Positions 1 to 64,000 of a stretch of DNA of 64,000 bases are shown here, piece by piece; the stretch's first letter is position 1; each line of letters starts with the position of its first letter. Location: contig JAXHLR010000004.1 of NCBI GenBank assembly GCA_034521975.1, positions 124,001 through 188,000 on the forward strand, read 5' to 3'. The stretch comes from Acidimicrobiales bacterium. Lineage in GTDB: Bacteria; Actinomycetota; Acidimicrobiia; Acidimicrobiales; SKKL01. The notes under the pieces were generated by a model. It was given only the letters and a program-made list of their open reading frames with translations. It was not told the origin of the DNA and did not search any database. Position numbers and translations under genes: made by a program.

Positions 1-383
1 CCCTCGGAGGCCAGCGCACCGAGGGCTCCGGCGTCCTGGCCGTAGTACAGGTCGGCGGGAGAGTTGCCACCCTCGGTGATGATCAGCCCGGCCATCTCGG
101 CGGTGTCGCCGTAGCGGACGTCGACGTCGATGCCGGTCTCGTCGGTGAACATCTCGAGCACCGGACCGACCAGCTCCTCGCTGCGTCCGGAGTAGACGAC
201 CAGGGTGCCCGACGCCTCGTCGTCCCCGTCGTCGTCACCACCCTCATCGGTGGGTGCCGTCGAAGTCGTGGTGCCGGCGGCGTCATCGCTGCCGTCGTCG
301 CCTCCGTCGTCGTCATCGCCGCATGCCGCTCCGAGGAGGGCGACGACGGTGAGTAGGGCGATCAGCTTGAGAAACCTGGACAT
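1..383 (-). CDS. Fe(III) ABC transporter substrate-binding lipoprotein (N-terminal part)
   Basis: Only the first ~127 codons are inside the window; the gene runs off the left edge. The start ATG is followed by a lipoprotein signal peptide ending in the lipobox LLGAAC, then an Asp/Gly-rich linker, then the start of a periplasmic-binding fold: [19 protein letters not shown] and [13 protein letters not shown]. This resembles the FbpA/FutA ferric-iron-binding family, in which tyrosines in the YSGR and YY segments coordinate Fe3+. The protein should be anchored outside the membrane and feed a permease and ATPase encoded to the left. Two DtxR/IdeR-like iron boxes lie directly upstream. It is not the same gene as the second iron-binding protein at 32769..33800. 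The family is fairly sure; iron as substrate is inferred from family and operators. Confidence 0.8.
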
Positions 384-409
384 GGGGAGCAACCTCAGAG
401 GAGAGGGGA

Positions 410-444
410 TTAGGGCTACCTAATAGGTGGTTAGGTGACCCTAA
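410..444 (-). promoter_or_regulatory. Tandem DtxR/IdeR-like iron boxes
   Basis: Two perfect inverted repeats of the form TTAGG-N4-CCTAA: TTAGGGCTACCTAA at 410..423 and TTAGGTGACCCTAA at 431..444. Their centres are 21 bp apart, two helical turns. The pattern equals positions 1-14 of the DtxR/IdeR 19-bp consensus. A TTGACA-like -35 element (467..472 read on the minus strand) lies just upstream, so the boxes sit over the promoter of the iron-binding lipoprotein gene that starts at 383. The expected role is Fe2+-dependent repression. The regulator gene is not in the window. Confidence 0.7.
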
Positions 445-475
445 CTCATCACACGCGGGTCCCCTGTGTCAAACC

Positions 476-1870
476 TCAGCCACCGTCCGCGGCACCGTGG
501 CCCGGCGGGAAGGTGCGTGCCAGCTCGTCGGCGCTGGGCTCGCGCCACACTCGAGCCTCGTCGGGCAGCAGAGCGACGATGGCGTCCATCATCGCCCTGG
601 TGTCGGCATCTGGATCCGACCGCCCCAGTTGGATGGGCTCGCCCACCCGTATCCGCACCGTGGGCGGGCTGGTGATGTTCAACACGTTCGGAAGCCGCGA
701 CGACCGCGGCCACACCCGTTCGGTGCCCCACAGGCCGAGCGGCACGACCGGCGCTCCCGACATCGCGGCCAGGCGGGCGGCTCCCCACCGGCCCTTGAGC
801 ACCGGATCGAAGAACTCGCGACCGCGGGGGATGGTGCCCTGGGGCAGGACCGCGACCAGCTCGCCACCGGCCAGCGCCGATGCGGCTGCTTCGAGCGGCT
901 CGTCGGACCCGGATCCCCGCTCGACCCGGATCCCCCCGAGCGCTCGCGCCAGCTGACCGACCAGCGGGGCGTCGAACACCTCCTTCTTGCCCAGGAACCG
1001 CACGGGCCTCCCCCGTTTGGCCATGGCGAACGCGATGGCGATGGGATCGAAGTAGCTGCGGTGGTTGCCAACGATGACGGCCGGTCCCGACTCGGGGATG
1101 TGCTCGGTGCCCGCGATGTCGAAGCGGGCATAGGGGATCAGCTCGGGTCGGGCGAAGGGCAACATCAGCCGCTGTGGCTCGACGCCGGCGAACTTGGGCA
1201 CCCCGGGTGGCACGTCGAAGTAGAGCACCGGCCACCGCCTGGCGACGGCGTACACGCGAAGTCGCGGATCGGGGTTGACCGCATGTGGTCGGCCGGCGGC
1301 GTTGAGCAGTGGCAGGTCATAGAAGCTGTCGGAGTAGGCGTAGCTCTCGGCCAGGTCGACGTCCGCCTCGTCGGCCCACGCCCGGACCGCCGCCAGCTTC
1401 CCCTTGCCCCAGACGAACTCTCCGTCGATCTCGCCGACGTATCGACCCTCGGATGCTCGGTAGCGGGTGGCGACGACGGCATCGAACCCCAGACGTTCGG
1501 CCAACGGCTCGATCAGGTCGTGAGGGGTCGTCGTGGCCATCACCAGCAGCCGACCTTCACCGCGGTGGTGTTCGATCACCTGGTGGGCGAAGGGGGGCAC
1601 CGCCTCGGCGAGGACCTCGGCGGCGACCGCGCCCGCGGCCCTGACCGCGTCGCGGCTCCATCCCGCCGATGCCTTGGCCGCCTGGCGGGTGAGCATCATG
1701 CTCGGCCTGGTCTCGCCGATCAGGTCGAAGATGCGATAGATCACCCCCTCGCCGGGGACCGATCGGTCGCCGATGAGGCCCTGATCGCGCAACGCACTGG
1801 TGATGGTGGGCCCGCTGGCGCCGACCAGCAGGGTGCGGTCGAGATCGAAGACTGCTGCCGCGCGTGCCAT
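476..1870 (-). CDS. HAD-IB phosphatase / lysophospholipid acyltransferase (PlsC) fusion
   Basis: A two-domain protein of 464 residues. The first ~230 residues are a HAD-IB hydrolase, with motif I FDLDRTL near residue 8 and motif IV YSDSFYDLPLL near residue 178. The rest is a 1-acylglycerol-3-phosphate acyltransferase (PlsC) with the HX4D motif in NHRSYFDP and a GTIPRG segment in place of the usual EGTR motif. Such fusions are common in actinobacteria and suit phosphatidic-acid synthesis or turnover at the membrane. The start ATG is followed at once by the HAD motif, which fixes it. The gene is alone on its strand here and ends 93 bp upstream of the lipoprotein start. The exact lipid substrate cannot be told from sequence. 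Confidence 0.85.
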   Translation of the reverse strand: MARAAAVFDLDRTLLVGASGPTITSALRDQGLIGDRSVPGEGVIYRIFDLIGETRPSMMLTRQAAKASAGWSRDAVRAAGAVAAEVLAEAVPPFAHQVIEHHRGEGRLLVMATTTPHDLIEPLAERLGFDAVVATRYRASEGRYVGEIDGEFVWGKGKLAAVRAWADEADVDLAESYAYSDSFYDLPLLNAAGRPHAVNPDPRLRVYAVARRWPVLYFDVPPGVPKFAGVEPQRLMLPFARPELIPYARFDIAGTEHIPESGPAVIVGNHRSYFDPIAIAFAMAKRGRPVRFLGKKEVFDAPLVGQLARALGGIRVERGSGSDEPLEAAASALAGGELVAVLPQGTIPRGREFFDPVLKGRWGAARLAAMSGAPVVPLGLWGTERVWPRSSRLPNVLNITSPPTVRIRVGEPIQLGRSDPDADTRAMMDAIVALLPDEARVWREPSADELARTFPPGHGAADGG

Positions 1871-1914
1871 CCGCGAATGCTAGGAGGTTCGCGGCGTGGA
1901 CGACCCGCAGCGCT

Positions 1915-2856
1915 TCAACCCGGGTCGAGGGCGGGTACCGGACCGCCGTCGACCGACTGGATCCCGCTTCGCCTCGCCAGCTGGTCGGCCACGACACCCA
2001 GCACGCCGTCGCGCACGACCTGGGCCGGCATCGACAGCAAGGTCCGGCTGCGTCGCACCAGGCCCACGGTGCGAGGTGGGAGATCGTCGATCGCCACGAT
2101 GGTCCAGTCGCCACCGACGTAGCTGGGCGCAGCACCCGACGGGATGATCGCGGCCCCGAACCCCTGGAACGCGAGCGAGGCGAGGAGCCGCATGCCGTCC
2201 ACCTCGGCCTGGGCCCGCAGCTTCACACCGAGCTGATCGGCCACCCGGTCGAGCTCGTCACGGAAGGCGGTGCCCGGCGGCGCCAGCAGGAGGTCGTGCC
2301 CGGCGGCGTCGGCGAGCGCGATCCGCTCGCGGGCCGCCAAGGGGTGGCTCGCGGGCGCCACGAGGACGCGGTCCTCCTTGAAGAGCGGTTCGACGACCAC
2401 ACCGGGCACGTCGAGCGGCAGGTTGATGAGAGCGAAGTCGATCAGCCCGTCGAGCACCTGGGGCACCAGTGACGTGGTCACCGCGTCGAGGATCACCGGG
2501 CGCACCAACGGGTGATCGCGGTGGATGACGTCGACCAGCCGCGGGACGAGCCACCGTCCGACCGTGCCGATGACACCGACGCGCGCGGTACCCGCGATGA
2601 CCTCTCCCATCGAGGCGACGTCGACGGCCATGGCCTCCAGCTCGGCCTGCACGCGTCGGCCGCGTTCGACCACCGCGGTGCCCTCGTCGGTGAGACCACC
2701 GGTGCGGCGGTCGACGAGGATCGCCCCCAACTCATCCTCGAGCCGGGCGACGTGGGTGGAGACGTTGGACTGCACGGTGTGCAGGGCGCGGGCCGCCGCC
2801 GAGAAGGTCCCGTGGTCGGCCACGGCGATGAGGGCGGCAAGCTGTCGGAGGTCCAT
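1915..2856 (-). CDS. LysR-family transcriptional regulator
   Basis: 313 residues. An N-terminal winged helix-turn-helix (MDLRQLAALIAVADHGTFS, then AARALHTVQSNVSTHVARLE) is followed by a periplasmic-binding-like effector domain from about residue 85. I chose the ATG at 2856 because the conserved LysR N-terminus begins exactly there. An upstream GTG/TTG-type extension would translate part of the palindromic operator. It is divergent from the acyl-CoA carboxyltransferase gene at 3138, with a 281-bp gap between them that holds the likely autoregulatory palindrome. By analogy with the family it may control that neighbour; the effector is unknown. Confidence 0.85.
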   Translation of the reverse strand: MDLRQLAALIAVADHGTFSAAARALHTVQSNVSTHVARLEDELGAILVDRRTGGLTDEGTAVVERGRRVQAELEAMAVDVASMGEVIAGTARVGVIGTVGRWLVPRLVDVIHRDHPLVRPVILDAVTTSLVPQVLDGLIDFALINLPLDVPGVVVEPLFKEDRVLVAPASHPLAARERIALADAAGHDLLLAPPGTAFRDELDRVADQLGVKLRAQAEVDGMRLLASLAFQGFGAAIIPSGAAPSYVGGDWTIVAIDDLPPRTVGLVRRSRTLLSMPAQVVRDGVLGVVADQLARRSGIQSVDGGPVPALDPG

Positions 2857-2865
2857 CTGTTGAAA

Positions 2866-2880
2866 CGATAGCAACTATCG
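2866..2880. promoter_or_regulatory. LysR-type operator palindrome
   Basis: CGATAG-CAA-CTATCG is a perfect 15-bp inverted repeat that begins 10 bp upstream of the LysR start codon. Position and symmetry fit a binding site for the adjacent regulator, probably for autoregulation and control of the divergent carboxyltransferase gene. That it binds this regulator is inferred. Confidence 0.5.
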
Positions 2881-3010
2881 GGCACAACTGCTGGACAGAT
2901 CATGTGCGTGCCTTCACAATGGGACTTACATAAGCCGAGGACGAGCCCTTCCCCCCAGGGCCCCTCGAGCCGGCGACGATGGTTTCGGTCCCCCCTTGAA
3001 CCCGTCGCCC

Positions 3011-3044
3011 GAACAGGACTGGTCTCCCCCGACCGGTCCTGTTC
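3011..3044. other. Long hairpin in the LysR/carboxyltransferase spacer
   Basis: Arms GAACAGGACTGGTC and GACCGGTCCTGTTC pair over 14 positions with a single G-T wobble around a TCCCCC loop. Four Ts follow within 10 nt on the plus strand. It lies ~95 bp upstream of the carboxyltransferase start and downstream of no gene on that strand, so it could be a leader attenuator or a boundary terminator. Its role is not known. Confidence 0.5.
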
Positions 3045-3065
3045 CCGTTTTGGGGCGAGTCGCCT

Positions 3066-3087
3066 CCCCGGCCCCGACCCCTCCCCC
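3066..3087 (-). other. G-quadruplex motif
   Basis: Read on the minus strand this is G5-A-G4-TC-G4-CC-G4: four tracts of at least four guanines with loops of 1-2 nt. That is a textbook intramolecular G4 motif. It lies 51 bp upstream of the carboxyltransferase start, on the template strand for that gene. Confidence 0.5.
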
Positions 3088-3137
3088 GATCCCGGCGGCG
3101 CGGTAACGATTCGCCGGCATGCCTGGTCGCATCACCC

Positions 3138-4484
3138 GTGACCGTCTCGCTTCCCCTGCGCGCCCGAACGCCCGGCAACATCTCCGCCCACGTCTCGGAG
3201 CTGGCGGGACGTCCCGTGGTGCTGGTCGAGTCCGACGCCGGCATCCGCCGTGGCGCGCTGCGTCCGGCCGACGGACAAGACATCGAGTTCGCGGCCAGGG
3301 CGGCGCGCGAGGCCAAGGTCCCGCTGGTGCTGCTGCTGGCATCGAGCGGCGCCGACATCAACGAGGGCGTGGCCGCGCTGCACGGATGGGGGCGAGCCGC
3401 CCGTGAGGTGGTTGCCGCCTCGGGCATCGTGCCGGTGCTCGCCGCCGCGACCGGCCCCGCGGTGTCGGGCCCCGCCTTGCTCCTTGGACTCAGCGACCAC
3501 GTGGTGATGACCGAGTCGGCCTATGCCTTCATGAGCGGTCCGGCCATGGTCCGCGAGTTCACCGGGGTGCCGATCACCACCGCCGCCCTCGGCGGACCCG
3601 CCGCCCATGCGCGCTCGAGCGGTCTGGCTTCGCTGCTCGTCGCCGATCGGGAGGCCGCCCTGGATGCCATCGGCGACCTGCTCTCGTACCTCCCGTCCAA
3701 CAACGACGAGCTCCCGCCGTCGTGGCCGGGCGACGATCCCCCCGACCGGCCCACCCCCGAAGCGGCCACCATCATCCCGTCGACCTCGACGGGCAGCTAC
3801 GACGTGCGCGACGTGATCCGGAGCCTGGTCGACGATCACGAGCTGCTGGAGCTACGGGAGGGCTGGGCCCCCAACCTCGTCACCGCGTTGGCGACGATCG
3901 ACGGCCGTCCCGTCGGCATCGTCGCCAACCAGCCGCAATACCTCGCCGGCACCCTCGACATCCTCGCGTCGCAGAAGGGTGCCCGTTTCGTCGCCTTCTG
4001 CGACGCGTTCAACCTCCCCATCATCACCATGATCGACACCTCCGGCTTCTACCCGGGCAAGGATCTCGAGTGGCGGGGCATGATCCGCAAGGGCGCCCAA
4101 CTGGCGTTCGCCTATGCCCGGGCGACGGTCCCCCGCATCGCCCTCGTGATGCGCAAGTCCTACGGCGGCGCCTACATCGTCATGGACTCCAAGTACATGG
4201 GCAACGACCTGATGCTGGCCTGGCCGACCGCGGAGATCGCCGTCATGGGCGCGCGCCAGGCCGGCGAGATCCTCTACCGCCGGGAGACCCCCGAACGGCG
4301 GGCCGAGCTCGAGCGCGACTACGAGGAACGGCTGCTGAACCCCTACGCCGCCGCCGAGCGGGGCTCGATCGACACGGTGATCGAGCCCGCGGAGACGAGG
4401 CGAGAGATCGCCTCCGCCCTCTCGGTGCTGGAATCGAAACGCGAGAAGGTGGTCGGGCGTCGCCACGACAACCATCCGCTCTGA
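3138..4484 (+). CDS. Acyl-CoA carboxylase carboxyltransferase (beta-subunit type)
   Basis: 448 residues with the tandem crotonase-like halves of the AccD/PccB family. The C-terminal half is well conserved: DTSGFYPGKDLEWRGMIRKG, ATVPRIALVMRKSYGGAY and VMDSKYMGND match the biotin/CoA-binding segments and oxyanion-hole glycines of carboxyltransferases. The N-terminal half is short and divergent, so the protein is ~60-70 residues shorter than typical PccB (~515). It would transfer CO2 from carboxybiotin to an acyl-CoA. No biotin carboxylase or BCCP gene is adjacent, so partners must lie elsewhere. The GTG start is the first in-frame codon giving a sensible N-terminus. The acyl-CoA substrate is unknown. 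The divergent LysR gene may regulate it. Confidence 0.75.
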   Translation: MTVSLPLRARTPGNISAHVSELAGRPVVLVESDAGIRRGALRPADGQDIEFAARAAREAKVPLVLLLASSGADINEGVAALHGWGRAAREVVAASGIVPVLAAATGPAVSGPALLLGLSDHVVMTESAYAFMSGPAMVREFTGVPITTAALGGPAAHARSSGLASLLVADREAALDAIGDLLSYLPSNNDELPPSWPGDDPPDRPTPEAATIIPSTSTGSYDVRDVIRSLVDDHELLELREGWAPNLVTALATIDGRPVGIVANQPQYLAGTLDILASQKGARFVAFCDAFNLPIITMIDTSGFYPGKDLEWRGMIRKGAQLAFAYARATVPRIALVMRKSYGGAYIVMDSKYMGNDLMLAWPTAEIAVMGARQAGEILYRRETPERRAELERDYEERLLNPYAAAERGSIDTVIEPAETRREIASALSVLESKREKVVGRRHDNHPL

Positions 4485-4608
4485 TCGTGCACGACACGTC
4501 TCGGACGTAGCCCCCGGCCAGGAGCGATACCCTGGCATCGGAACCTCACATGCGCAGACCGCGAACGTCCGGCCCACGAGGGCCCACTGTCGAGTTCAGG
4601 GAGTACGG

Positions 4609-5877
4609 GTGGCTGAGTCAGTAACGATCACCGACAACCGCACGGGCGAGTCGATCGAGATCCCGATCGAGAACGGCGGCATCGACGCCGGACAGTTCCA
4701 GAAGCTGCTACCGGGCACCTGGTTCTTCGACCCCTCGTTCAGCGCGACCGCAGGCGCGGCCAGCGCCATCACCGACCTCGACGGCGAAGCCGGCATCCTG
4801 CGCTACCGCGGCTACCCCATCGAACAGCTCGCCCAGCAGTCGACCTTCCTCGAGGTCGCCTACCTCCTCGTCCACGGCGAGCTCCCCTCCGCTGCGCAGT
4901 ACGACACCTGGCAGCACGAGATCACCCATCACACGTTCATCCACGAGAACGTCCGCAAGCGGTTCATGGAGGGCTTCCACCACGACGCCCACCCCATGGG
5001 CATCCTGGTCTCGGCCATCGCCGCCCTCTCCACCTTCTACCCCGAGGCCAAGAACATCGACGATCCCGATGTGCGCATGAAACAGATCGTGCGGCTCATC
5101 GCCAAGATGCCGACCCTGGCCGCCGGCGCCCACCGCTTCAGCGTCGGGATGCCCTTCGTCTACCCCGACAACGACCTCGACTTCCCCTCCAACTTCTTGT
5201 CGATGATGTGGAAGATCGCCGAACCTCACTACGAGGCCGATCCGGTTCTCAGCCGGGCACTCGACGTGCTGTTCATCCTCCACGCCGACCACGAGCAGAA
5301 CTGCTCGACCACCGCGATGCGCACCGTCGGCAGCAGCCACGCCGACCCCTACTCCGCCACCGCCGCCGCCTCCGCCGCGCTGTACGGGCCCCGCCACGGC
5401 GGAGCCAACGAGGCCGTCATCCGGATGCTCAACGACATCGGCTCCTACGAGAACGTCGAGGACTACGTCAAGGGCGTCAAAGCCGGCGAGCAGCGTCTCC
5501 AGGGCTTCGGTCACCGCGTCTACAAGAGCTATGACCCCCGGGCCAAGATCATCAAGGAGACCGCCGACGCCGTCTTCGAGGTCACGGGCAAGAACCCGCT
5601 GCTCGACATCGCCCTCAAGCTCGAAGAGGTGGCGCTCTCCGACGACTACTTCACCAGCCGCAAGCTCTACCCCAACGTCGACTTCTACTCGGGCCTGATC
5701 TACCAGTCCATGGGCTTCCCGCTCACCATGTTCACGGTGCTCTTCGCCATCCCCCGCACCGCCGGATGGCTGGCCCACTGGCTCGAGTCGCTCCAGCAGA
5801 ACAGCCGCATCGTGCGACCCCGCCAGCTCTACACCGGCACCGACGTCCGCGAGTACGTCCCGATCGACCAGCGCTGA
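4609..5877 (+). CDS. gltA: Citrate synthase
   Basis: 422 residues, the length of type II bacterial citrate synthases. The enzyme condenses acetyl-CoA with oxaloacetate at the entry to the TCA cycle. The catalytic triad is visible: His in GPRHGGANEA, His in GFGHRVYKSYDPRA, and Asp in NVDFYSGLIY. An N-terminal beta-rich segment (ITDNRTGESIEIPI) is typical of the GltA class. The GTG start has a GGGAG ribosome-binding sequence 6-10 nt upstream. It is a single gene, convergent with the FkbM gene downstream. All key residues are present. Confidence 0.95.
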   Translation: MAESVTITDNRTGESIEIPIENGGIDAGQFQKLLPGTWFFDPSFSATAGAASAITDLDGEAGILRYRGYPIEQLAQQSTFLEVAYLLVHGELPSAAQYDTWQHEITHHTFIHENVRKRFMEGFHHDAHPMGILVSAIAALSTFYPEAKNIDDPDVRMKQIVRLIAKMPTLAAGAHRFSVGMPFVYPDNDLDFPSNFLSMMWKIAEPHYEADPVLSRALDVLFILHADHEQNCSTTAMRTVGSSHADPYSATAAASAALYGPRHGGANEAVIRMLNDIGSYENVEDYVKGVKAGEQRLQGFGHRVYKSYDPRAKIIKETADAVFEVTGKNPLLDIALKLEEVALSDDYFTSRKLYPNVDFYSGLIYQSMGFPLTMFTVLFAIPRTAGWLAHWLESLQQNSRIVRPRQLYTGTDVREYVPIDQR

Positions 5878-5906
5878 GGACCACGCCCGGCGGCGATGAC
5901 CCGGCG

Positions 5907-6689
5907 CTAGCGGGGCGCCTCATCGGAGGGTTCGGCACCGGTGGGGATGAACAGCACGTTGTTCACGTAGTCGGGACCGACCAGGTCGTCGAGGTGATCG
6001 AGCTGGTGGCGTTGGACGTCGAACTCGGACAACGGGTGCCACCGGCCCCGGTGAAGGAACCATCCCTCATAGCCCTCGTCGATGACCCGAGCGAACAGCT
6101 TGGTCAGGGGTTCGTCGAGATGGCGCTGCTCGGCTTCCATGAGCAGACGTGGCCGGTCACGGCGGATCAGGGTCGAGGCGCCGTCGATGACGGCTCGCTC
6201 GTGTCCTTCGACGTCGATCTTGATGAAGCCGACATCGACCACGTCGAGATCGTCGAGGCGGATCACCTCGACGTCGTGGACGATCGCGGCTCGGGCGGGG
6301 TCACCGTGCAGGGACGCGAGCGCGTTGGCCCCGTGACGTCGCTCGGGGAGGCAGAGCTGGGCCCGACCAGGCGCATCGGACACGGCAGCCTCGATGACGG
6401 TCACGTTGGCCGGCACCACCTTGCGGAGGAAGGCCGCGAGGTCGGGTTGGGGCTCGATGCAGGTCACGTGGGGGACCCGCCGCGACAGCTCCCTGGTCCA
6501 CGGTCCGAGCCAGCCACCGACGTCGATGGCGTTGCGGCCCGCCGGCACCATCTCGGCCAGTCGCGACAGCTCGGGCTCCTGGCGGCGGTAGATCAGCGGC
6601 AGCAGGCGGAACACGACCGGATCGGGCAACAGGTCGACGACCTTGGACTTGAGCCGCGCTCGGCTGGTGGCCGCCGGTGGAGCGGTCAC
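5907..6689 (-). CDS. FkbM-family methyltransferase
   Basis: 260 residues with a Rossmann SAM-binding fold: AIDVGGWLGPWT is motif I, CIEPQP is the acidic loop, and VGFIKIDVEGHERAVIDG is the hallmark FkbM segment. These enzymes O-methylate sugars, glycolipids or polyketides. The GTG start overlaps the TGA of the upstream quinone-oxidoreductase gene (GTGA), which indicates one transcript. That gene is not an obvious functional partner. The substrate is unknown. Confidence 0.8.
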   Translation of the reverse strand: MTAPPAATSRARLKSKVVDLLPDPVVFRLLPLIYRRQEPELSRLAEMVPAGRNAIDVGGWLGPWTRELSRRVPHVTCIEPQPDLAAFLRKVVPANVTVIEAAVSDAPGRAQLCLPERRHGANALASLHGDPARAAIVHDVEVIRLDDLDVVDVGFIKIDVEGHERAVIDGASTLIRRDRPRLLMEAEQRHLDEPLTKLFARVIDEGYEGWFLHRGRWHPLSEFDVQRHQLDHLDDLVGPDYVNNVLFIPTGAEPSDEAPR

Positions 6690-7660
6690 AGCTCGACCAC
6701 GATCTTGCCCACGTTGGCGTTGGACTCCATGTGACGGTGCGCGTCGGCGATCCGCTCGAGGGAGAAGCGGCTGTCGATCACCGGGACCAGCGCTCGCGAC
6801 TCGAAGAGGGGCAGCATCTCCCTGGCGAAGTGCTGGGTGACCGAGATCTTCTCCTCGATGGGACGTGACCGCAGGACGGTGCCGATCAGACTGGCTCGCT
6901 TGGGGAGCAGCGCACCGAGGGGGAAGGTGGCGCTGGGGTCGCCCATGACCCCCACCTGGATGATGCGGCCACCGACGGTCAGCGCGTCGATGTTGCGGGC
7001 GAGGTACTCGCCCCCGACGACGTCGAGGACCACGTCGACGCCGCGGCCCCCGGTGAGATCCTTCGCCGCCTCGACGAAGTCGTCGGCGGTGTAGTCGACC
7101 ACCCGGTCGGCGCCCAGGGCGCGGCAGGCCTCGAGCTTGCCGGTGCTGGCGGTGACGATGATGGAGGCACCGATGGCCTTGGCGATCTGGATGGCGGCAG
7201 TGCCGACCCCCGAGGCTCCGGCATGAACCAGTGCCACCCGACCAGCGGTGAGACCACCCTGGCGCACCAGCGCGTCCCATGCCGTGATGAACACCTCGGG
7301 AATGGCGGCGGCGTCGGCGAGATCGACGGTGGAGGGCACCGGCATCAGCTGACGCTCGTGGACGGCGATCCGTTCGGCATAGGCGCCACCACCGACGATG
7401 CCCATGACGGCATCGCCGACCGCCCAGGCCCTGGCTCGTGACCCGACCGCCGCGACCCGCCCGGCCAGCTCCATGCCCGGGATCTCGTGGTCCATCGGCG
7501 GCCCCGGGTAGCGCCCTCTTCGCTGCAACAGGTCGGCCCGGTTCAGGGCAGTGGCAGCGACATCGACCAGCACCTCGTCGGGCCCGGGGACGGGGTCGGC
7601 GACCTCGGCGACGGTGAGGACATCGGGTTCGCCGTGCTCGGTCAGCACCACCGCGCGCAT
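6686..7660 (-). CDS. NAD(P)H:quinone oxidoreductase, zinc-independent MDR family
   Basis: 324 residues of the medium-chain dehydrogenase/reductase superfamily, PIG3/quinone-oxidoreductase branch. There is a GroES-like N-terminal domain (MRAVVLTEHGEPDVLTVAEV), with LNRADLLQRRGRYPGPP near residue 40, and a Rossmann domain with VHAGASGVGTAAIQIAK near residue 148. The catalytic and structural zinc cysteines of alcohol dehydrogenases are absent, as in quinone reductases. It is probably soluble and NADPH-dependent. Its stop overlaps the FkbM start, and it lies 4 bp downstream of the GNAT gene, so the three may form an operon. Confidence 0.85.
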   Translation of the reverse strand: MRAVVLTEHGEPDVLTVAEVADPVPGPDEVLVDVAATALNRADLLQRRGRYPGPPMDHEIPGMELAGRVAAVGSRARAWAVGDAVMGIVGGGAYAERIAVHERQLMPVPSTVDLADAAAIPEVFITAWDALVRQGGLTAGRVALVHAGASGVGTAAIQIAKAIGASIIVTASTGKLEACRALGADRVVDYTADDFVEAAKDLTGGRGVDVVLDVVGGEYLARNIDALTVGGRIIQVGVMGDPSATFPLGALLPKRASLIGTVLRSRPIEEKISVTQHFAREMLPLFESRALVPVIDSRFSLERIADAHRHMESNANVGKIVVEL

Positions 7661-7664
7661 GGGG

Positions 7665-8159
7665 TCAGCTCCTTGAGTCGAGGTGCATGCGGTAGCCGAG
7701 CAGCTCGATGCCCGGTGTCGGCCACCAATCGAGGTTGGGGTCGCGCTCGAATCCGAGCTTCTCGTACATGCGGTGCGCGGCGGTCATGGTCAGACCCGAG
7801 TGCAAGATGAGCTCGGTGCGACCAGCGGCGATGGCCCGCTGCACACATTCGAGGGTGAGGGCCTCGCCGACACCCTGGCCCTGGGCATCGGGACGCACCG
7901 CCAGCATGCGCACGCCCGCCGCGTGCTCGGCGTCGAACTCCGCGTAGGGCGACGCCCGATCGGGCACGTAGGTGACACCGCCGAGCAGTCTCCCGTCCTC
8001 GTCGACCGCCACGAACACCTCGGCACCTGCCACCCGCCCCGCCACGTCTCGCAGCTCCGGCTCGTACTCGTCGTCGACGTGTCCGATGCCGAGGTAGGCG
8101 GCGACGGTGATGTCGGCGAGCTCGGAGTGCTCCTCGTCGCGTACCGGTCTGATCTCCAC
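7665..8159 (-). CDS. GNAT-family N-acetyltransferase
   Basis: 164 residues. The acetyl-CoA-binding signature is VRPDAQGQGVGEALTLEC (RxxGxG type), preceded by the beta4 strand VRMLAV; AAHRMYEKLGFERDP near the C-terminus is the usual motif B. I prefer the GTG at 8159. A TAGCGT -10 element (8167..8172, minus strand) sits 7 nt upstream of it, as for a leaderless mRNA. The GTG at 8165 would be only one base from that element. It is the first gene of the probable GNAT-oxidoreductase-FkbM operon and is divergent from the DUF971 gene. The acceptor substrate cannot be told. Confidence 0.8.
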   Translation of the reverse strand: MEIRPVRDEEHSELADITVAAYLGIGHVDDEYEPELRDVAGRVAGAEVFVAVDEDGRLLGGVTYVPDRASPYAEFDAEHAAGVRMLAVRPDAQGQGVGEALTLECVQRAIAAGRTELILHSGLTMTAAHRMYEKLGFERDPNLDWWPTPGIELLGYRMHLDSRS

Positions 8160-8187
8160 ACCCACGACGCTAATCGACCCACGACGG

Positions 8188-8213
8188 GCTCCGGACAGGG
8201 TGGCACCCGGAGC
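8188..8213. promoter_or_regulatory. Inverted repeat in a divergent promoter
   Basis: GCTCCGG (8188..8194) and CCGGAGC (8207..8213) form a perfect 7-bp inverted repeat midway between the divergent GNAT and DUF971 genes. It is a candidate operator shared by both. Near-consensus -10 elements flank it: GATGAT 6 nt before the plus-strand GTG, and TAGCGT 7 nt before the minus-strand GTG. Confidence 0.35.
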
Positions 8214-8229
8214 GTGAGATGATCAGAGG

Positions 8230-8598
8230 GTGGGAAACAGCGAGGTTCGCGACATCACCGTCAACCGCGAAGGTGGCGTCGACATCGAGTTCATCGACGG
8301 ACACCGTTGCACCTTCGCCTTGGAGGAGCTGAGGCTGGCCTGTCCGTGCGCGTCGTGCCGCGGCGCCCGCGACAAGGGACAGGCGCCGTGGCCGACGCCG
8401 CGATCGCCTCAACCGCTCACCATCACCGACGCCGAGCTGGTCGGCGCATGGGGCTTGTCGATCACCTGGAACGACGGCCACTCCACCGGCATCTACCCGT
8501 GGGACTCGCTTCGACGGTGGTGCGAGCAGGGACGACCGGACTACCCGCCCGACTCGGGCCTCGGCGGGGTCGGCGGGTCGGCCCCCGAAGGAGCCTGA
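8230..8598 (+). CDS. DUF971 domain protein
   Basis: 122 residues matching the small DUF971 family (the N-terminal domain of gamma-butyrobetaine hydroxylase, and related to proteins in Fe-S cluster handling). The diagnostic segments are LRLACPCASCRG with its Cys-x-Cys-x2-Cys cluster, AWGLSITWNDGHSTGIYPW and DSLRRWC. The three close cysteines suggest a metal or cluster site, but its function in stand-alone form is unsettled. The GTG start has a GATGAT -10 element 6 nt upstream, so the mRNA is probably leaderless. It is followed closely by the acyl-CoA dehydrogenase gene, likely co-transcribed. Confidence 0.8.
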   Translation: MGNSEVRDITVNREGGVDIEFIDGHRCTFALEELRLACPCASCRGARDKGQAPWPTPRSPQPLTITDAELVGAWGLSITWNDGHSTGIYPWDSLRRWCEQGRPDYPPDSGLGGVGGSAPEGA

Positions 8599-8603
8599 GC
8601 CAC

Positions 8604-9755
8604 ATGGACTTCGCCTGGTCACCCCGATTGCTCGAGCTCGGCAAGGAAGCAGCCGACCTCGCCCGGCGCTGGACCGCCGAGCATCCCGACGAAGTCCGCG
8701 ACGACAGCTGGATCGTCGGCAACTCGACCGAGTTCGCTGCCGAGCTCGCCCGCAGGGGATGGCTGGGCATGACCTGGCCCGAGTCCGAAGGGGGTGGTGG
8801 TCGGCCCCCGATCGAACGGCTGGTGGTCTTCGAGGCGCTCATCGCCGGAGGTGCGCCCGTCGCGAGCTGCTGGTTCGCCGACCGCCAGATCGGGCCCACC
8901 TTGCTCGAGTTCGGCTCGGCCGAACAGCGGGCCCGGTGGCTACCGGGGATCATCGCCGGCGAATCGCTGTGGTGTATCGGGATGAGCGAACCCGACGCCG
9001 GATCCGACGTGGCCGCCATCGGCACCCGAGCCCAACGACGCGGTGACGACTGGATCGTGAACGGCCAAAAGGTCTGGACCAGTGGCGCCGCCCTGGCCGA
9101 CTGGTGTTACCTCATCGCCCGCACCGATCCCGATGCCCCGCCGCACAAGGGGCTGTCCGAACTGGTGGTCGACATGCGCTCCCCCGGGGTCGAGGTCCGT
9201 CCGATCGTCGACGCGGTGGCCAACGAGCACTTCTGCGAGGTGCACTTCAACGAGGTGGTGGTGCCCGACTCGCACCTGGTGGGGGCGGAGAACGGCAGCT
9301 TCGGCCAGGTCATGCGCCAGATGGAGCACGAGCGGGGCGGGATCGACCGACTGGTCAGCAACCGAGCGCTGTACGACGACGTGGTACCGCTGGCCGACCA
9401 CCGCGATCCCCTCGTCCGCCAGGAGATCGCCGCCATCGAGACCGGCTACCGAATCGGTCGGTTGCTGGTCGTCCGCGAGGTGCTCCGGCAGGGGCCGCGT
9501 GGCTTCTCCGCGGCGACCAAGACCTTCTGCACCGAGTTCGAGCAGCGTGTCGCCGACTTCTGTGGCCGGGTGCTGGGCGCGGGCACCACGGCGTGGGACG
9601 CCGACGACATCGATCGTCTCGCTGCGAGGACGGCCCGCAACATCTGCTACGCGCCGGGCTACACGATCATGGGCGGCACGACCCAGGTGCTGCGCAACAT
9701 CCTCGGCGAGCGGGTGCTCGGGCTCCCCCGCGAACCCCGTCCGCCGAGGGCGTAA
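8604..9755 (+). CDS. Acyl-CoA dehydrogenase
   Basis: 383 residues, the normal acyl-CoA dehydrogenase length, FAD-dependent. There is an N-terminal helical domain. The middle beta domain has WCIGMSEPDAGSDVAAIGT and WIVNGQKVWTSGA (FAD and substrate contacts). The C-terminal helices end in YTIMGGTTQVLRNILGERVLGLP, the conserved GGTTxxxxNIxxxRxLGLP signature. AAGGAGC 10-16 nt upstream of the ATG supports this start. It follows DUF971 by five bases. It catalyses alpha,beta-desaturation of an acyl-CoA, but the chain-length class is not clear. The absence of a Glu in the usual catalytic position was not checked by alignment. Confidence 0.88.
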   Translation: MDFAWSPRLLELGKEAADLARRWTAEHPDEVRDDSWIVGNSTEFAAELARRGWLGMTWPESEGGGGRPPIERLVVFEALIAGGAPVASCWFADRQIGPTLLEFGSAEQRARWLPGIIAGESLWCIGMSEPDAGSDVAAIGTRAQRRGDDWIVNGQKVWTSGAALADWCYLIARTDPDAPPHKGLSELVVDMRSPGVEVRPIVDAVANEHFCEVHFNEVVVPDSHLVGAENGSFGQVMRQMEHERGGIDRLVSNRALYDDVVPLADHRDPLVRQEIAAIETGYRIGRLLVVREVLRQGPRGFSAATKTFCTEFEQRVADFCGRVLGAGTTAWDADDIDRLAARTARNICYAPGYTIMGGTTQVLRNILGERVLGLPREPRPPRA

Positions 9756-9811
9756 GGCGAAGTCGTGGTGGCACCGGCGCGCGCGGGGGTGGTTCGGATC
9801 GCGACCGGGTC

Positions 9812-12508
9812 TCAATCGTCGCCGAGACGACGTACGGGAAGCTCGTCGTCGTCCCAGGGAGCGACCCGTACCCGGGCGTCGGTGACCGCGACACCGTCGG
9901 GCGAGACGATGACCGGGTTGAGCAGCACCTCCGCCACCTCGGGCACCGCCTCGGTGAGGGCAGCGACGCGCATCAGCAACGACGTCAGCTGGTTGCGCTC
10001 GGGTGTGCCCGGCGGCAACAACGACGCCACGCGGGACCCGTTGATCAGCTGCTCGGCATCGTGGTCGGTGAGCGGCAGGAAGCGCAACGAGTCGAACCCG
10101 ACCTGTTCGAGCACCACGCCCCCGAACCCGATCGACATGACCGCGCCGGTCCCCGGCGACTGCACCGCACGCACCGCGACGTCGGTGCCGGGCGGGACCA
10201 TCGCCTGCACGATCGCGGGCCGCATGGCCCCGCCCAGCAACCCGACCATGCGGTCATAGGACTGCTGCACCTCGGACCGGGTGTGGAGATCGACGGCGAG
10301 CCCACCGGATTCGGTCTTGGCCAGGCGGGTGATCCCCGTCGCCTTGAGCACCACGGGGAAGCCGATCTCCTCGGCGGCATCGCCCGCGGCCTCGGCGGAA
10401 TCGACGATCCGTTCGTCGACGATGTCGATCCCGAAGCTGGCCACGACCTCGGCCGAGCCCGGGGGGTCGAGCTCGGCACCGTCGGGCGTCGCGGCCAGGA
10501 ACCCGTCGACGAGGTCGTGGGCACGGTCGGGGTCGACGCGGTCGAGGTCCGGGCGGCCACCTTCTGGTTCGGACAGCCACGCCCCGTAGCGGGTGACGCG
10601 CCCGAGCGCCCGCGCCGCTTCCTCGGGGAAGGCGAACACCGGGACCGCGAGGTCGCCGGCAACTCCGCCACGCCGCGGCGACGCCCCGAGGATGGTGGCG
10701 ACCACCGGTTTGCGCGAGCCGTCGGCGGCAGCGGCGATCGCCTCGACCACCTCCTCGGTACGGGCCTCGAGAGGCGGCGCGTAGATGGTGATGACCGAAT
10801 CGACCGCGTCGTCGGCGAGCACCGCGGCCAGCGCTGCCTGGAAGTGGTGGGGATCGGACTGGAAGGTGAGATCGAGCGGGTTGGCGGTGTTGGTGGCCAT
10901 CGGGACCTGGCCCGCGATCGAGGCCTGGGTGGGCCCCGACAGCACCGCAACCTCGAGGCCTGCTCCGCGGCAGGCGTCGATCGCGAGGCGGGCGGGACCC
11001 GAGGAGTTCGACACCACCGCGACCCGTCTGCCGCCCGGAACCGGCTGGGTGAGCAGCAAGCGGGTGACGTCGAAGAGCAGATCGAGGGTCGAGACCCGGA
11101 TGACCCCTGCCTGGGCGAGGAGGGCATCGAGGGTGGCCTCGGGTGGAAGATCGAGCTGACCTTCCGCACCGAGGCTCGAACCGCCGCTGGTGACGGTGAT
11201 GATGGGCTTGACCCGTCCGACCCGACGGGCGATCCGGCTGAACTTGCGCAGGTTCCCGAACGACTCCATGTAGAGCAGCACCGCGTCGGTGCGCTCGTCT
11301 TGCTCCCAGTACTGCAAGAGATCGTTGGCGCTGACATCGGCCTTGTTGCCGAGCGAGACGAAGGTGGACACCTCCAGGCCCAACTCGCCCATGGTCTCGA
11401 GGATGGCGGTGCCGAGCGTGCCGGACTGCGACAGGAAGGCAACGCCTCCCGGTTCGGGCTCGACGGGAGCGAAGGTGGCGCGCAACGCCACGCGGGGAGC
11501 GGTGTTGATGACCCCCATGCAGTTCGGCCCGATGAGCCGCAGGCCGTGCCGCCGGGCCATCTCGACCAGCTGGCGCTGGGCGTCTGCGCCCTCGGGTCCG
11601 GTCTCGGCGAACCCCGCCGAGATGACGACCAGGCCCTGCACCCCCTTCTCGACGCAGCGTCCGACCACCTCGAGCACGTCGGGAGCCGGCACGGCGATGA
11701 TGACCAGATCGACCTCGCCGGGAATGTCGAGCACGGTGGGATGGGTGCTGATGCTGGCGACGTGCGAGGCGTTGGCGTTGACCGGGTACACCGGCCCCTC
11801 GAACCCACCCGCCACGAGGTTGCGGACGATCTCGTGACCGAGTCCGCCTCGCTGTCGACCTGCGCCGACCACGGCGACAGACCGTGGAGCGAGCAGCCGC
11901 TCGATCGAGCGGGCCTCGGCTCTGCGTTCGCGCTCGTCGATCTTGAGCTGGGCCTCGGGTGTGGGTTCGATCCCGAGGCGGACCTCGATCACGCCTTCGT
12001 CGAAGCGGGTGCTGACCTGGAACCCGGCCTGTTTGAACACGCCCAGCATCTTGCGGTTCTGGGGAAGTGTCTGGGCGCTGAACTGGAAGATGCCCTGTTC
12101 GCGCGCAGTCGCGGCGAGGTACTCCAACAAGATGGTGGCCAGGCCCCTGCCCTGGTGGCGATCGTCGGTGAAGAACGCGACTTCGGCGTCGTCGCGGCTG
12201 GGATCGCGGTCGTAGCGGGCGACGCCGATGACCTCGTCGGCCAGGATGGCCACAAAGGCCATGCGATGGTGGTAGTCGACGGTGGTGAAGCGCTGAACAT
12301 CCTTGTCGGACAGGCGAGGGCGGGGCGAGAAGTAGCGGAAGTAGATGCTCTCCGACGACTGTCGACTGTGGAAGGAGACCAACCGTTCGGCGTCGTCGGG
12401 CCGGATCGGACGGACATGAACCGTTGCCCCGTCGGCGAGGAGAACGTCGGCCTCCCACCGCTTGGGGTACCCCTCTGGGGCGTCGACGACCTCACCGGAA
12501 CCAGCCAT
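9812..12508 (-). CDS. GNAT / ADP-forming acyl-CoA synthetase-like fusion (Pat-type)
   Basis: 898 residues. An N-terminal GNAT domain (about 30-180; DDRHQGRGLATILLEYL is the acetyl-CoA loop) is followed by a CoA-binding Rossmann domain (about 210-330; SVAVVGAGRQRGGLGHEI). Then come succinyl-CoA-ligase-like domains (AFLSQSGTLGTAILETMGEL, residues ~350-500) and a C-terminal ATP-grasp domain (~680-890; FPVVLKATGI). This is the Pat/protein-lysine-acetyltransferase architecture, with GNAT at the N-terminus rather than the C-terminus as in enterobacterial Pat. It may acetylate proteins such as acyl-CoA synthetases, or have ligase activity itself. A TAGCCT -10 element lies 6 nt before the ATG, so it is probably leaderless. 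It is convergent with the acyl-CoA dehydrogenase gene. Confidence 0.85.
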   Translation of the reverse strand: MAGSGEVVDAPEGYPKRWEADVLLADGATVHVRPIRPDDAERLVSFHSRQSSESIYFRYFSPRPRLSDKDVQRFTTVDYHHRMAFVAILADEVIGVARYDRDPSRDDAEVAFFTDDRHQGRGLATILLEYLAATAREQGIFQFSAQTLPQNRKMLGVFKQAGFQVSTRFDEGVIEVRLGIEPTPEAQLKIDERERRAEARSIERLLAPRSVAVVGAGRQRGGLGHEIVRNLVAGGFEGPVYPVNANASHVASISTHPTVLDIPGEVDLVIIAVPAPDVLEVVGRCVEKGVQGLVVISAGFAETGPEGADAQRQLVEMARRHGLRLIGPNCMGVINTAPRVALRATFAPVEPEPGGVAFLSQSGTLGTAILETMGELGLEVSTFVSLGNKADVSANDLLQYWEQDERTDAVLLYMESFGNLRKFSRIARRVGRVKPIITVTSGGSSLGAEGQLDLPPEATLDALLAQAGVIRVSTLDLLFDVTRLLLTQPVPGGRRVAVVSNSSGPARLAIDACRGAGLEVAVLSGPTQASIAGQVPMATNTANPLDLTFQSDPHHFQAALAAVLADDAVDSVITIYAPPLEARTEEVVEAIAAAADGSRKPVVATILGASPRRGGVAGDLAVPVFAFPEEAARALGRVTRYGAWLSEPEGGRPDLDRVDPDRAHDLVDGFLAATPDGAELDPPGSAEVVASFGIDIVDERIVDSAEAAGDAAEEIGFPVVLKATGITRLAKTESGGLAVDLHTRSEVQQSYDRMVGLLGGAMRPAIVQAMVPPGTDVAVRAVQSPGTGAVMSIGFGGVVLEQVGFDSLRFLPLTDHDAEQLINGSRVASLLPPGTPERNQLTSLLMRVAALTEAVPEVAEVLLNPVIVSPDGVAVTDARVRVAPWDDDELPVRRLGDD

Positions 12509-12587
12509 GAGGCGAGGCTAACGGGCGCCGCCTCGCTGCGGGTGTCCTACGCTCATGAGCGCCCCCACCGACGATCGAGGAGCTGGC

Positions 12588-14273
12588 ATGAACCCGGAGC
12601 TGAACGCGGTCGCGTCCGACTACTGGGACTTCACGCTCGAGAGCTCGCCGACCTTCGCGACCTTGATCGGCGACCACCGCTTCGACGACCAGATCGAGGA
12701 CTTCTCGGTCGAGGCCGAATCCCTCCAACGACTCAAGCTGGAGCGCTTTGCCGAGCGGCTCGACGGGCTCGACCACACCACGCTCGACCTCCAGGACGAG
12801 GTCACCGCCAAGATCATGGCCATCGAGGTGGCCAACTCGATCCGGTTGATCGACCTGGGCATCACCGAGCTGCGCAGCGACCAGATGGACGGGCCCCACG
12901 TCGGCGCCCTGATGGCCGCACCCCAGCTCGCGGCCGAGACACCCGAGCAGGCCGATGCCCTCCTCGGCCGGTTCTCCAAGCTTGCGGGCTCGCTCGACCA
13001 GGCGGCGCAACGCTTCCGGGGGGCGGTGGCCCGTGGCCGGCCCCCGGCCGCGCTCTGCATCGACCGGGCGATCCACAGCATCGACGGCTACCTGGCGTCG
13101 TCGCTCGACGACGACCTGTTCGTGAACCTACGCGGTCCGACCGGGTGGGACGGCGAGAGCATGTGGCGCGAACGGCTCCGTGGGATCGTCGCCGACTCGA
13201 TCCGTCCCGGTTACCAACGCATGCGCGACATGCTCGCCCAGGAGCTCGCTCCGGTGGCCCGTCCCGACGACCGGGCGGGGCTGTGCTGGATCCAAGGGGG
13301 CGAGGAGATCTACGCCGCGCTCCTGGAGACCCACACATCGCTGCCGGTCACCCCCGACGAGCTGCACGAGTTCGGGATCGACGAGGCCGAACGCCAGCTA
13401 CCAGCGGCCTACCGCCAGATCGGAGACCGGGTCTTCGCCACCACCGACCTGGCCACGATCTTCGAACGCCTCCGCACCGACCCCGAGCTGCGGTTCCGGT
13501 CCGAGGACGAGATCCTGGAGCTGGCCCACACCTCGCTCGACCGGGCGACCGACGCCATGGCGAGCTGGTTCGGCCGGCTCCCCCAGGCCTCCTGCCGGAT
13601 CGAACCCGTGCCGGCGGTGCTGGCCGACGACGCTCCCGCTGCCTACTACTTCCCTCCGGCAGCCGACGGCAGCCGGCCCGGCACCTACTTCGTCAACCTC
13701 CGCAACCCCACCGAGCAGAGCAAGTTCGAGGCCGAGTCGATCGCCTTCCACGAAGCCATCCCCGGCCACCACCTCCAGCTGGCGATCGCATCCGAGCTCA
13801 CCGACCTGCCGGCGTTCCGGCGGATGGGCTTCGGCAACACCGCCTACATCGAGGGCTGGGGACTCTACGCCGAGCGTCTGGCCGAGGACATGGGGCTCTA
13901 CAGCGACGACGTCGCCCGCCTGGGGATGCTGGCCGCCGACTCGTGGCGATCGGGCCGTCTCGTCGTCGACACGGGGCTGCACGCCAAGGGCTGGAGCCGT
14001 CAGCAGGCCATCGACTACTTCTTGGCGAACTCACCGGTGGCGCCGGGTGAGATCGAGGTCGAGGTCGACCGCTACGTGGCCATCCCCGGCCAAGCGGTGG
14101 CCTACAAGGTCGGTCAGCGGGAGATCCTCGGGCTGCGCGACCGCGCACGCGCCGCGCTCGGCGACCGCTTCGACATCGCCGCCTTCCACGACGTGGTGTT
14201 GGGTTCGGGGGGCGTGGTGCTGCCCGTGCTGGCCGACCTGGTCGACCGGTGGATCGCCGACACGACCGAGTGA
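12588..14273 (+). CDS. DUF885 family putative metallopeptidase
   Basis: 561 residues of the DUF885 family, which resembles gluzincin peptidases. FHEAIPGHHLQLAIASEL near residue 390 carries the HExxxGHH metal-binding motif. Upstream FVNLRNPTEQSKFEAESIAF and downstream GFGNTAYIEGWGLYAERLAEDMG are also diagnostic of the family. No signal peptide is evident, so it is cytoplasmic. I start it at the second ATG (12588) because GAGGAG lies 5 nt upstream; the ATG at 12555 is only 2 nt from a TACGCT -10 element and cannot be used well. The gene overlaps the next one by GTGA. The substrate is unknown. Confidence 0.8.
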   Translation: MNPELNAVASDYWDFTLESSPTFATLIGDHRFDDQIEDFSVEAESLQRLKLERFAERLDGLDHTTLDLQDEVTAKIMAIEVANSIRLIDLGITELRSDQMDGPHVGALMAAPQLAAETPEQADALLGRFSKLAGSLDQAAQRFRGAVARGRPPAALCIDRAIHSIDGYLASSLDDDLFVNLRGPTGWDGESMWRERLRGIVADSIRPGYQRMRDMLAQELAPVARPDDRAGLCWIQGGEEIYAALLETHTSLPVTPDELHEFGIDEAERQLPAAYRQIGDRVFATTDLATIFERLRTDPELRFRSEDEILELAHTSLDRATDAMASWFGRLPQASCRIEPVPAVLADDAPAAYYFPPAADGSRPGTYFVNLRNPTEQSKFEAESIAFHEAIPGHHLQLAIASELTDLPAFRRMGFGNTAYIEGWGLYAERLAEDMGLYSDDVARLGMLAADSWRSGRLVVDTGLHAKGWSRQQAIDYFLANSPVAPGEIEVEVDRYVAIPGQAVAYKVGQREILGLRDRARAALGDRFDIAAFHDVVLGSGGVVLPVLADLVDRWIADTTE

Positions 14274-15541
14274 CCGACCGCTCCCGGGCCGCGGGGCCAA
14301 CCACCTCGGGATCCACCACGCCGGCGTCACCGGCAGCGGAGCCGACCCTCCGCTCGCTCGTGCTCACCGTGTACCTGCCGACCCTGCTGTTCGCGGTCGG
14401 CCAGGGAGCGGTCATCCCGGTCATCGCGCTCACCGCGGCGGATCTCGGCGCCTCGGCGGCGGTGGCCGGTGTGGCCGTCGCGGTGCGGGGCATCGGCACC
14501 GTGGCCTTCGACATCCCCGCCGGACGGCTGATCGAGCGCTTCGGCGAACGCCAGGCCATGGCCATCGGTACCGGCGTGCTGGTCGTCGCCCTCGCCGGTG
14601 CACTCGCCAGCACCACCGTGTGGCTGTTCTTCGCCTCGATCTTCGTCCTCGGTTGCGGATGGGCGATGTGGCTGCTGGCCCGACTCACCTACGTGAGCGA
14701 GGTGATGCCGTTCCACCTCCGGGGTCGGGCGCTGTCGACCCTCGGCGGGGTGAACCGGATCGGCAACTTCCTCGGACCCTTCATCGGGGCGGGCGCCATC
14801 GTGTGGCTCGACCTGGCCGGCGCCTACTGGGTTCACATCGTGCTGGCATCAGCGGGATGGCTGGTCCTGGCCGTGATCCGCGACCCGCACCGCTCCCCCA
14901 CCCCGCCCGCCGGACATGCTCCTCCACCGGTCACCAGGATCGTGCGCGAGCACCACAAGGTGTTCCTGACCGCGGGGGTCGGTGCCACCTGCCTCAGCGT
15001 GCTGCGGGTGTCGCGCCACGCCATCATCCCGTTGTGGGGCGCCCACATCGGGCTGGACCCGGCAACCATCAGCGTGGTCTTCGGCATCAGCTCCGCCATG
15101 GACATGACCCTGTTCTATCCCGCGGGGATGGTGTCGGACCGCTACGGCCGCAAGGCGATCGCCGTGCCCTGCCTGAGCGTCCTGGCGGTGGGGTTCCTCC
15201 TCGTGCCGCTGACCTCGACGTTCTGGACCCTCGCCGGGGCAGGGCTGGTCATGGGCTTCGGCAACGGCATGGGCAGCGGGATCGTCATGACCCTCGGCGC
15301 CGACTTCTCCCCCGCCGTGGGCCGGGCCTCGTTCCTCGGGGTGTGGCGGCTGGTCTCCGACGCCGGGCAGGCGGGCGGACCGCTCATCGCAGCAGGCATC
15401 ACCGCGCTGGCCGGGCTCGGCCCCGCCTCGCTGGCGATCGGGGTGCTCGGCATGGGAGGTGCCACCGTCTTTCTCCTCGCCATGCCCGAACCCGCGCACC
15501 AGGTTGCCACCATGGAGCCTCGGTCCGGATCGACAAGCTGA
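14270..15541 (+). CDS. MFS transporter
   Basis: 423 residues, about 12 hydrophobic helices with a central loop near residue 200 (PHRSPTPPAGH). The MFS motif A is visible after TM2 as GRLIERFGERQAMA, and a second copy after TM8 as GMVSDRYGRKAIA. It resembles DHA1-type multidrug or metabolite efflux pumps. The GTG start overlaps the TGA of the DUF885 gene (GTGA), so the pair are translationally coupled. The substrate cannot be predicted. Confidence 0.85.
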   Translation: MTDRSRAAGPTTSGSTTPASPAAEPTLRSLVLTVYLPTLLFAVGQGAVIPVIALTAADLGASAAVAGVAVAVRGIGTVAFDIPAGRLIERFGERQAMAIGTGVLVVALAGALASTTVWLFFASIFVLGCGWAMWLLARLTYVSEVMPFHLRGRALSTLGGVNRIGNFLGPFIGAGAIVWLDLAGAYWVHIVLASAGWLVLAVIRDPHRSPTPPAGHAPPPVTRIVREHHKVFLTAGVGATCLSVLRVSRHAIIPLWGAHIGLDPATISVVFGISSAMDMTLFYPAGMVSDRYGRKAIAVPCLSVLAVGFLLVPLTSTFWTLAGAGLVMGFGNGMGSGIVMTLGADFSPAVGRASFLGVWRLVSDAGQAGGPLIAAGITALAGLGPASLAIGVLGMGGATVFLLAMPEPAHQVATMEPRSGSTS

Positions 15542-15595
15542 CGGGGCACGAGCCGCGGCGACAGGCGTCGACCTGGAGCCGGCCGTGGCCTCGTC

Positions 15596-15607
15596 GTCTC
15601 ATGAGAC
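15596..15607. promoter_or_regulatory. 12-bp palindrome upstream of the PilZ gene
   Basis: GTCTCATGAGAC is a perfect 12-bp palindrome 54 bp upstream of the PilZ gene start, in a 120-bp spacer with no other feature. It could be an operator; there is no family-level evidence for the binding protein. Confidence 0.3.
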
Positions 15608-15661
15608 CCCGGACGGTGCCGATGGTGACCCGGGCGACCGACGCCCGATCCGAGCCTGCTC

Positions 15662-16309
15662 ATGAGCCTGACGTTCCGACCCGACATGAAGGCCATCGTC
15701 CACGAGGTCGATGGCGAGCGCGTGACCCTCGCCGGCAGGACCATCGCCGGCTCGTCCGCCGCGCTCGTCGCCATGGTCGAGACCGGTCCCGGAGCGGAGC
15801 GACTCCGCGACGGAGCCCGGGTGCGCTGCAGCTACGTCGACCACTCGGGGGTGCACGAGTTCACCAGCACCGTCACCTCGGCCGAGGGGCTGGCGCTCAA
15901 CCACCGACTCCTCCGAGTGACCGTCGCCCCACCCACCGAGGCCCAGCGCGTGCAACGCCGCGAGCACGTGCGGGTGAACCTCGAGCTTCCAGTGCTGGTC
16001 GAGACCGACGACGGCGAGATGCACGCCTGCCAGAGTGTCGACCTCGGCGCCGGCGGCATCGCGGTGCGGTGGCCTGCCGGCACCGAGGTCGTCGCGCCGG
16101 GCGAGATGGTCACCGTTCGGTTCCGCAGCGACCGCTTCGACCACTACCACCAGGCGATCGTCCTCGGCACGCACCAGTCGGGCAAGAACGCGGTGGCCCG
16201 TCTGCGGTTCGAGGGCATCACCCGCTCGGGCCAGGACCGGCTGGCCACTGTGGTGTTCACGGCCCAGCGCGAGGAGCGGCAACGCCAACGCGACCGCGGC
16301 TCGGTCTGA
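15662..16309 (+). CDS. PilZ-domain protein (putative c-di-GMP receptor)
   Basis: 215 residues. The N-terminal ~95 residues form a YcgR-like beta domain. The C-terminal PilZ domain has the R-x3-R box in QRREHVRVNLELP (about residue 100), while the second box reads SVDLGAGGIAVRW. That second box should be [D/N]-x-S-x-x-G, and here Ser is replaced by Gly. PilZ proteins bind cyclic di-GMP and act on motility, pili or polysaccharide export. No diguanylate cyclase is in the window. The ATG is the only good start. No co-directional gene follows; a NUDIX relic on the other strand begins 8 bp on. Confidence 0.8.
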   Translation: MSLTFRPDMKAIVHEVDGERVTLAGRTIAGSSAALVAMVETGPGAERLRDGARVRCSYVDHSGVHEFTSTVTSAEGLALNHRLLRVTVAPPTEAQRVQRREHVRVNLELPVLVETDDGEMHACQSVDLGAGGIAVRWPAGTEVVAPGEMVTVRFRSDRFDHYHQAIVLGTHQSGKNAVARLRFEGITRSGQDRLATVVFTAQREERQRQRDRGSV

Positions 16310-16317
16310 GGCCTGAT

Positions 16318-16434
16318 TCAACCCTCGATCGCCCAGTAGGGCCCACCGGGATGGACCAGCAGCACCTCGAGGCCCACCGGATCCGCTCCGGCGCCACGCC
16401 GGTAGACGACCAAGCCTGCACTGTGGGCGGGCAT
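16318..16434 (-). pseudogene. Truncated NUDIX hydrolase remnant
   Basis: An ORF of 38 codons reading MPAHSAGLVVYRRG, then LEVLLVHPGGPYWA, then IEG and stop. This is the recognisable N-terminus of a NUDIX hydrolase of the type whose next residues normally run into GAWSIPKGE and the Nudix box. Everything after PYWA is missing, so no catalytic motif remains. It starts 18 bp beyond the 3' end of the tRNA-Val gene on the same strand and ends 8 bp from the PilZ stop. The break therefore lies between about 16310 and 16330. It looks like the scar of a deletion or rearrangement next to a tRNA gene. Confidence 0.7.
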
Positions 16435-16452
16435 GGGACCCCCATGGTCTTG

Positions 16453-16529
16453 TGGTGGGCGCAACAGGACTCGAACCTGTGACCCCTACCGTGTCGAGGT
16501 AGTGCTCTAGCCAACTGAGCTATGCGCCC
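16453..16529 (-). tRNA. tRNA-Val(GAC)
   Basis: A full cloverleaf of 77 nt including an encoded CCA. The 5' acceptor strand is GGGCGCA, pairing with TGCGCCC, then discriminator A and CCA. The anticodon stem CTACC/GGTAG holds the loop TCGACAC, giving anticodon GAC (valine). The T arm reads ACAGG-TTCGAGT-CCTGT. Confidence 0.95.
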
Positions 16530-16626
16530 TGGGACCGCTGCGGGGAGCGGCCAGGAACTGTGCAGCGTAGCAGCCCCCACGCCCGAGACTGACACCTGTC
16601 GGACCGTGCTGGCGCCTCGATCCGGG

Positions 16627-17328
16627 TCAGTGCGGCGACCCGACGCGGTAGGCCGCGGCACCGACGAGCACCACCAGCGCGCCGCCGACCACCACCGGCA
16701 GGCCGGGCCCGAAGGACAGCGCGACGCTGCCCCGGGTGAGGCGGTCGACCTCATCCATCGCCTGCCAGATCCGCACCGCCTCGACCCCGGCGAGGACGAT
16801 CGTCGCCGACGACAACCCCACCAGCGCGGCACGCCATCCTCGGCTGTAGGACCCGGCCATGCAGCGCACCGAGATCGTCATCACCGTCACCGCCAGAAGC
16901 ACCGCGTAGAACCCACCCCCCACCTGGCCACCGGCATCGCGCCAACCCAGCGCGGTCGAGCCACCGGCGGCCACCGAGCGGGTGGCCCAGGGCAGCAGCG
17001 AGCCGGCCATCATCACCGCGGCGCCGGCCAGCGCCAGCCAGGCTGCCGGCCGGTTCTGCAGCCCTGCGGGGCGGCCGAGGTACAGCTCGGCGTGGGAGTC
17101 GATCGCGCCCCCGACCCGCTGATGGGAACGGGAATCCGAAGGTGGCGATCCTCGGTCCGGGGTCTCGTCGTCGCGGCCGGCGGTGATGGTCGGCTCGGCG
17201 TCGGGGCGGGCGAGGACGGTGGCGCCGCGGTGGTCACGGACCAGGTGCTGGCTGGGCTTCAGCTCCGGCGGGTACCAGCGACCGTCGGTCGCCTGCCACC
17301 AGCCATGCCCTGGTTTCACATCGCTCAT
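16627..17328 (-). CDS. Four-TM membrane protein with N-terminal DUF2510-like motif
   Basis: 233 residues. The N-terminus (GHGWWQATDGRWYPPEL) is the Trp-rich DUF2510-type motif often found at the start of actinobacterial membrane proteins. A polar linker of ~50 residues and four hydrophobic segments follow (about 85-105, 125-145, 155-175, 205-225). No catalytic motif is seen. The ATG was chosen because the DUF2510 motif follows it directly; in-frame sequence further upstream is arginine-rich and non-conserved in appearance. It is divergent from the small membrane protein at 17430. Function unknown. Confidence 0.7.
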   Translation of the reverse strand: MSDVKPGHGWWQATDGRWYPPELKPSQHLVRDHRGATVLARPDAEPTITAGRDDETPDRGSPPSDSRSHQRVGGAIDSHAELYLGRPAGLQNRPAAWLALAGAAVMMAGSLLPWATRSVAAGGSTALGWRDAGGQVGGGFYAVLLAVTVMTISVRCMAGSYSRGWRAALVGLSSATIVLAGVEAVRIWQAMDEVDRLTRGSVALSFGPGLPVVVGGALVVLVGAAAYRVGSPH

Positions 17329-17429
17329 CGACCACCATCGTGGCCCACGGCCCGCCGTCGACTCCAGCAGGGCCGCGACCCCTGGCCGGGTTCGGTGTCG
17401 GACGGCTCGGCCTGGCACACTCTCGATGC

Positions 17430-17813
17430 GTGTCTGCCCACATCGACCACCGTCACCTGTCCCGGATCCTCGGCGTGAGCCGGGCGGCGCTCGGCGTTGC
17501 ACTGCTGGTCGCCCCGCGCCTCACCGCTCGGGGCTGGGTCGGCGACCAGGCCACATCGGGCAGCGGAAAGGTGGCGCTGCGCGCGCTGGGGATCCGTGAT
17601 GTGGCGATCGGCTACGGCACGGTGCACGCCATCGACTCGGGCGACCCCAACCTCCGCCAGTGGGTGACCCTCGCCGGTCTCTGCGACCTCACCGACGCGA
17701 CCGCCACGGTGCTGGCGTTCCACCGACTTCCGAAACGTGGCCGGTTCCTGGCCCTGACGATGGCCGCGGCTGCCGCCGCGGTCGCGTTCGTGGCCCGCGA
17801 CCGGCTCGAGTGA
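17430..17813 (+). CDS. Small membrane protein, DUF4267-like
   Basis: 127 residues with four weakly hydrophobic helices (ALGVALLVAPRL, LGIRDVAIGYGT, WVTLAGLCDLTDATATVLAF and ALTMAAAAAAVAFVA). The pattern RxxLGVxLLxAP followed by LGIRDxxxG resembles the DUF4267 family. Start: GTG at 17430, where the conserved-looking sequence begins. Forty-six bases separate its stop from the crotonase start, so co-transcription is likely. Function unknown; the family assignment is tentative. Confidence 0.6.
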   Translation: MSAHIDHRHLSRILGVSRAALGVALLVAPRLTARGWVGDQATSGSGKVALRALGIRDVAIGYGTVHAIDSGDPNLRQWVTLAGLCDLTDATATVLAFHRLPKRGRFLALTMAAAAAAVAFVARDRLE

Positions 17814-17859
17814 ACCCCCGCTTGCGATCCACCGCCCCCGCCACCGTCGGAGGACAACG

Positions 17860-18645
17860 ATGACCATCGGTATCGAGATCGTCGACCACGTCGCCGTGAT
17901 CGAGATGCAGGACCCGCCGCACAACTTCTTGTCCATCGATCAGGTGGGCGGCGTCGCCGAGGCGCTCGAGTCCTTCGACGACGATCCTCAGGTTCGGGCC
18001 GCGGTGCTGTGCGCGCAGGGCCGCTCGTTCTGCGCCGGCGCGAACTTCGGCGGTGACGACGGGCCACTCGGGGGCGCAAGCCGCGGCGAGCCCGTCGGCG
18101 GCGATGCGACGCTGGCGCTGTACCAGTCCGCTGCCCGGCTGTGCGAGGTGTCGACGCCGTTCATCGCCGCCGTGCAGGGACCGGCCATCGGTGGGGGCCT
18201 CGGTCTGGCGATGACCGCGACCATGCGCATCGCGGCGCCCGAAGCCCGGTTCTCGGCCAACTTCGCCGCCCTCGGGATCCACCAGGGGTTCGGTCTGTCG
18301 GTCCTGTTGCCCGAGATCCTGGGCCCCACCCGCGCCGCCGAGGTGCTGCTCACCGCCAAGCGCTACAACGGCGAGGAGGCGATGGCCATCGGCCTGGCCG
18401 ACCGCTGCGTGCCACTCGAGCAGCTGCGCGACGAAGCGATCCGGACGGCCGCGGAGATCGCGGTCAACGCACCGTTGGCCATCCGAGCGATCAACACGAC
18501 GTTGCGCTCGGGGCTGGGCGACCGCGTCCGCGCGGCGACCCGCCACGAGGCCGAGCAGCAGCTGGCGCTCTCCTCCACCGCCGACGCCGCCGAGGGGATC
18601 CGCGCGGTGAGCGAGCGTCGTCCCGGCCACTTCACCGGAACCTGA
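17860..18645 (+). CDS. Enoyl-CoA hydratase/isomerase (crotonase) family protein
   Basis: 261 residues with the crotonase fold. Oxyanion-hole segments are present (RSFCAGANF and GPAIGGGLGLAM), and the C-terminus runs through the usual helical region. The two glutamates that act in true enoyl-CoA hydratase are missing: the first (GGxELA) position is Gly115 (GGGLGLA), and the second (QPEI) is within SANFAALG, about residue 135. The protein may therefore be an isomerase, a hydrolase, or an enzyme with another reaction in this superfamily. GGAGG 6 nt upstream of the ATG is a strong ribosome-binding site. Confidence 0.85.
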   Translation: MTIGIEIVDHVAVIEMQDPPHNFLSIDQVGGVAEALESFDDDPQVRAAVLCAQGRSFCAGANFGGDDGPLGGASRGEPVGGDATLALYQSAARLCEVSTPFIAAVQGPAIGGGLGLAMTATMRIAAPEARFSANFAALGIHQGFGLSVLLPEILGPTRAAEVLLTAKRYNGEEAMAIGLADRCVPLEQLRDEAIRTAAEIAVNAPLAIRAINTTLRSGLGDRVRAATRHEAEQQLALSSTADAAEGIRAVSERRPGHFTGT

Positions 18646-18734
18646 ACCACGGGGTGAACCGACCTCCGGGCTTGGGCGAGGGTGAGCAGGGGTAGGCCCG
18701 AGGAACGGTCAGTTCCCGGCAGCAAGGAGGGTCG

Positions 18735-21578
18735 ATGGCCTCCCAGATCGACGACGAGGCCACCGACACCCGACCCTGGTACCGCACCAGCCCCGACGAG
18801 ACGCTGGAGCGGCTCGATACCGAGGCAGTGGGGCTCTCCGACGACGAGGCAGAGCAGCGCCGTGGCGACCACGGTCCCAACCGCATCCAGGAGCAGGAGA
18901 CGATCAGCGCCTGGCGGGTACTAATCGACCAGCTCCTCGACCCGCTGATCTACGTGCTGCTGGGAGCGCTGGTGGTCACCGTGGCGGTGCAGACCTACGC
19001 CGATGCCATCGTCGTGGGGATCGTGCTGGTCATCAACACCACGATCGGGTTCGTTCAGGAGTACCGAGCCCAGACCGCGGTGCAGTCCTTGATGAAGATG
19101 GTGTCGCCCAAGGCCACGGCGCGCCGCGGGGGACACGAGCGCGAGGTCGATGCGGAAGCGCTCGTGCCGGGCGATGTCCTCGTGCTCCGCCAGGGCGAGG
19201 TCGTCGCGGCCGACCTCCGCCTGTTGGAAGCGACGAGCCTGCGGGTCGACGAGTCGGCACTGACCGGCGAGTCGGTGCCGGCGGACAAGCAGATCGACGC
19301 GCCGGAAGAGGAGGACCTCCCACCGGCCGACCAGAAGAACATGGCCTTCATGGGCACCGCGGTCACCGCGGGCGAGGCGCTCGGAGTCGTGGTGCGCACC
19401 GGCACCGACACCGAGATCGGCAAGATCTCCGAGCAGGTCCAGGAGGCCAGCGGGACCGAGACCCCGCTCGAGGCGCGCATCGACCGGCTCGCCAAGTGGA
19501 TCACCGTGGGGGTGCTCGGTGTGACGGTCGTGACCTTCGTCCTCGGGCTCCTGCTCGGACGCGACGTGGTCGACATGTTGCTGTTGGCGGTGGCGCTGGC
19601 GGTGTCGGCCATCCCCGCGGGGTTGCCGGTGGTGGTGACCGTCGCCCTCGCCATCGGGGTGAGCCGCATGGCACGCCGACACGCCCTGATCCGACGCCTC
19701 CCGGCGGTCGACACCCTGGGGAGCACCACCACCATCATCTCGGACAAGACCGGGACCCTGACCGAGAACCGCATGACCGTCCAGGCGGTGGTGAGCGGCG
19801 GCGAGCGCTTCGACGTCGAGGGTGGAGAGGGCGGCCGGCGGACGCTGAGCCACCGCGACGGGGCGGTCAGCCTCGACGAGGAACCGGCGCTGTACGAGAC
19901 CCTGCTCGTCGGACTGCTGTGCAACGACGCGACACTTCGCGACGACGGCGACGGCGACGGCGGCGACGATGACCACGCTCTGGCCACCGGTGATCCGATG
20001 GAGGTGGCGCTGTTGACGGTGGCCCGCGCGGCCGGCCTGGACCGGGATGAACTGCTCCAGCGCCACCCGCAGCGAGCCAAGGTTCCCTTCCAGACCGAAC
20101 GCCGGTACATGGCCACAATCCACGACGGCCCCGAGGGAGCGGGCGAGGCTCCGCTCGTGCTGGTCAAGGGGGCACCCGAGCGCATCGCCGAGATGTGTGA
20201 CCGGCAGCGCACCCGCGACGGCGACGAGCAGCCGGTCGACGCCGATCAGATCATCGACACCAGCGAACAGCTGGCGTCGCAGGGTCTTCGAGTCCTGGCC
20301 ATGGCGGTCGGCCACGGCGAGGAGGCCGCCGAGGCGATCCGGGGTGACGAACCCGACGCGCTGGTCTTCGTCGGGCTGCAGGGACTCCTCGATCCCCCAC
20401 GTGACAGCGCGGTCGGCGCCGTGGACCGGTGCCACGACTCGGGCATCCGGGTGGTGATGGTGACCGGCGACCACGCCACCACCGCCGCGGCGATCGCTCG
20501 ACAGATCCACCTCGACCGCCCGGCGGCACGGCCCGGCGAGGCCGAGGCGGTGACCGCCGGCGAGACCGACGCGGACAGCATCGACGTGCGGACCGGCCAG
20601 GACCTGGCTGCGTTGTCCGACGACGAGGTCGACGACGCGCTGGCGCGGATCAACGTCTTCGCCCGGGTGGCACCGGCTCAGAAGCTGCGACTGGTCGACC
20701 GCCTCAAATCCCAAGACGAGATCGTGGCGGTCACCGGCGACGGCGTGAACGACGCCCCGGCACTGCAGTCGGCTCATCTCGGGGTCGCCATGGGAAGCGG
20801 CACCGACGTGGCCAAGGAAGCCAGCGACATGGTCATCACCGACGACGACTTCGCCAGCGTCTACGCCGCGGTCGAGGAGGGTCGAACGGCATTCCGCAAC
20901 ATCAGGATGGCCACCTTCTTCCTCCTGAGCAGCGGCGTCGCCGAGGTGCTGCTGATCCTCGCCACGCTGGCGTTGGACTGGCCCCTGCCGCTGCTCCCGG
21001 CCCAGATCCTGTGGCTGAACGTGGTGACCAACGGCATCGCCGACGTGGCCCTCGCCTTCGAACCCGGGGAGCCGGCCCTGTTCCGACGAGCCCCGCGACC
21101 GACGGGGGAAGGGGTCCTCGACCGTCGGCTGGTGGAACGCCTGGTGGTGGTGGGCATGTGGCTCGCCGCCGGTGGCCTCGCCGTCTTCTACTGGCAGTGG
21201 GAGGTGCAGGGCGCAAGCCTGGTCGCCACCCAGACGACCCTGTTGACCACCCTGGTGCTGTTCGAGAAGGTCCACGTGTTCAACTGCCGCAGCGAGGACG
21301 TCTCGGTGTTCTCGAAGAGCCTGCTGGCCAACAAGGTGCTGCTCGGAGGCGTGCTCGCATCGTTGAGCGTGCACGTGGCCGCCCTCTACCTGCCGTGGAC
21401 CCAGCAGCTCCTGCGCGTGGAGCCCCTCACCGCCACGTCGTGGCTGGTCGCCGTCGGGTTCGCCTTCACCGCGGTCCTCGTGAACGAGGGCCACAAGCGG
21501 CTGCGACCGCGGGTCGAGCAACCCAGGGTCGGAACCTCCGACGGGACCCCTCAGTCGTCGACGTGGTCGAGCGCGTAG
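18735..21578 (+). CDS. P2-type cation-transporting ATPase
   Basis: 947 residues, complete. It has the actuator TGES loop (DESALTGESVPADKQ, about 175), the phosphorylation site DKTGTLTEN with Asp337, and the hinge TGDGVNDAPALQ near residue 670. The architecture is that of Ca2+/H+/Na+-type (P2) ATPases with 10 TM helices. Expected ion ligands differ from SERCA: M4 reads IPAGLP (293-298) instead of PEGL, and M6 reads NVVTNG, so the Asp is Asn766. Only the M5 Glu737 is kept. The transported ion is therefore uncertain. AAGGAGG lies 5-6 nt upstream of the ATG. Its 3' end overlaps the convergent antiporter gene by 28 bp. Confidence 0.88.
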   Translation: MASQIDDEATDTRPWYRTSPDETLERLDTEAVGLSDDEAEQRRGDHGPNRIQEQETISAWRVLIDQLLDPLIYVLLGALVVTVAVQTYADAIVVGIVLVINTTIGFVQEYRAQTAVQSLMKMVSPKATARRGGHEREVDAEALVPGDVLVLRQGEVVAADLRLLEATSLRVDESALTGESVPADKQIDAPEEEDLPPADQKNMAFMGTAVTAGEALGVVVRTGTDTEIGKISEQVQEASGTETPLEARIDRLAKWITVGVLGVTVVTFVLGLLLGRDVVDMLLLAVALAVSAIPAGLPVVVTVALAIGVSRMARRHALIRRLPAVDTLGSTTTIISDKTGTLTENRMTVQAVVSGGERFDVEGGEGGRRTLSHRDGAVSLDEEPALYETLLVGLLCNDATLRDDGDGDGGDDDHALATGDPMEVALLTVARAAGLDRDELLQRHPQRAKVPFQTERRYMATIHDGPEGAGEAPLVLVKGAPERIAEMCDRQRTRDGDEQPVDADQIIDTSEQLASQGLRVLAMAVGHGEEAAEAIRGDEPDALVFVGLQGLLDPPRDSAVGAVDRCHDSGIRVVMVTGDHATTAAAIARQIHLDRPAARPGEAEAVTAGETDADSIDVRTGQDLAALSDDEVDDALARINVFARVAPAQKLRLVDRLKSQDEIVAVTGDGVNDAPALQSAHLGVAMGSGTDVAKEASDMVITDDDFASVYAAVEEGRTAFRNIRMATFFLLSSGVAEVLLILATLALDWPLPLLPAQILWLNVVTNGIADVALAFEPGEPALFRRAPRPTGEGVLDRRLVERLVVVGMWLAAGGLAVFYWQWEVQGASLVATQTTLLTTLVLFEKVHVFNCRSEDVSVFSKSLLANKVLLGGVLASLSVHVAALYLPWTQQLLRVEPLTATSWLVAVGFAFTAVLVNEGHKRLRPRVEQPRVGTSDGTPQSSTWSSA

Positions 21579-22717
21579 GCGGTCAGCGCCGGTCCCACGA
21601 TCGCGAACAGGACCGTGCTCGTCACGACCACAGCCATGATCCGAGGCCCCGCATCGGGCAGCTCCTCCGCCGCCAGCAGCGCGAGTCCGAGCGCGACCCC
21701 GGCCTGGGGCAACAGCGAGGTGCCGAACCACGGCCAGACCTTGCGAGGCGCAGCGACCACGCGCGCCGCGAAGTAGCCCCCCGTGACCTTGCCCACCACG
21801 CGAAACCCGACGTACGCGACTCCGAGCGCGCCGGCCGCCACCAGACCCGAGATGCGGAACTGCGCCCCGGCGAGGACGAAGAACACGACCATGAACGGCC
21901 ACTCGATGGCCTCGATCTCCCGGAACGGCCGTTCGTGGTGGCTCGCGAGGTTGGCGACCAGGGCACCGAGCACCACCGCCGTCAGGAGGAACGAGACACC
22001 GATCCACTCGGCGAGGCCGGCGGACACGAGCACGATGCCCAGCGCCTCCTCCCGCGTCGGCTCGCCCGGTTCGAGCCGTCCGGTCAGATACGCCATCGGG
22101 GCAGCGAGGACCAGCGCAAGGAGGACGGCTCCGCCGATCTCCCACGCTGCAGTGCCGAGCAGCGCGACCTGCCCGTCGGTGCCCGCCAGGACGCCTGCAC
22201 CCGACAGCAGGAGCGAGAACAGCACGATGGTGATGACGTCGTCGAGGGCGACCACCCCGAGGATCGTTCGCGAGAGCCAACCCTCCGAGCCCCGGTCCTG
22301 AACGATGGCAACGGTCGACGCCGGAGCGGTGGCGGCGGCGATCCCCGCCAGGGGCAGGGCGACGACCGGGTCGAAGCCCACCACCAGCAGACCAACGACC
22401 ATGAGCGCCGCCGTCGCCACCGCCTGGATCGTCGCGACCGCGACCACCTGGCTTCCGTACTTGCGGAGGCGCTCGTGGGTGAACTCACCGCCCACCAGGA
22501 ACCCGATCATGGTCAAGGCGATGGTGGAGACGATCGGGAACCACTCGTCCTGTTGGGGAGGGAGCAGATCGAGCGCACCGGGGCCGACGACGACACCGAG
22601 CAGCACCAGCAACGTGATTCGGGGCAGCGGGATCCACCGGCTCGCCACGTCGGTGGCGACCCCGGCGAGGAGCAACCCCCCGACTGTGACGAAGACGATG
22701 AGGGTGTCGGGTTCCAT
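21551..22717 (-). CDS. Na+(K+)/H+ antiporter, CPA2/Kef-type membrane domain
   Basis: 388 residues, about 12 TM helices, almost entirely membrane domain. The family features are ITLLVLLGVVVGPGALDLLP, then AGIAAATAPASTVAIVQDRG and LGVVALDDVITIVLFSL, which carry the conserved Asp-rich transport core. There is no C-terminal KTN/RCK domain. It would exchange monovalent cations for protons. The ATG at 22717 begins the first TM helix; an in-frame upstream extension would read through the tRNA-Cys and is discarded. It converges on the P-type ATPase with a 28-bp tail overlap, so the transcripts are antisense there. Confidence 0.85.
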   Translation of the reverse strand: MEPDTLIVFVTVGGLLLAGVATDVASRWIPLPRITLLVLLGVVVGPGALDLLPPQQDEWFPIVSTIALTMIGFLVGGEFTHERLRKYGSQVVAVATIQAVATAALMVVGLLVVGFDPVVALPLAGIAAATAPASTVAIVQDRGSEGWLSRTILGVVALDDVITIVLFSLLLSGAGVLAGTDGQVALLGTAAWEIGGAVLLALVLAAPMAYLTGRLEPGEPTREEALGIVLVSAGLAEWIGVSFLLTAVVLGALVANLASHHERPFREIEAIEWPFMVVFFVLAGAQFRISGLVAAGALGVAYVGFRVVGKVTGGYFAARVVAAPRKVWPWFGTSLLPQAGVALGLALLAAEELPDAGPRIMAVVVTSTVLFAIVGPALTAYALDHVDD

Positions 22718-22774
22718 CGGGCACCACTCTCGCCCACCGAACGCCAGCGCGCACCCGACCCCGGCTTGCACGCG

Positions 22775-22808
22775 ATCCGGACCGGTCGCGTGGACGACCG
22801 GTCCGGAT
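22775..22808 (-). terminator. Hairpin terminator downstream of tRNA-Cys
   Basis: A perfect 13-bp inverted repeat (ATCCGGACCGGTC / GACCGGTCCGGAT) with an 8-nt loop, starting 8 bp past the CCA end of tRNA-Cys. There is no U tract. Its position fits termination or processing of the tRNA transcript before the antiporter gene. Confidence 0.6.
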
Positions 22809-22816
22809 GGGTTGCG

Positions 22817-22894
22817 TGGAGCGCCGGGTCGGATTTGAACCGACGACTGTACGGCTTTGCAGGCCGTTCCCTTGGGCCGCTCGGGCACCGGCGC
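22817..22894 (-). tRNA. tRNA-Cys(GCA)
   Basis: 78 nt with encoded CCA. Acceptor GCGCCGG pairs with CCGGCGC, and the discriminator is U, the expected Cys identity base. The anticodon loop CTGCAAA gives GCA. The T arm is GTCGG-TTCAAAT-CCGAC. Confidence 0.95.
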
Positions 22895-22981
22895 CTGTCC
22901 CGACTGCTGCCGGGAACGTCGAGTCTAGGCCACCCTCGACGTCGGACACACCGCCACCCGCCGACCGGCCATGATGGCCAC

Positions 22982-23683
22982 ATGCCCGACGAGACCGAAC
23001 CCAGCCAAGCACCCGGACCACTCGCCGCGCTCGGAGTCCTCGCAGGGGCCGAGGTGGCGGTGACCGACCAGCTCGACCACCTCGAGATGTACACGCGCGA
23101 GGGCCTGCTCACCCTCCTCTGGCACGGCGAGGCCGACCACCAGCAGGTGGTGCTGATGGTCGGCGGCGGGATGGGCGGGCTGCTGGGTCCCGGCCAGGGC
23201 CTTTACCACACCCTCGGAGCAGAGCTGGCCGACGCCGGGGTGGGGGCCATCCGGGTGGGCTACCGGGTTCCCAACGACATCGACCGGTGCGTCCATGACA
23301 CCCTCGCCGCGGCCGAGCTGGCCGCCCGGCGTGGTGCCCGATCCTTCGTGGTCATGGGTCACTCGTTCGGGGGCGCAGTGGCGATCCAAGCCGGCGCCGC
23401 CCTGGGCGAGCTGGCTGCGGGGGTCGTCACCTTCGCCACCCAGACCGGCGGGGCCGAGGCGGCCGAGCACCTCCAGTGCCCGCTGCTGCTGTTCCACGGG
23501 GATCGCGACGAGCTGTTGCCCCACATGGCCAGCGAGATGGTGCAGATGATCTCCGACGGGGAGCTCGTCATCCTCGCCGGCGCGGGGCACACCCTCGGCG
23601 AGGCCGAGGACGAGATCCACCAACGGCTCCGCACGTGGATCCCCGAGCGCTTCGCCGAGCACGAACCACCCGCAGCGATCTGA
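22982..23683 (+). CDS. Alpha/beta hydrolase
   Basis: 233 residues. The nucleophile elbow GHSFGG (about residue 125), the acid in FHGDRDELLP (about 175) and the histidine in AGAGHTLGEA complete the Ser-Asp-His triad. No lid domain is obvious; it resembles dienelactone-hydrolase-like or small serine hydrolases. The ATG follows a CATGAT element by 6 nt, compatible with a leaderless transcript. Its gene ends 9 bp from the stop of the convergent maleylpyruvate-isomerase-like gene. Substrate unknown. Confidence 0.8.
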   Translation: MPDETEPSQAPGPLAALGVLAGAEVAVTDQLDHLEMYTREGLLTLLWHGEADHQQVVLMVGGGMGGLLGPGQGLYHTLGAELADAGVGAIRVGYRVPNDIDRCVHDTLAAAELAARRGARSFVVMGHSFGGAVAIQAGAALGELAAGVVTFATQTGGAEAAEHLQCPLLLFHGDRDELLPHMASEMVQMISDGELVILAGAGHTLGEAEDEIHQRLRTWIPERFAEHEPPAAI

Positions 23684-23692
23684 GGGCCACGC

Positions 23693-24394
23693 TCAGAGCC
23701 AGGGTTCCAGCGGGGGCAGCTCCGAAGGAGGCTCGAGCCGTCCGGACAGCCAACCCAGCACCCACCGACGGCTACCGCTCACCACGACGACCTCGCCGTC
23801 GCCGACGGTGACCACGTCGGGCGCGTCCTCGAAGTCGATCCGCAGCGCCACACCCTCGGGGAGCCGGCTGGGCAGCGCCGCCAGGGTCTCGGCGAGCTCG
23901 CGCTCCACGTAGGCCTCGGACCAGTCGCCCACCCGGAAGCTCGACCGGCCCAGGTCGACGTGGTGCATCTCGACCTCACGCCAGCGGCGGAACGGAAGCT
24001 CCACCACCGGGCGAGGCCCGGACATCGCCATGCCGACCCCGTCGCTCCAGGCCTCGGGACCGAGCCGGGCGAACGCGGAGGTGAGATCCTCGATCGACCG
24101 GCGCAGATCCTCGACCATCTCCGCCGCCGGACGGGTGGCACCCGCCTCGATGTCGGCGGCCCGCTGGTCGGCTCCCCCCGGGTACTGGTGGGCGACCTCA
24201 CCGCGGGTCGCGGCCATCGCCATGCGGATGAACCCGTCGGCGTTGCGGGTGAGGTGGGTGACCACGTGTCCGACCGTCCAGCCGGGAAGCAGACTTGGTG
24301 CTGCGGCCTCGGTATCGGACAGGTCGGCGAGGTCGTCGAGGAGCCGGGCTTCGGCCGCGGCCAGCCCAGCGAGGTCGTCGCGCGGTACCGACAT
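23693..24394 (-). CDS. Maleylpyruvate isomerase-family (mycothiol-dependent type) protein
   Basis: 233 residues. The N-terminal MDMPI/DinB-like four-helix bundle has the metal-ligand pattern: His in LPGWTVGHVVTHLTRNADG, and Glu-x3-His in WREVEMHHVDLG. These enzymes use mycothiol and a divalent metal, consistent with an actinobacterial host. A TACCCT -10 element sits 7 nt before the ATG (leaderless). The real reaction here is unknown, as most members are uncharacterised. Confidence 0.8.
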   Translation of the reverse strand: MSVPRDDLAGLAAAEARLLDDLADLSDTEAAAPSLLPGWTVGHVVTHLTRNADGFIRMAMAATRGEVAHQYPGGADQRAADIEAGATRPAAEMVEDLRRSIEDLTSAFARLGPEAWSDGVGMAMSGPRPVVELPFRRWREVEMHHVDLGRSSFRVGDWSEAYVERELAETLAALPSRLPEGVALRIDFEDAPDVVTVGDGEVVVVSGSRRWVLGWLSGRLEPPSELPPLEPWL

Positions 24395-24502
24395 GGGGAT
24401 CAGGGTACGGCAAAGACGGTGAAGTGCACCGAGGCGGCGCGCCGTTCGCCGACCCGGGCTCAGTCGATGTCTCCCTTGTCCCACCACGCCAGCTCCAGCA
24501 CC

Positions 24503-24508
24503 TAACCT
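24503..24508 (+). promoter_or_regulatory. Leaderless -10 element of the flippase gene
   Basis: TAACCT lies 6 nt before the GTG start codon of the flippase gene. This is the spacing for transcription beginning at the start codon. There is no Shine-Dalgarno sequence, which supports the GTG rather than the ATG two codons later. Confidence 0.5.
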
Positions 24509-24514
24509 CGAGGG

Positions 24515-25873
24515 GTGCTCATGAGGCCGACCCGACACGAGGCCGTGGCCCCGCCTGGTGCCAACACGACATCGGGCTCAGGCGCGATGCGAGCATCGGT
24601 CGCCGCGAGCATGGCAGGCAAGGCGGCAGAGATGGTGACGCTGCTCGTCCTGGCCGTCGTCGTGCCCCGGGTGCTGGGAGCACAGGACTTCGGGGCGTTC
24701 TCGGTGCCTCTGACGGTGGTGACGCTCGGCTCGCTCGCGCTGACCCTAGGCGGGCCCACGGTGATGGCCCGCTACGTACCGGCCTCATCGCCCGAGGAGC
24801 GGGTCGCGGTCGCTCGAGCGATCGGGGCGCGGCTGGCTCGCGGCCGTGCACTGCAGGTCGGATTCGTCGGTGTGGTCGCCGTGCTCCTGGTCGCGGCGCG
24901 CCCCGACACGTTCCCGGCCCTCGAGACCGGGTTCGTCGTCGCGGCTCTGGCGCTCAACGTGGTCGCCACTCTGGCGCTCCAGATGGGTCTCGGGCTCGGC
25001 CGGACCGGAGCCTGGAGCATGCGGTATCCCTTGCAGAACGTGGTCCTGATCACCGCGGTGCTCCTCCTGCACCCCGCTGGCCGCGTCGGCAGCATCGGAG
25101 CGATCCTGGTGGCCGCCGGGGTCGCGGCCGTGTTCGCTGTGTTCATGGTGGCGCCCTTCCTGCGGGCTCCAGCACCACAGGTCCCCGTGCCCGACGGCGT
25201 CATCCGCTTCGGTGTGCTCCACGCCACTGGCGCTGCGCTCGTCCAGGTATCCCAACGCGGCGGCGTGCTGGTGGTCGCAGTGCTCACCGGCTCGGCGGCC
25301 GAGACCGGCTACGTGGCGCTGGCCACGGGCATCGCGCTCGGTGTGACCTACGCCGTGCTCCAGGCCTTCACCGTCTCGCTGCCCCATCTGGCTGATGCGT
25401 CGCCAGACGGGGCGGTGATCACCCGCGCACCGGAGGAGATCCTGCGTCGCCTCGGTGGCGGCCTTCTCGCCGTCTTGATACCTGCCACCGCGGCAGTCGC
25501 GCTGCTGCTCGACGAGCTGGTCCCACGTGTCTTCGGCTCCGACTACCTCGGCTCGATCGACGCGTTCGGACCTGCGCTCGCCCTGATCGTCCTCGCCCCA
25601 CTCAATGCCGTGGCCGTGCAGGCCGGCGCACTTCGGCTCCGTCCCGAGGCCGCGGCCCGAGCCGGCGGGGCGTCAGCGATCGTGTTCGCGGTCGTGGCGG
25701 TGGTTGCCGTGCCCCATTGGGGCGCCGCTGGTGGCACCACCGCCGCGTTGGCAGGCGCCGCAGCCACCGCTGTAGCTGGGATCGTCCAGCTCCCTGGTGC
25801 GTTCGGGTCCCGTCTGGTCGTCGCGTCCTTCGCCGGCGCCGGTCTTGTCCTGGCCCTCGCCGCGCTGTCGTGA
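24515..25873 (+). CDS. Polysaccharide/oligosaccharide flippase (Wzx/MOP-type)
   Basis: 452 residues with 12 or more hydrophobic helices. The N-terminal helix pair (ASMAGKAAEMVTLLVLAVVVPRVLGAQDFGAFS) has the typical MOP-superfamily pattern, in which the first helix is followed by RxLG..dFG. It would flip a lipid-linked glycan across the cytoplasmic membrane. The GTG start is supported by a leaderless -10 element; an ATG lies two codons in. The glycosyltransferase gene follows 10 bp later on the same strand, so the pair form an operon. The ligand is unknown. Confidence 0.75.
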   Translation: MLMRPTRHEAVAPPGANTTSGSGAMRASVAASMAGKAAEMVTLLVLAVVVPRVLGAQDFGAFSVPLTVVTLGSLALTLGGPTVMARYVPASSPEERVAVARAIGARLARGRALQVGFVGVVAVLLVAARPDTFPALETGFVVAALALNVVATLALQMGLGLGRTGAWSMRYPLQNVVLITAVLLLHPAGRVGSIGAILVAAGVAAVFAVFMVAPFLRAPAPQVPVPDGVIRFGVLHATGAALVQVSQRGGVLVVAVLTGSAAETGYVALATGIALGVTYAVLQAFTVSLPHLADASPDGAVITRAPEEILRRLGGGLLAVLIPATAAVALLLDELVPRVFGSDYLGSIDAFGPALALIVLAPLNAVAVQAGALRLRPEAAARAGGASAIVFAVVAVVAVPHWGAAGGTTAALAGAAATAVAGIVQLPGAFGSRLVVASFAGAGLVLALAALS

Positions 25874-25883
25874 GGGCTCGCTC

Positions 25884-26753
25884 GTGAACCCGGCATCGCC
25901 ACTGCGGGCCACGGTCGTCGTTCCGAGCAGGGACCGACCCGAACCCTTGGCGGCATGCCTCGCCGCACTCGCTCTCCAGCGGGAGACGGCGTTCGAGGTG
26001 GTGGTGGTCGATGACGCCTCCCTGGATGCGGACGCGGTGGCCGATGCGGTGGCCGATGCGGTGGCCGATCGCGGCCGGGTCCGGCTCGTCCGTGGCGAAG
26101 GCGCAGGACCGGCAGCGGCGCGGAACCTCGGGGCGGCCCTCGCCCGGGCCGATGTGGTCTGCTTCACCGACGACGACTGTCGGCCCGGGCCGGACTGGGT
26201 CGGTGCGCTCGTTACACGGATCGCAAACGGGGCCTCCGCCGTCGCCGGCCCGACCAGAAACGGTCGGCCCGACGACGTGTTCGCGGCCGCATCCCAGCTG
26301 ATCACCAACCACCTCGCCGAGGTGTCGCGCCATGACGATGGTCCACCGTTCGCCCCCACGAGCAACCTGGCAGTCCGGGCCGAGCTGTTCGCCAAGTTGG
26401 CCTTCGACGAGACCTACCCCCTCGCCGCCGGAGAGGATCGCGACTGGTGCGAACGTCTCGCTCGCGCCGGCCACCGACTCGCCTTCGAACCCGATGCCTG
26501 GGTCGCCCACCACCAGGAGCTGTCAGCTCGACGGTTCTGGCGCCAGCAGGAGCGCTATGGGCGGGGCGCGCACCGGTTGCGTTCGGGTCACGGTGGTGAC
26601 CTCCGTCCGGTCGGGTTCTACCTCGGCCTGCTCCGATCCGGCTTCGCCGCCGGCCCACGAGTGGGCACGTTGGTCGTGGTGGCCCAGCTGGCGACCTGTG
26701 CCGGTGTGATCCGCGAGGTCGTGGCCGACCGCCGACGGGATCGGGAGCGCTGA
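25884..26753 (+). CDS. Family 2 glycosyltransferase
   Basis: 289 residues, GT-A fold: ATVVVPSRDRPEPLAACLAAL at the start, DDAS for the first nucleotide-sugar contacts, DVVCFTDDDCRPGPDWV as the DxD motif, and EDRDWCERLARAG as the ED/W catalytic segment. A C-terminal hydrophobic segment (VGTLVVVAQLATCAGVI) may anchor it. The GTG start lies 10 bp after the flippase stop. An in-frame 12-bp tandem repeat encodes DAVADAVADAVAD. It ends 6 bp from the convergent phosphodiesterase gene. Sugar donor and acceptor unknown. Confidence 0.82.
   Translation: MNPASPLRATVVVPSRDRPEPLAACLAALALQRETAFEVVVVDDASLDADAVADAVADAVADRGRVRLVRGEGAGPAAARNLGAALARADVVCFTDDDCRPGPDWVGALVTRIANGASAVAGPTRNGRPDDVFAAASQLITNHLAEVSRHDDGPPFAPTSNLAVRAELFAKLAFDETYPLAAGEDRDWCERLARAGHRLAFEPDAWVAHHQELSARRFWRQQERYGRGAHRLRSGHGGDLRPVGFYLGLLRSGFAAGPRVGTLVVVAQLATCAGVIREVVADRRRDRER
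26031..26066 (+). repeat. 12-bp tandem repeat (3 units) in a coding region
   Basis: Three near-identical copies of GATGCGGTGGCC (the first has GAC for GAT) encode DAVA three times in the glycosyltransferase. Because the unit is a multiple of three, slippage would change length without a frameshift. It lies between the DDAS motif and the DxD motif, in a loop. Confidence 0.75.
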
Positions 26754-26759
26754 GCGGAG

Positions 26760-28265
26760 CTACCGCTCGAGGAGCGGTTGACCTGCCATCTCGCGGGTGT
26801 CGCTGCCGGAGAGGGCGGCGACCGTGGCCGCGACGTCCTCGAGGCGAGGGGGTCGGGACGGCTCGATGAGCTTGGAGGCGCCGGGCACAACCAGGGCCCA
26901 CGCATCCCCTTCGGTGTGGTTCCCGGACCGGCCACTGCCGACCCCGTGTCGGCGGACGGTGCCGAACCGCTCCGAGTGCAGGCCCTCGAGTCGGGTAGCT
27001 GGGGTGTCGACCCACCGCACGATCAGGTCGGGAAGCTGGTGGGCACGGTCACCGCTGCCGAAGCGGTCGGCCACCCGTTCCACCGACGAGACCGCCGGAC
27101 TGCCGTCGAGCGAACGGAACGACAGGATCCCGGCTGCGATCTCGTCCATCAGCGACTCTGCATCGGCGGGATCGACGATGCCGTCGCGCTCGCGGCCCCG
27201 CAGGTTGAGGCGGATGTAGCCCTGGTTCTCCGCGGGATGGGCAAACGCCCGGGTCCTGACCCAGTCGATGCCACGCATCTCCAGGCGGGCCGTCAGCTCG
27301 AGTGCCACGGCCTCCGGGAGCGCTCCGGCGACCTTGGCCCGCAAGCCGCTGGGCAGCGCAGCGCGGAGCCACCAGATGGAGCTTCGAGCATCGGTGCGGT
27401 CCTCGGAGGGATCGAGGATCGAGCGGAGCATCTCGGGGAGCAGATCGGCCCGGCTGGTGTTCACCTCCATGCCCACGGGCGAGATGATCATCAGATCGGC
27501 ATCGTCGGGCAGGACCGTGACCACTCGACCGAGGGCGCTGTCGACCTCTCGGTAGACGTCTTCCAGGGTATTGCCGAGGAGCCGCTCGGCAGAGGCATCG
27601 AGACCCTTCGGATCGAGTTGGGACAGGTCCCAGAACTGGTGGCCGGCCACGTGAGCAGCGCAGAAGGTCAACCAGGCGAGGTCGAACGGCTGCTCGGCCA
27701 ACAGCTGCTCGGCGGCATCGGCCACCCGGCCCGGCGCGCCGAGGAGGCGACGGCGCAAGCCGAGCATCTCCTCGACCGAGTGCCGGCCGAAGACCTCGTC
27801 GACCGGTGCAGGTGAGCCGAAGAGCCGCTCGAGTCGCCGATGGGTGTCATCGGGCGCGGACCACTCCTGGAGTACGACGCGGTCGTGGAGCTGCCAGCCA
27901 CACACCAAAGCGCCGGGTGGCGCATCGACGGGTGGGCGACTCTCGTATGGATCGACCGCGAGGGTTCTGGTGCCGCAGCGGCCGAGGCGCTCCCACACCG
28001 GTGGTGGGGCATGGAAGTGGCCCATGTAGCGGACACGTTGCTCCCCGGCCGACCATTGGAAGGGGTAGAAGAGCCCGTGGTCCTCGAGCGGCACGCCGCT
28101 GTAGAGGGTGTGCTGGGCGCCAGCGGCGAACTGGGTGGCCGGCGCGTCCAGCTCGTGCCACACACCGCGGTCCCGGAGTGCGGCGAGCACGGGCAGGCGC
28201 TCATCGCGCAGGAGGCGGTCGAGCAGGGAAGCGCTGGCGGCGTCGAACTGCAGGATGGTCAACAT
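26760..28265 (-). CDS. Type I phosphodiesterase / nucleotide pyrophosphatase-like protein
   Basis: 501 residues of the alkaline-phosphatase superfamily PDE/NPP group. It has an N-terminal metal Asp in LTILQFDAAS, a putative nucleophile region ATQFAAGAQHTLYSGVPLEDHG, a middle AHVAGHQFWDL, and a C-terminal GNHTEGDAWALVVPG with the late His. The usual SDHG metal segment reads SPVGM (residues 262-266), so two expected ligands (Asp, His) are Pro and Val. Activity may be altered or lost. The ATG overlaps the upstream Gfo/Idh stop by 7 bp. It is the last gene of the minus-strand glycan operon. The phosphodiester substrate is unknown. Confidence 0.75.
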   Translation of the reverse strand: MLTILQFDAASASLLDRLLRDERLPVLAALRDRGVWHELDAPATQFAAGAQHTLYSGVPLEDHGLFYPFQWSAGEQRVRYMGHFHAPPPVWERLGRCGTRTLAVDPYESRPPVDAPPGALVCGWQLHDRVVLQEWSAPDDTHRRLERLFGSPAPVDEVFGRHSVEEMLGLRRRLLGAPGRVADAAEQLLAEQPFDLAWLTFCAAHVAGHQFWDLSQLDPKGLDASAERLLGNTLEDVYREVDSALGRVVTVLPDDADLMIISPVGMEVNTSRADLLPEMLRSILDPSEDRTDARSSIWWLRAALPSGLRAKVAGALPEAVALELTARLEMRGIDWVRTRAFAHPAENQGYIRLNLRGRERDGIVDPADAESLMDEIAAGILSFRSLDGSPAVSSVERVADRFGSGDRAHQLPDLIVRWVDTPATRLEGLHSERFGTVRRHGVGSGRSGNHTEGDAWALVVPGASKLIEPSRPPRLEDVAATVAALSGSDTREMAGQPLLER

Positions 28266-29221
28266 GGGGAAGGCTCCATCGGGTCGGTGATCAACGTTGG
28301 CCGTCCAGCAGCAGCGGCGCTGGTTCGCGCCGCGTCGACGGCCGCCATCACCGCGACGCCATCGACGGTGGTGCCGAGCGCTGGGTCCTGGCCGCCGCGT
28401 ACGACAGTCGCAAACGAATCGAGTTGGGCGGCCAGCGACGCCACGAGGGGATGGACGCCAGGGGATGGACGGAGTCGTCCGATGATTGCGGCGAGGCTGC
28501 CGCCGGCCCGGTGTCGAGCGACAGTGGTACCCGCCGCGTCGCGGACCGCCACTTGTTCGGCGTGGATCGAGTCGGCCCGAGCACGGATCGTGGCTCGTCC
28601 CCGCCCCAGTACCAGCGACAAGGTGGCCCGATCGGGGGTGAGCTCGGTGGCCGTGACCTCGCGGATCTCGCTTCCGGACACCCAGCGCGCCAAGTCGAGG
28701 AGGTGGGGAGCGAGGTCGAGGATGACCTCGTCGCGCACGAGATGGGCTCCCCAGCTCGCCCGCCGATAGCGGATCTCGAGCTCCAGGTCGAGCGCACCCG
28801 CTCGCGGGGTGGCCGCCCGTACCTCGCGGACGCCAGGATCGAAGCGACGGTTGAACCCCACCCGCACCGTGGGACCGAGCGTTGCGAGGCGAGCGGCGCC
28901 GGCGCCGTCGGGAGCTGGTGGCTTCTCGACCAGCACGGGTAGCCCGGCGGCCGTGGCCCACTCGGCGTCGGCAACATGGGTGCTGGCCGGGCTCGCGAGC
29001 ACGAGGGCGTCGACGTCGGCGCCCTCGATCAGCGCGGCGGCGTCAGCGAAGGTGGAGACCGACTCCCCGACCAGGTCGGCAAGGTGGGCACGCCGTCCGC
29101 CGTCGGGATCGGCGACCGCGGTGAGGGTGGTGCCCCGCTCCATGGCGAGGGCGGGGACATAGCCGATCTCGGCGAGCCTGCCGCAGCCGATCAGTCCGAT
29201 CCGCACCGGCTCCACGCTCAT
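28259..29221 (-). CDS. Gfo/Idh/MocA-family NAD(P)-dependent oxidoreductase
   Basis: 320 residues. An N-terminal Rossmann fold (VRIGLIGCGRLAEIGYVPAL) leads to the EKP motif (VLVEKPPAPDGAGAARLA), and the C-terminal alpha/beta domain carries a DLAPHLLDLARWV helix. Family members oxidise or reduce sugars, often nucleotide sugars or inositols in glycan pathways. It overlaps both neighbours: ATGA with the glycosyltransferase upstream, and 7 bp with the phosphodiesterase downstream. This places it within one operon. Substrate unknown. Confidence 0.82.
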   Translation of the reverse strand: MSVEPVRIGLIGCGRLAEIGYVPALAMERGTTLTAVADPDGGRRAHLADLVGESVSTFADAAALIEGADVDALVLASPASTHVADAEWATAAGLPVLVEKPPAPDGAGAARLATLGPTVRVGFNRRFDPGVREVRAATPRAGALDLELEIRYRRASWGAHLVRDEVILDLAPHLLDLARWVSGSEIREVTATELTPDRATLSLVLGRGRATIRARADSIHAEQVAVRDAAGTTVARHRAGGSLAAIIGRLRPSPGVHPLVASLAAQLDSFATVVRGGQDPALGTTVDGVAVMAAVDAARTSAAAAGRPTLITDPMEPSPC

Positions 29222-30186
29222 TCGAACCCGTCGACTCGAGAGATCGACGCCGCCCCGAGCGGAGGCAGCGGACGCGGAGCGTCGAGAAGCGCGACGACGA
29301 TGCCGACCGGCACAGCAGCGACCGCGACCAGGTGGTGGAGGCAGTGCAGTCCGATGCCGGCGATGGCTGGGAGCAGCCCCATGCGTCGAACGAGCAAGCC
29401 GTAGAAGTGCCGGTTCGCGATGATGAGGACACCAAGGCAGGACGCGAGCAGCGGCAGCCACAACCCGATGGCCGCGACCACCGCGACCACCCAGACCGCG
29501 GCACTGATCTGGTGGCGCAGGCCGCAGTTCAGTGTGGTGGCCCGACGTCGGGTACGCACCTGGAGGGCGACCCAAGGGACGGCGCGTCGGGCCAGGTCGG
29601 TCCACAGCATCGACCGCAGGGTCCATGTCTTGAGATGCTTGCCCTGGATGGTCGGGTCCAGGGCGGACCGGGAGCCGTCGAAGCGGAGGCGATCGCCGAG
29701 CTCGATGTCCTCGATGGAGGGATGCGGATAGCGATCCGCGTCGAAGCCACCGATGCGGAGGAACGTCTGGCGGCGGATGGCTCCGAGCCCCGTCCAGAAC
29801 GTCTCGGCGGGTCCGGCTCCGGCCTGGTGCACCTGGTGGTGCAACAGGTTGCGGAACGCCGAGACCACACCTGGATCGGCGGGATCGTCGTCGTAGGAAC
29901 CGAACAGGGCACCCAGACCGGGATCGTCGTCGAACGCGGAGCGGATCCTGCTGAAGGCGTCCGGGTGGACCTCGACGTCGGCATCGATGAACACCACGAC
30001 GTCGCCCTGAGCACGCCGGACACCGGCGTTGCGGGCCTCGGATGCAGACAAATGGGCGTCCTCGACCACGATGACCTCCTCGGGTGGGTCCTGCGCCGCA
30101 CGGATCGCCGCGCGGCACCGGCCGAGGGTCGGGGGGGCGTTGGTTGCGGGGACGACGACCGACAGGGAGGTCACCCCGGCAACCAT
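29218..30186 (-). CDS. Family 2 glycosyltransferase, membrane-anchored
   Basis: 322 residues. The GT-A domain starts TSLSVVVPATNAPPTLGRCR, followed by VVFIDADVEVHPDAF as the DxD and SIEDIELGDRLRFDG near residue 160. Three to four hydrophobic helices complete the C-terminus, as in processive or dolichol-type GT2 enzymes. I use the ATG at 30186. It ends in ATGA overlap with the Gfo/Idh gene. A DtxR-type iron box lies 7-20 bp before the start. Donor and acceptor unknown. Confidence 0.8.
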   Translation of the reverse strand: MVAGVTSLSVVVPATNAPPTLGRCRAAIRAAQDPPEEVIVVEDAHLSASEARNAGVRRAQGDVVVFIDADVEVHPDAFSRIRSAFDDDPGLGALFGSYDDDPADPGVVSAFRNLLHHQVHQAGAGPAETFWTGLGAIRRQTFLRIGGFDADRYPHPSIEDIELGDRLRFDGSRSALDPTIQGKHLKTWTLRSMLWTDLARRAVPWVALQVRTRRRATTLNCGLRHQISAAVWVVAVVAAIGLWLPLLASCLGVLIIANRHFYGLLVRRMGLLPAIAGIGLHCLHHLVAVAAVPVGIVVALLDAPRPLPPLGAASISRVDGFE

Positions 30187-30192
30187 AGTGCA

Positions 30193-30206
30193 TGAGGTGA
30201 GCCTAA
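30193..30206 (-). promoter_or_regulatory. Iron box ahead of the operon glycosyltransferase
   Basis: Plus-strand TGAGGTGAGCCTAA differs from the upstream iron box TTAGGTGACCCTAA (431..444) at two positions. With its flanks it matches 15 of 19 positions of the DtxR/IdeR consensus by eye. It covers the stop codon of the preceding membrane gene and ends 7 bp before the next start. It may mark an internal iron-controlled promoter or roadblock. Confidence 0.45.
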
Positions 30207-31597
30207 CGAAAACTGTGTAGTTCGGCTTCAGGACAGTCGACCGCGTAGGCGACCCAGTGCGACGAACGGGCAAGGACGACCGCACCGGATCGCAGAGACA
30301 TCTGCCGGTCGGGCGAGCTCCCCGACCGAAGCAACATCGTGCCGGGATGGTCGACGCGAGCGCGAGGAACCCGGTGGAGGGGAAGGTCCAGCTTCCAGGC
30401 CACGGCGGGTCGCAGCAGCCCCGATCCGGTGACCGACACGTCGCCGCAGGAGGTGAGGATCTCGGGACCTCCGGACCGCTCGATGACGACGTCGAGATCG
30501 GCTTCGAGCACGCCGCGATCGGCGACGGCGACCACGACCGGTCCGATGCCGGCAGCTCGGGGCACGGCGAGCGCGACAGCCACCACGATGCCGACGACCC
30601 ACAGCATCCGCACGCGACCAGGAGATGGAAGGGAGCAGACGACCCCGACACCAGCCAGCACGCACACCGCAGCGGCGGCGGGGAGGTAGAACCGGCTGAG
30701 AGCGGCATACCCGAGGGTCACCGCCAGCGCGGCGACGAGCGCGGACCAGGCGAGTGCACCGGCGGCGACGGCGAGCAGGACCCTTTCACCCCGTCGTCGG
30801 GCCGTCACCAGTCCGAAGCCAGCGGCTACCCATGCCGGGGCCACGACCATGGCGCCAGCCGCGGTGAGCGCGCTGGCAGTGCGCCCGCCCAGCGACTCCG
30901 ACGCCGCCACCCGCGCCGCGTCGGCGCCGTGCCACGGACTACCCGAACCCCACCAGTCGCCACCGAACCACAACATCGGCACGCTGGCCAGGATCGCCAC
31001 CACGAACACTCGAGTCGACGGGTCGCGCCACCAGAGCCAGAGGGCGTAGATGCCCAGCAGTGGCCATGCTTCCGGACGAAGGAGCGCGACCCCCCACCCG
31101 AGGGTGAGCGCCGTTCGACGGCGCTCGTCCAGATGGGCCTCCACGGCAAACAGCGCCAGCGCGATCGTGAGCGGCGCGACGTGGCCTTCGCCCACCAGGC
31201 GCAAGAAGCGCGGGTCACCGTCGGGGGTGAGCAGGAGCAGCGCAGCAGCGATGACACCAGCGGGCGCGCCGGCGAAGCGGGCTGCCAACCGGTACGTCGC
31301 CACCAGGCCGAGGAGCGCGCCGGTCCGGGCAACGAGCATCCAGAGCGATACTGCTGCAGGTCCGAGCGGCGCGAGCATCGTGGTGACGAGGACCGGGAGG
31401 GGCTTCCATGACGGACCGCCGGTGGTATCGAGGTCGAGCTGACCGACCTCGCGGCCCCAGACCAACCACGCCCACGGGTCGAAGCTCAAGGTGGCAGGAA
31501 GCAGCAACGACAATGCCCCCAGTCCGCTGCAGGCACCGACGAGGAGCACCCCACGCCTGCTGGCCGAGAGCATCGGGCGCGTGTTGGTGCTGGTCAC
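30203..31597 (-). CDS. GT-C-like integral membrane protein
   Basis: 464 residues with about 10 hydrophobic helices and a C-terminal ~110-residue soluble domain. The start SFDPWAWLVWGREVGQLDLDTTGG followed by PSWKPLPV is the DxxxW...PSWKPLP pattern of uncharacterised actinobacterial GT-C/mannosyltransferase-like proteins. GTG start overlapping the ATPase stop (GTGA). It would use a polyprenyl-phosphate sugar at the outer membrane face. Substrate unknown, and the glycosyltransferase role is inferred from fold. Confidence 0.65.
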   Translation of the reverse strand: MTSTNTRPMLSASRRGVLLVGACSGLGALSLLLPATLSFDPWAWLVWGREVGQLDLDTTGGPSWKPLPVLVTTMLAPLGPAAVSLWMLVARTGALLGLVATYRLAARFAGAPAGVIAAALLLLTPDGDPRFLRLVGEGHVAPLTIALALFAVEAHLDERRRTALTLGWGVALLRPEAWPLLGIYALWLWWRDPSTRVFVVAILASVPMLWFGGDWWGSGSPWHGADAARVAASESLGGRTASALTAAGAMVVAPAWVAAGFGLVTARRRGERVLLAVAAGALAWSALVAALAVTLGYAALSRFYLPAAAAVCVLAGVGVVCSLPSPGRVRMLWVVGIVVAVALAVPRAAGIGPVVVAVADRGVLEADLDVVIERSGGPEILTSCGDVSVTGSGLLRPAVAWKLDLPLHRVPRARVDHPGTMLLRSGSSPDRQMSLRSGAVVLARSSHWVAYAVDCPEAELHSFR

Positions 31598-32691
31598 ACC
31601 CGATCCGACGATGGCAACACGTGCACGGGACCGTCGACCCGGATGCCTACCAGATCGCCTGGTTGCCAGCGGGTCACCCCGTGCACGCGGCTGCGAACCC
31701 TGCGCCCTGAGCGGAGCTCGAGGGTGACGAGTTGGTCGTGCCCGAAGAACGAGCGATTCAGCACCTCACCCGACACCGACGCGCCGGCTGCGTCAGCGTC
31801 GGCGGCAAGGGGCACCAAGCTGAGCACCTCGGGTCGGATCATGACCTCGACAGGACCCTGCGCACAGGGATCGTCCGAGAGGAGCCGCCCGAACTCGGTC
31901 TCGACGTAGCCGTGGGACGCGGTGCCCGGGAACACCTCGGCGGCGCCGAGGAAGCCGGCCACCCACCGGTTGGCAGGACGAGCGTAGACCTCTTCGGGAG
32001 TGCCGGTCTGTACGATCCGTCCAGCATCCATGAGCACGACCTCGTCAGCCAGGGACAGCGCCTCCTGCTGGTCGTGGGTGACCAACAGCGCGGTGGCGCC
32101 GGCCTCGCGGAGGATGGCGGCCACGTCCTCCCGAAGGGCGGCCCGCAGGCCTGCGTCGAGCGCGGCGAAGGGTTCGTCGAGGAGCACGACGGCGGGATCG
32201 GGTGCCAGGGCACGAGCGAGGGCGATCCGCTGGCGCTCGCCGCCGGAGAGCTCGTGAGGATAGGACCGGGCCCGATGGGCGAGGCCGACCAACTCCAGAC
32301 ACTCGGTGACGCGCCCGGGTGCGGGTTCACCGAAGGCGACGTTGCGCTCCACGGTGAGATGGGGGAAGAGGGCTCCGTCCTGGAACACCATGCCCACTCG
32401 TCGCAGCTCCGGCTCCACCCAGGTCCCCTCACCCGCGACGCGGCCGCCATCGATCTCGACCATGCCCGCATCGGGGACCTCGAACCCGGCGATGATCCGC
32501 AACAGGGTGCTCTTCCCCGAACCGCTCGGCCCGAGGAGCGCGACGATCGATCCGACAGGCACGGTGACGTCGGCGCCGGCGACTGCGCAGGTCCTGCCGA
32601 ACCACTTGTCGATGCCGAGGGCGCGGATGGCGGGAACCGCGTTCACGGGCGGGACCGTAGCAGACTGATCGGGCCGAGCTTCAGCGCTCAC
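31594..32691 (-). CDS. Fe(III) ABC transporter ATP-binding protein (FbpC-type)
   Basis: 365 residues. Walker A GPSGSGKST, signature LSGGERQRIALARAL and Walker B VVLLDEPFAALD are present, followed by a C-terminal TOBE-like regulatory domain, as in the FbpC/PotA/MalK group. Start GTG at 32691: an AGGAGG sits only 1 nt upstream, too close to serve it, so a second GTG 45 nt inside (VNAVPAIRALGID) is possible. It is divergent from the Fe(III)-binding protein and permease, with which it forms the transporter. It heads the operon continuing into glycan genes (overlap GTGA). Confidence 0.85.
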   Translation of the reverse strand: MSAEARPDQSATVPPVNAVPAIRALGIDKWFGRTCAVAGADVTVPVGSIVALLGPSGSGKSTLLRIIAGFEVPDAGMVEIDGGRVAGEGTWVEPELRRVGMVFQDGALFPHLTVERNVAFGEPAPGRVTECLELVGLAHRARSYPHELSGGERQRIALARALAPDPAVVLLDEPFAALDAGLRAALREDVAAILREAGATALLVTHDQQEALSLADEVVLMDAGRIVQTGTPEEVYARPANRWVAGFLGAAEVFPGTASHGYVETEFGRLLSDDPCAQGPVEVMIRPEVLSLVPLAADADAAGASVSGEVLNRSFFGHDQLVTLELRSGRRVRSRVHGVTRWQPGDLVGIRVDGPVHVLPSSDRV

Positions 32692-32702
32692 ACCTCCTGA
32701 AG

Positions 32703-32739
32703 TTTAGGCCACCTATCCCACTATGCTAGGACAGGGTAA
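32703..32739. promoter_or_regulatory. Degenerate tandem iron boxes between divergent iron-transport genes
   Basis: TTTAGGCCACCTAT (32703..32716) and CTAGGACAGGGTAA (32726..32739) each keep TAGG/CCTA- or GTAA-type half sites of the DtxR/IdeR box. They lie in the 77-bp spacer between the ATPase (minus) and the iron-binding protein (plus). Centres are ~23 bp apart. They are weaker than the boxes at 410..444. Confidence 0.4.
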
Positions 32740-32768
32740 CCACTCCGTCACCCTCATCGAGGATCTCA

Positions 32769-33800
32769 ATGCTCTCCAAGCTCATCCGCAAGCGCTGGCC
32801 GATCCCAGTCATCGCCCTGGTTGCGATCGGTGTCGTCGCGGCTGGCGCGCTCGCCACCACGAAGGGCGACGAGCGTGCGCTCGTGGTGTACAACGGCCGT
32901 TCTCACTATGGTACCGAACAGGTGTTCCGAGACTTCGAAGCGGACACGGGGATCGAGGTCGAACTGCGCGGTGGTACGGCCCCAGAGCTCTTCGAGCGCC
33001 TCCGCCGCGAGGGTGAGGACACGCCGGCCGACGTGCTGGTCACCACCGATCTCGCCAACCTGTGGCGGGCCGAGCACGCCGGACTCCTCCAACCGGTCCT
33101 CTCCGATACGCTCAGCTCCCAGGTGCCCGACTCACTGCGCGATCCGGAGGGCTATTGGTGGTCGCTGACAACCCGGCTGCGCATCCCGGTGGTGTCGACC
33201 GAGCGGATCCCGACGGGAGCGGTCACCAGCTACGAGGACTTGGGAGATCCGCGCTACCAGGGGCGCACGTGTCTGCGGACTTCCACCAGTGAGTACAACC
33301 AGTCACTCGTCGCCGACATGATCGCCAAGCGAGGCATGGACGAGACCGAGGAGCTCCTGCGCTCCTGGATGGCCAACGAACCCAAGATCCTCAACTCCGA
33401 CGGCGAGATGCTCGCGGTCATCGCAGATGGTGGCTGCGACCTCGGCTTGGCGAACCACTACTACCTGGGTCGGGCCCTGAGCGACAATCCCGACTTCCCA
33501 GTGGCGCCGGCCTGGCCCGACCAGGACGGTGCGGGCGCCCACGCCAACGTCTCCGGCGTGGGGGTGGTCGCCGCGTCCGATGCCACCGACGAGGCCACCG
33601 CGCTCATCGAGTTCCTCACGGCGCCGTCGGCCCAGGCCCAGATCATCGATCGCAGCGAGTTCGCCGCCAACCCCGACGTTCCACCGGCCGAACACATCAG
33701 CCACTGGGCAGATGTCAGGACCGACCCGATCGACGTCGAGGCTGCCGGCCCGTTGCTGGAGGAGGCCGTCGCGCTGATGCTCGAGGTCGGGTGGAACTGA
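32769..33800 (+). CDS. Fe(III) ABC transporter substrate-binding protein (FbpA/FutA-type)
   Basis: 343 residues. It has an N-terminal membrane anchor (RKRWPIPVIALVAIGVVAAG) but no lipobox Cys, so it is held by the uncleaved helix or cleaved by signal peptidase I. The two-lobed binding domain begins ALVVYNGRSHYGTEQVFRDF, with Tyr ligands as in FutA, and later GLANHYYLGRAL holds the YY pair that coordinates Fe3+ in this family. It delivers ferric iron to the permease encoded 18 bp downstream. The ATG is the first possible start. It is distinct from the partial iron-binding lipoprotein at the left edge. Confidence 0.85.
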   Translation: MLSKLIRKRWPIPVIALVAIGVVAAGALATTKGDERALVVYNGRSHYGTEQVFRDFEADTGIEVELRGGTAPELFERLRREGEDTPADVLVTTDLANLWRAEHAGLLQPVLSDTLSSQVPDSLRDPEGYWWSLTTRLRIPVVSTERIPTGAVTSYEDLGDPRYQGRTCLRTSTSEYNQSLVADMIAKRGMDETEELLRSWMANEPKILNSDGEMLAVIADGGCDLGLANHYYLGRALSDNPDFPVAPAWPDQDGAGAHANVSGVGVVAASDATDEATALIEFLTAPSAQAQIIDRSEFAANPDVPPAEHISHWADVRTDPIDVEAAGPLLEEAVALMLEVGWN

Positions 33801-33818
33801 TCGAAGCGGCATGCTGAC

Positions 33819-35501
33819 ATGAACGTGCCGATGCCGACACATGCCGGAACTCCACGACCGGATCCACCGGTCCCGCGTCGCCGCTTCGCCGGTTGGGCGA
33901 TCCTCGGGGTGCTCATCGCCACCATCGTCGCCGGTCCGCTCCTGGTGCTTCCGGCGAGCTTCCTGGGCGGAGGCGAGGCCTTCGATCAGATCGCCCGATC
34001 CCTCCTTCCTGACGCACTGCGCACCAGCATCATGCTCGGCCTCGGTGTGGGGGCGAGCACGCTCGTGGTCGGGGGCGGTCTCGCGGTGCTCATCTCCTTC
34101 TACGACTTCCCCGGTCGGCGTTGGTTGGACTGGGCACTTGTGCTGCCGATGGCCATGCCCGGGTACGTGCTCGTGTTCGTCGTGCTCGGCCAGTACGGGC
34201 TGGCAACACCGCTGCAGACAAACCTGCTCGGCAACAGCCTGCAGATCCCTGGCATCCGCACGCCGATCGGTGCGGTCACGGTGCTCACCGGGGTGCTGTA
34301 CCCCTACGTGTACGTTCTCGGTCGCAGCGCGTTCATCGGTCAGTCGCGCCAGGCACTCGAGGCTGCCCGCTCGCTGGGTCTGACCTATGGACAGGCCGTG
34401 CGCCGGGTTGCGCTCCCCTTGGCACGTCCTGCGCTTGCCGCCGGCGCGGCCCTGGCCGTCATGGAGGCACTGGCCGACTTCGGAGCCGTCGACCTGCTGG
34501 GCGTCCAAGCCCTCACGAGTGCCATCTACAGGGTCTGGTACGGCGCGTTCGACCAGAGCGCCGCCCTGCAGCTGGCCACGGTCCTGGTGGGGCTGGCCCT
34601 CACCATGGTCACCGTTGAGCGACTCCTGCGAGGTCGTGCCCGCTACCACCAAGCGTTGGGGGCAGGCGACGCCGTCGAACCAAGACCCATCTCCGGCTGG
34701 CGGCGCTGGCTCGCACCCCTTCCCGGCATCGGACTGCTCGCTCTGGTCTTCTTGGTCCCGGTAGCGCAGCTGGTGGCGTGGTCGGCCGAGACGATCATCG
34801 AGGACCAGCTCGGGGCAGATCTCGCAGCTGCGGCCCGGAACACCCTCCTGTTGGGTGTCCTCGCCGCGCTGGTGGCCGTGGTCACCTCCACCATCGTCGC
34901 CTACGGCAAGCGGGCACAACCGTCGCGAGTCGGAGCGATCGCGTCGCGCCTGGCCACCGTCGGGTACGCGGTCCCCGGCACCGTGGTGGCCGTGGCCGTG
35001 TACGTCCCAATGGTCTGGATCGACCGTCGCCTCATCAGCCTCGCCGATGCCGTGTTCGGTCTCGAGATCGATCTGTTGCTCACCGGAACGATCCTCGGTC
35101 TCGTGATCGCGTACGTCGTGCGGTTCCACGCGCTGGCGTCCTTCGCGATGGAGGCGCGCATGGACCGGATCAGTCCGAGCCTCGACGACGCCGCCCGCGC
35201 TCTTGGTGCCGACCAGGCGCGGGTGCTGGCCGATGTCCACCTGCCCCTACTGCGGCCCGGCATCTTCACCGCGGCGCTCCTCGTCCTCGTCGAGGTCATG
35301 AAGGAACTGCCGGCTACTGCACTGCTGCGTCCACTCGGCGGCGACACCCTGGCCATCACGGTATGGGAAGCCACCAAGGACTCCCGCTTCGACGTCGCCG
35401 CACTTCCCGCGCTGCTCATCGTCGCTGTGGGGCTCCTGCCGGTGATTCTTCTGGTTCGACTCCTGCGCGACGACGGCTGGTCGGCAGCCGAGCGGATCTG
35501 A
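33819..35501 (+). CDS. Fe(III) ABC transporter permease (FbpB-type, fused two-domain)
   Basis: 560 residues, 12 TM helices as two BPD_transp_1 halves in one chain. The two EAA loops that dock the ATPase are EAARSLGLTYGQAVRRVALP (about 177) and DAARALGADQARVLADVHLP (about 455). Fused permeases of this size are the rule for FbpB/SfuB ferric transporters. The gene follows the binding protein by 18 bp and is convergent with the FEA1-like gene. It works with the ATPase at 31594..32691. Confidence 0.88.
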   Translation: MNVPMPTHAGTPRPDPPVPRRRFAGWAILGVLIATIVAGPLLVLPASFLGGGEAFDQIARSLLPDALRTSIMLGLGVGASTLVVGGGLAVLISFYDFPGRRWLDWALVLPMAMPGYVLVFVVLGQYGLATPLQTNLLGNSLQIPGIRTPIGAVTVLTGVLYPYVYVLGRSAFIGQSRQALEAARSLGLTYGQAVRRVALPLARPALAAGAALAVMEALADFGAVDLLGVQALTSAIYRVWYGAFDQSAALQLATVLVGLALTMVTVERLLRGRARYHQALGAGDAVEPRPISGWRRWLAPLPGIGLLALVFLVPVAQLVAWSAETIIEDQLGADLAAAARNTLLLGVLAALVAVVTSTIVAYGKRAQPSRVGAIASRLATVGYAVPGTVVAVAVYVPMVWIDRRLISLADAVFGLEIDLLLTGTILGLVIAYVVRFHALASFAMEARMDRISPSLDDAARALGADQARVLADVHLPLLRPGIFTAALLVLVEVMKELPATALLRPLGGDTLAITVWEATKDSRFDVAALPALLIVAVGLLPVILLVRLLRDDGWSAAERI

Positions 35502-35512
35502 GCCCGAACGCG

Positions 35513-35550
35513 AGCGGGGGCCCGAGATGATGGCGTCCCGGGCCCCCGCT
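35513..35550. terminator. Bidirectional hairpin terminator
   Basis: A perfect 12-bp inverted repeat, AGCGGGGGCCCG and CGGGCCCCCGCT, with a 14-nt loop. It sits in the 66-bp spacer between the convergent permease and FEA1-like genes, so it can end both transcripts. There is no T tract. Confidence 0.7.
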
Positions 35551-35567
35551 GGATCGGTGGTGGTCGC

Positions 35568-36704
35568 TCAGCCGAGCTGACCGATGTCCTCGTCGCTGAT
35601 ACCCAGCGTGTCGAACGCAGGCTGGAGAGCGGCGCGGACCTCGTCCTCACCACCGTTGGCACCGGGCTCGTTCTCCAGCGACAGCACTGCGTCGATGGTG
35701 TCCACATCGGCGCCGGCGTCGGCCAGGATCGGCTCGATGACCCGGAAGAATGCCAAGCCTTCGGCCTGGTGCACCCGAGCCGTCTCGGCATCACCCGCCT
35801 CGAGGTCCTCGGGCACCAGCGCGGCGTACTTGATCGTGGCTTGAGAATAGGTGATCACGACCTGACGCAGCACCTCGTCGGCTGCGGCCTCGGCGCTGCC
35901 GGCGTCCTCCGCCAGCAGCGCGTCACGACCATCGTTCATGGCCTCACGGATGGCCTCGTTGGCCAGGGAGGTCTCACCGTCCTCGGCGAGGGTGCCGAAG
36001 TCTGCGCCTCGCTTGTCCGCCGTGGCATAGGGTCCGCATCCAGGCTCCGAACCATGGTAGAAGGCCCATGCCTCGTCCCAGTTGTGCGGAGCCCCCTCGT
36101 CGGCATCGAAGTTCGCGTCGTCGGCCTTGGCCAGCGCGGCGTTCAGCTCATGGATGACCCAGGCGATCATCGTCTGGTTCTGGATGCCCTTCTGGACGCC
36201 CTGGCGACGCACGGCGTCGGACTCACCCTCGAACCCACCCGAGCCGGCGATCGCCGCGGACACGAAGTCGTCGATCGGAGTGTCGCTGTCGTAGTACTCG
36301 TCGAAGCCGTGCATACGGTCGGACGCGGCGGCGAAGCCGGCGAGGGTTCGCACAGACCCGTCGCTGTTGACCGAGTGCTTGCCATCGACGTAGATGCCAG
36401 ACACCGCGTCGAAGTCGATCGGATCGGCATCGAGCAGACCGTTGATGTCGCAGATGTCCTCGACCACGAGCCGGTGCGACGACACGTCGCTGGCGTACTC
36501 GTAGCCGCCATCCTCGCTGACCGCCTCGTGGTCACCGTCGGCGCTGGACGCGAAGTCGTCCTCGGCACCGCTGTCAGTGCCGGTCTCCGCAGGTGTCTCC
36601 TCGTCTGAGGGCGTGGCGTCGTCGTCACCGCATGCAGCGAGCAGCAGGCTCAGCGAGAACAAGGCAGCGAGCCAACCGAGGGGATGGGAACGATTTCGGG
36701 TCAC
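35568..36704 (-). CDS. FEA1-like low-iron-inducible lipoprotein (inferred)
   Basis: 378 residues. A lipoprotein signal peptide ends in the lipobox LLLAAC, then comes an acidic linker, then one large domain. The stretches GVQKGIQNQTMIAWVIHELN, HNWDEAWAFYHGSEPGCGPY, ATADKRGADFGT and HQAEGLAFFRVIEPIL resemble the FEA1/H43 low-iron-inducible periplasmic proteins (PF07692) first known from green algae. The algal proteins assist ferric iron assimilation. I recognise the family from these motifs only. The gene lies next to the iron transporter and has an iron box inside its promoter, which supports an iron role. The GTG start has GGAGG 6 nt upstream. It should be anchored at the outer face of the membrane. 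Confidence 0.6.
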   Translation of the reverse strand: MTRNRSHPLGWLAALFSLSLLLAACGDDDATPSDEETPAETGTDSGAEDDFASSADGDHEAVSEDGGYEYASDVSSHRLVVEDICDINGLLDADPIDFDAVSGIYVDGKHSVNSDGSVRTLAGFAAASDRMHGFDEYYDSDTPIDDFVSAAIAGSGGFEGESDAVRRQGVQKGIQNQTMIAWVIHELNAALAKADDANFDADEGAPHNWDEAWAFYHGSEPGCGPYATADKRGADFGTLAEDGETSLANEAIREAMNDGRDALLAEDAGSAEAAADEVLRQVVITYSQATIKYAALVPEDLEAGDAETARVHQAEGLAFFRVIEPILADAGADVDTIDAVLSLENEPGANGGEDEVRAALQPAFDTLGISDEDIGQLG

Positions 36705-36780
36705 GAAGATCCTCCAGTAGGGGGTTGATGGTCCAAGTGGGCCTCGACAACGTCGGGGGGTCTACCTGGCTGATCGGGCA

Positions 36781-36810
36781 ATAGTAGGTGTGCCTATCGA
36801 ACATGGTCAA
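36781..36810 (-). promoter_or_regulatory. Iron-box promoter of the FEA1-like gene
   Basis: On the minus strand TTGACC (36805..36810) and TACTAT (36781..36786), 18 bp apart, form a good sigma-70-type promoter. The inverted repeat TAGGTGTGCCTA (36785..36796) lies in the spacer and touches the -10 box, the position expected for a repressor. The half sites TAGG/CCTA match the DtxR/IdeR type. Confidence 0.65.
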
Positions 36811-36894
36811 CACTCGTAACCATCGTTGAAGCCCGAGGTCGCCGGATTCACGATCCCGTGGTCGACGGGCACTGTCGGCCGGCGGTACGAGCAG

Positions 36895-37749
36895 TCAGCT
36901 CCCCGACTGTTCGATCTCGGCGTTGACCTCGGCCCCGACCAGCACCACCAGCGCCGAGATCCAGATCCAGAGCAGCAGCACGACCACGGCCCCGAGCGAC
37001 CCGTAGGTCTCGTTGTATGACCCGAAGTTGGCGGCATAGATCTGGAACCCGATCGAGGCCAGGATCCAGGCCACCACGGCGACGACCGCTCCGGGGCTCA
37101 ACCAGCGCCAGCGCGTGCTCGACACCCCTTCGGGACCGGCGCGGTACAGCACCGCGAGTCCGGCGGCGAGGCCCAGCCCGACGATGGGCCAGACGGCCAG
37201 GTTGATCAACCAGCGCGCCAGGCTGGGCAGCCCGGCCGCAGCGAGGACCGCGGGGAGCCCGGTGATGACCGCCACCGCGACCACGACGAACAGGATGGCA
37301 CCGAGCGTGAGCACCAGGCTGAGCAGGCGCTTGGCCACGAAGGTGCGGGTGTCGCTGCGCTGGTAGGCGATGTTGACCGCCACCACGAGGTGGCTCACCC
37401 CGCTCGAAGCGGACCAGAGGGCGATGACCAGGCTGACCACCAATCCGATGGTGAGCGCCCCACCGGAGGCGGTGGTGATGCTCTCGAGCTGCTGCACGAT
37501 GAGCTGGCGGGCTTCGTCGGGCAGCGCACCGGCAAGGTCCTCGACCCGCTCCTCGATCGCTTCGGGGTCGGCGACCAGGCCATAGATCGACACCAGGGCG
37601 ACCATCGCGGGGATGGTCGAGAGGAAGCCGAAGAACGCCACGCCGGCCGCGTTGAGGGGATCGTGGTGCTCCTTGACGCGGGCCACCACCCCCTTGGCGA
37701 GCGTCGCCGTCCCACGTGCCGCGTCCTGGACGGCAGAGTCGCCTGACAT
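36895..37749 (-). CDS. YihY/BrkB-family membrane protein
   Basis: 284 residues, six predicted TM helices. Family features: the N-terminal HHDPLNAAGVAFFGFLSTIPAMVALVSIYG, and the C-terminal YGSLGAVVVLLLWIWISALVVLVGAEVNAEIE, the most conserved YihY/BrkB segment. The role is unclear (formerly annotated as ribonuclease BN or virulence factor). It is upstream of and co-directional with the FEA1-like gene, but 190 bp away with a separate iron-box promoter between. A second, partial family member is at the right edge. Confidence 0.85.
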   Translation of the reverse strand: MSGDSAVQDAARGTATLAKGVVARVKEHHDPLNAAGVAFFGFLSTIPAMVALVSIYGLVADPEAIEERVEDLAGALPDEARQLIVQQLESITTASGGALTIGLVVSLVIALWSASSGVSHLVVAVNIAYQRSDTRTFVAKRLLSLVLTLGAILFVVVAVAVITGLPAVLAAAGLPSLARWLINLAVWPIVGLGLAAGLAVLYRAGPEGVSSTRWRWLSPGAVVAVVAWILASIGFQIYAANFGSYNETYGSLGAVVVLLLWIWISALVVLVGAEVNAEIEQSGS

Positions 37750-37812
37750 GGCGCCGCCCTACCCGGTGGACCCGATGGCAAACACCGACCACAGGCTGCC
37801 GGAAACGGCGAA

Positions 37813-37830
37813 CGGCCCCCGGAGGGGCCG
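37813..37830 (-). terminator. Hairpin downstream of tRNA-Gly
   Basis: CGGCCCC-TCC-GGGGGCCG on the minus strand is a 7-8 bp GC stem with a 3-nt loop, 18 bp after the tRNA-Gly 3' end. It fits an intrinsic-type terminator without a long T tract. Confidence 0.55.
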
Positions 37831-37847
37831 CTCGGAACCGTCTGCTC

Positions 37848-37923
37848 TGGAGCGGAAGACGAGGCTCGAACTCGCGACCTCAACCTTGGCAAGGTTGCGC
37901 TCTACCAACTGAGCTACTTCCGC
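37848..37923 (-). tRNA. tRNA-Gly(GCC)
   Basis: 76 nt with encoded CCA: GCGGAAG acceptor pairing with CTTCCGC, then U discriminator and CCA. The anticodon stem AACC/GGTT holds the loop TTGCCAA, giving GCC. T arm GCGAG-TTCGAGC-CTCGT. Confidence 0.95.
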
Positions 37924-37990
37924 GTGGAAGTGGTGAGTGTAGCAAAGCCCGTCCACACTCCGGCCAGTCGGCGTCGCCGGTCGGGGACGC

Positions 37991-38854
37991 TCAGAGCTCG
38001 GCCACCCTCGTCCTGATCCGGTGGGCGAACTCGCGAGCCTGGTCCGGATCGCCGATGCCGCTGATCTCGACCATGTCGCCGTCGCCGTGGATCCTGATCG
38101 TGGCCGAGCGCTCGTCGCCCATTCCCTCGACGGTGATCTGGGGGGTGATCGTCACCGAGCGAATGTCGGGCTTCCACTCACGGTCGTTGACGACGAGCAA
38201 CCGCCGGTCGGTGAGGATCGCGACCGCGTTCTTGCCCAGATAGGAACCCTGGACGAGCTGCTGGGCGTGCTCACCGTCGCCGAGCAGCGCGGTGGCGATG
38301 CCCGCCGACACCCGAGCGCTGCGCTTGGCGCCGAACCCGAGCCGGCCGACGCACCCGCCCACTGCGTACGGATCCTCGGCGGTGGGGGTCGGCGCCGGGG
38401 CGAGCGGTGGAGGTGGTGGCGGCGCGGCCGGTTCCGGGGGAGCGACTGGCTGCTGGGGTGCCGGCGCAGCTGGCGGGGGTTGCGGGGAACCCTGAGGTGG
38501 CGGGGCCACCGGCGGCGGTGGGGTGACCGGGGCCGAGGGGGGTGGCGGCGGTGGCGGGGGCCCGGGTGCCGCCTGCGGTGCAGGTGGCGGCTGGGGTGGC
38601 GCCGGGCTGGTGGGCTGGGTGGAGGGGGCCTCGCCCGGCGCAGGTGGCGGCGGTGGCGGTGCGGAGGGCACCGCGCCGGCACCCGGGGGCGGAGGGGGCG
38701 GTGGCGCCGCGTCCGGGGTGGAGGCCGGAGGCGGCGGGGGCGGCGGCACCTGTCCGGCCTGTTCCGGTGGCGGCGATGGAGGGGGAGGGGGCGGAGGAGG
38801 GGGCGGCGGGGCAGGTGCCGCCTCGTCGTCGTTGTGCTGCTCTGAGTCAGACAT
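37991..38854 (-). CDS. Polyproline protein with C-terminal PH-like domain
   Basis: 287 residues. Residues ~15-165 are almost pure Pro/Ala/Gly in runs of up to 13 prolines. After that comes a ~120-residue globular domain: FGAKRSARVSAGIATALLGD, then YLGKNAVAILTDRRLLVVNDREW. That second stretch, with its TDRRLLVV core, is characteristic of bacterial PH/YcxB- or bPH-type domains, which occur with low-complexity N-termini in actinobacteria. It is probably cytoplasmic; no TM or signal peptide is seen. The ATG is preferred because AAGGG lies 8 nt upstream; a GTG nine bases earlier is possible. Function unknown. Confidence 0.7.
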   Translation of the reverse strand: MSDSEQHNDDEAAPAPPPPPPPPPPPSPPPEQAGQVPPPPPPPASTPDAAPPPPPPPGAGAVPSAPPPPPPAPGEAPSTQPTSPAPPQPPPAPQAAPGPPPPPPPPSAPVTPPPPVAPPPQGSPQPPPAAPAPQQPVAPPEPAAPPPPPPLAPAPTPTAEDPYAVGGCVGRLGFGAKRSARVSAGIATALLGDGEHAQQLVQGSYLGKNAVAILTDRRLLVVNDREWKPDIRSVTITPQITVEGMGDERSATIRIHGDGDMVEISGIGDPDQAREFAHRIRTRVAEL

Positions 38855-38951
38855 CGTTGTCACCCTTCGTACTGCCTGGTCGCGTCCTGGACGCAGACTA
38901 GTGGTCCTGGTTACGACTGGTGGGGGGACGGGGCGCTGATGGGCGATCCCG

Positions 38952-39179
38952 TCACTCGTCGTCGTGGGGACGCAGATCGACGCGCAGGGTGAGCACGCCG
39001 TCTTCGAGGGTGCCTTCGGCGTCGCCGATCATGGCGAAGTCCTGGTAGTCGAGCTGGGCTTGGCGCACGAAGCGTGCCCGTTCCTCACCGGCGATCGGTG
39101 GCAGCGGCCGGGTCTTGACCGCCTGCGCCCGATCGCGGAACCGCTGGATCATCTCGTCGATGTCGAGTCCGTCAGCCAT
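38952..39179 (-). CDS. Small conserved-looking protein
   Basis: 75 residues with no cysteine and no TM: MADGLDIDEMIQRFRDRAQAV, PLPPIAGEERARFVRQAQLDYQDFAMIGDAEG, LEDGVLTLRVDLRP. It looks like a compact, real reading frame. The ATG lies 31 bp inside the 3' end of the upstream membrane-protein gene; an alternative ATG nine codons later would give an ATGA overlap with that gene's stop. Function unknown. Confidence 0.6.
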   Translation of the reverse strand: MADGLDIDEMIQRFRDRAQAVKTRPLPPIAGEERARFVRQAQLDYQDFAMIGDAEGTLEDGVLTLRVDLRPHDDE

Positions 39180-39937
39180 GGGTCCACCGTACCGTCACCT
39201 CGCCCCGGCGGGTCACTCACATCGGTCCCTGGGTCGGTGTCGTCGGCGTCGTCGCTGTCCTCGGGGTCGTCGGTGGGTTCGGTCACGGGTTCGGGACGGG
39301 TGATCCACCAGTAGTAGACCGCCAACCCCGCCAGCAGGACCGCGACCGCGACGAGGCCGACCACCACCAAGCGGATGACCCGCTCGGTGTCGTCCTCGCC
39401 CTGGGCCGGCGAGGCGGGTTCATCGACACCGGGGGCGACATCGGCCTCGGCGCCATCGGGCCCTGCAGGGGGTTCGGGGGCGAGCTCACGTCGATCCGAG
39501 GGCGGTCCGGCCACCAACAGCGGGTTGGGACCGGTCGTGGCCGTGGTGGCCGGCGCTCGCGAAGTTGGGGGAGCCGTCGCGGTGGTCGTGGTCGGTTGCG
39601 GAACCGAGCTGGTCGTGGTGGAGGTGGTGGTGGTGCTGGTTCCCTCGTTGCTGGCCCCAGCCTCATCCTCGTCGGCCACGCTCGTCGTCGTGGTGGAGGA
39701 GGAGGTGGTCGTGCTGGTCGAGGAGGTCGTGGTGCTGGTGGATGGCACCAGGTCGGGCTCATCGACCGCCGACGCCGGGCCCGGAGCGGTGACGGCGACC
39801 ATCACGAGGCCGGCCACCGCCGCCCGGCGGAGTCCACGACGACCCCGGCCCGAGGGGCGAGGTCGGCGGGGCGGCGCCCAACGACGGGGCCGTTCGGGGT
39901 GTGATGGTCGCGACACGGTGTGGTCGATGGTACTCAC
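39149..39937 (-). CDS. Ser/Thr-rich (mucin-like) single-pass membrane protein
   Basis: 262 residues. A basic N-terminus, then a signal peptide (AAVAGLVMVAVTAPGPASA, cleavage before VDEPD). A region of ~60 residues follows that is nearly all Thr and Ser (STTTSSTSTTTSSS and similar), then a proline/acidic linker, a TM helix (VIRLVVVGLVAVAVLLAGLAV), and an acidic Asp/Thr tail. Topology: extracellular low-complexity stalk, cytoplasmic tail. Such Ser/Thr-rich proteins recur in Acidimicrobiia, where they may be O-glycosylated; that is inference. The GTG start begins the basic leader. Its 3' end overlaps the small protein gene by 31 bp. Confidence 0.65.
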   Translation of the reverse strand: MSTIDHTVSRPSHPERPRRWAPPRRPRPSGRGRRGLRRAAVAGLVMVAVTAPGPASAVDEPDLVPSTSTTTSSTSTTTSSSTTTTSVADEDEAGASNEGTSTTTTSTTTSSVPQPTTTTATAPPTSRAPATTATTGPNPLLVAGPPSDRRELAPEPPAGPDGAEADVAPGVDEPASPAQGEDDTERVIRLVVVGLVAVAVLLAGLAVYYWWITRPEPVTEPTDDPEDSDDADDTDPGTDVSDPPGRGDGTVDPWLTDSTSTR

Positions 39938-39969
39938 CGTGCCCACGGCACCTGACGCGGCCCGGCCGG

Positions 39970-40737
39970 TCAACGCTGGTGCTCCGGGCACCACCAGGTG
40001 GTCCGGCCTCCCACCGTGTCGCGCCGCAGCGGTGTCCCGTCGCGGGGACAATGAGCCCCCGGCTGCCGCGACGTCTGCAGGTCCCCGGTATGGGACCCTC
40101 CACGCTCCCCCAGCTCGTCGAGTGTCCGGTGGAGATGGCGGTGGAGCCGACGCCGCTCGGCGGCGGTGAGCTCGCCGGCGGGGCGCCGCGGGTCGAGTCC
40201 GGCCCGCCACAGGATCTCGTCGGTGAGCAGGTTGCCGAGCCCGGCGAGGCGCTTCTGGTCCATCAAGCGAGCCTTGAGCGGCGCCGTGCCCCGCTCGAGC
40301 ACCGCCTTGAGGTCGCCGACGGTCGCCCCGGCGGCATCGATGCCGAGCCGGGCCTCGTCGGGGTCGAGCTCGACCCAGCCAAGGCGCCGCGGGTCGGTGA
40401 CCACCAGGCTGCCCCCTCCGTCGAACCACAGCCCGAACCGGTGCCACTCGGGCAGGTCCTTGGGGCTCGAGTACTCGAGCTGGTCGATCGACGCCGATCC
40501 GTCGACCAGGAGCCGGCCGGTCATCCCGAACCGGAGCCCGAGCGTTCCGGCGTCGGTGTCGATCAACAGGAGCTTGCCGATCCGCCGGACACCGTCGACC
40601 GCCGCCCCGGGAAGGTCGCCCGATGGCCGCTCGCCCCGCCAATACGCGGGGTCGAAGAGCTCGACCGCCTCGATCCGGCGCCCCTGGACCACCACGGCCT
40701 GTTGACGGTAGGCCTCCACCTCGAGCAGTTCCGGCAC
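39970..40737 (-). CDS. Fpg/Nei-family DNA glycosylase with altered zinc-finger ligands
   Basis: 255 residues. The N-terminal catalytic Pro-Glu (PELLEVEAYRQ) is exposed after Met removal; IGKLLLID carries the Lys57-equivalent, and H2TH and C-terminal helices follow. The usual C-terminal zinc finger C-x2-C-x16-C-x2-C reads C-P-R-D ... C-P-E-H here, so two of four cysteines are Asp and His. The Arg of GGRTTWW, which contacts DNA, is kept. It would excise oxidised bases and cut the abasic site. The GTG start gives the exact PE N-terminus. It is upstream of the mucin-like gene on the same strand. Fpg versus Nei2 subtype is not certain. Confidence 0.78.
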   Translation of the reverse strand: MPELLEVEAYRQQAVVVQGRRIEAVELFDPAYWRGERPSGDLPGAAVDGVRRIGKLLLIDTDAGTLGLRFGMTGRLLVDGSASIDQLEYSSPKDLPEWHRFGLWFDGGGSLVVTDPRRLGWVELDPDEARLGIDAAGATVGDLKAVLERGTAPLKARLMDQKRLAGLGNLLTDEILWRAGLDPRRPAGELTAAERRRLHRHLHRTLDELGERGGSHTGDLQTSRQPGAHCPRDGTPLRRDTVGGRTTWWCPEHQR

Positions 40738-40804
40738 CGGCGGAGGGTAGCGAGATTTCGCGATCCGTCGCATCCGGGGCCCGCTCCTGCTACGGAATGG
40801 GTGC

Positions 40805-42082
40805 ATGAAGCTCGCGATCGTCGGCACCGGCATCTCCGGACTGGCCTGCGCGCACCGACTCCACCGTTCACATGAGGTCACCCTGTTCGAGGGGGCCGAC
40901 CGCGTCGGGGGCCACAGCAACACGGTCCGGGTCGACCTGGCCGACGAGACCCACCACGTCGATACCGGGTTCATCGTCTACAACGAGGCGAACTACCCGC
41001 GCTTCACCCGGCTGCTGGCCGAGCTCGGCGTCGAGACCCAGCCGAGCGAGATGAGCTTCAGCGTGCGCAACGAGCGCACCGACCACGAGTGGTCCGGGTC
41101 GAGCCTCGACGGGCTGTTCGCCCACCGGGGTGATCTCGTCCGTCCTCGCCACTGGCGGATGCTGGCCGACATCCTCCGCTTCAATCGGGCGGCCCACGCC
41201 CTGCTTGCCACCACCGCATCGACCGAGCCGGGCCCCACCCTCGACGAGTTCCTCACCGAACACCGCTTCCGCGGCGCCGTGGTGGAGGACTACGTGGTCC
41301 CCCTCGGCGCATCCATCTGGTCGGCCGATCCGACGACCTTCGGCCGCTACCCGTCGGCGTCGCTGTTCCGGTTCCTCGACAACCACGGCCTGCTCTCCCT
41401 CGGTGGCCGCCCGGCGTGGCGGACCGTCACCGGCGGATCGGCGCAGTACGTGGATCGCCTCGTCGCCCCGTTCCGCGACCGCATCCGGTTGGGTCAGGGG
41501 GTCGAGAAGGTGGTGCGCGACCCCGATGGTGGGGACGGTGGGGTGGAGCTGGTGACCGCGGACCATGAGCCCGAGCGGTTCGACCAGGTGATCCTCGCCT
41601 GTCACGCCGACGAGGCGCTGGAGCTGCTCGGCGACCCCACCCCTGCCGAGCACGAGATCCTGGGGGCGATCCGGTTCCAACCCAACGTGGCCACGTTGCA
41701 CACCGGCACCGCGATGCTGCCCCGGTCGCCGCGTGCCTGGTCGAGCTGGAACTACCACGTGACGGTCGAGGAGCGGAGGCGTCCGACCCTCACCTACTGG
41801 ATGAACCGTCTCCAGTCGCTCGACTCGGCCCACGAGATCTGTGTGACGCTGAACCGCCCCGACGAGATCAACCCGTCCACCGTGCTCGGTCAGTTCGAGT
41901 ACAGCCATCCGGTCTATGACCCCGGCACCCTTGCCGCCCAGGCCCGGCGCCACCAGATCCAGGGTCGCCGCAACACCTGGTTCGTGGGGGCCTGGTGGGG
42001 GTATGGCTTCCACGAAGATGGGGTGGCCAGCAGCGACGAGGTGGCCGCCGCCCTCGTCGATCAACATCGGAGACGGCCATGA
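40805..42082 (+). CDS. FAD-dependent oxidoreductase (amine-oxidase-like), lipid operon
   Basis: 425 residues. The N-terminal dinucleotide-binding motif is KLAIVGTGISGLACAHRL, followed by GADRVGGHSNTVRVDL (the GG doublet). The middle and C-terminal parts (TGGSAQYVDRLVAPF and TLTYWMNRLQSL) match the NAD(P)/FAD-binding proteins found next to cyclopropane fatty-acid synthases. It is the first gene of a four-gene operon in which every junction is a 4-bp ATGA/GTGA overlap. A flavin enzyme here could introduce or use a double bond in methyl-branched or cyclopropane acyl chains. The reaction is inferred from context. Confidence 0.8.
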   Translation: MKLAIVGTGISGLACAHRLHRSHEVTLFEGADRVGGHSNTVRVDLADETHHVDTGFIVYNEANYPRFTRLLAELGVETQPSEMSFSVRNERTDHEWSGSSLDGLFAHRGDLVRPRHWRMLADILRFNRAAHALLATTASTEPGPTLDEFLTEHRFRGAVVEDYVVPLGASIWSADPTTFGRYPSASLFRFLDNHGLLSLGGRPAWRTVTGGSAQYVDRLVAPFRDRIRLGQGVEKVVRDPDGGDGGVELVTADHEPERFDQVILACHADEALELLGDPTPAEHEILGAIRFQPNVATLHTGTAMLPRSPRAWSSWNYHVTVEERRRPTLTYWMNRLQSLDSAHEICVTLNRPDEINPSTVLGQFEYSHPVYDPGTLAAQARRHQIQGRRNTWFVGAWWGYGFHEDGVASSDEVAAALVDQHRRRP

Positions 42083-42852
42083 CCGCAGGCAGTGCCGGAG
42101 GGATGATCTGGACGGGCAGCGTGTGGCACCAGCGCTCGTCCCCGAGCCGCCACCGGTTCGACTACCGGATGTGGTGGGCCGACCTCGACCTCGACCGGAT
42201 CGACCACACCCTCGATCACCTCCGGATGCTCGGAACCGGGCGCGGCCGCCCGCTGCGCTTCGAACGCCGCGACTACCTCGGCGACCCCGCGACCGACCTG
42301 GCCACCGAGGTGCGCGACCTGGTCGAGCATCGCACCGGCACCCGGCCGCACGGCCCGATCCGCCTGGTCGGGCACCTGCGCACCCTCGGCTGGTGCTTCA
42401 ACCCGATCGTGCTCTACCTCTGCCACGACGCCGACGGAACCCTGGCGTGGATCGTCGCCGACGTCACCAACACGCCATGGAAGGAGCGTCACCAGTACGT
42501 GCTGCCTGCCGACGCCACCGGTGTGCACGGCCACGTCGAGGACAAGGCGTTGCACGTCTCGCCGTTCATGGGCATGGACCAGCACTACCGATTCGACATC
42601 GACGTCTCCGGCGAGCGGTTGCGGGTCCGGGTCGCGACCATCGACGGCGACACCGAGCCCTTCGCCGCCGGGGTCGACCTGACCTCCCGACCGATGACCG
42701 ACCCGGCGCTGCTCGCCAGCCTGGCCCGCCACCCGCTGCTCACCATGCGGGTCTCGCTCGGCATCCACACCCAGGCGCTTCGACTGTGGCGCAAGCGGGT
42801 GCCCCTCCACCCCCACCCCGACCGTCACGGCCAGGAGGTCCCGTCGCGGTGA
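42079..42852 (+). CDS. DUF1365 family protein
   Basis: 257 residues, whole-length match to the DUF1365 pattern: IWTGSVWHQRSSPSRHRFDY, LGWCFNPIVLYLCHDADG, DKALHVSPFMGMDQHYRF. This family nearly always lies between an FAD oxidoreductase and a cyclopropane fatty acid synthase, as here. The conserved His/Phe/Tyr-rich segments suggest a lipid-modifying enzyme, but its activity is not established. The ATG overlaps the upstream stop (ATGA). Confidence 0.85.
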   Translation: MTAGSAGGMIWTGSVWHQRSSPSRHRFDYRMWWADLDLDRIDHTLDHLRMLGTGRGRPLRFERRDYLGDPATDLATEVRDLVEHRTGTRPHGPIRLVGHLRTLGWCFNPIVLYLCHDADGTLAWIVADVTNTPWKERHQYVLPADATGVHGHVEDKALHVSPFMGMDQHYRFDIDVSGERLRVRVATIDGDTEPFAAGVDLTSRPMTDPALLASLARHPLLTMRVSLGIHTQALRLWRKRVPLHPHPDRHGQEVPSR

Positions 42853-44129
42853 GCACCTCGGTTCGACCCACGTCCCGACGTCCCCACCCCCGGCGCACCA
42901 ACCCGGCCGACCACGCCGCGCGGAGTGCCATCTTCGCCCTGCTCGACCGCATCCAGCAGGGCCGGATCACCGTCGAGGACCCCATCGGCACCCGCACCTT
43001 CGGCCCGCCGGACAGCAACCTGGCGGTGACCGTGGCGGTGCCGGCGATCGCGACCTACCGCGCGGTCCTCCTCCGGGGAAGCGCGGGCATGGGAGAGGCC
43101 TACGTCGACGGCTGGTGGGACTGCGACGACCTGCCGACGCTGGTGCGGATCCTGGCCCGCAACCTGCCCCGCCTCGATCGCGTCCGCAACGGGATCGATC
43201 GGTTCGTCTCCCCCGCCACCGACCTCGTCCGTCGTCTCCGCCCCGAGGACCCCCACCGCGACCGGCTCAACATCTCGGCCCACTACGACCTGGGCAACGA
43301 GTTCTTCGAGCTGTTCCTCGACGACACGATGATGTACTCCTCGGCCTGGTTCGCCGATCCGGCCGACACCCTCGCCGACGCCTCGACCGCCAAGCTCGAG
43401 CGCATCTGCGCCAAGCTCGACCTCGGCCCCGACGACCACGTCGTCGAGATCGGCACCGGCTGGGGTGGCTTCGCCGTGCACGCCGCCCGCGAGCACGGGT
43501 GCCGGGTCACCACCACCACCATCTCGGCCGAACAGGAGCACCACGCCCGCCGGCGGGTGGCCGCCGAGGGCCTCGACCACCTGGTGACGGTGCTGGGCGA
43601 CGACTACCGCGATCTGGCCGGCACCTACGACGCGCTGGTGTCGATCGAGATGATCGAGGCGGTCGACTGGCGAGAGCACGACCGGTTCTTCGCCACGTGC
43701 GGGCAACTGCTGCGACCCGGCGGACGGATGGCCCTGCAGGCCATCGTGTTGCCCGACCAGCGCTACGAGCGGGCCAAGACCACCCAGGACTTCATCAAGC
43801 GGTACGTGTTCCCCGGCGGCTGCCTGCCGTCGGTCGAGGCCATGGTCCGCTCCACGGCCCGCTCCACCGATCTTGCCCTCACCGGTCTGGAGGACATGGG
43901 CCAGCACTACGCCTTGACCCTGGCCCGCTGGCGCGAGCGTCTGTTCAAGCAGGAGGCCCGGCTGGGCGACCTGGAGATCGACGAGGCGTTCCTGCGGCTG
44001 TGGGACTTCTACTTCGCCTACTGCGAGGGTGCCTTCGCCGAGCGCTACGTCTCGGTGGTGCAGGCGACCTTCGCCCGCCCCGACTGGCGCCCCGCCGCCA
44101 TCGCCGCACCCACCAGATCGGGCCGATGA
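42849..44129 (+). CDS. Cyclopropane-fatty-acyl-phospholipid synthase-family methyltransferase 1
   Basis: 426 residues. An N-terminal ~110-residue domain binds the lipid bilayer. The SAM domain has VVEIGTGWGGFAVHAARE as motif I, LNISAHYDLGNEFFELFLDD before it, and the late DFIKRYVFPGGCLPS and GLEDMGQHYALTL segments of Cfa. In the substrate-site MMYSSAWF segment the second Ser stands where Cfa often has Cys. It methylates or cyclopropanates unsaturated acyl chains of phospholipids using SAM. The GTG start overlaps the DUF1365 stop (GTGA). Confidence 0.85.
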   Translation: MSTSVRPTSRRPHPRRTNPADHAARSAIFALLDRIQQGRITVEDPIGTRTFGPPDSNLAVTVAVPAIATYRAVLLRGSAGMGEAYVDGWWDCDDLPTLVRILARNLPRLDRVRNGIDRFVSPATDLVRRLRPEDPHRDRLNISAHYDLGNEFFELFLDDTMMYSSAWFADPADTLADASTAKLERICAKLDLGPDDHVVEIGTGWGGFAVHAAREHGCRVTTTTISAEQEHHARRRVAAEGLDHLVTVLGDDYRDLAGTYDALVSIEMIEAVDWREHDRFFATCGQLLRPGGRMALQAIVLPDQRYERAKTTQDFIKRYVFPGGCLPSVEAMVRSTARSTDLALTGLEDMGQHYALTLARWRERLFKQEARLGDLEIDEAFLRLWDFYFAYCEGAFAERYVSVVQATFARPDWRPAAIAAPTRSGR

Positions 44130-45178
44130 GCGCGGTGACGCCGGGCGCGGCGTGGTGGGAGCCGGTGATCGATCATGGGCTGGTGCCCGACCCGTTGCTG
44201 CGACGGATCATCACCGCCAGGGTCGCGGCCAAGGTGCGCCACGAGACGCGGGGCAGCGTCGACGAGCGTTCCGAGCGCCTCCGGTCGTTCATCGAGGCCC
44301 GCACGAAGGGGCCGGTGACCCGTCACGTCGATGACGCCAACCGCCAGCACTACGAAGTGCCCACCTCGTTCTTCGAACAGGTCCTCGGACCCCGGCTGAA
44401 GTACTCGGCCGCGATCTGGCCCGCCGGGGTGGACGATCTCGCCGACGCCGAGGAGGCCACCCTCGCCCTCACCGCCGCCAGAGCCCGTCTCTCCGACCGT
44501 CAACGGGTACTCGAGCTGGGATGCGGCTGGGGGTCGCTGTCGCTCTGGATGGCCGAGCGGTATCCCGGGTCCGACATCGTCGCGGTGTCCAACTCGGCCA
44601 CCCAGCGGGCCCACATCGAAGCCCGGGCCGCCGACGCGGGGGTCGACAACCTCACCGTGGTCACCGCCGACATCGCCGACTTCGAACCCGAGGGCACCTT
44701 CGACCGGGTCGTGTCGGTGGAGATGCTCGAACACGTGAACAACCACGGGGAGCTGCTGGTCCGCATCGCCCGTTGGCTCGAGCCCGACGGTCTGGCGTTC
44801 GCTCACGTGTTCGCCCACCGCGAGATGGGGTGGGAGTTCGACGCGGGATCGGCCGGCGACTGGATGGGCCGCTACTTCTTCACCGGCGGGGTGATGCCCT
44901 CTGATGACCTGCTCCCTCGCGTGGCCTGCGACCTCGACCTGGTCGATCACTGGCGACTCTCGGGGCGCCACTACCAGCGGACGCTCAACGCGTGGCTCTC
45001 CCGCTTGGACCAGCGCCGCGACGCGGTGTTGCCGATCCTGGCCGCCACCTACGGTGCCGATCGAGCCGAGGCCTGGTTCCACCGCTGGCGGGTGTTCTTC
45101 ATGGCCTCGGCCCAGCTGTGGGGCTACCGGCGCGGCAACGAGTTCCTCGTCAGCCACTACCTGTTCCAGCCCCGTTGA
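44126..45178 (+). CDS. Cyclopropane synthase-related SAM methyltransferase 2
   Basis: 350 residues. Same superfamily as the previous gene but a different branch: YEVPTSFFEQVLGPRLKYSAAIWP, motif I VLELGCGWGSLSLWMAERYP, VSVEMLEHVNNHGELLVRIA, and a long C-terminal tail ending in WGYRRGNEFLVSHYLFQP. Similar second methyltransferases occur in operons for furan or methyl-branched fatty acids; the name is left open. The ATG overlaps the preceding stop (ATGA). It is the last gene before the strong convergent hairpin. Confidence 0.75.
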   Translation: MSAVTPGAAWWEPVIDHGLVPDPLLRRIITARVAAKVRHETRGSVDERSERLRSFIEARTKGPVTRHVDDANRQHYEVPTSFFEQVLGPRLKYSAAIWPAGVDDLADAEEATLALTAARARLSDRQRVLELGCGWGSLSLWMAERYPGSDIVAVSNSATQRAHIEARAADAGVDNLTVVTADIADFEPEGTFDRVVSVEMLEHVNNHGELLVRIARWLEPDGLAFAHVFAHREMGWEFDAGSAGDWMGRYFFTGGVMPSDDLLPRVACDLDLVDHWRLSGRHYQRTLNAWLSRLDQRRDAVLPILAATYGADRAEAWFHRWRVFFMASAQLWGYRRGNEFLVSHYLFQPR

Positions 45179-45204
45179 CCTGATCCTGCTGCGCGGCAGC
45201 TGCA

Positions 45205-45267
45205 CCCATGGGCGCGTCAAGTGCTCTCCAGCAGCAGTTCGCGCGCCCATGGGCGCGTGGACTGCTG
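45205..45267. terminator. 36-bp near-perfect inverted repeat between convergent genes
   Basis: 45232..45267 is a hairpin of 18 pairs (16 Watson-Crick, 2 G-T) around the palindromic core CGCGCCCATGGGCGCG (45242..45257). A second partial copy, CCCATGGGCGCGT, is at 45205..45217. It lies between the plus-strand methyltransferase and the minus-strand methionine gene, so it is likely a bidirectional terminator. There is no T tract. Confidence 0.55.
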
Positions 45268-45321
45268 TCGGTGGCGGAACTGATGTTTCTGGTGGGAGCG
45301 CCAGGAGCAGCGGCCGCGGGC

Positions 45322-46494
45322 TCAGGTCGGGATGCGGTCGAGGGCGGCGAGCACGTCGGCGACGAGATCGTCGGCGTGCTCGAGGCCCGCCGAGAGGCGC
45401 ACCGTGCCCGGGCTGATGCCGGCCGCGGCCAGCTCATCGGGGGTGAGGCCCACGTGGGTGGTCGAGGCCGGGTGGGTGACCAGGGTCTCGGGGCCGCCGA
45501 GCGAAGGAGCGAGCTGGCACAGCTCGGTGGTCTCGACGAACACACATCCGGCCTGGTAGCCGTCGGCCAGGTCGAAGGTGACCAGCCCACCGAAGTGGTC
45601 CATCTGCGCCTTGGCGAGGTCGTGCTGTGGGTGCGACGCCAGTCCCGGGTAGCGGACCCGGGCCACCTTGGGGTGGGCTTCGAGCACCTCGGCCAGGCGG
45701 TGTGCGGTCTCGCACTGGCGCTCGAACCGCACCCCGAGGGTGCGCAGGCCGCGCAGGCCGTTCATGGCGTCGAACGGCGAGGCGTTGGCCCCCTGGAGCA
45801 CCGCGAAGCCCCACAGCCAGGTGAGCAGCTCCTCGCTGCCGGCCACGACCCCGAGACTGGCGTCGTTGTGGCCGCCGATCGTCTTGGTGGCCGAGTGGAT
45901 CACCAGGTCGACCCCGTGCTCGAGCGGGCGCTGGGCGAGCGGGGTGGCGAAGGTGGAGTCGACCACGGTCATCGGCCCGGCAATCTGGCCCACGGCGTCG
46001 AGGTCGACGATGTCGAGCTGGGGGTTGGCCGGGGTCTCGGCGAACACCAGCACCGTCTTGCCCGGACGAACCGCCTCGGCGAAGGCTCCGGGCTCGGTGC
46101 CGTCGACGAAGGTGACGTCGATCCCGAACCGGGGACACGCCGCCTGCAACAGCAGCTGGGTTCCGGCGTAGAGCTGGCGCTGGGCAACGATGTGGTCGCC
46201 CGCCGAACACAGACCGAGGATGATCGCGCTGACCGCACCCATGCCCGAGGCGAACGCTCGGGCCGACTCGGCCCCTTCGAGGTCGGCGATCGCCTGCTCG
46301 AACGCACAGACGGTGGGGTTGCCGTAGCGGGTGTAGAAGCGCGGTGCCCCGGCCACGGTGGCCATGCGCCGGCTGTCCTCGACGGTGGGGGTGACGAAGG
46401 TGGTGGTGGCCCAGAGGATGGGAGCCAGGGCGGTGTCGTTGTCGTCGCGACCGCCGCGAATGGCGCGGGTCTCCAGGTGGAGGAGCTCATCCAT
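45322..46494 (-). CDS. Transsulfuration-family PLP enzyme (cystathionine gamma-synthase/OAH sulfhydrylase-like)
   Basis: 390 residues, PLP-dependent fold type I. The Schiff-base Lys is in VIHSATKTIGGH (about residue 203). SGMGAVSAIILGLCSAGD and TRYGNPTV are cofactor/substrate loops, and HPASTTHVGLTPDEL near the C-terminus is conserved in the family. Together with the overlapping upstream metX it should turn O-acetylhomoserine into cystathionine or homocysteine. Cystathionine synthase, direct sulfhydrylase and gamma-lyase activities cannot be separated by sequence inspection alone. Its ATG overlaps the metX stop by 8 bp; both lie behind the SAM riboswitch. Confidence 0.82.
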   Translation of the reverse strand: MDELLHLETRAIRGGRDDNDTALAPILWATTTFVTPTVEDSRRMATVAGAPRFYTRYGNPTVCAFEQAIADLEGAESARAFASGMGAVSAIILGLCSAGDHIVAQRQLYAGTQLLLQAACPRFGIDVTFVDGTEPGAFAEAVRPGKTVLVFAETPANPQLDIVDLDAVGQIAGPMTVVDSTFATPLAQRPLEHGVDLVIHSATKTIGGHNDASLGVVAGSEELLTWLWGFAVLQGANASPFDAMNGLRGLRTLGVRFERQCETAHRLAEVLEAHPKVARVRYPGLASHPQHDLAKAQMDHFGGLVTFDLADGYQAGCVFVETTELCQLAPSLGGPETLVTHPASTTHVGLTPDELAAAGISPGTVRLSAGLEHADDLVADVLAALDRIPT

Positions 46495-47740
46495 GCTTGT
46501 CGGCCTCGTCGAGCAGTGCGGTCAGCGGCGGTCCGACCTGTTCGGGTTCGAGGAGGAAGCCGTCGTGGCCGTGGGGGCTGGAGATGCACACGTGGTCGAA
46601 CAGCCGACCCCGCTCCGCCAGCTCGTCGCGCAACAGCTCCTGTTGGTAGGGGGGATAGAGGGTGTCGGAGTTGATGGCGAGGGTCAGCACCGGGGCTGCC
46701 ACCCGGTCGAGCGCCCGGGCGGTGTCGCCGCGCTTGCGGGCCAGATCGTGCAGGTCCATGGCCTTGTTCAACAACAGGTAGGAGTTGGCGTCGAAGCGCC
46801 GGACGAGCTTCTCGCCGTGGTAATCGAGGTAGCTCTCGACCTGGAAGCGGTCCCAGAGCTCGAGGCGGTCGACCGGCTCGACGGTGCGGCGATCGAAGCG
46901 CTCCTGGAACACCGGTTCGCTGCGATAGTGGATCTGGGCGATCTGGCGGGCCAGCGAGAGACCTTCGTGGGGACCGTCACCGGGTTCGGCGTCGTAGTAG
47001 TCACCGTCGCGCCAGCGGGGATCGTTGGCCACCGCGTGACGGCCCACGTGGCTCCAGGCGATCTGTTGGGCACTGGCCGCGACCGAGGTGGCCAGCGCGC
47101 CCACCGCCCGGACCCGGTCGGGGTACATCACCGCCCACTCGAGGGCCTGCATGCCGCCCATCGACCCGCCGACGACGGCCAGCCACCGCTCGATGCCGAG
47201 GTGGACCTGCAGCGCCGCCTGGGTGCGGACCATGTCGCGGATCGTGACCACCGGGAAGCGGGCGGCGTAGGGGCGACCGGTGGAAGGGTCGATCGAGGCG
47301 GGTCCGGTGGTGCCCTGACAACCACCGAGCACGTTGACACACACCACGAACCACCGGTCGGTGTCGATGGCCTTGCCCGGTCCGACCAGATCGTCCCACC
47401 ATCCCATCACCGGGTGCCCGTGCCCGCTCGATCCCGCCACGTGCGAGTCGCCGGTGAGGGCGTGTTCGACGAGCACGGCGTTGGTGCCCTCGGCGTCGAG
47501 CTCGCCCCAGGTCTCGTAGGCGATGTCGACGCCCCGGAGCACCCCACCGCCTTCGAGGGCGAAGGGCCGCTCGGCGGGCAGGTGGAAGAACCGGCGACGT
47601 CCGACCTCGTCGCCGGGACGCCAGGCGCCGGTGGCCGGCAGCCGGCTGGGATGGGTCTGGGGGCGACCCGATCGCGCCAGGTGGTTGTCGGCGCCGGCGG
47701 GCGCAGCGAGGTCGCCGTTGGTGGTGGGGTCGGTGGTCAC
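46487..47740 (-). CDS. metX: Homoserine O-acetyltransferase
   Basis: 417 residues of the alpha/beta-hydrolase MetX family. It transfers acetyl from acetyl-CoA to homoserine, the first committed step of methionine synthesis. The nucleophile is in VVGGSMGGMQALEW (GxSxGG, about residue 180). The acid is in TLAINSDTLYPPYQQ and the His in SSPHGHDGFLLE, completing the triad. TWGELDAEGTNAVLVEHALTGDSH is the N-terminal family block. The GTG at 47740 with GGAG 9 nt upstream is chosen; an in-frame ATG at 47812 with GGAGGAG 6 nt upstream would add 24 residues but would run through the putative expression-platform hairpin. Regulated by the SAM riboswitch upstream. Confidence 0.9.
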   Translation of the reverse strand: MTTDPTTNGDLAAPAGADNHLARSGRPQTHPSRLPATGAWRPGDEVGRRRFFHLPAERPFALEGGGVLRGVDIAYETWGELDAEGTNAVLVEHALTGDSHVAGSSGHGHPVMGWWDDLVGPGKAIDTDRWFVVCVNVLGGCQGTTGPASIDPSTGRPYAARFPVVTIRDMVRTQAALQVHLGIERWLAVVGGSMGGMQALEWAVMYPDRVRAVGALATSVAASAQQIAWSHVGRHAVANDPRWRDGDYYDAEPGDGPHEGLSLARQIAQIHYRSEPVFQERFDRRTVEPVDRLELWDRFQVESYLDYHGEKLVRRFDANSYLLLNKAMDLHDLARKRGDTARALDRVAAPVLTLAINSDTLYPPYQQELLRDELAERGRLFDHVCISSPHGHDGFLLEPEQVGPPLTALLDEADKHG

Positions 47741-47759
47741 CGGCTCGTTCTCCGGCGAC

Positions 47760-47815
47760 GGATGGAGGCGCGCACGCGCACGCCGTGAGCGTAGCGGTGA
47801 GTGCCTCTCCATCCC
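47760..47815 (-). promoter_or_regulatory. Expression-platform hairpin before metX
   Basis: Arms GGATGGAGAGGC and GCCTCCATCC pair with a one-base bulge around a ~33-nt loop, directly upstream of the metX ribosome-binding GGAG and GTG at 47740. It could be the riboswitch-controlled translation or transcription switch. It also contains the alternative upstream ATG of metX. Confidence 0.4.
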
Positions 47816-47889
47816 ATGCTCCTCCATCGAGTTCGTCGGTCGCACTCGGGAGCTGACTCTGTGGGATGGACGCCCGTTGGCCGGTGGAA

Positions 47890-48028
47890 CGGGCGGGATC
47901 TCGCCCGGACGCTTCGTTGCCGAGTGTTGGCCACTCGACCACATCCCCACCGAGGTGGGAGGCACCTTGGGCGTCCAGTCCCAGGTTGCCGAGCCCGACC
48001 GTGCGGGCCACTCCTGATGCGCCCTCCA
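47890..48028 (-). promoter_or_regulatory. SAM riboswitch (SAM-I/IV-like) with downstream hairpin
   Basis: Read on the minus strand: P1 GGAGGgCGC (to 48027) pairs with GTGCCTCC (47958..47965). Inside it are ATCAGGAGTGG, a P2 hairpin GCCCG-CACGGT-CGGGC, the junction CTCGGCAACC (the SAM-I core GGCAACC) and a P3 hairpin TGGG/CCCA followed by AAGGTGCC. Outside P1 lies a P4 hairpin CCCAC-CTCG-GTGGG (47946..47959) and a further stem CGAGTG/CACTCG (47921..47937), which are SAM-IV-like. At 47890..47907 a perfect 6-bp hairpin CGGGCG/CGCCCG follows. It begins 61 bp after the acyl-CoA synthetase stop and precedes metX. Recognised by eye, not by covariance search. Confidence 0.75.
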
Positions 48029-48088
48029 GCTTCGCGGGCGCCGAGGCGTGCGTCAAGCACAACGGACCGTGGTCGAGCCCGACGATGC

Positions 48089-49702
48089 TCAGCCGGTGCC
48101 GACCACCTCGCGCGCCTGGGCGGTGAGGCGCTTGTAGTCGACCTTGCCGTTGACGGCCCGACCGATGGTCTCGACCACGACCAGGTGCCGCGGCGCCTTG
48201 TAGGCGGCGAGGCCCCCCTTCACGTGGGCGCTGAGCTCGTCGAGGGTCGGAGCCTGGCCGCCCGCGGCGGGTTCGACCACGGCGCAGATGGCTTCGCCGA
48301 AGCGCTCGTCGGGTACGGCGACACACACCGCATCGTTCACCGTCGGGTGCCGCTTGAGCGCCTCCTCGACCTCTTCGGGGTAGACCTTCTCGCCCCCGGT
48401 GTTGATGCAGACCGACCCCCGGCCCAACAGGTTGAGGGTGCCGTCATCGTTGACCGTGGCCCAGTCGCCGGGGATCGAGTATCGAACCCCGTCGACGGTC
48501 CGGAACGTGGCGTCGGTCTTGGCCTGGTCCTTGTAGTAGCCGACCGGGATCGCACCGCCGACCGCGACCATCCCCGCCTCACCCGATCCGGGCGCCACCT
48601 CGCGGCCGTCGTCGGTGAACACCTTGCAGCGGGGCCCCACCCTGAACTTGGCGGTGGACTCGGTGCGGTCGGCACTGGACACCGACGCGCCCATGCCGAG
48701 CGCCTCGGAGGACGCGAAGTTGTCCGACAGCGTCACCTGGGGGATGTGGCCGATGAGACCGTCCTTGACCTCCTGGCTCCACATGACACCCGAGGAGATC
48801 ATGGCCACCACGCTGGAGAGGTCGTAGCGGTCGCGGTTGGCGTCGAGCTCGGCCAGCATCGGCTTGGCGAAGGCGTCGCCGACGATGGAGAGGACGTTGA
48901 CCGAGCGCTCGTCGACGACCCGCCACAGCTCGGCGGAATCGAAGTGGCGGCTGGGCAGGGCGACGACGGCTCCGCCGAGCTGCATGATGCCGAAGGCGCT
49001 GAACTGACCGGTGCCGTGCATCATGGGGCAGGCCACCAGCAGGCTCACCCCGCCGGTCGCCCGCTCGGCGATGTCGTCGAGCGACTCGGCCGGTGCGCTA
49101 CCGACGAGAGCGTTTCCGCCGCGGCCGAGCACGGTGAACAGGTCGTCCTGGCGCCACATGACGCCCTTGGGCATGCCGGTCGTGCCGCCGGTGTAGAGCA
49201 TGAGGATGTCGTCGCCGCTGCGCCCCCAGGGCGGCACGACCCGGTCGGCTCCCTCGCCGACCAGGGCCTGGTAGTCGGCGGCCCACGGTGGGATGCCGCT
49301 GCCGGTGTCGTCGATGGCGTACCAGCGCCGCACGGCGGGCAGCTCGCCGCGGATGCGGTCGATGAGCTCGGCGAAGCTGGTGTGAAAGACCACGGCCTCG
49401 GCGTCGGCGTTGTCGAACAGGTAGGCGACCTCGTCGGGCCCGTAGCGGTAGTTGGTGTTGAACGGCACCATCGCCGCCTTGAACGAGCCGTGGACGATCT
49501 CGAAGTACTCGGGGCAGTTGTAGAGGTAGACGCCGACCTTGGACTGCTGTCCCAGACCGGCGTCGAGCAGATCTGCCGCCAACGCGTTGGCTCGACGGTC
49601 GAAGTCGCCCCAGGTGCGGACCACCTCGCCCTGGATCTGTGCCGGGGCGTCGGGCACCGCGCCCGCGACCGCCTCGAACACGTCGCCGAAGTTCCAGCTC
49701 AC
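48089..49702 (-). CDS. Acyl-CoA synthetase (AMP-forming)
   Basis: 537 residues of the ANL superfamily. A3 motif YTGGTTGMPKG (about residue 170), A5 in SDNFASSEALGMG, A7 in SIPGDWATVNDDGTLNLLGRG, A10 catalytic Lys in GRAVNGKVDYKRL. It activates a carboxylic acid, probably a fatty or steroid-side-chain acid as in FadD3/FadD19-like enzymes, to the CoA thioester via an acyl-AMP. The GTG start is directly followed by the conserved N-terminus. The substrate is not determined. Confidence 0.85.
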   Translation of the reverse strand: MSWNFGDVFEAVAGAVPDAPAQIQGEVVRTWGDFDRRANALAADLLDAGLGQQSKVGVYLYNCPEYFEIVHGSFKAAMVPFNTNYRYGPDEVAYLFDNADAEAVVFHTSFAELIDRIRGELPAVRRWYAIDDTGSGIPPWAADYQALVGEGADRVVPPWGRSGDDILMLYTGGTTGMPKGVMWRQDDLFTVLGRGGNALVGSAPAESLDDIAERATGGVSLLVACPMMHGTGQFSAFGIMQLGGAVVALPSRHFDSAELWRVVDERSVNVLSIVGDAFAKPMLAELDANRDRYDLSSVVAMISSGVMWSQEVKDGLIGHIPQVTLSDNFASSEALGMGASVSSADRTESTAKFRVGPRCKVFTDDGREVAPGSGEAGMVAVGGAIPVGYYKDQAKTDATFRTVDGVRYSIPGDWATVNDDGTLNLLGRGSVCINTGGEKVYPEEVEEALKRHPTVNDAVCVAVPDERFGEAICAVVEPAAGGQAPTLDELSAHVKGGLAAYKAPRHLVVVETIGRAVNGKVDYKRLTAQAREVVGTG

Positions 49703-49767
49703 ATGGTCCCCTCTCGTCCCGATTCCGGCCCGAGGGTACCGGAGCTGCGAGGCCGGGATGACACCGC

Positions 49768-50439
49768 TCAGGCGGTGAGCATTCCGTCGCTGATCTCGAC
49801 GCGGCGGTCGGCGTGGTGGGTCATGCGGGTGTCGTGGGTGACGATGATCGCTGCCGTGCTGCGGCTCTTGACCTCGCTGGTGATGAGCTCCATCACCTGT
49901 TCGCCGAGCTTGGTGTCGAGCGCGGAGGTGGGCTCGTCGATGAGCACCAGCGACGGCTCGTTCATCAGGGCGCGACCGATCGCCACCCGCTGGCGCTCAC
50001 CACCGGAGAGCTCGCCCGGCAGGTTGCCGGACCGGTCGGCCAGTCCGAGCTCGTCGAGCAGCGTGTCGGCCCGCCGACGGCTCTCCTTGGTGTCGCGTCG
50101 ACCCATCTCGGCCACGACGAGGAGGTTCTCCCTGGCGGTGAGGAACGGGATGAGGTTGACCGACTGGAACACGAACCCGACCTGGTCGCGGCGGAACCGG
50201 GTGAGGCCCTTCGCGTCGAGCGACGAGACCTCCTCGCCGTTGATGACCACCGACCCCGAGGTCGGTGTCAACAGTCCCCCGGCGATCGACAACAGGGTGG
50301 TCTTGCCCGAACCCGACGGTCCGACCAGGGCCAGGATCTCGTCGTCGCCGAGGGTGAGGCTGGCGTGGTCGAGGGCGACGACCTGGCTCGGACCCGAGCG
50401 GTAGGTCTTGCGGACATCGTTCATCTCGAGCGCGGGCAT
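49768..50439 (-). CDS. ABC transporter ATP-binding protein (LolD/MacB type)
   Basis: 223 residues, ATPase only. Walker A GPSGSGKTTLLS, signature LSGGERQRVAIGRAL, Walker B LVLIDEPTSALD, then the LolD-type H-loop VTHD. It partners with the two FtsX-family permeases encoded just upstream on the same strand. This class of transporter moves lipoproteins, antimicrobial peptides or membrane lipids and is often coupled to extracellular domains. 12 bp separate it from the adjacent permease gene. Confidence 0.88.
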   Translation of the reverse strand: MPALEMNDVRKTYRSGPSQVVALDHASLTLGDDEILALVGPSGSGKTTLLSIAGGLLTPTSGSVVINGEEVSSLDAKGLTRFRRDQVGFVFQSVNLIPFLTARENLLVVAEMGRRDTKESRRRADTLLDELGLADRSGNLPGELSGGERQRVAIGRALMNEPSLVLIDEPTSALDTKLGEQVMELITSEVKSRSTAAIIVTHDTRMTHHADRRVEISDGMLTA

Positions 50440-50451
50440 GGGGTCTCCGGA

Positions 50452-51543
50452 TCAGCTGATGGCGGCGGCAGGGTCGATGCGGATCACCCGGCGGAGGGTG
50501 ATCGATCCACCCACCAGGGCGGTGACGAGCATCCCGACAGCCACGAACGCGGCGCGGGACGGCTCGAGCAGAAGTGGGATGTCGGGGGGGACGACCTGGG
50601 CCAGGCCGAGCGAGATGACTCCCCCGAGCACGAACGCCCCGGCGGTGACCACGACGGCCTGGACCACGAGACCGGCGAAGATCTGGCCCGACGACGAGCC
50701 GATGGCCTTGAGCACCCCGTACTGGGCGGTGCGTTCGATGGTGACGAAGGCGAAGAAGAGGGCGACGACCAGTCCGGCGACGACGAAGGTCACGGTGATG
50801 ATCTGGTTGAACGTGGTGGACTGCTCGGTCACCCCTGGCATGGCATCGATCGCCGCGTCGACGGTGAGGGTCGAGGTGGCGCCTCCGGTGGCGTCGTCGA
50901 TGTTCGCCGCGACCATCGACGGGTCGCCGCCGTCGACCTCGACGGCCAGAGCCTGGAACGCCCCGTCGGGGAGGGCGGCGTCGGGACGCGAGCGGGCGAG
51001 CACCTCGCGCCAGGTGCCGGGTTCGACGAGCAGCCCGCCCTGGAGCAGGTAGGCCAGATCCTCGACCCAGCCCACGACGGTGACCGGCACCTGCTCGGGG
51101 CCGACCTCGACGGTGTCGCCGACCTCGACGCCAACGGCTTCGAGCCGGCGGTCGGCGAAGGCCTCACCGGGGCCGGGTGGCTCGGGCACGCCCGCGATCG
51201 CGCCCTCGTAGCCGATGACGGTGGCGTCGCCCAGTTCGCCGTCGACGGCCCGGAACCCGACGAGCGCGACACCGATGCCGTGGGTCGCGTCGACCCCGTC
51301 GACGTCCTCGACCGTGGAGCGCAGCTCGCCGTCGATGCGGGAGCGAACCAGCGATTCGCTCGAATCGGCCGAGTAGACGAGCAACTCGGACTGCTGCTGG
51401 CGATAGAGGCCGGTGGATCCGAGGTAGAGCCCGTCGAGCAGGCCCCCGAGCAGCAACAGGAGCACGACGAGCAGGGTGAGGGCGGATCCGGCGACGGCGA
51501 AGCGGCCCGGGCGGCGCCACAGCTCTCGGAGCGCGATCCTCAC
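50452..51543 (-). CDS. FtsX-like ABC permease 2
   Basis: 363 residues: an N-terminal TM helix (AVAGSALTLLVVLLLLLGGLL), a large extracellular domain of ~220 residues, then three TM helices with the FtsX signature (FVTIERTAQYGVLKAIGSSS). The GTG start overlaps the previous permease stop (GTGA). Works with the ATPase at 49768 and the other permease. Confidence 0.85.
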   Translation of the reverse strand: MRIALRELWRRPGRFAVAGSALTLLVVLLLLLGGLLDGLYLGSTGLYRQQQSELLVYSADSSESLVRSRIDGELRSTVEDVDGVDATHGIGVALVGFRAVDGELGDATVIGYEGAIAGVPEPPGPGEAFADRRLEAVGVEVGDTVEVGPEQVPVTVVGWVEDLAYLLQGGLLVEPGTWREVLARSRPDAALPDGAFQALAVEVDGGDPSMVAANIDDATGGATSTLTVDAAIDAMPGVTEQSTTFNQIITVTFVVAGLVVALFFAFVTIERTAQYGVLKAIGSSSGQIFAGLVVQAVVVTAGAFVLGGVISLGLAQVVPPDIPLLLEPSRAAFVAVGMLVTALVGGSITLRRVIRIDPAAAIS

Positions 51544-52667
51544 TCGAGTCCTCCGAGGGTCTGGCCGTTGACGACGGTGGTGGCATCGAGGCGGGCCACG
51601 CGCCGCATCGAACCCACCGACGAGACCGCGGCGAGCACCAGGACCGCCAGGCCGGTGCCGGCGATGAGGACGGGATCGGCCGAGATGGGGAACGCCTCTC
51701 CCGAGGCGAGGCTCGCCCCGACGAGCATCGCGGCACCGAGGGCGATGCCGAGGGCGGTGACCATCACGACCTGGGCGACCACCGAGCGCACCAGGCTGGC
51801 GGTCGAGTAGCCGAGCGCCTTCAACAGGCCGAGCGCGGGGAGCTTCTGCACGGTGATGATGAGGAAGAAGAACCCGACGACCAGGGTCACCACGACGAAC
51901 GAGAGCAACAAGATGAGCCCGAACGACTGGCTCACCGCCGAGACGCCGGGCAGCGAGTCGACCGCGGTGGCACGATCGAGCGCCTCGACCCCCGCCACCT
52001 GGGCGGTGATGCGCTCGGCCACCGCGGCCGCATCGGCCCCGGCGGCCAGGTGGACGAGGGCGGCCGAGGGCAACAGGGCGGGGGCATCGGGGTTGACGGC
52101 GCGGGCTGCGGCCTCCCAGGTCGGGTAGTCGACGAACATGACCGGCTGCACACTGAAGCGGCTGTCGGCGGCGAGGCCGACGACGGTGATGGTGACCGAT
52201 CCCCCGGCGAGGTTCACCTCGTCGCCGATGTCGAAGCCCGCCGAGGCGTCGACCGCGCTGGCGACCGCCTCGAACCCGGATTCGGGGAGGCGACCCTCGA
52301 CCAACCGTGTCGGTTCGCCCGGCCCTCCGAGCTCGTAGCCCCAGATGGCGGCATCGGTCTCGTCGCCGCCGGCGATCACCGTGAAGGTCCCCTGCCCCAG
52401 CGGGCCGACCTCGCCGACGCCCTCGATCCCGGCGATGGCATCGATCTGTTCCTCGGTCACCCGGGAACCGGCCAGGTTCTGCCGGGCCTCCTCGTTGTAG
52501 ACCACGACCTCGCCGGACTGGTGCTCGAGGGCGCCGGTGAAGTAACCGACGAGCGTGCCGAGCAGGGTCTGCTGGAACAGGATGAGGAACACGAGCAGCC
52601 CGACCGCTCCCGAGAGCAGCCCGAAGCGAAGCTTGGCTCGACGGATCTCTCGCAGCGCCAGCTTCAT
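51540..52667 (-). CDS. FtsX-like ABC permease 1
   Basis: 375 residues with the same layout: KLALREIRRAKLRFGLLSGA start, extracellular MacB-type domain, then TM helices with QKLPALGLLKALGYSTASL (FtsX signature). The ATG is the first gene of the three-gene exporter operon (permease, permease, ATPase). The extracellular domains may bind a substrate protein or lipid; no such gene adjoins. Confidence 0.85.
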   Translation of the reverse strand: MKLALREIRRAKLRFGLLSGAVGLLVFLILFQQTLLGTLVGYFTGALEHQSGEVVVYNEEARQNLAGSRVTEEQIDAIAGIEGVGEVGPLGQGTFTVIAGGDETDAAIWGYELGGPGEPTRLVEGRLPESGFEAVASAVDASAGFDIGDEVNLAGGSVTITVVGLAADSRFSVQPVMFVDYPTWEAAARAVNPDAPALLPSAALVHLAAGADAAAVAERITAQVAGVEALDRATAVDSLPGVSAVSQSFGLILLLSFVVVTLVVGFFFLIITVQKLPALGLLKALGYSTASLVRSVVAQVVMVTALGIALGAAMLVGASLASGEAFPISADPVLIAGTGLAVLVLAAVSSVGSMRRVARLDATTVVNGQTLGGLE

Positions 52668-52760
52668 CGGGCAGCAGTATCACCCGCCAAGAGCTCGGTT
52701 CCACAACCGGGGAGCGATCCCGGCGCGGCGCGATCGGTGGCCGTCGCGCGGCTGTGGCGC

Positions 52761-54232
52761 TCAGAGCAGGTTCGCCCACCACTCGGTGATCATCGGGTCA
52801 CAGCCGTAGGCGGCGGTCATGTGCTCGCCCGCGACTCGCAGGTCATCGAGGCAGAGTCGGCCGTGCTGCTGGTGGGCTGCGGCCAGCAGGTCGGCCGCCG
52901 CTGCCCACCGGTTCGAGTCGACGGGCAGGGGCAGGCCTTCGACCTGGCGGGCCGAGAGCTTGATGGCGGTGGCCGACAGCGCCGCGCCGGTGTAGCGGGC
53001 ACGGGCCCAAGCCGTGACCGGGGGTGCCAGGAGGACGGCGAGGGCCCGCCACAGGTCGTCGCCGTCGACGTGGGCGGCGATGACCGGTGTCGACGGGATG
53101 AGCTCGCCAGCCGGGTCGGGGGCGGCTTCGATCACCTTGGTCTGGGTGGCGACGAGCAGCTTGGGTCGCCGGCGCTGGTTCACCCACCGACCAAGGGGAG
53201 CCGCGGGATCGAGGCGGGTGAGGTCGACCGCAGGGCGGGCCCAGGTGATGCCGCCCATGCGCGCCGGTCGTCGGCCCCATGCCACCGAGCCGGGGTCGAT
53301 CAGCCCGCTGGTGACGAGTGGCGCCAGTCCATCGTGGCCGGTGTCGCCGTCGGGGTGTTCAGCGACCAGAGGCGCCAGACCGTAGAACTGCTCGCGGAAC
53401 CCTGCGGTGGCCGAGACGAGCTCACCGAGGGTGCCCAGCTCGGGGAGGTCCACCTCGGGGATGTCGAAGGCGGGGGCGGCCAGGTGGCTCCAGGTGGGGG
53501 CGTCCATGAGCTGGTCGCTGTCGACCTGTGCCGGTTCGATCGGGTCGAACCGCTCCCCCACCCACCGCCGCACCGGGCGACGTCGGGGACCGGATCGGTC
53601 GAGGATGACGGCGCAGACCTGCACCTGGGCGTCGGGGAACACGAAGTCGGGGCAGATCCACAGGCCTTCGAGGGTGGCCAGCTCGAGCACCCGCCGCCGC
53701 GCCGGGGCGGCGTCGCGGGCGGCGAGGAACGACAGGGGCATGATGAGCGCCACGCGGCCGGTCGGGGCCGCCATCTCGCAGGCGGCGACCAGGAACAGCG
53801 AGGCGGTGTCGACATAGCCCCGGGCCAGGTCGGGCCCGTAGCGCTCGCCACGAGCTGGGCCCGCTCCTCGGGTTGCAGCCAGGTCTCGGCCTGCAGCTGG
53901 CCCCGGAACGGCGGGTTGCCGATCACCAGGTCGAACCCCTCGGGCGGCGCGTCCGGCCAAGCGTCGAGCCCCTCCAGGAGGGTGTTGGCGCGGATCCACT
54001 GTGCCAGCGCGCTCAAGCCGACCGGTTGTCCAGCCTCGAGATCAGCAGCGAACCCCACAGTGCTCCCCGCCCGCATGGCGGCATCGAGGAGCCGTCCGTC
54101 ACCAGCTCCGGGGTCGGCGACGGTACGAGCCGACCGCTCGCTCAGCCCAGTCCTCGCCAGCCACTCCGCCACCGGTAGAGGGGTGAGGAACCTTCCTTGT
54201 CCACGGGCGACGGACCGCACCGTGGCGATCAT
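52761..54232 (-). pseudogene. N6-adenine DNA methyltransferase, interrupted by a -1 frameshift
   Basis: Two adjacent frames read through one protein. The first (from ATG 54232) has GRFLTPLPVAEWLARTGL, motif I ADPGAGDGRLLDAAM and the catalytic motif IV IGNPPFRGQL. It is in frame up to EERAQLVA. The second continues with RYGPDLARGYVDTASLFLVAACEMA and runs ~340 residues to the stop at 52761, with no other break. Joining them needs one extra base near 53846/53847, between GTGGC and GAGCGC on the minus strand. The reunited protein would be ~490 residues of the Eco57I/TaqI-like N6-MTase family. No restriction gene or specificity subunit adjoins, so it is a solitary methyltransferase. It may be a real recent mutation or a sequencing/assembly error. 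Confidence 0.8.
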
Positions 54233-54285
54233 ACGGCGACCAGCTCCTCATGCTCGCTGCAAGCCACTCCGGACTGAAAAGCTGC

Positions 54286-55692
54286 TCAGTCCCAGAGACC
54301 CATGATGTCCTCAGGCTCATACTCATCCGCGTCGTCAGGGACGTTGATGGTCAGGTCGAAGTTGCCATTCAGCTCGACAAGACTCGACACGACGATGCCG
54401 TTCACGTTGATCTGACCGTTGCCGGAGAAGTCCACCTTGCCGGCCGGGGCGTAGATCGAGCCGATCTCGGAGAAGTCGCTGGTGCCGTTCACCGTGAGGG
54501 TGCTGGTGTTGTTCGGATGCTGGAAGATCGAGATTCCGGCATAGGGTCCGGTCGACGGAGGCGGGATGTAGAGGTTGGAGGTGCCATTGAACTGGCTGCT
54601 CCCGGCGGCAATGAAGAACGTCACCCCGTCGCAGCCTTCACCGTGGGGCACCGAGGTTGGGGTGCCGGTGTTGGCGCAGATCACCTGGGTGTTGGAGTTG
54701 ACCGTGAAGCTGCCATCCATGTAGTAGAGACCTGGCCTGAGGACCAAGGTTCCTGGAGGGGTGTTCCCACAGTTGACATAGCGACCGGGTTCCATGACCC
54801 GTGGGCCCGGGGGGCCTCCGCCACTGCTGGGGCAGGTACGGAGCGGGTGGTCCGATGCATTCGGGATCGGTGTGCCCGCCAGCGGATCATCGAAGTGTGG
54901 GATCCCAGTGTGCGGTGTGGTCTCGGTGCACTGTGTGGTCTGAGTTAGGGGGTCGCAGGGCGCGAGGGCGGTACCGCCGACCACCCCGATATAGGCAGCC
55001 TCGAGACGCCAAGATGCGCCGTTGGCGGCCATTGCTCCCGATTCACAGTCCGAGTTGACCATGACCGCTCCGTCGGAGGTGAGGACGGTGTCGCTGTTGC
55101 CGCTGAACAGGATCCCCGGGCATGCGGTCTTGTTGAGGCTGACCAGGCCCATGCCGAACCCACCAGCTGCGTTCTGCCGGTAGCCCACCGAGGTGCGGCA
55201 CACCGTCGGGGCGGTGGCACCGAAGACGCCACCGAAGAACGTCTCCGATGGGCGACACACCTGCACGTAAATCAGGTTGTGGGGCTCGGGTGAGGGATCG
55301 GGCATCGCGTAGGGGGTGGCGACCACGATGTCGACACCCTGCACCGAGAAGCAAGCGGCGTCAGGAGGGACCGTTCCGGAGCAGTCCACCTCGGTCAGCC
55401 CGGCCGTCGAGCCGAAGCTGTTCGTTGCCACGTACTCGGCTGCAACCTCGCGGGCCCGCTCGGCGTCGTCGGGGTCGGGGGCCGGTACCGGCAGCTCTGC
55501 TGCTGCGGCCAACGCCGACGCGTCTCCGACCCCCTGCGCCTGGCGTGCCTCCTGCCGCGAGAACCCGTGGTCAATGGCGAACGCCGCCATCCCGGCGACG
55601 ACGACCATGAAGACCGCGACCAAGACGAGAACGACACCTCGGTCCCGTTCCTGCCCGACCATGGGGCGCCACATTCGAGCGATCAGTTGCAC
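54286..55692 (-). CDS. TadG-like pilus-assembly/secreted protein
   Basis: 468 residues. Basic leader then a TM helix (GVVLVLVAVFMVVVAGMAAFAIDHG), the Asp-His-Gly-type motif typical of TadG/putative Flp-pilus proteins. ARQAQGVGDASALAAAAELP follows, then a beta-rich extracellular region with repeated Gly/Asn strands (GNSDTVLTSDGAVMVNSDCE; SFTVNSNTQVICANTG; SGNGQINVNGIVV). The GTG start has GGGAGG 4-5 nt upstream and overlaps the TadE stop by 10 bp. No Tad ATPase, prepilin peptidase or Flp pilin is in the window. Confidence 0.68.
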   Translation of the reverse strand: MQLIARMWRPMVGQERDRGVVLVLVAVFMVVVAGMAAFAIDHGFSRQEARQAQGVGDASALAAAAELPVPAPDPDDAERAREVAAEYVATNSFGSTAGLTEVDCSGTVPPDAACFSVQGVDIVVATPYAMPDPSPEPHNLIYVQVCRPSETFFGGVFGATAPTVCRTSVGYRQNAAGGFGMGLVSLNKTACPGILFSGNSDTVLTSDGAVMVNSDCESGAMAANGASWRLEAAYIGVVGGTALAPCDPLTQTTQCTETTPHTGIPHFDDPLAGTPIPNASDHPLRTCPSSGGGPPGPRVMEPGRYVNCGNTPPGTLVLRPGLYYMDGSFTVNSNTQVICANTGTPTSVPHGEGCDGVTFFIAAGSSQFNGTSNLYIPPPSTGPYAGISIFQHPNNTSTLTVNGTSDFSEIGSIYAPAGKVDFSGNGQINVNGIVVSSLVELNGNFDLTINVPDDADEYEPEDIMGLWD

Positions 55693-56219
55693 AATGCCTC
55701 CCAACCCGACCCGGCCGGTGGCGAGTCGCCACCTGATGTCAGCCCGTCCAACTGGCGTTCTGCCCTCATCTCGATCGACGAGCTGATCACCCGTCCATCG
55801 ATGAAGGGGCCCATCAAACCAGAGTAGGAGCTCAGCTCCTTGGCCACACAGACCTCGACCACTCCGAAGTCTCGAGCTTCGTCGGGGTCTCCTTCGGTGA
55901 AGTTCACCCGCACCAGCGTGCCGTCCACGCTCGTCCGGGCCTTCGTCAGGCAGACGACCTGGTCCACAGGCCCTCCAGACGCGCACTCAGCCCGACCACC
56001 GGAGTAGTCGGCGACGACGGCCTGGCGGGCGCCTTCCCGGGCGCCCTGGCGGAGGGATTGGTAGTCATTGAGGGTGAGGCCGAATTCGACGATGCCGAAC
56101 ATGAACAGCGCCAGGATCGGCAGGACGAGCGCGAACTCAACGAGGGCGGCGCCCTCGTCCTCGGCCGATCTGCGGCGTCGCAGCAATCGTCTTCGTTTGG
56201 TGGCTTCTGTGCCGCTCAT
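55683..56219 (-). CDS. TadE-like protein
   Basis: 178 residues. A basic N-terminus (KRRRLLRRRRSAEDEGAALVE) leads into the TadE signature EGAALVEFALVLPILALFMFGIVEFG, one TM helix, then an extracellular domain with two Cys pairs. TadE-family minor pilins act in Tad/Flp pilus assembly. It is co-transcribed with the TadG-like gene (overlap). The ATG at 56219 begins the basic stretch; AGG lies 5-8 nt upstream. Confidence 0.75.
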   Translation of the reverse strand: MSGTEATKRRRLLRRRRSAEDEGAALVEFALVLPILALFMFGIVEFGLTLNDYQSLRQGAREGARQAVVADYSGGRAECASGGPVDQVVCLTKARTSVDGTLVRVNFTEGDPDEARDFGVVEVCVAKELSSYSGLMGPFIDGRVISSSIEMRAERQLDGLTSGGDSPPAGSGWEALCN

Positions 56220-56373
56220 AGCTACCTGGTTTCCCTCGCCGGGGCCATAGAGGTGGACCCGTACACAGGAGTCATCGCCGCTGCTACGGCGCCAGATATG
56301 GGCCGAACGGACCAAACAACACGCACAGCTACCAAATCCGGTCGCGCTGACCGCGCAGGGTGGGGATCTGGCC

Positions 56374-57540
56374 CTAGGCGCTGACGGAGCTGGGATCCCA
56401 GGCGACCAGATCGGACAGGCGCGGATCGTTCGAGAACATCTCGACGATCGGGATGTTGAGCCCGACCCGCTTCTGGAGCCGCTTCACCTCGAGCTCTTGG
56501 TCCCACAGCACGAGGGTGACCACCAGGCCGGCCGAGCCGGCACGCGCGGTGCGTCCCGAGCGGTGCAGGTAGGTCTTGTGGTCCTCGGGCGGGTCGTAGT
56601 GCACCACGACGTCGACGTCGTCGACGTGGATCCCACGAGCCGCAACGTCGGTGGCCACCAGCGCCACGAGCTTGCCCTCCTGGAAGTCGGACAGCGCCCG
56701 CTCGCGGGCCACCTGGCGGAGGTCGCCGTGGATGGGGGCGACCTTGACGCCCTCCTTCTGCAGCGCTTCGGCCAAGCGGTCGGCCCCCCGCTTGGTGCGG
56801 CTGAACAACAGGGTGCGCGACGACGACCGGGCGATGGAAGCCGCCACCTTGGCCTTGTCCATCTGGTGGACCTGGATGAACCGGTGCTCCATCCGATCGA
56901 CCGACTCGGCCTCGGCCGCGACCGAGTGCACGACGGGATCGGTCTGGTACCGCTGGATCAGCCCGTCGACCGCACCGTCGAGGGTGGCGGAGAACAACAG
57001 GGTCTGGTCGACCGACTTGGCGTGGCGCAGCACCCACTCGACCTGGGGCATGAACCCCATGTCGGCCATGCGGTCGGCCTCGTCGATGACGATGTGGGTG
57101 ACCGCGGCGACGGTGACCTCGCCCCGCTCGATGAGATCGATCATGCGCCCGGGGGTGGCGATGACCAGGTCGACGCCCTTCTCGAGCTTGCGGATCTGCT
57201 TGTCGATGTCGGAGCCGCCATAGATGGCGGTGACGTTCAAGCCTCGGGTGGCGGCCAGCGCGTCGAGCTCGTCGCGGACCTGCACGGCCAGCTCGCGGGT
57301 CGGCACCAGGGCGATTCCGGTGGGGCGGCCCGGCTCGGCCTTGCCGAGCTGTTCGATGACCGGGATGCCAAAGGCCAGGGTCTTGCCCGACCCGGTCTTG
57401 GCCTTGCCGCAGATGTCGCGGCCGGCCAGCCCGTCGGGGATGGCCATGGACTGTATGGGAAAGGCGGTGGTGATGCCGCGCTCGGCGAGCGCGTCGCAGA
57501 GGTCGGCCGAGACGCCGAGTGAAGAGAAGGTGGGTGGCAC
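56374..57540 (-). CDS. DEAD-box RNA helicase
   Basis: 388 residues, helicase core only. Q motif FPIQSMAIP, motif I GKAKTGSGKT, II VIDEADRMAD (DEAD), III SATLDGAV, VI HRSGRTARAG. It unwinds structured RNA in ribosome biogenesis or mRNA decay. Two GTG starts are possible; I take the one at 57540 because GGAG lies 5 nt upstream, while the one at 57567 adds nine residues. Confidence 0.9.
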   Translation of the reverse strand: MPPTFSSLGVSADLCDALAERGITTAFPIQSMAIPDGLAGRDICGKAKTGSGKTLAFGIPVIEQLGKAEPGRPTGIALVPTRELAVQVRDELDALAATRGLNVTAIYGGSDIDKQIRKLEKGVDLVIATPGRMIDLIERGEVTVAAVTHIVIDEADRMADMGFMPQVEWVLRHAKSVDQTLLFSATLDGAVDGLIQRYQTDPVVHSVAAEAESVDRMEHRFIQVHQMDKAKVAASIARSSSRTLLFSRTKRGADRLAEALQKEGVKVAPIHGDLRQVARERALSDFQEGKLVALVATDVAARGIHVDDVDVVVHYDPPEDHKTYLHRSGRTARAGSAGLVVTLVLWDQELEVKRLQKRVGLNIPIVEMFSNDPRLSDLVAWDPSSVSA

Positions 57541-57701
57541 AGATGCTCCAGACAGGTTCAGGGGCACTCGCCCCTCGGATGAAGACTCGAAGTGGGCCTT
57601 CTGCCGAGCGGACGGGCGACACACTGGCCCGCGATGGAGATGGCCCTCGAGGGCGACCGACCGGCCGCTCCCTCGGATCATCACCCTAGCCGAACCACGG
57701 C

Positions 57702-58193
57702 TCAATCAGGCAGATGGGCCTCGATCGCCTCGACCACCGCAGGATCGTCGGGCTCGGTGAGGGGCCGGAAGCGCTTCACCACCTCGCCCTCGGGCGACAC
57801 GAGGAACTTCTCGAAGTTCCAGGCGATGTCGCCTGCCTTGCCCTCGTCGTCGGGCGCCTTGGTCAGCTCCTGGTAGAGCGGGTGCCGAGCCTCGCCGTTG
57901 ACGTCGAGCTTCTCGAACATGGGGAAGGTGACCCCATAGGTGGTGCTGCAGAAGGTGGCGATCTCGTCGGGGCTGCCGGGCTCCTGTTCGCCGAACTGGT
58001 TGCAGGGGAACCCCAACACCGCGAACCCCCGGTCGGCGTAGCGCTCGTGCAGCTCCTCGAGGCCGCTGTACTGGGGGGTGAGGCCGCACTTGGAGGCCAC
58101 GTTCACCATCAGGGTCAACTTGCCCTGCTGGTCGGCGAGGCTGGGTGTGGAGCCCCCGTCGAGCGCGGCGATGGGTGTCTCGTACACAGACAT
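57702..58193 (-). CDS. Glutathione peroxidase-family peroxidase
   Basis: 163 residues, GPx fold. Catalytic Cys in NVASKCGLTPQYSGLEEL (Cys rather than Sec), Gln in FPCNQFGEQEPG, Trp in AWNFEKFLV, with a second Cys in FPCNQF typical of thioredoxin-dependent GPx-like enzymes. GGAGGG 5-9 nt upstream of the ATG marks the start. Since actinobacteria lack glutathione it probably uses thioredoxin. It is downstream of and co-directional with the nucleotidyl-cyclase gene. Confidence 0.88.
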   Translation of the reverse strand: MSVYETPIAALDGGSTPSLADQQGKLTLMVNVASKCGLTPQYSGLEELHERYADRGFAVLGFPCNQFGEQEPGSPDEIATFCSTTYGVTFPMFEKLDVNGEARHPLYQELTKAPDDEGKAGDIAWNFEKFLVSPEGEVVKRFRPLTEPDDPAVVEAIEAHLPD

Positions 58194-58254
58194 GGGGTCC
58201 CTCCCGGGAGGTGGATCGGCCGGGCGATGCCCGGGGCGCGCGTGCGCGAACGGT

Positions 58255-58782
58255 TCAGGAACGAATCGCCTGTAGGTCAACCACCTCGACCGGGCGGTTC
58301 ATTCCCTTGAGGCTGATGTGATCGACCGCATCCGGCGGATAGGAGCGCTCGACCATGTCGACCGGGGCCAGCACCTGGCGTGGACCGGCCAGGTCGCACA
58401 AGCGGGCGGCGATGTTGACCGCCCGCCCGATGTAGTCGTCGCCCTCGAACAGGATCACGTCGCCGCTGGCCATCCCGGCCCGCAACGGAAGGATGGACCC
58501 GCCCTCCTGCATCCGGCGTTCGATCTCGAGCACGGCCTCGACGAGCGGCTCGGTCTCGATGCTGACGATCATGGCGCCGTCACCCAACCACTTGGCGACC
58601 CGGACCCCGTTGAACCCCGCAACCCCACGCACGGCGTTGCGGAACAGGGTGAGCACCTCGACCGCCTGCTCGTCGCCTTGGGTGTCGGTGAGGCTGGTGA
58701 AACCGGACAGGTCGACGAACGCGAAGCTGCGGCGCACCCGGCGCCCGGCAGCACCTGGCTGGTAGGGAGAAGGGTCGGTCAC
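58255..58782 (-). CDS. Class III nucleotidyl cyclase domain protein
   Basis: 175 residues, nearly the bare cyclase homology domain. Metal Asp in RRSFAFVDLSGFTSLTDTQ, second metal Asp in RVAKWLGDGAMIV, and the transition-state Asn/Arg pair in GRAVNIAARLCDLA are all present, so it may be an active adenylate/guanylate cyclase. There is no receptor, HAMP or effector domain. The GTG start is leaderless: TAGGGT lies 7 nt upstream. It is divergent from the beta-lactamase-family gene with back-to-back -10 elements. Confidence 0.8.
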   Translation of the reverse strand: MTDPSPYQPGAAGRRVRRSFAFVDLSGFTSLTDTQGDEQAVEVLTLFRNAVRGVAGFNGVRVAKWLGDGAMIVSIETEPLVEAVLEIERRMQEGGSILPLRAGMASGDVILFEGDDYIGRAVNIAARLCDLAGPRQVLAPVDMVERSYPPDAVDHISLKGMNRPVEVVDLQAIRS

Positions 58783-58789
58783 GGCTCCG

Positions 58790-58810
58790 ACCCTACAGCG
58801 ACGCTAGCGT
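58790..58810. promoter_or_regulatory. Divergent leaderless promoters
   Basis: The minus-strand -10 TAGGGT (58790..58795) lies 7 nt from the cyclase GTG. The plus-strand -10 TAGCGT (58805..58810) lies 6 nt from the hydrolase GTG. They are 9 bp apart, so one upstream region serves both genes. Spacing shows that both transcripts start at the start codons. Confidence 0.5.
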
Positions 58811-58816
58811 GCCGAG

Positions 58817-59638
58817 GTGATGGACCTCTTGTCCTCGATCCACCAGTGGCCGGTGGATCGTGTCGCCGCCGCGGTCGTGCTCCCCGACCGACACATCACC
58901 ACCGACGGCGACCTCGACGCCCGGTTCGAGTGGGCGTCGTTGACCAAGCCGCTCGTCGCCGTCGCCGCACTCGTCGCGGTCGAAGACGAGTCGATCGACC
59001 TCGACGAGCCCGCTGGGCCACCGGGGTCCACGGTCCGTCACCTGCTGGCCCACGCCTCGGGACTCGACACCGACACCGACGAGGTGCTGGCGGACCCGGG
59101 CACCCGACGCATCTACTCCAACACCGGGTACGAACAGCTCCGACTCCTGCTCGAGGCCCGCACCGAACTGGGCATCGACACCTACGTCGCCGAAGCGGTC
59201 CTGGCTCCGCTCGACATGTCCTCGACCACCCTCGCCGGCCGGGCGCACACCGGAGCGACCGGCACCATCGACGACCTGGCCCGCTTCGCCTCCGAGCTCA
59301 TGGCCCCGACCTCGACCCTCCTCGCCCCCGCCACCCGCGAGCTGTTGACCACGGTCGCGTTCGCAGGCCTCGAAGGCGTGTTGCCCGGGTTCGGGGTGCA
59401 ACCGCACAACGACTGGGGGCTCGGCCTCGAGCTGGCCGACGACAAGCATCCGCACTGGTCCCCGGCAGAGGCCTCGCCCACCACCTTCGGCCACTTCGGA
59501 CGATCGGGGTCGCTGCTGTGGGTCGACCCCGAGGTTCCGGTGGCGCTGGCGGTGCTCGGCGACCGGCCCTTCGACTCGTGGGCGCCGCCGTTGTGGCGCG
59601 AGCTCGGCTCCGCCGTGATCATCGAGGCCCGAGCGTGA
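58817..59638 (+). CDS. Beta-lactamase-family serine hydrolase
   Basis: 273 residues, class C/esterase-type fold. SxxK nucleophile in FEWASLTKPLVAV (about residue 43), YxN in IYSNTGYEQL, and the third motif in FGHFGRSGSLLWVDPE (HxG). It lacks a signal peptide, so it is cytoplasmic; it is probably an esterase or amidase, not a resistance enzyme. The GTG is supported by the leaderless TAGCGT element. Substrate unknown. Confidence 0.8.
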   Translation: MMDLLSSIHQWPVDRVAAAVVLPDRHITTDGDLDARFEWASLTKPLVAVAALVAVEDESIDLDEPAGPPGSTVRHLLAHASGLDTDTDEVLADPGTRRIYSNTGYEQLRLLLEARTELGIDTYVAEAVLAPLDMSSTTLAGRAHTGATGTIDDLARFASELMAPTSTLLAPATRELLTTVAFAGLEGVLPGFGVQPHNDWGLGLELADDKHPHWSPAEASPTTFGHFGRSGSLLWVDPEVPVALAVLGDRPFDSWAPPLWRELGSAVIIEARA

Positions 59639-59738
59639 GCCCGGTCGTGGCGACGAACACCGAATGTGGGGCGAGTCGTCAACACCGGCCACACGCTGCC
59701 GATTGGAGCACCGCTGTGGTGAACTCAGGAGTGGGACG

Positions 59739-60734
59739 GTGAGCAGCTTCGCGATCGCTCGAGCACGTCGCGCCCTGCAGGCGGCCTTCCTCGACATCGA
59801 CATGCCGTTGCAGCGGGCCAGCAGCGTCACCAACGAGGTGTGGATCGCGGACGAGTACGTGATCCGGGTCAACCGTCGCCTCGATCCGCGCCTGCGGCGC
59901 GAGGCCGCCCTGGCACCACACCTGCCCCCCGAGATCCAGTACCCCGAGATCGTCGCCTACGGCGGCAAGCCCGGCTCGGACTGGCTGATCCTCAAGCGCG
60001 TGCCCGGCGACGTGCTGTCGCGGTGCTGGCCGGCGATGTCGGCCACCGAGCGTCGCGAAGCCATCCATCAGCTGGCGGGAGCGTTGCGAGCGTTGCACGG
60101 CACCGTCACCCCGACCGATCTTCCCGACATCGACAGCACGGTTCCCCAGCTGCTGTCGGACCGCACCTTCTCCCCCGTCATGCCCCTGTTGGTCGCGGTC
60201 GACCGCCTCCGCGAGCTCCCCCACATGGACCCCGGCCTCCTCGACCGCACCGATGCGCTGGTGACCACCACCGCCAAGTCGCTCACCCCCTTCGACGCCA
60301 ACACCCTCGTGCACGGCGACCTCACCTTCGAGAACATCCTGTGGGACGGTCGGCGCATCACCGCCATGCTCGACTTCGAGTGGGCGCGATCGGGCCCCGC
60401 CGACCTCGACCTCGACGTGCTGCTGCGATTCTGCGCCCTCCCCCATCTCCACGTTGCCGAGGACTACGAGCACCTCACGCGGTCCGAGGACTACCGGGAG
60501 GTCCCCTGGTGGCTGGCCGAGGACTACCCCGAGCTGTTCGACTTCCCCAACCAGTTCGACCGGGTGCGCCTCTATGCCATCGCCTACGACGTGCGTGACC
60601 TGCTCCTGCACCCCCCGGCCGAGCCGGTCGGCGACCTCTCCCAGCATCACGCCTACCATCGCCTGGAGGCCACCGTGAACGGGACGAGCTACCTCAACCG
60701 CCTGGCCGAAGACCGCCCCGTCTCCACCCTGTGA
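59739..60734 (+). CDS. Aminoglycoside phosphotransferase (APH)-family protein
   Basis: 331 residues with the APH/choline kinase fold: VTNEVWIADEYVIRVNRR glycine-loop region, the catalytic Brenner loop LVHGDLTFENILWDG (His-Gly-Asp...Asn), and the DFE metal motif AMLDFEWA. It could phosphorylate a small hydroxylated metabolite; family members include homoserine kinase-, fructosamine- and hygromycin-type enzymes. AGGAG 8 nt upstream of the GTG supports this start. No genuine resistance context is seen. Confidence 0.8.
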   Translation: MSSFAIARARRALQAAFLDIDMPLQRASSVTNEVWIADEYVIRVNRRLDPRLRREAALAPHLPPEIQYPEIVAYGGKPGSDWLILKRVPGDVLSRCWPAMSATERREAIHQLAGALRALHGTVTPTDLPDIDSTVPQLLSDRTFSPVMPLLVAVDRLRELPHMDPGLLDRTDALVTTTAKSLTPFDANTLVHGDLTFENILWDGRRITAMLDFEWARSGPADLDLDVLLRFCALPHLHVAEDYEHLTRSEDYREVPWWLAEDYPELFDFPNQFDRVRLYAIAYDVRDLLLHPPAEPVGDLSQHHAYHRLEATVNGTSYLNRLAEDRPVSTL

Positions 60735-60741
60735 GCCGACG

Positions 60742-61599
60742 TCACGACTCGACGGCCACCTCGGGACGGTTCCAGTAGGGGCGCTCGTCGACCTCCTCGC
60801 CGGCCCGTCGACGCCCCAGCACCACCAGCACCAGGCCGGTGACGAGGCCCACGATGCTGACCCACACGTTGATCCGCACGCCGAGCACCAGGCTGGCCGG
60901 ATCGACCCGCAGCAGCTCGATACCGAGGCGGGCCAGGAAGTAGCCCCCCGCGTAGGCGGCGAGCAGGAAGCCCGGCCGCAGCCGGCCCGTTCGGTTCAGC
61001 CAGATCAAGAACAGGCACAGCCCCAGGTTCCACAACGACTCGTAGAGGAACGTGGGGTGGAAGGTGGCGTGGTCGGCGTAGTCGGTGGGACGGTGCGCGG
61101 GGTCGATCTCGAGTCCCCACGGCAGCTCGGTCGGCCGGCCGAAGAGCTCCTGGTTGAACCAGTTCCCCCACCGACCGATGGCCTGGGCCAGGGGCAGAGC
61201 GGGCACGGCGGCGTCGAGCACGACCGGGATGCGGATTCCGCGCCGATGGGCGACCCACAGTCCCACCGCGACACCCAGCGCCATGCCGCCGGGGATGCCG
61301 AGGCCCCCCTCCCAGATCTTGACCGCGTCGAACCAACGCCCCTGGTAGCTCTGCCAGTCGGTGATGACGTGGTAGAGGCGTGCGCCGATCAGGCCGGCGG
61401 GGACGGCCCACATGGCGACGGTGGCGATCTCGTCGTGGTCGCCGCCCTTGCCCTCCCACCGTCGTTGGGCGAGCCAGACCGCGGCCACGACACCGAGCGC
61501 GATCATGAGCCCGTATGCCCGCAGGTCGAGCGGCCCGAGCGACAACGACCCGCTCGACGGGCTGGGGATGGACCCGACGATGGCTCCGGCGAGGCTCAC
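60742..61599 (-). CDS. lgt: Prolipoprotein diacylglyceryl transferase
   Basis: 285 residues, seven TM helices. It transfers diacylglycerol from phosphatidylglycerol to the lipobox Cys of prolipoproteins, the first step of lipoprotein maturation. The Lgt signature GRWGNWFNQELFGRPTELPWG (about residue 138) and RLYHVITDW (the Arg/His of the active site) are visible. The GTG start overlaps the upstream acyl-CoA dehydrogenase stop (GTGA). It is relevant to the two lipoproteins (left edge and FEA1-like) in this window. Confidence 0.92.
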   Translation of the reverse strand: MSLAGAIVGSIPSPSSGSLSLGPLDLRAYGLMIALGVVAAVWLAQRRWEGKGGDHDEIATVAMWAVPAGLIGARLYHVITDWQSYQGRWFDAVKIWEGGLGIPGGMALGVAVGLWVAHRRGIRIPVVLDAAVPALPLAQAIGRWGNWFNQELFGRPTELPWGLEIDPAHRPTDYADHATFHPTFLYESLWNLGLCLFLIWLNRTGRLRPGFLLAAYAGGYFLARLGIELLRVDPASLVLGVRINVWVSIVGLVTGLVLVVLGRRRAGEEVDERPYWNRPEVAVES

Positions 61600-63407
61600 G
61601 GGGCGAGGGCCGAGGGGTCGGTGGAGGTGAGCGCGCCAGCACCGGCGGTGACCGCAGGGAGCAGACCACGAACCTCGCCCGTGAGCTGTTCGAGGAAGAA
61701 CCGCGCCACCGCGACCTTGCCGTCGTAGAACTCGCGGTCGGCGTCGCTGGTGGCATCGGCGCGACGTCGGTCGGCAGCCAGGGCCTGGCGGGCCATGAGC
61801 CAACCGCCGGTGGTGACCGACAGCATCCGCAAGTAGGGGGTGGCCGCCGCCAGCGCGTTGTTGGGATCGTCGAGGCCGTGCTCGATCAGCCAGGTGGTCG
61901 CGGCGTCGGTGGCCTCGATCGCCGCCACCAGCTCGTCGCGGGCCAGGTCGAACCCGGTGTCGGCCGCGCCGAGCTCGTCGGCCACCGCGCGAATCCGGGC
62001 CAGGTGGTCGGTGACCACTCCCCCGCCCCGCATCGGCAGCTTCCGGCCCACCAGGTCCATGGCCTGGATGCCGTTGGTGCCCTCGTAGATCGAGGCGATG
62101 CGGGCGTCACGGTAGTGCTGGGCCATGCCGGTCTCTTCGATGTAGCCCATGCCGCCGTACACCTGGATGCCGAGCGAGGTGACGACCGAGCCCAGGTCGG
62201 TGCACCACGCCTTGGTCAGCGGGATGAGCAGGTCGACCAGCTCGGAGGCAGCGGTGCGGTCGGCTTCGTCGGGCTCGTGGTGGGCACGGTCCATGGCCTC
62301 GGCGTTGACGTAGATGAGCGCCCGCATCGCGTCGGTGTAGGCCTTCATCGTGAACAACATGCGGCGCACATCGGGATGCTCGATGATCGGCGAGCTGGTG
62401 CCTCGGGGCGCACCCACCGCCCGCCCCTGCACCCGCTCGCCGGCGAAGGCGATGGCGGGCTGCCACGCCCGCTCGGCGATCGACAGACCCTCGACGCCGA
62501 CCGAGAGCCGGGCGGTGTTCATCATGGTGAACATGTAGGACATGCCTGCGTTCTCGTCGCCGATGAGGTAGCCGACCGCGCCGTCGTCCTCGCCGAAGGA
62601 CAGCACGCAGGTGGGGCTGGCCTTGATGCCCATCTTGTGCTCGATGGAGACGCACCGCACGTCGTTGCGGGCGCCGAGGCTGCCGTCGGCCTCGACCAGG
62701 TACTTGGGCACGATGAAGCACGAGATGCCCTTGGTGCCGGGAGGCGCATCGGGGGTGCGGGCCAGCACGAGGTGGACGATGTTGTCGGTGAGGTCGTGCT
62801 CGCCGTAGCTGATGAAGATCTTGGTGCCCGAGAGCCGCCAGGTGCCGTCGGCGGCGGGTTCCGCGCGAGTGCGCAAGGCCCCGACGTCGGAGCCGGCCTC
62901 GGCCTCGGTGAGGCACATGGTCCCGGCCCACTCGCCGCTGATCATCTTCGGCAGGTAGGTCTGTTGCTGTTCGACCGAACCGTGGTGGGTCAACATGTCG
63001 ATGGCGCCCTGGGTGAGCAGCGGGCACATCGAGAACGACATGTTGGCGCTGGTGAGCAGCTCCTGCAGGACGATGGTGACGAGCCACGGGAAACCGCCGC
63101 CACCCAGCTCGGGGGCGAAGGAGACACCGCCCCAGCCGGCCTCGACGTAGCGGCGATAGGCGTCGACGAACCCCGGTGGGGTGGTGACCGTGCCGTCGTC
63201 GTGGTGGGTGGACCCGTGCTCGTCACCGGGCCGGTTGGTCGGCGCGAGGACCTCGGCCATGAACCGTCCGGCCTCGTGCACCGCGGCCTTGACCGTGTCG
63301 GGGTCGGCGTGGGCGAAGGGTTCGAGCGATGCCAGCCGACCGAGATCACAGAACTCGTCGAGCACGAACTCGATGTCGCGGAGCGGTGGTTGGTAACTGT
63401 CGGTCAT
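61596..63407 (-). CDS. Acyl-CoA dehydrogenase (long form, FadE5-like)
   Basis: 603 residues. N-terminal helical domain, beta domain with MCLTEAEAGSDVGALRTRA and WRLSGTKIFISYGEHDL, C-terminal helical domain with GIQVYGGMGYIEETGMAQHYRDARI and IYEGTNGIQAMDLVGRKL (catalytic Glu expected in YEGT). About 170 residues of extra C-terminal sequence distinguish this long form, as in FadE5. It acts in beta-oxidation of fatty acyl-CoA. The ATG is at 63407; its stop overlaps lgt. Confidence 0.9.
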   Translation of the reverse strand: MTDSYQPPLRDIEFVLDEFCDLGRLASLEPFAHADPDTVKAAVHEAGRFMAEVLAPTNRPGDEHGSTHHDDGTVTTPPGFVDAYRRYVEAGWGGVSFAPELGGGGFPWLVTIVLQELLTSANMSFSMCPLLTQGAIDMLTHHGSVEQQQTYLPKMISGEWAGTMCLTEAEAGSDVGALRTRAEPAADGTWRLSGTKIFISYGEHDLTDNIVHLVLARTPDAPPGTKGISCFIVPKYLVEADGSLGARNDVRCVSIEHKMGIKASPTCVLSFGEDDGAVGYLIGDENAGMSYMFTMMNTARLSVGVEGLSIAERAWQPAIAFAGERVQGRAVGAPRGTSSPIIEHPDVRRMLFTMKAYTDAMRALIYVNAEAMDRAHHEPDEADRTAASELVDLLIPLTKAWCTDLGSVVTSLGIQVYGGMGYIEETGMAQHYRDARIASIYEGTNGIQAMDLVGRKLPMRGGGVVTDHLARIRAVADELGAADTGFDLARDELVAAIEATDAATTWLIEHGLDDPNNALAAATPYLRMLSVTTGGWLMARQALAADRRRADATSDADREFYDGKVAVARFFLEQLTGEVRGLLPAVTAGAGALTSTDPSALAP

Positions 63408-63416
63408 GCCTCGACG

Positions 63417-64000
63417 CTACCCCGTCGGTGCCCGGGCGACCGCGGCCGCGAACTCCTCCGCGGTGGCGTCGGCGATACGACGCCGGCGCCGCCGGGTGAG
63501 CTGGGCGTTGACCTCGGCACCGAGCAGCAGCCCCAGCCCCATCACATAGAGCCACAGCAACAGGGTGAGGGCACCACCGAGGGCACCGAGCACCGCGTTG
63601 GCATCGTTGCTGGCCACCTCCAGGTAGATGCGGAACCCTCCCGTTCCGAGCAGCCACAACAGCATCGTCACGATCGCACCCGGGAAGTCCTTCCGCCAGG
63701 GCGTGTGGTGGTTGGGTGCCAGGTGGAACATGGCGGCCGCCCAGCCGGTGAGAGCCAGCACGACCAGCGGGGGCCGGACCCAGGTCCACATGGTGACGAA
63801 CGCGTCGCCGAAACCCAGCCGATCGGCCAGCTCGACGCCCTGGCCCAACATCGGACCCAGCACCACCATGGCCATGGCCGCGGCGCCGACGAGCAAGGAC
63901 CCCGCGGCGAGGCCCAGCGCCAGCAGACGCGTCCTCACCAGCCCCCGCGTCTCCGGGACATCGTAGACGACGTCGAGCGCCTTGATCACCGCGTTGAACC
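63417..64000 (-). CDS. YihY/BrkB-family membrane protein (C-terminal part)
   Basis: The N-terminal end lies beyond the right edge of the window; ~194 codons are present. Segments match the YihY/BrkB family: AVIKALDVVYDVPETRGLVRTR and LGGALTLLLWLYVMGLGLLLGAEVNAQL at the C-terminus, followed by a basic tail. It is a paralogue of the gene at 36895..37749, but with a longer basic C-terminus. Function unknown. Confidence 0.8.
   Translation of the reverse strand, partial: FNAVIKALDVVYDVPETRGLVRTRLLALGLAAGSLLVGAAAMAMVVLGPMLGQGVELADRLGFGDAFVTMWTWVRPPLVVLALTGWAAAMFHLAPNHHTPWRKDFPGAIVTMLLWLLGTGGFRIYLEVASNDANAVLGALGGALTLLLWLYVMGLGLLLGAEVNAQLTRRRRRRIADATAEEFAAAVARAPTG

Follow-up and report, generated by a model that had tools for sequence, protein, structure and literature searches.

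The metX operon and its leader

The window, that is, the whole 64,000-nucleotide stretch of Acidimicrobiales DNA analysed here, harbours on its minus strand two overlapping genes headed by a structured leader. The genes are as follows.

46487..47812, minus strand: metX, homoserine O-acetyltransferase (NF001209; start codon inferred)
45322..46494, minus strand: PLP-dependent enzyme of the trans-sulfuration family (NCBIfam, below cut-offs)

The metX product, queried in the shorter reading from 47737, scores 481 bits against NF001209 (cut-off 331), in agreement with the original prediction, which had placed metX behind the leader. The AUG of metX (47812..47810) was assigned from the reading frames of two related loci, L002 and L083; the frame opened by it is kept in both and in the later residues of a third locus, L004. 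A GTG at 47740 is a possible alternative start. Within the N-terminal extension (47812-47774, minus strand) the stretch [ST]P[LV]RS[RH]R[AP]R is common to the window, L002, L004 and L083. The best NCBIfam matches of the PLP-dependent enzyme are TIGR01328 (375 bits) and NF005695 (366.6 bits), both under their cut-offs, and the start of its gene overlaps the end of metX (46494 vs 46487).

The gene upstream of the leader codes for an acyl-CoA synthetase on the same strand and ends at 48089. It is followed, ahead of the leader, by a terminator-like hairpin with a T-rich tail (48081..48063, minus strand), which suggests that metX is possibly transcribed from a promoter of its own; a scan of 47700..48150 yielded none of the sigma-70 type. 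On the plus strand, two frames with the CMAS domain of the SAM-dependent cyclopropane synthetase family (41916-44129 and 44126-45178) converge on the metX operon.

The SAM-I/IV aptamer and its relatives

The original prediction, a SAM-I/IV-like riboswitch preceding methionine genes, had named a search with three covariance models as its check. When the whole window was scanned against 4227 families, RF01725 (SAM-I-IV) matched 48025..47914 of the minus strand with 43.4 bits, above its gathering score of 41.1 (E 0.00099 for a scan of this size). A narrow rescan found RF01725 again, the five other families listed (one lower-scoring match of the RF01725 clan is omitted from that listing) staying far below their gathering scores. 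In the 3.3-Mb genome the metX leader aptamer is the one RF01725 match at E<=0.001. RF00162 (SAM-I) does not reach its cut-off at the aptamer (20.4 bits vs gathering 44.4, E 0.086), which is nevertheless its best placement in the genome. With 150 of the 1398 first-look candidates scored, RF00634 (SAM-IV) gave nothing at the aptamer site even at E<=10, and none over its cut-off of 38 bits in the genome, the best match elsewhere reaching 19.1. The prediction was thus borne out by the RF01725 match and by the covariation described below. The folding energy of the stretch is unremarkable against shuffled sequences (z -0.46), and thermodynamic folding of the stretch alone was dropped as evidence, because shuffles fold equally well; the support for the aptamer therefore comes from the covariance model and from covariation among relatives. 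The components of the aptamer and the hairpin next to it are listed below.

47907..48020, minus strand: SAM-I/IV aptamer, P1 5' strand through PK-2 strand (RF01725 match and helix coordinates)
48016..48020, minus strand: P1 5' strand GCAUC (fold and 52-row alignment)
47941..47945, minus strand: P1 3' strand GAUGU (fold and 52-row alignment)
47991..48011, minus strand: P2, a single hairpin with one bulge and without internal loop (Rfam match, fold and alignment)
47961..47990, minus strand: P3 with the GGCAACC / AAGGUGCC core (Rfam match, fold and alignment)
47979..47972, minus strand: loop L3 ACUGGACG, within P3
47946..47959, minus strand: P4 hairpin CCCAC-CUCG-GUGGG, within the junction closed by P1 (sequence and fold)
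47919..47939, minus strand: P5 hairpin GUCGAGUG-GCCAA-CACUCGGC, outside P1 (relatives, fold and alignment)
47907..47911, minus strand: PK-2 strand CGUCC, partner of GGACG in L3 at 47976..47972 (alignment of 52)
47890..47907, minus strand: P6 hairpin CGGGC...GCCCG, directly 3' of PK-2 (read by eye only)

All of the predicted core, namely P1, P2, GGCAACC and the AAGGTGCC element, was located on the minus strand. The claim that P4-like and further hairpins lie outside P1 holds in part: P5 and the PK-2 strand are outside, the latter just beyond the end of the Rfam match, whereas P4 sits inside the junction, between P3 and the P1 3' strand, as in SAM-I. P2 is interrupted by the single bulge only. 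The P6 hairpin can also be read by eye in L002, L004 and L083. The four-pair P5 placed by Rfam was rejected in favour of a longer hairpin, which covaries and is followed by a conserved CAAC tail; the Rfam placement is off, because L002, L004 and L083 carry P5 hairpins of differing sequence where the longer hairpin lies, and in each of them AACGAAGCGUCCGG comes next.

For the aptamer alignment, 52 of the 61 listed references were used; the rows left out (L008, L010, L013, L035, L039, L128, L151, L170 and L171) mostly have an unclear PK-2 or a divergent form. Changes on both sides of a pair were observed in 19 of the 35 pairs, while shuffling gave a mean of 11.4 and none of 500 shuffles reached the observed number. 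Sliding the partners abolishes the signal, the proportion of paired cells falling from 89.6% to between 35.9 and 50.6%. P2 changed on both sides in 5 of 6 pairs (96.4% of cells paired), and the outer four pairs of P5 in three (93.8%). The pseudoknot PK-2, which joins L3 to the 3' tail, showed such changes in 5 of 6 pairs with 89.4% of cells paired, a count biased in its favour, since rows with an unclear PK-2 had been omitted beforehand and the references ended at the called PK-2. P3 is paired in 100% of cells, 6 of its 9 pairs being invariant. In P1, no pair changed on both sides and 4 of 5 vary on one side only; its inner four pairs keep standard pairing in 50 or more of the 52 rows, the outermost one doing so in 26 and failing in the other 26. 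P4 aligns badly in this set, with 66.5% and 28.3% of its cells paired.

Judged by model score and covariation, the minus-strand segment 48020..47907 is almost certainly the aptamer of a SAM-I/IV riboswitch, a known class. Its ligand is very probably SAM, and its action, with the same degree of confidence, very probably repression. One feature that might hint at a changed ligand, as in the spermidine variants of SAM-I, is the J1/2 sequence AGGA in place of the Rfam consensus AAGA. Yet this position has no majority base across the 52 relatives, in which the P3 core is nearly invariant, and the gene behind the aptamer is metX, while the spermidine variants, as described in passages of PMC10853860, carry changes in the P3 internal loop as well as in J1/2 and accompany polyamine genes. 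Such a change of ligand is accordingly regarded as most improbable.

Most of the relatives retrieved through MetX carry the label Acidimicrobiia, Acidimicrobiales or uncultured actinobacteria; the two best are 81% (Acidimicrobiales) and 76% (Acidimicrobiia) identical. All 4 genomes of the family, the present one among them, have an RF01725 match over the cut-off; under stricter filters, by which weak matches are lost, such a match was obtained in 76 of 296 genomes sampled from the class and in 16 of 396 sampled from the phylum, class included. Of 80 metX loci, 59 (L003-L061) were scanned with Rfam in addition to L002, L062-L082 being left out. The core motif lies upstream in 33 of the 59, and 18 of these 33 leaders miss the Rfam cut-off (L006, L007, L009, L010, L011, L024, L025, L033 and L034, together with L036, L038, L040, L042, L045, L046, L048, L050 and L054), so that many SAM-I/IV leaders are probably missed by it. 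L032 is over the cut-off yet lacks the core motif. The class is thereby shown to be common ahead of metX in Acidimicrobiia.

A wider set of leaders was collected from 223 loci, 84 of which lack the core by the pattern used. It comprised 134 distinct aptamers, 91 after removal of near-duplicates and 65 non-redundant leaders after the exclusion of 26 rows from the AT-rich loci L085-L114 and L221. The sequence behind the aptamer codes for MetX in 52 of the 65, for a PLP-dependent enzyme in 2 and for neither in 11; for L130, only 196 bases of sequence are available behind the aptamer. The genomes behind L085-L114 are small, belong to a single genus of the class (g66) and carry one to three high-scoring SAM-I/IV matches each; at the Shine-Dalgarno (SD) sequence of several of these loci sits a short UUCUCC/GGAGAA hairpin.

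The anti-P3 element and the start region

Downstream of the aptamer lie three further features of interest.

47862..47875, minus strand: anti-P3 element GGGCGUCCAUCCCA, able to form 14 pairs, with one bulge, along the entire P3 apex
47821..47825, minus strand: Shine-Dalgarno-like GGAGG, 8 nt before the AUG at 47812..47810
47808..47816, minus strand: start-codon region UGGGAUGGA, nine bases complementary to the part UCCAUCCCA (47870..47862) of anti-P3

The apex of P3 to which anti-P3 is complementary reads UGGGA(C)UGGACGCCC. The duplex of the two has a calculated energy of -28.2 kcal/mol, and the unconstrained minimum-energy fold of the full leader (-120.4 kcal/mol) adopts it. Complementarity of this kind might arise by chance in GC-rich DNA, regulation being exerted by some other pairing, for instance that of CAUCCCAC (47868..47861) with a stretch ending in the P1 3' strand; by eye, GUGGGGAUG is indeed nearly complementary to CAUCCCAC. 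However, in the window only 5 of 10000 dinucleotide shuffles were as good, and an anti-P3 element at p<=0.005 was found in 12 of the 65 non-redundant leaders against 0.3 expected, the remaining 53 falling short; at p<=0.05 there were 18 against 3.2 expected. MetX is encoded behind 9 of the 12. A contiguous complement of at least 8 bases occurs in 13 of the 65 leaders, whereas 200 sets of dinucleotide shuffles gave a mean of 1.12 and a maximum of 6, and exchanging the P3 for those of other leaders gave a mean of 3.99 and a maximum of 8 in 500 swaps. Ranked by duplex energy among all P3s, a leader's own P3 came within the top tenth in 14 of 65 cases against 6.5 expected, a modest excess that leaves the chance reading some room, and in 8 of the 12 leaders with a significant element.

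Further evidence comes from sequence change: among 16 leaders preselected for the element, anti-P3 tracks the P3 apex (GGACGCC/GGCGUCC, GGACACC/GGUGUCC and GGACAGCC/GGCUGUCC), with compensatory pair types at three positions (U-A/C-G/A-U, G-C/A-U and C-G/G-C). Recurrence and compensation both argue against a chance complement, which the feeble pairing of the element with the start region, discussed below, would favour; on balance, chance is considered an unlikely explanation. From these comparisons, anti-P3 is a probable expression platform. In the literature searched on SAM-I/IV, SAM-IV and actinobacterial or Acidimicrobiia riboswitches, no description of such a platform was found; the platform may be new, or may have been described in the structure paper (Trausch 2014) or in the supplements of Weinberg 2010.

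The way in which anti-P3 would act can be outlined as a relay. When SAM is plentiful, the riboswitch would turn off metX and the overlapping gene of the PLP-dependent enzyme: SAM binding would lock P1, P3 and PK-2 and leave anti-P3 free, and the freed element would pair with the start region and block translation. Without SAM, anti-P3 would invade P3 through its 14 pairs, destroying the aptamer core together with PK-2 and freeing the start codon. In the modelled folds, the pairs between UGGGAUGGA and UCCAUCCCA have probabilities of 0.84-1.0 with the aptamer locked and 0.24-0.28 in the unconstrained state, and the AUG at 47812 is unpaired with a probability of 0.58 when anti-P3 is forced vs 0.00 when the aptamer is forced. 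The aptamer-forced fold, calculated without the energy of PK-2 or of the ligand, amounts to -110.3 kcal/mol, 10 above the unconstrained one, a gap which PK-2 and the ligand would have to cover.

Other results are less favourable to the relay. In the window, the duplex of the element with the start region is no better than in shuffles (p 0.186). Among the 16 leaders, which had been picked for having anti-P3 and whose start codons were chosen by eye, none was significant singly (lowest p 0.074), and significance was attained jointly only (Fisher p 0.017). The SD of the window is mostly paired in both modelled states (unpaired 0.24 with anti-P3 forced and 0.30 with the aptamer locked). When anti-P3 was blocked in folds of the tail, access to the SD of the window rose from 0.30 to no more than 0.36, control blocks averaging 0.40; blocking it raised SD access in several leaders and lowered it in L147, which gives no clean support. 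Given the weak start pairing, an SD mostly paired in both states and the small effect of blocking, the relay has to be treated as a good hypothesis and not as a result, and the chances that it operates in the window leader seem about even. Translational repression through the start codon is likely.

A real aptamer could also act by transcription termination, intrinsic or Rho-dependent, rather than on the start codon. According to passages of PMC10853860, SAM-I switches often turn genes off at the level of transcription, and the P6 hairpin directly follows PK-2. A simple terminator scan of 47700..48150, however, gave a single hit, the upstream hairpin at 48081..48063, and nothing from the aptamer to metX; an intrinsic terminator in that interval was consequently rejected, and termination as a whole is considered improbable.

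By pattern count, an SD-like sequence lies no more than a few bases 3' of the PK-2 strand in 9 of the 65 leaders (L006, L009, L010, L011, L033, L044, L148, L158 and L163), apparently a different coupling to translation. Nine is probably an undercount, as L008 looks alike by eye and its PK-2 was miscalled. None of these nine is among the 12 leaders with significant anti-P3, a lack of overlap that is not significant (chance 0.14); it fits two alternative platforms and could be chance. In such leaders it seems likely that formation of PK-2 itself hides the ribosome site. In the window, by contrast, 81 bases separate the PK-2 strand (ending at 47907) from the SD (47825), and this mode of action is regarded as highly improbable here. 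The reading preferred for the window, a SAM-I/IV switch repressing metX and the gene of the PLP-dependent enzyme, with the anti-P3 relay included, is held to be fairly probable as a whole.

A broader proposal can be put forward tentatively and with some doubt: the SAM-I/IV riboswitches of Acidimicrobiia and their relatives would employ an undescribed platform, in which anti-P3 switches from invasion of P3 to masking of the ribosome site and back, the pseudoknot loop mimics the start region, and an SD placed against PK-2 serves as the alternative platform. If this is true, an aptamer that a 3' pseudoknot closes off would signal to the gene start through rival pairings of the P3 apex and L3, instead of or besides those of P1.

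Comparison with known SAM riboswitches

The SAM-I/IV variants are characterised in passages of PMC2864571 by traits of both families and a P2 without internal loop, and in passages of PMC6890682 by an undivided P2, the absence of PK-1 and the presence of P4. The compact form with SAM-I and SAM-IV traits that had been predicted for the window corresponds to this published class. With SAM-I/IV (RF01725; Weinberg 2010, PMC2864571) the window shares the core, P2 without internal loop, P4, P5, PK-2 and a methionine gene behind; it differs from the Rfam description in its longer P5, misplaced by the Rfam alignment, and goes beyond the descriptions of the class that were found in having the downstream anti-P3 element. 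The ligand core and the P1/P3/P4 junction are those of SAM-I (RF00162), from which the window departs in lacking the P2 internal loop, in carrying PK-2 and P5 outside P1 and in scoring far below 44.4 bits. It resembles SAM-IV (RF00634) in having P5 and PK-2 outside P1 and, unlike SAM-IV, with no match of that family listed at the site, it possesses P4 and an undivided P2.
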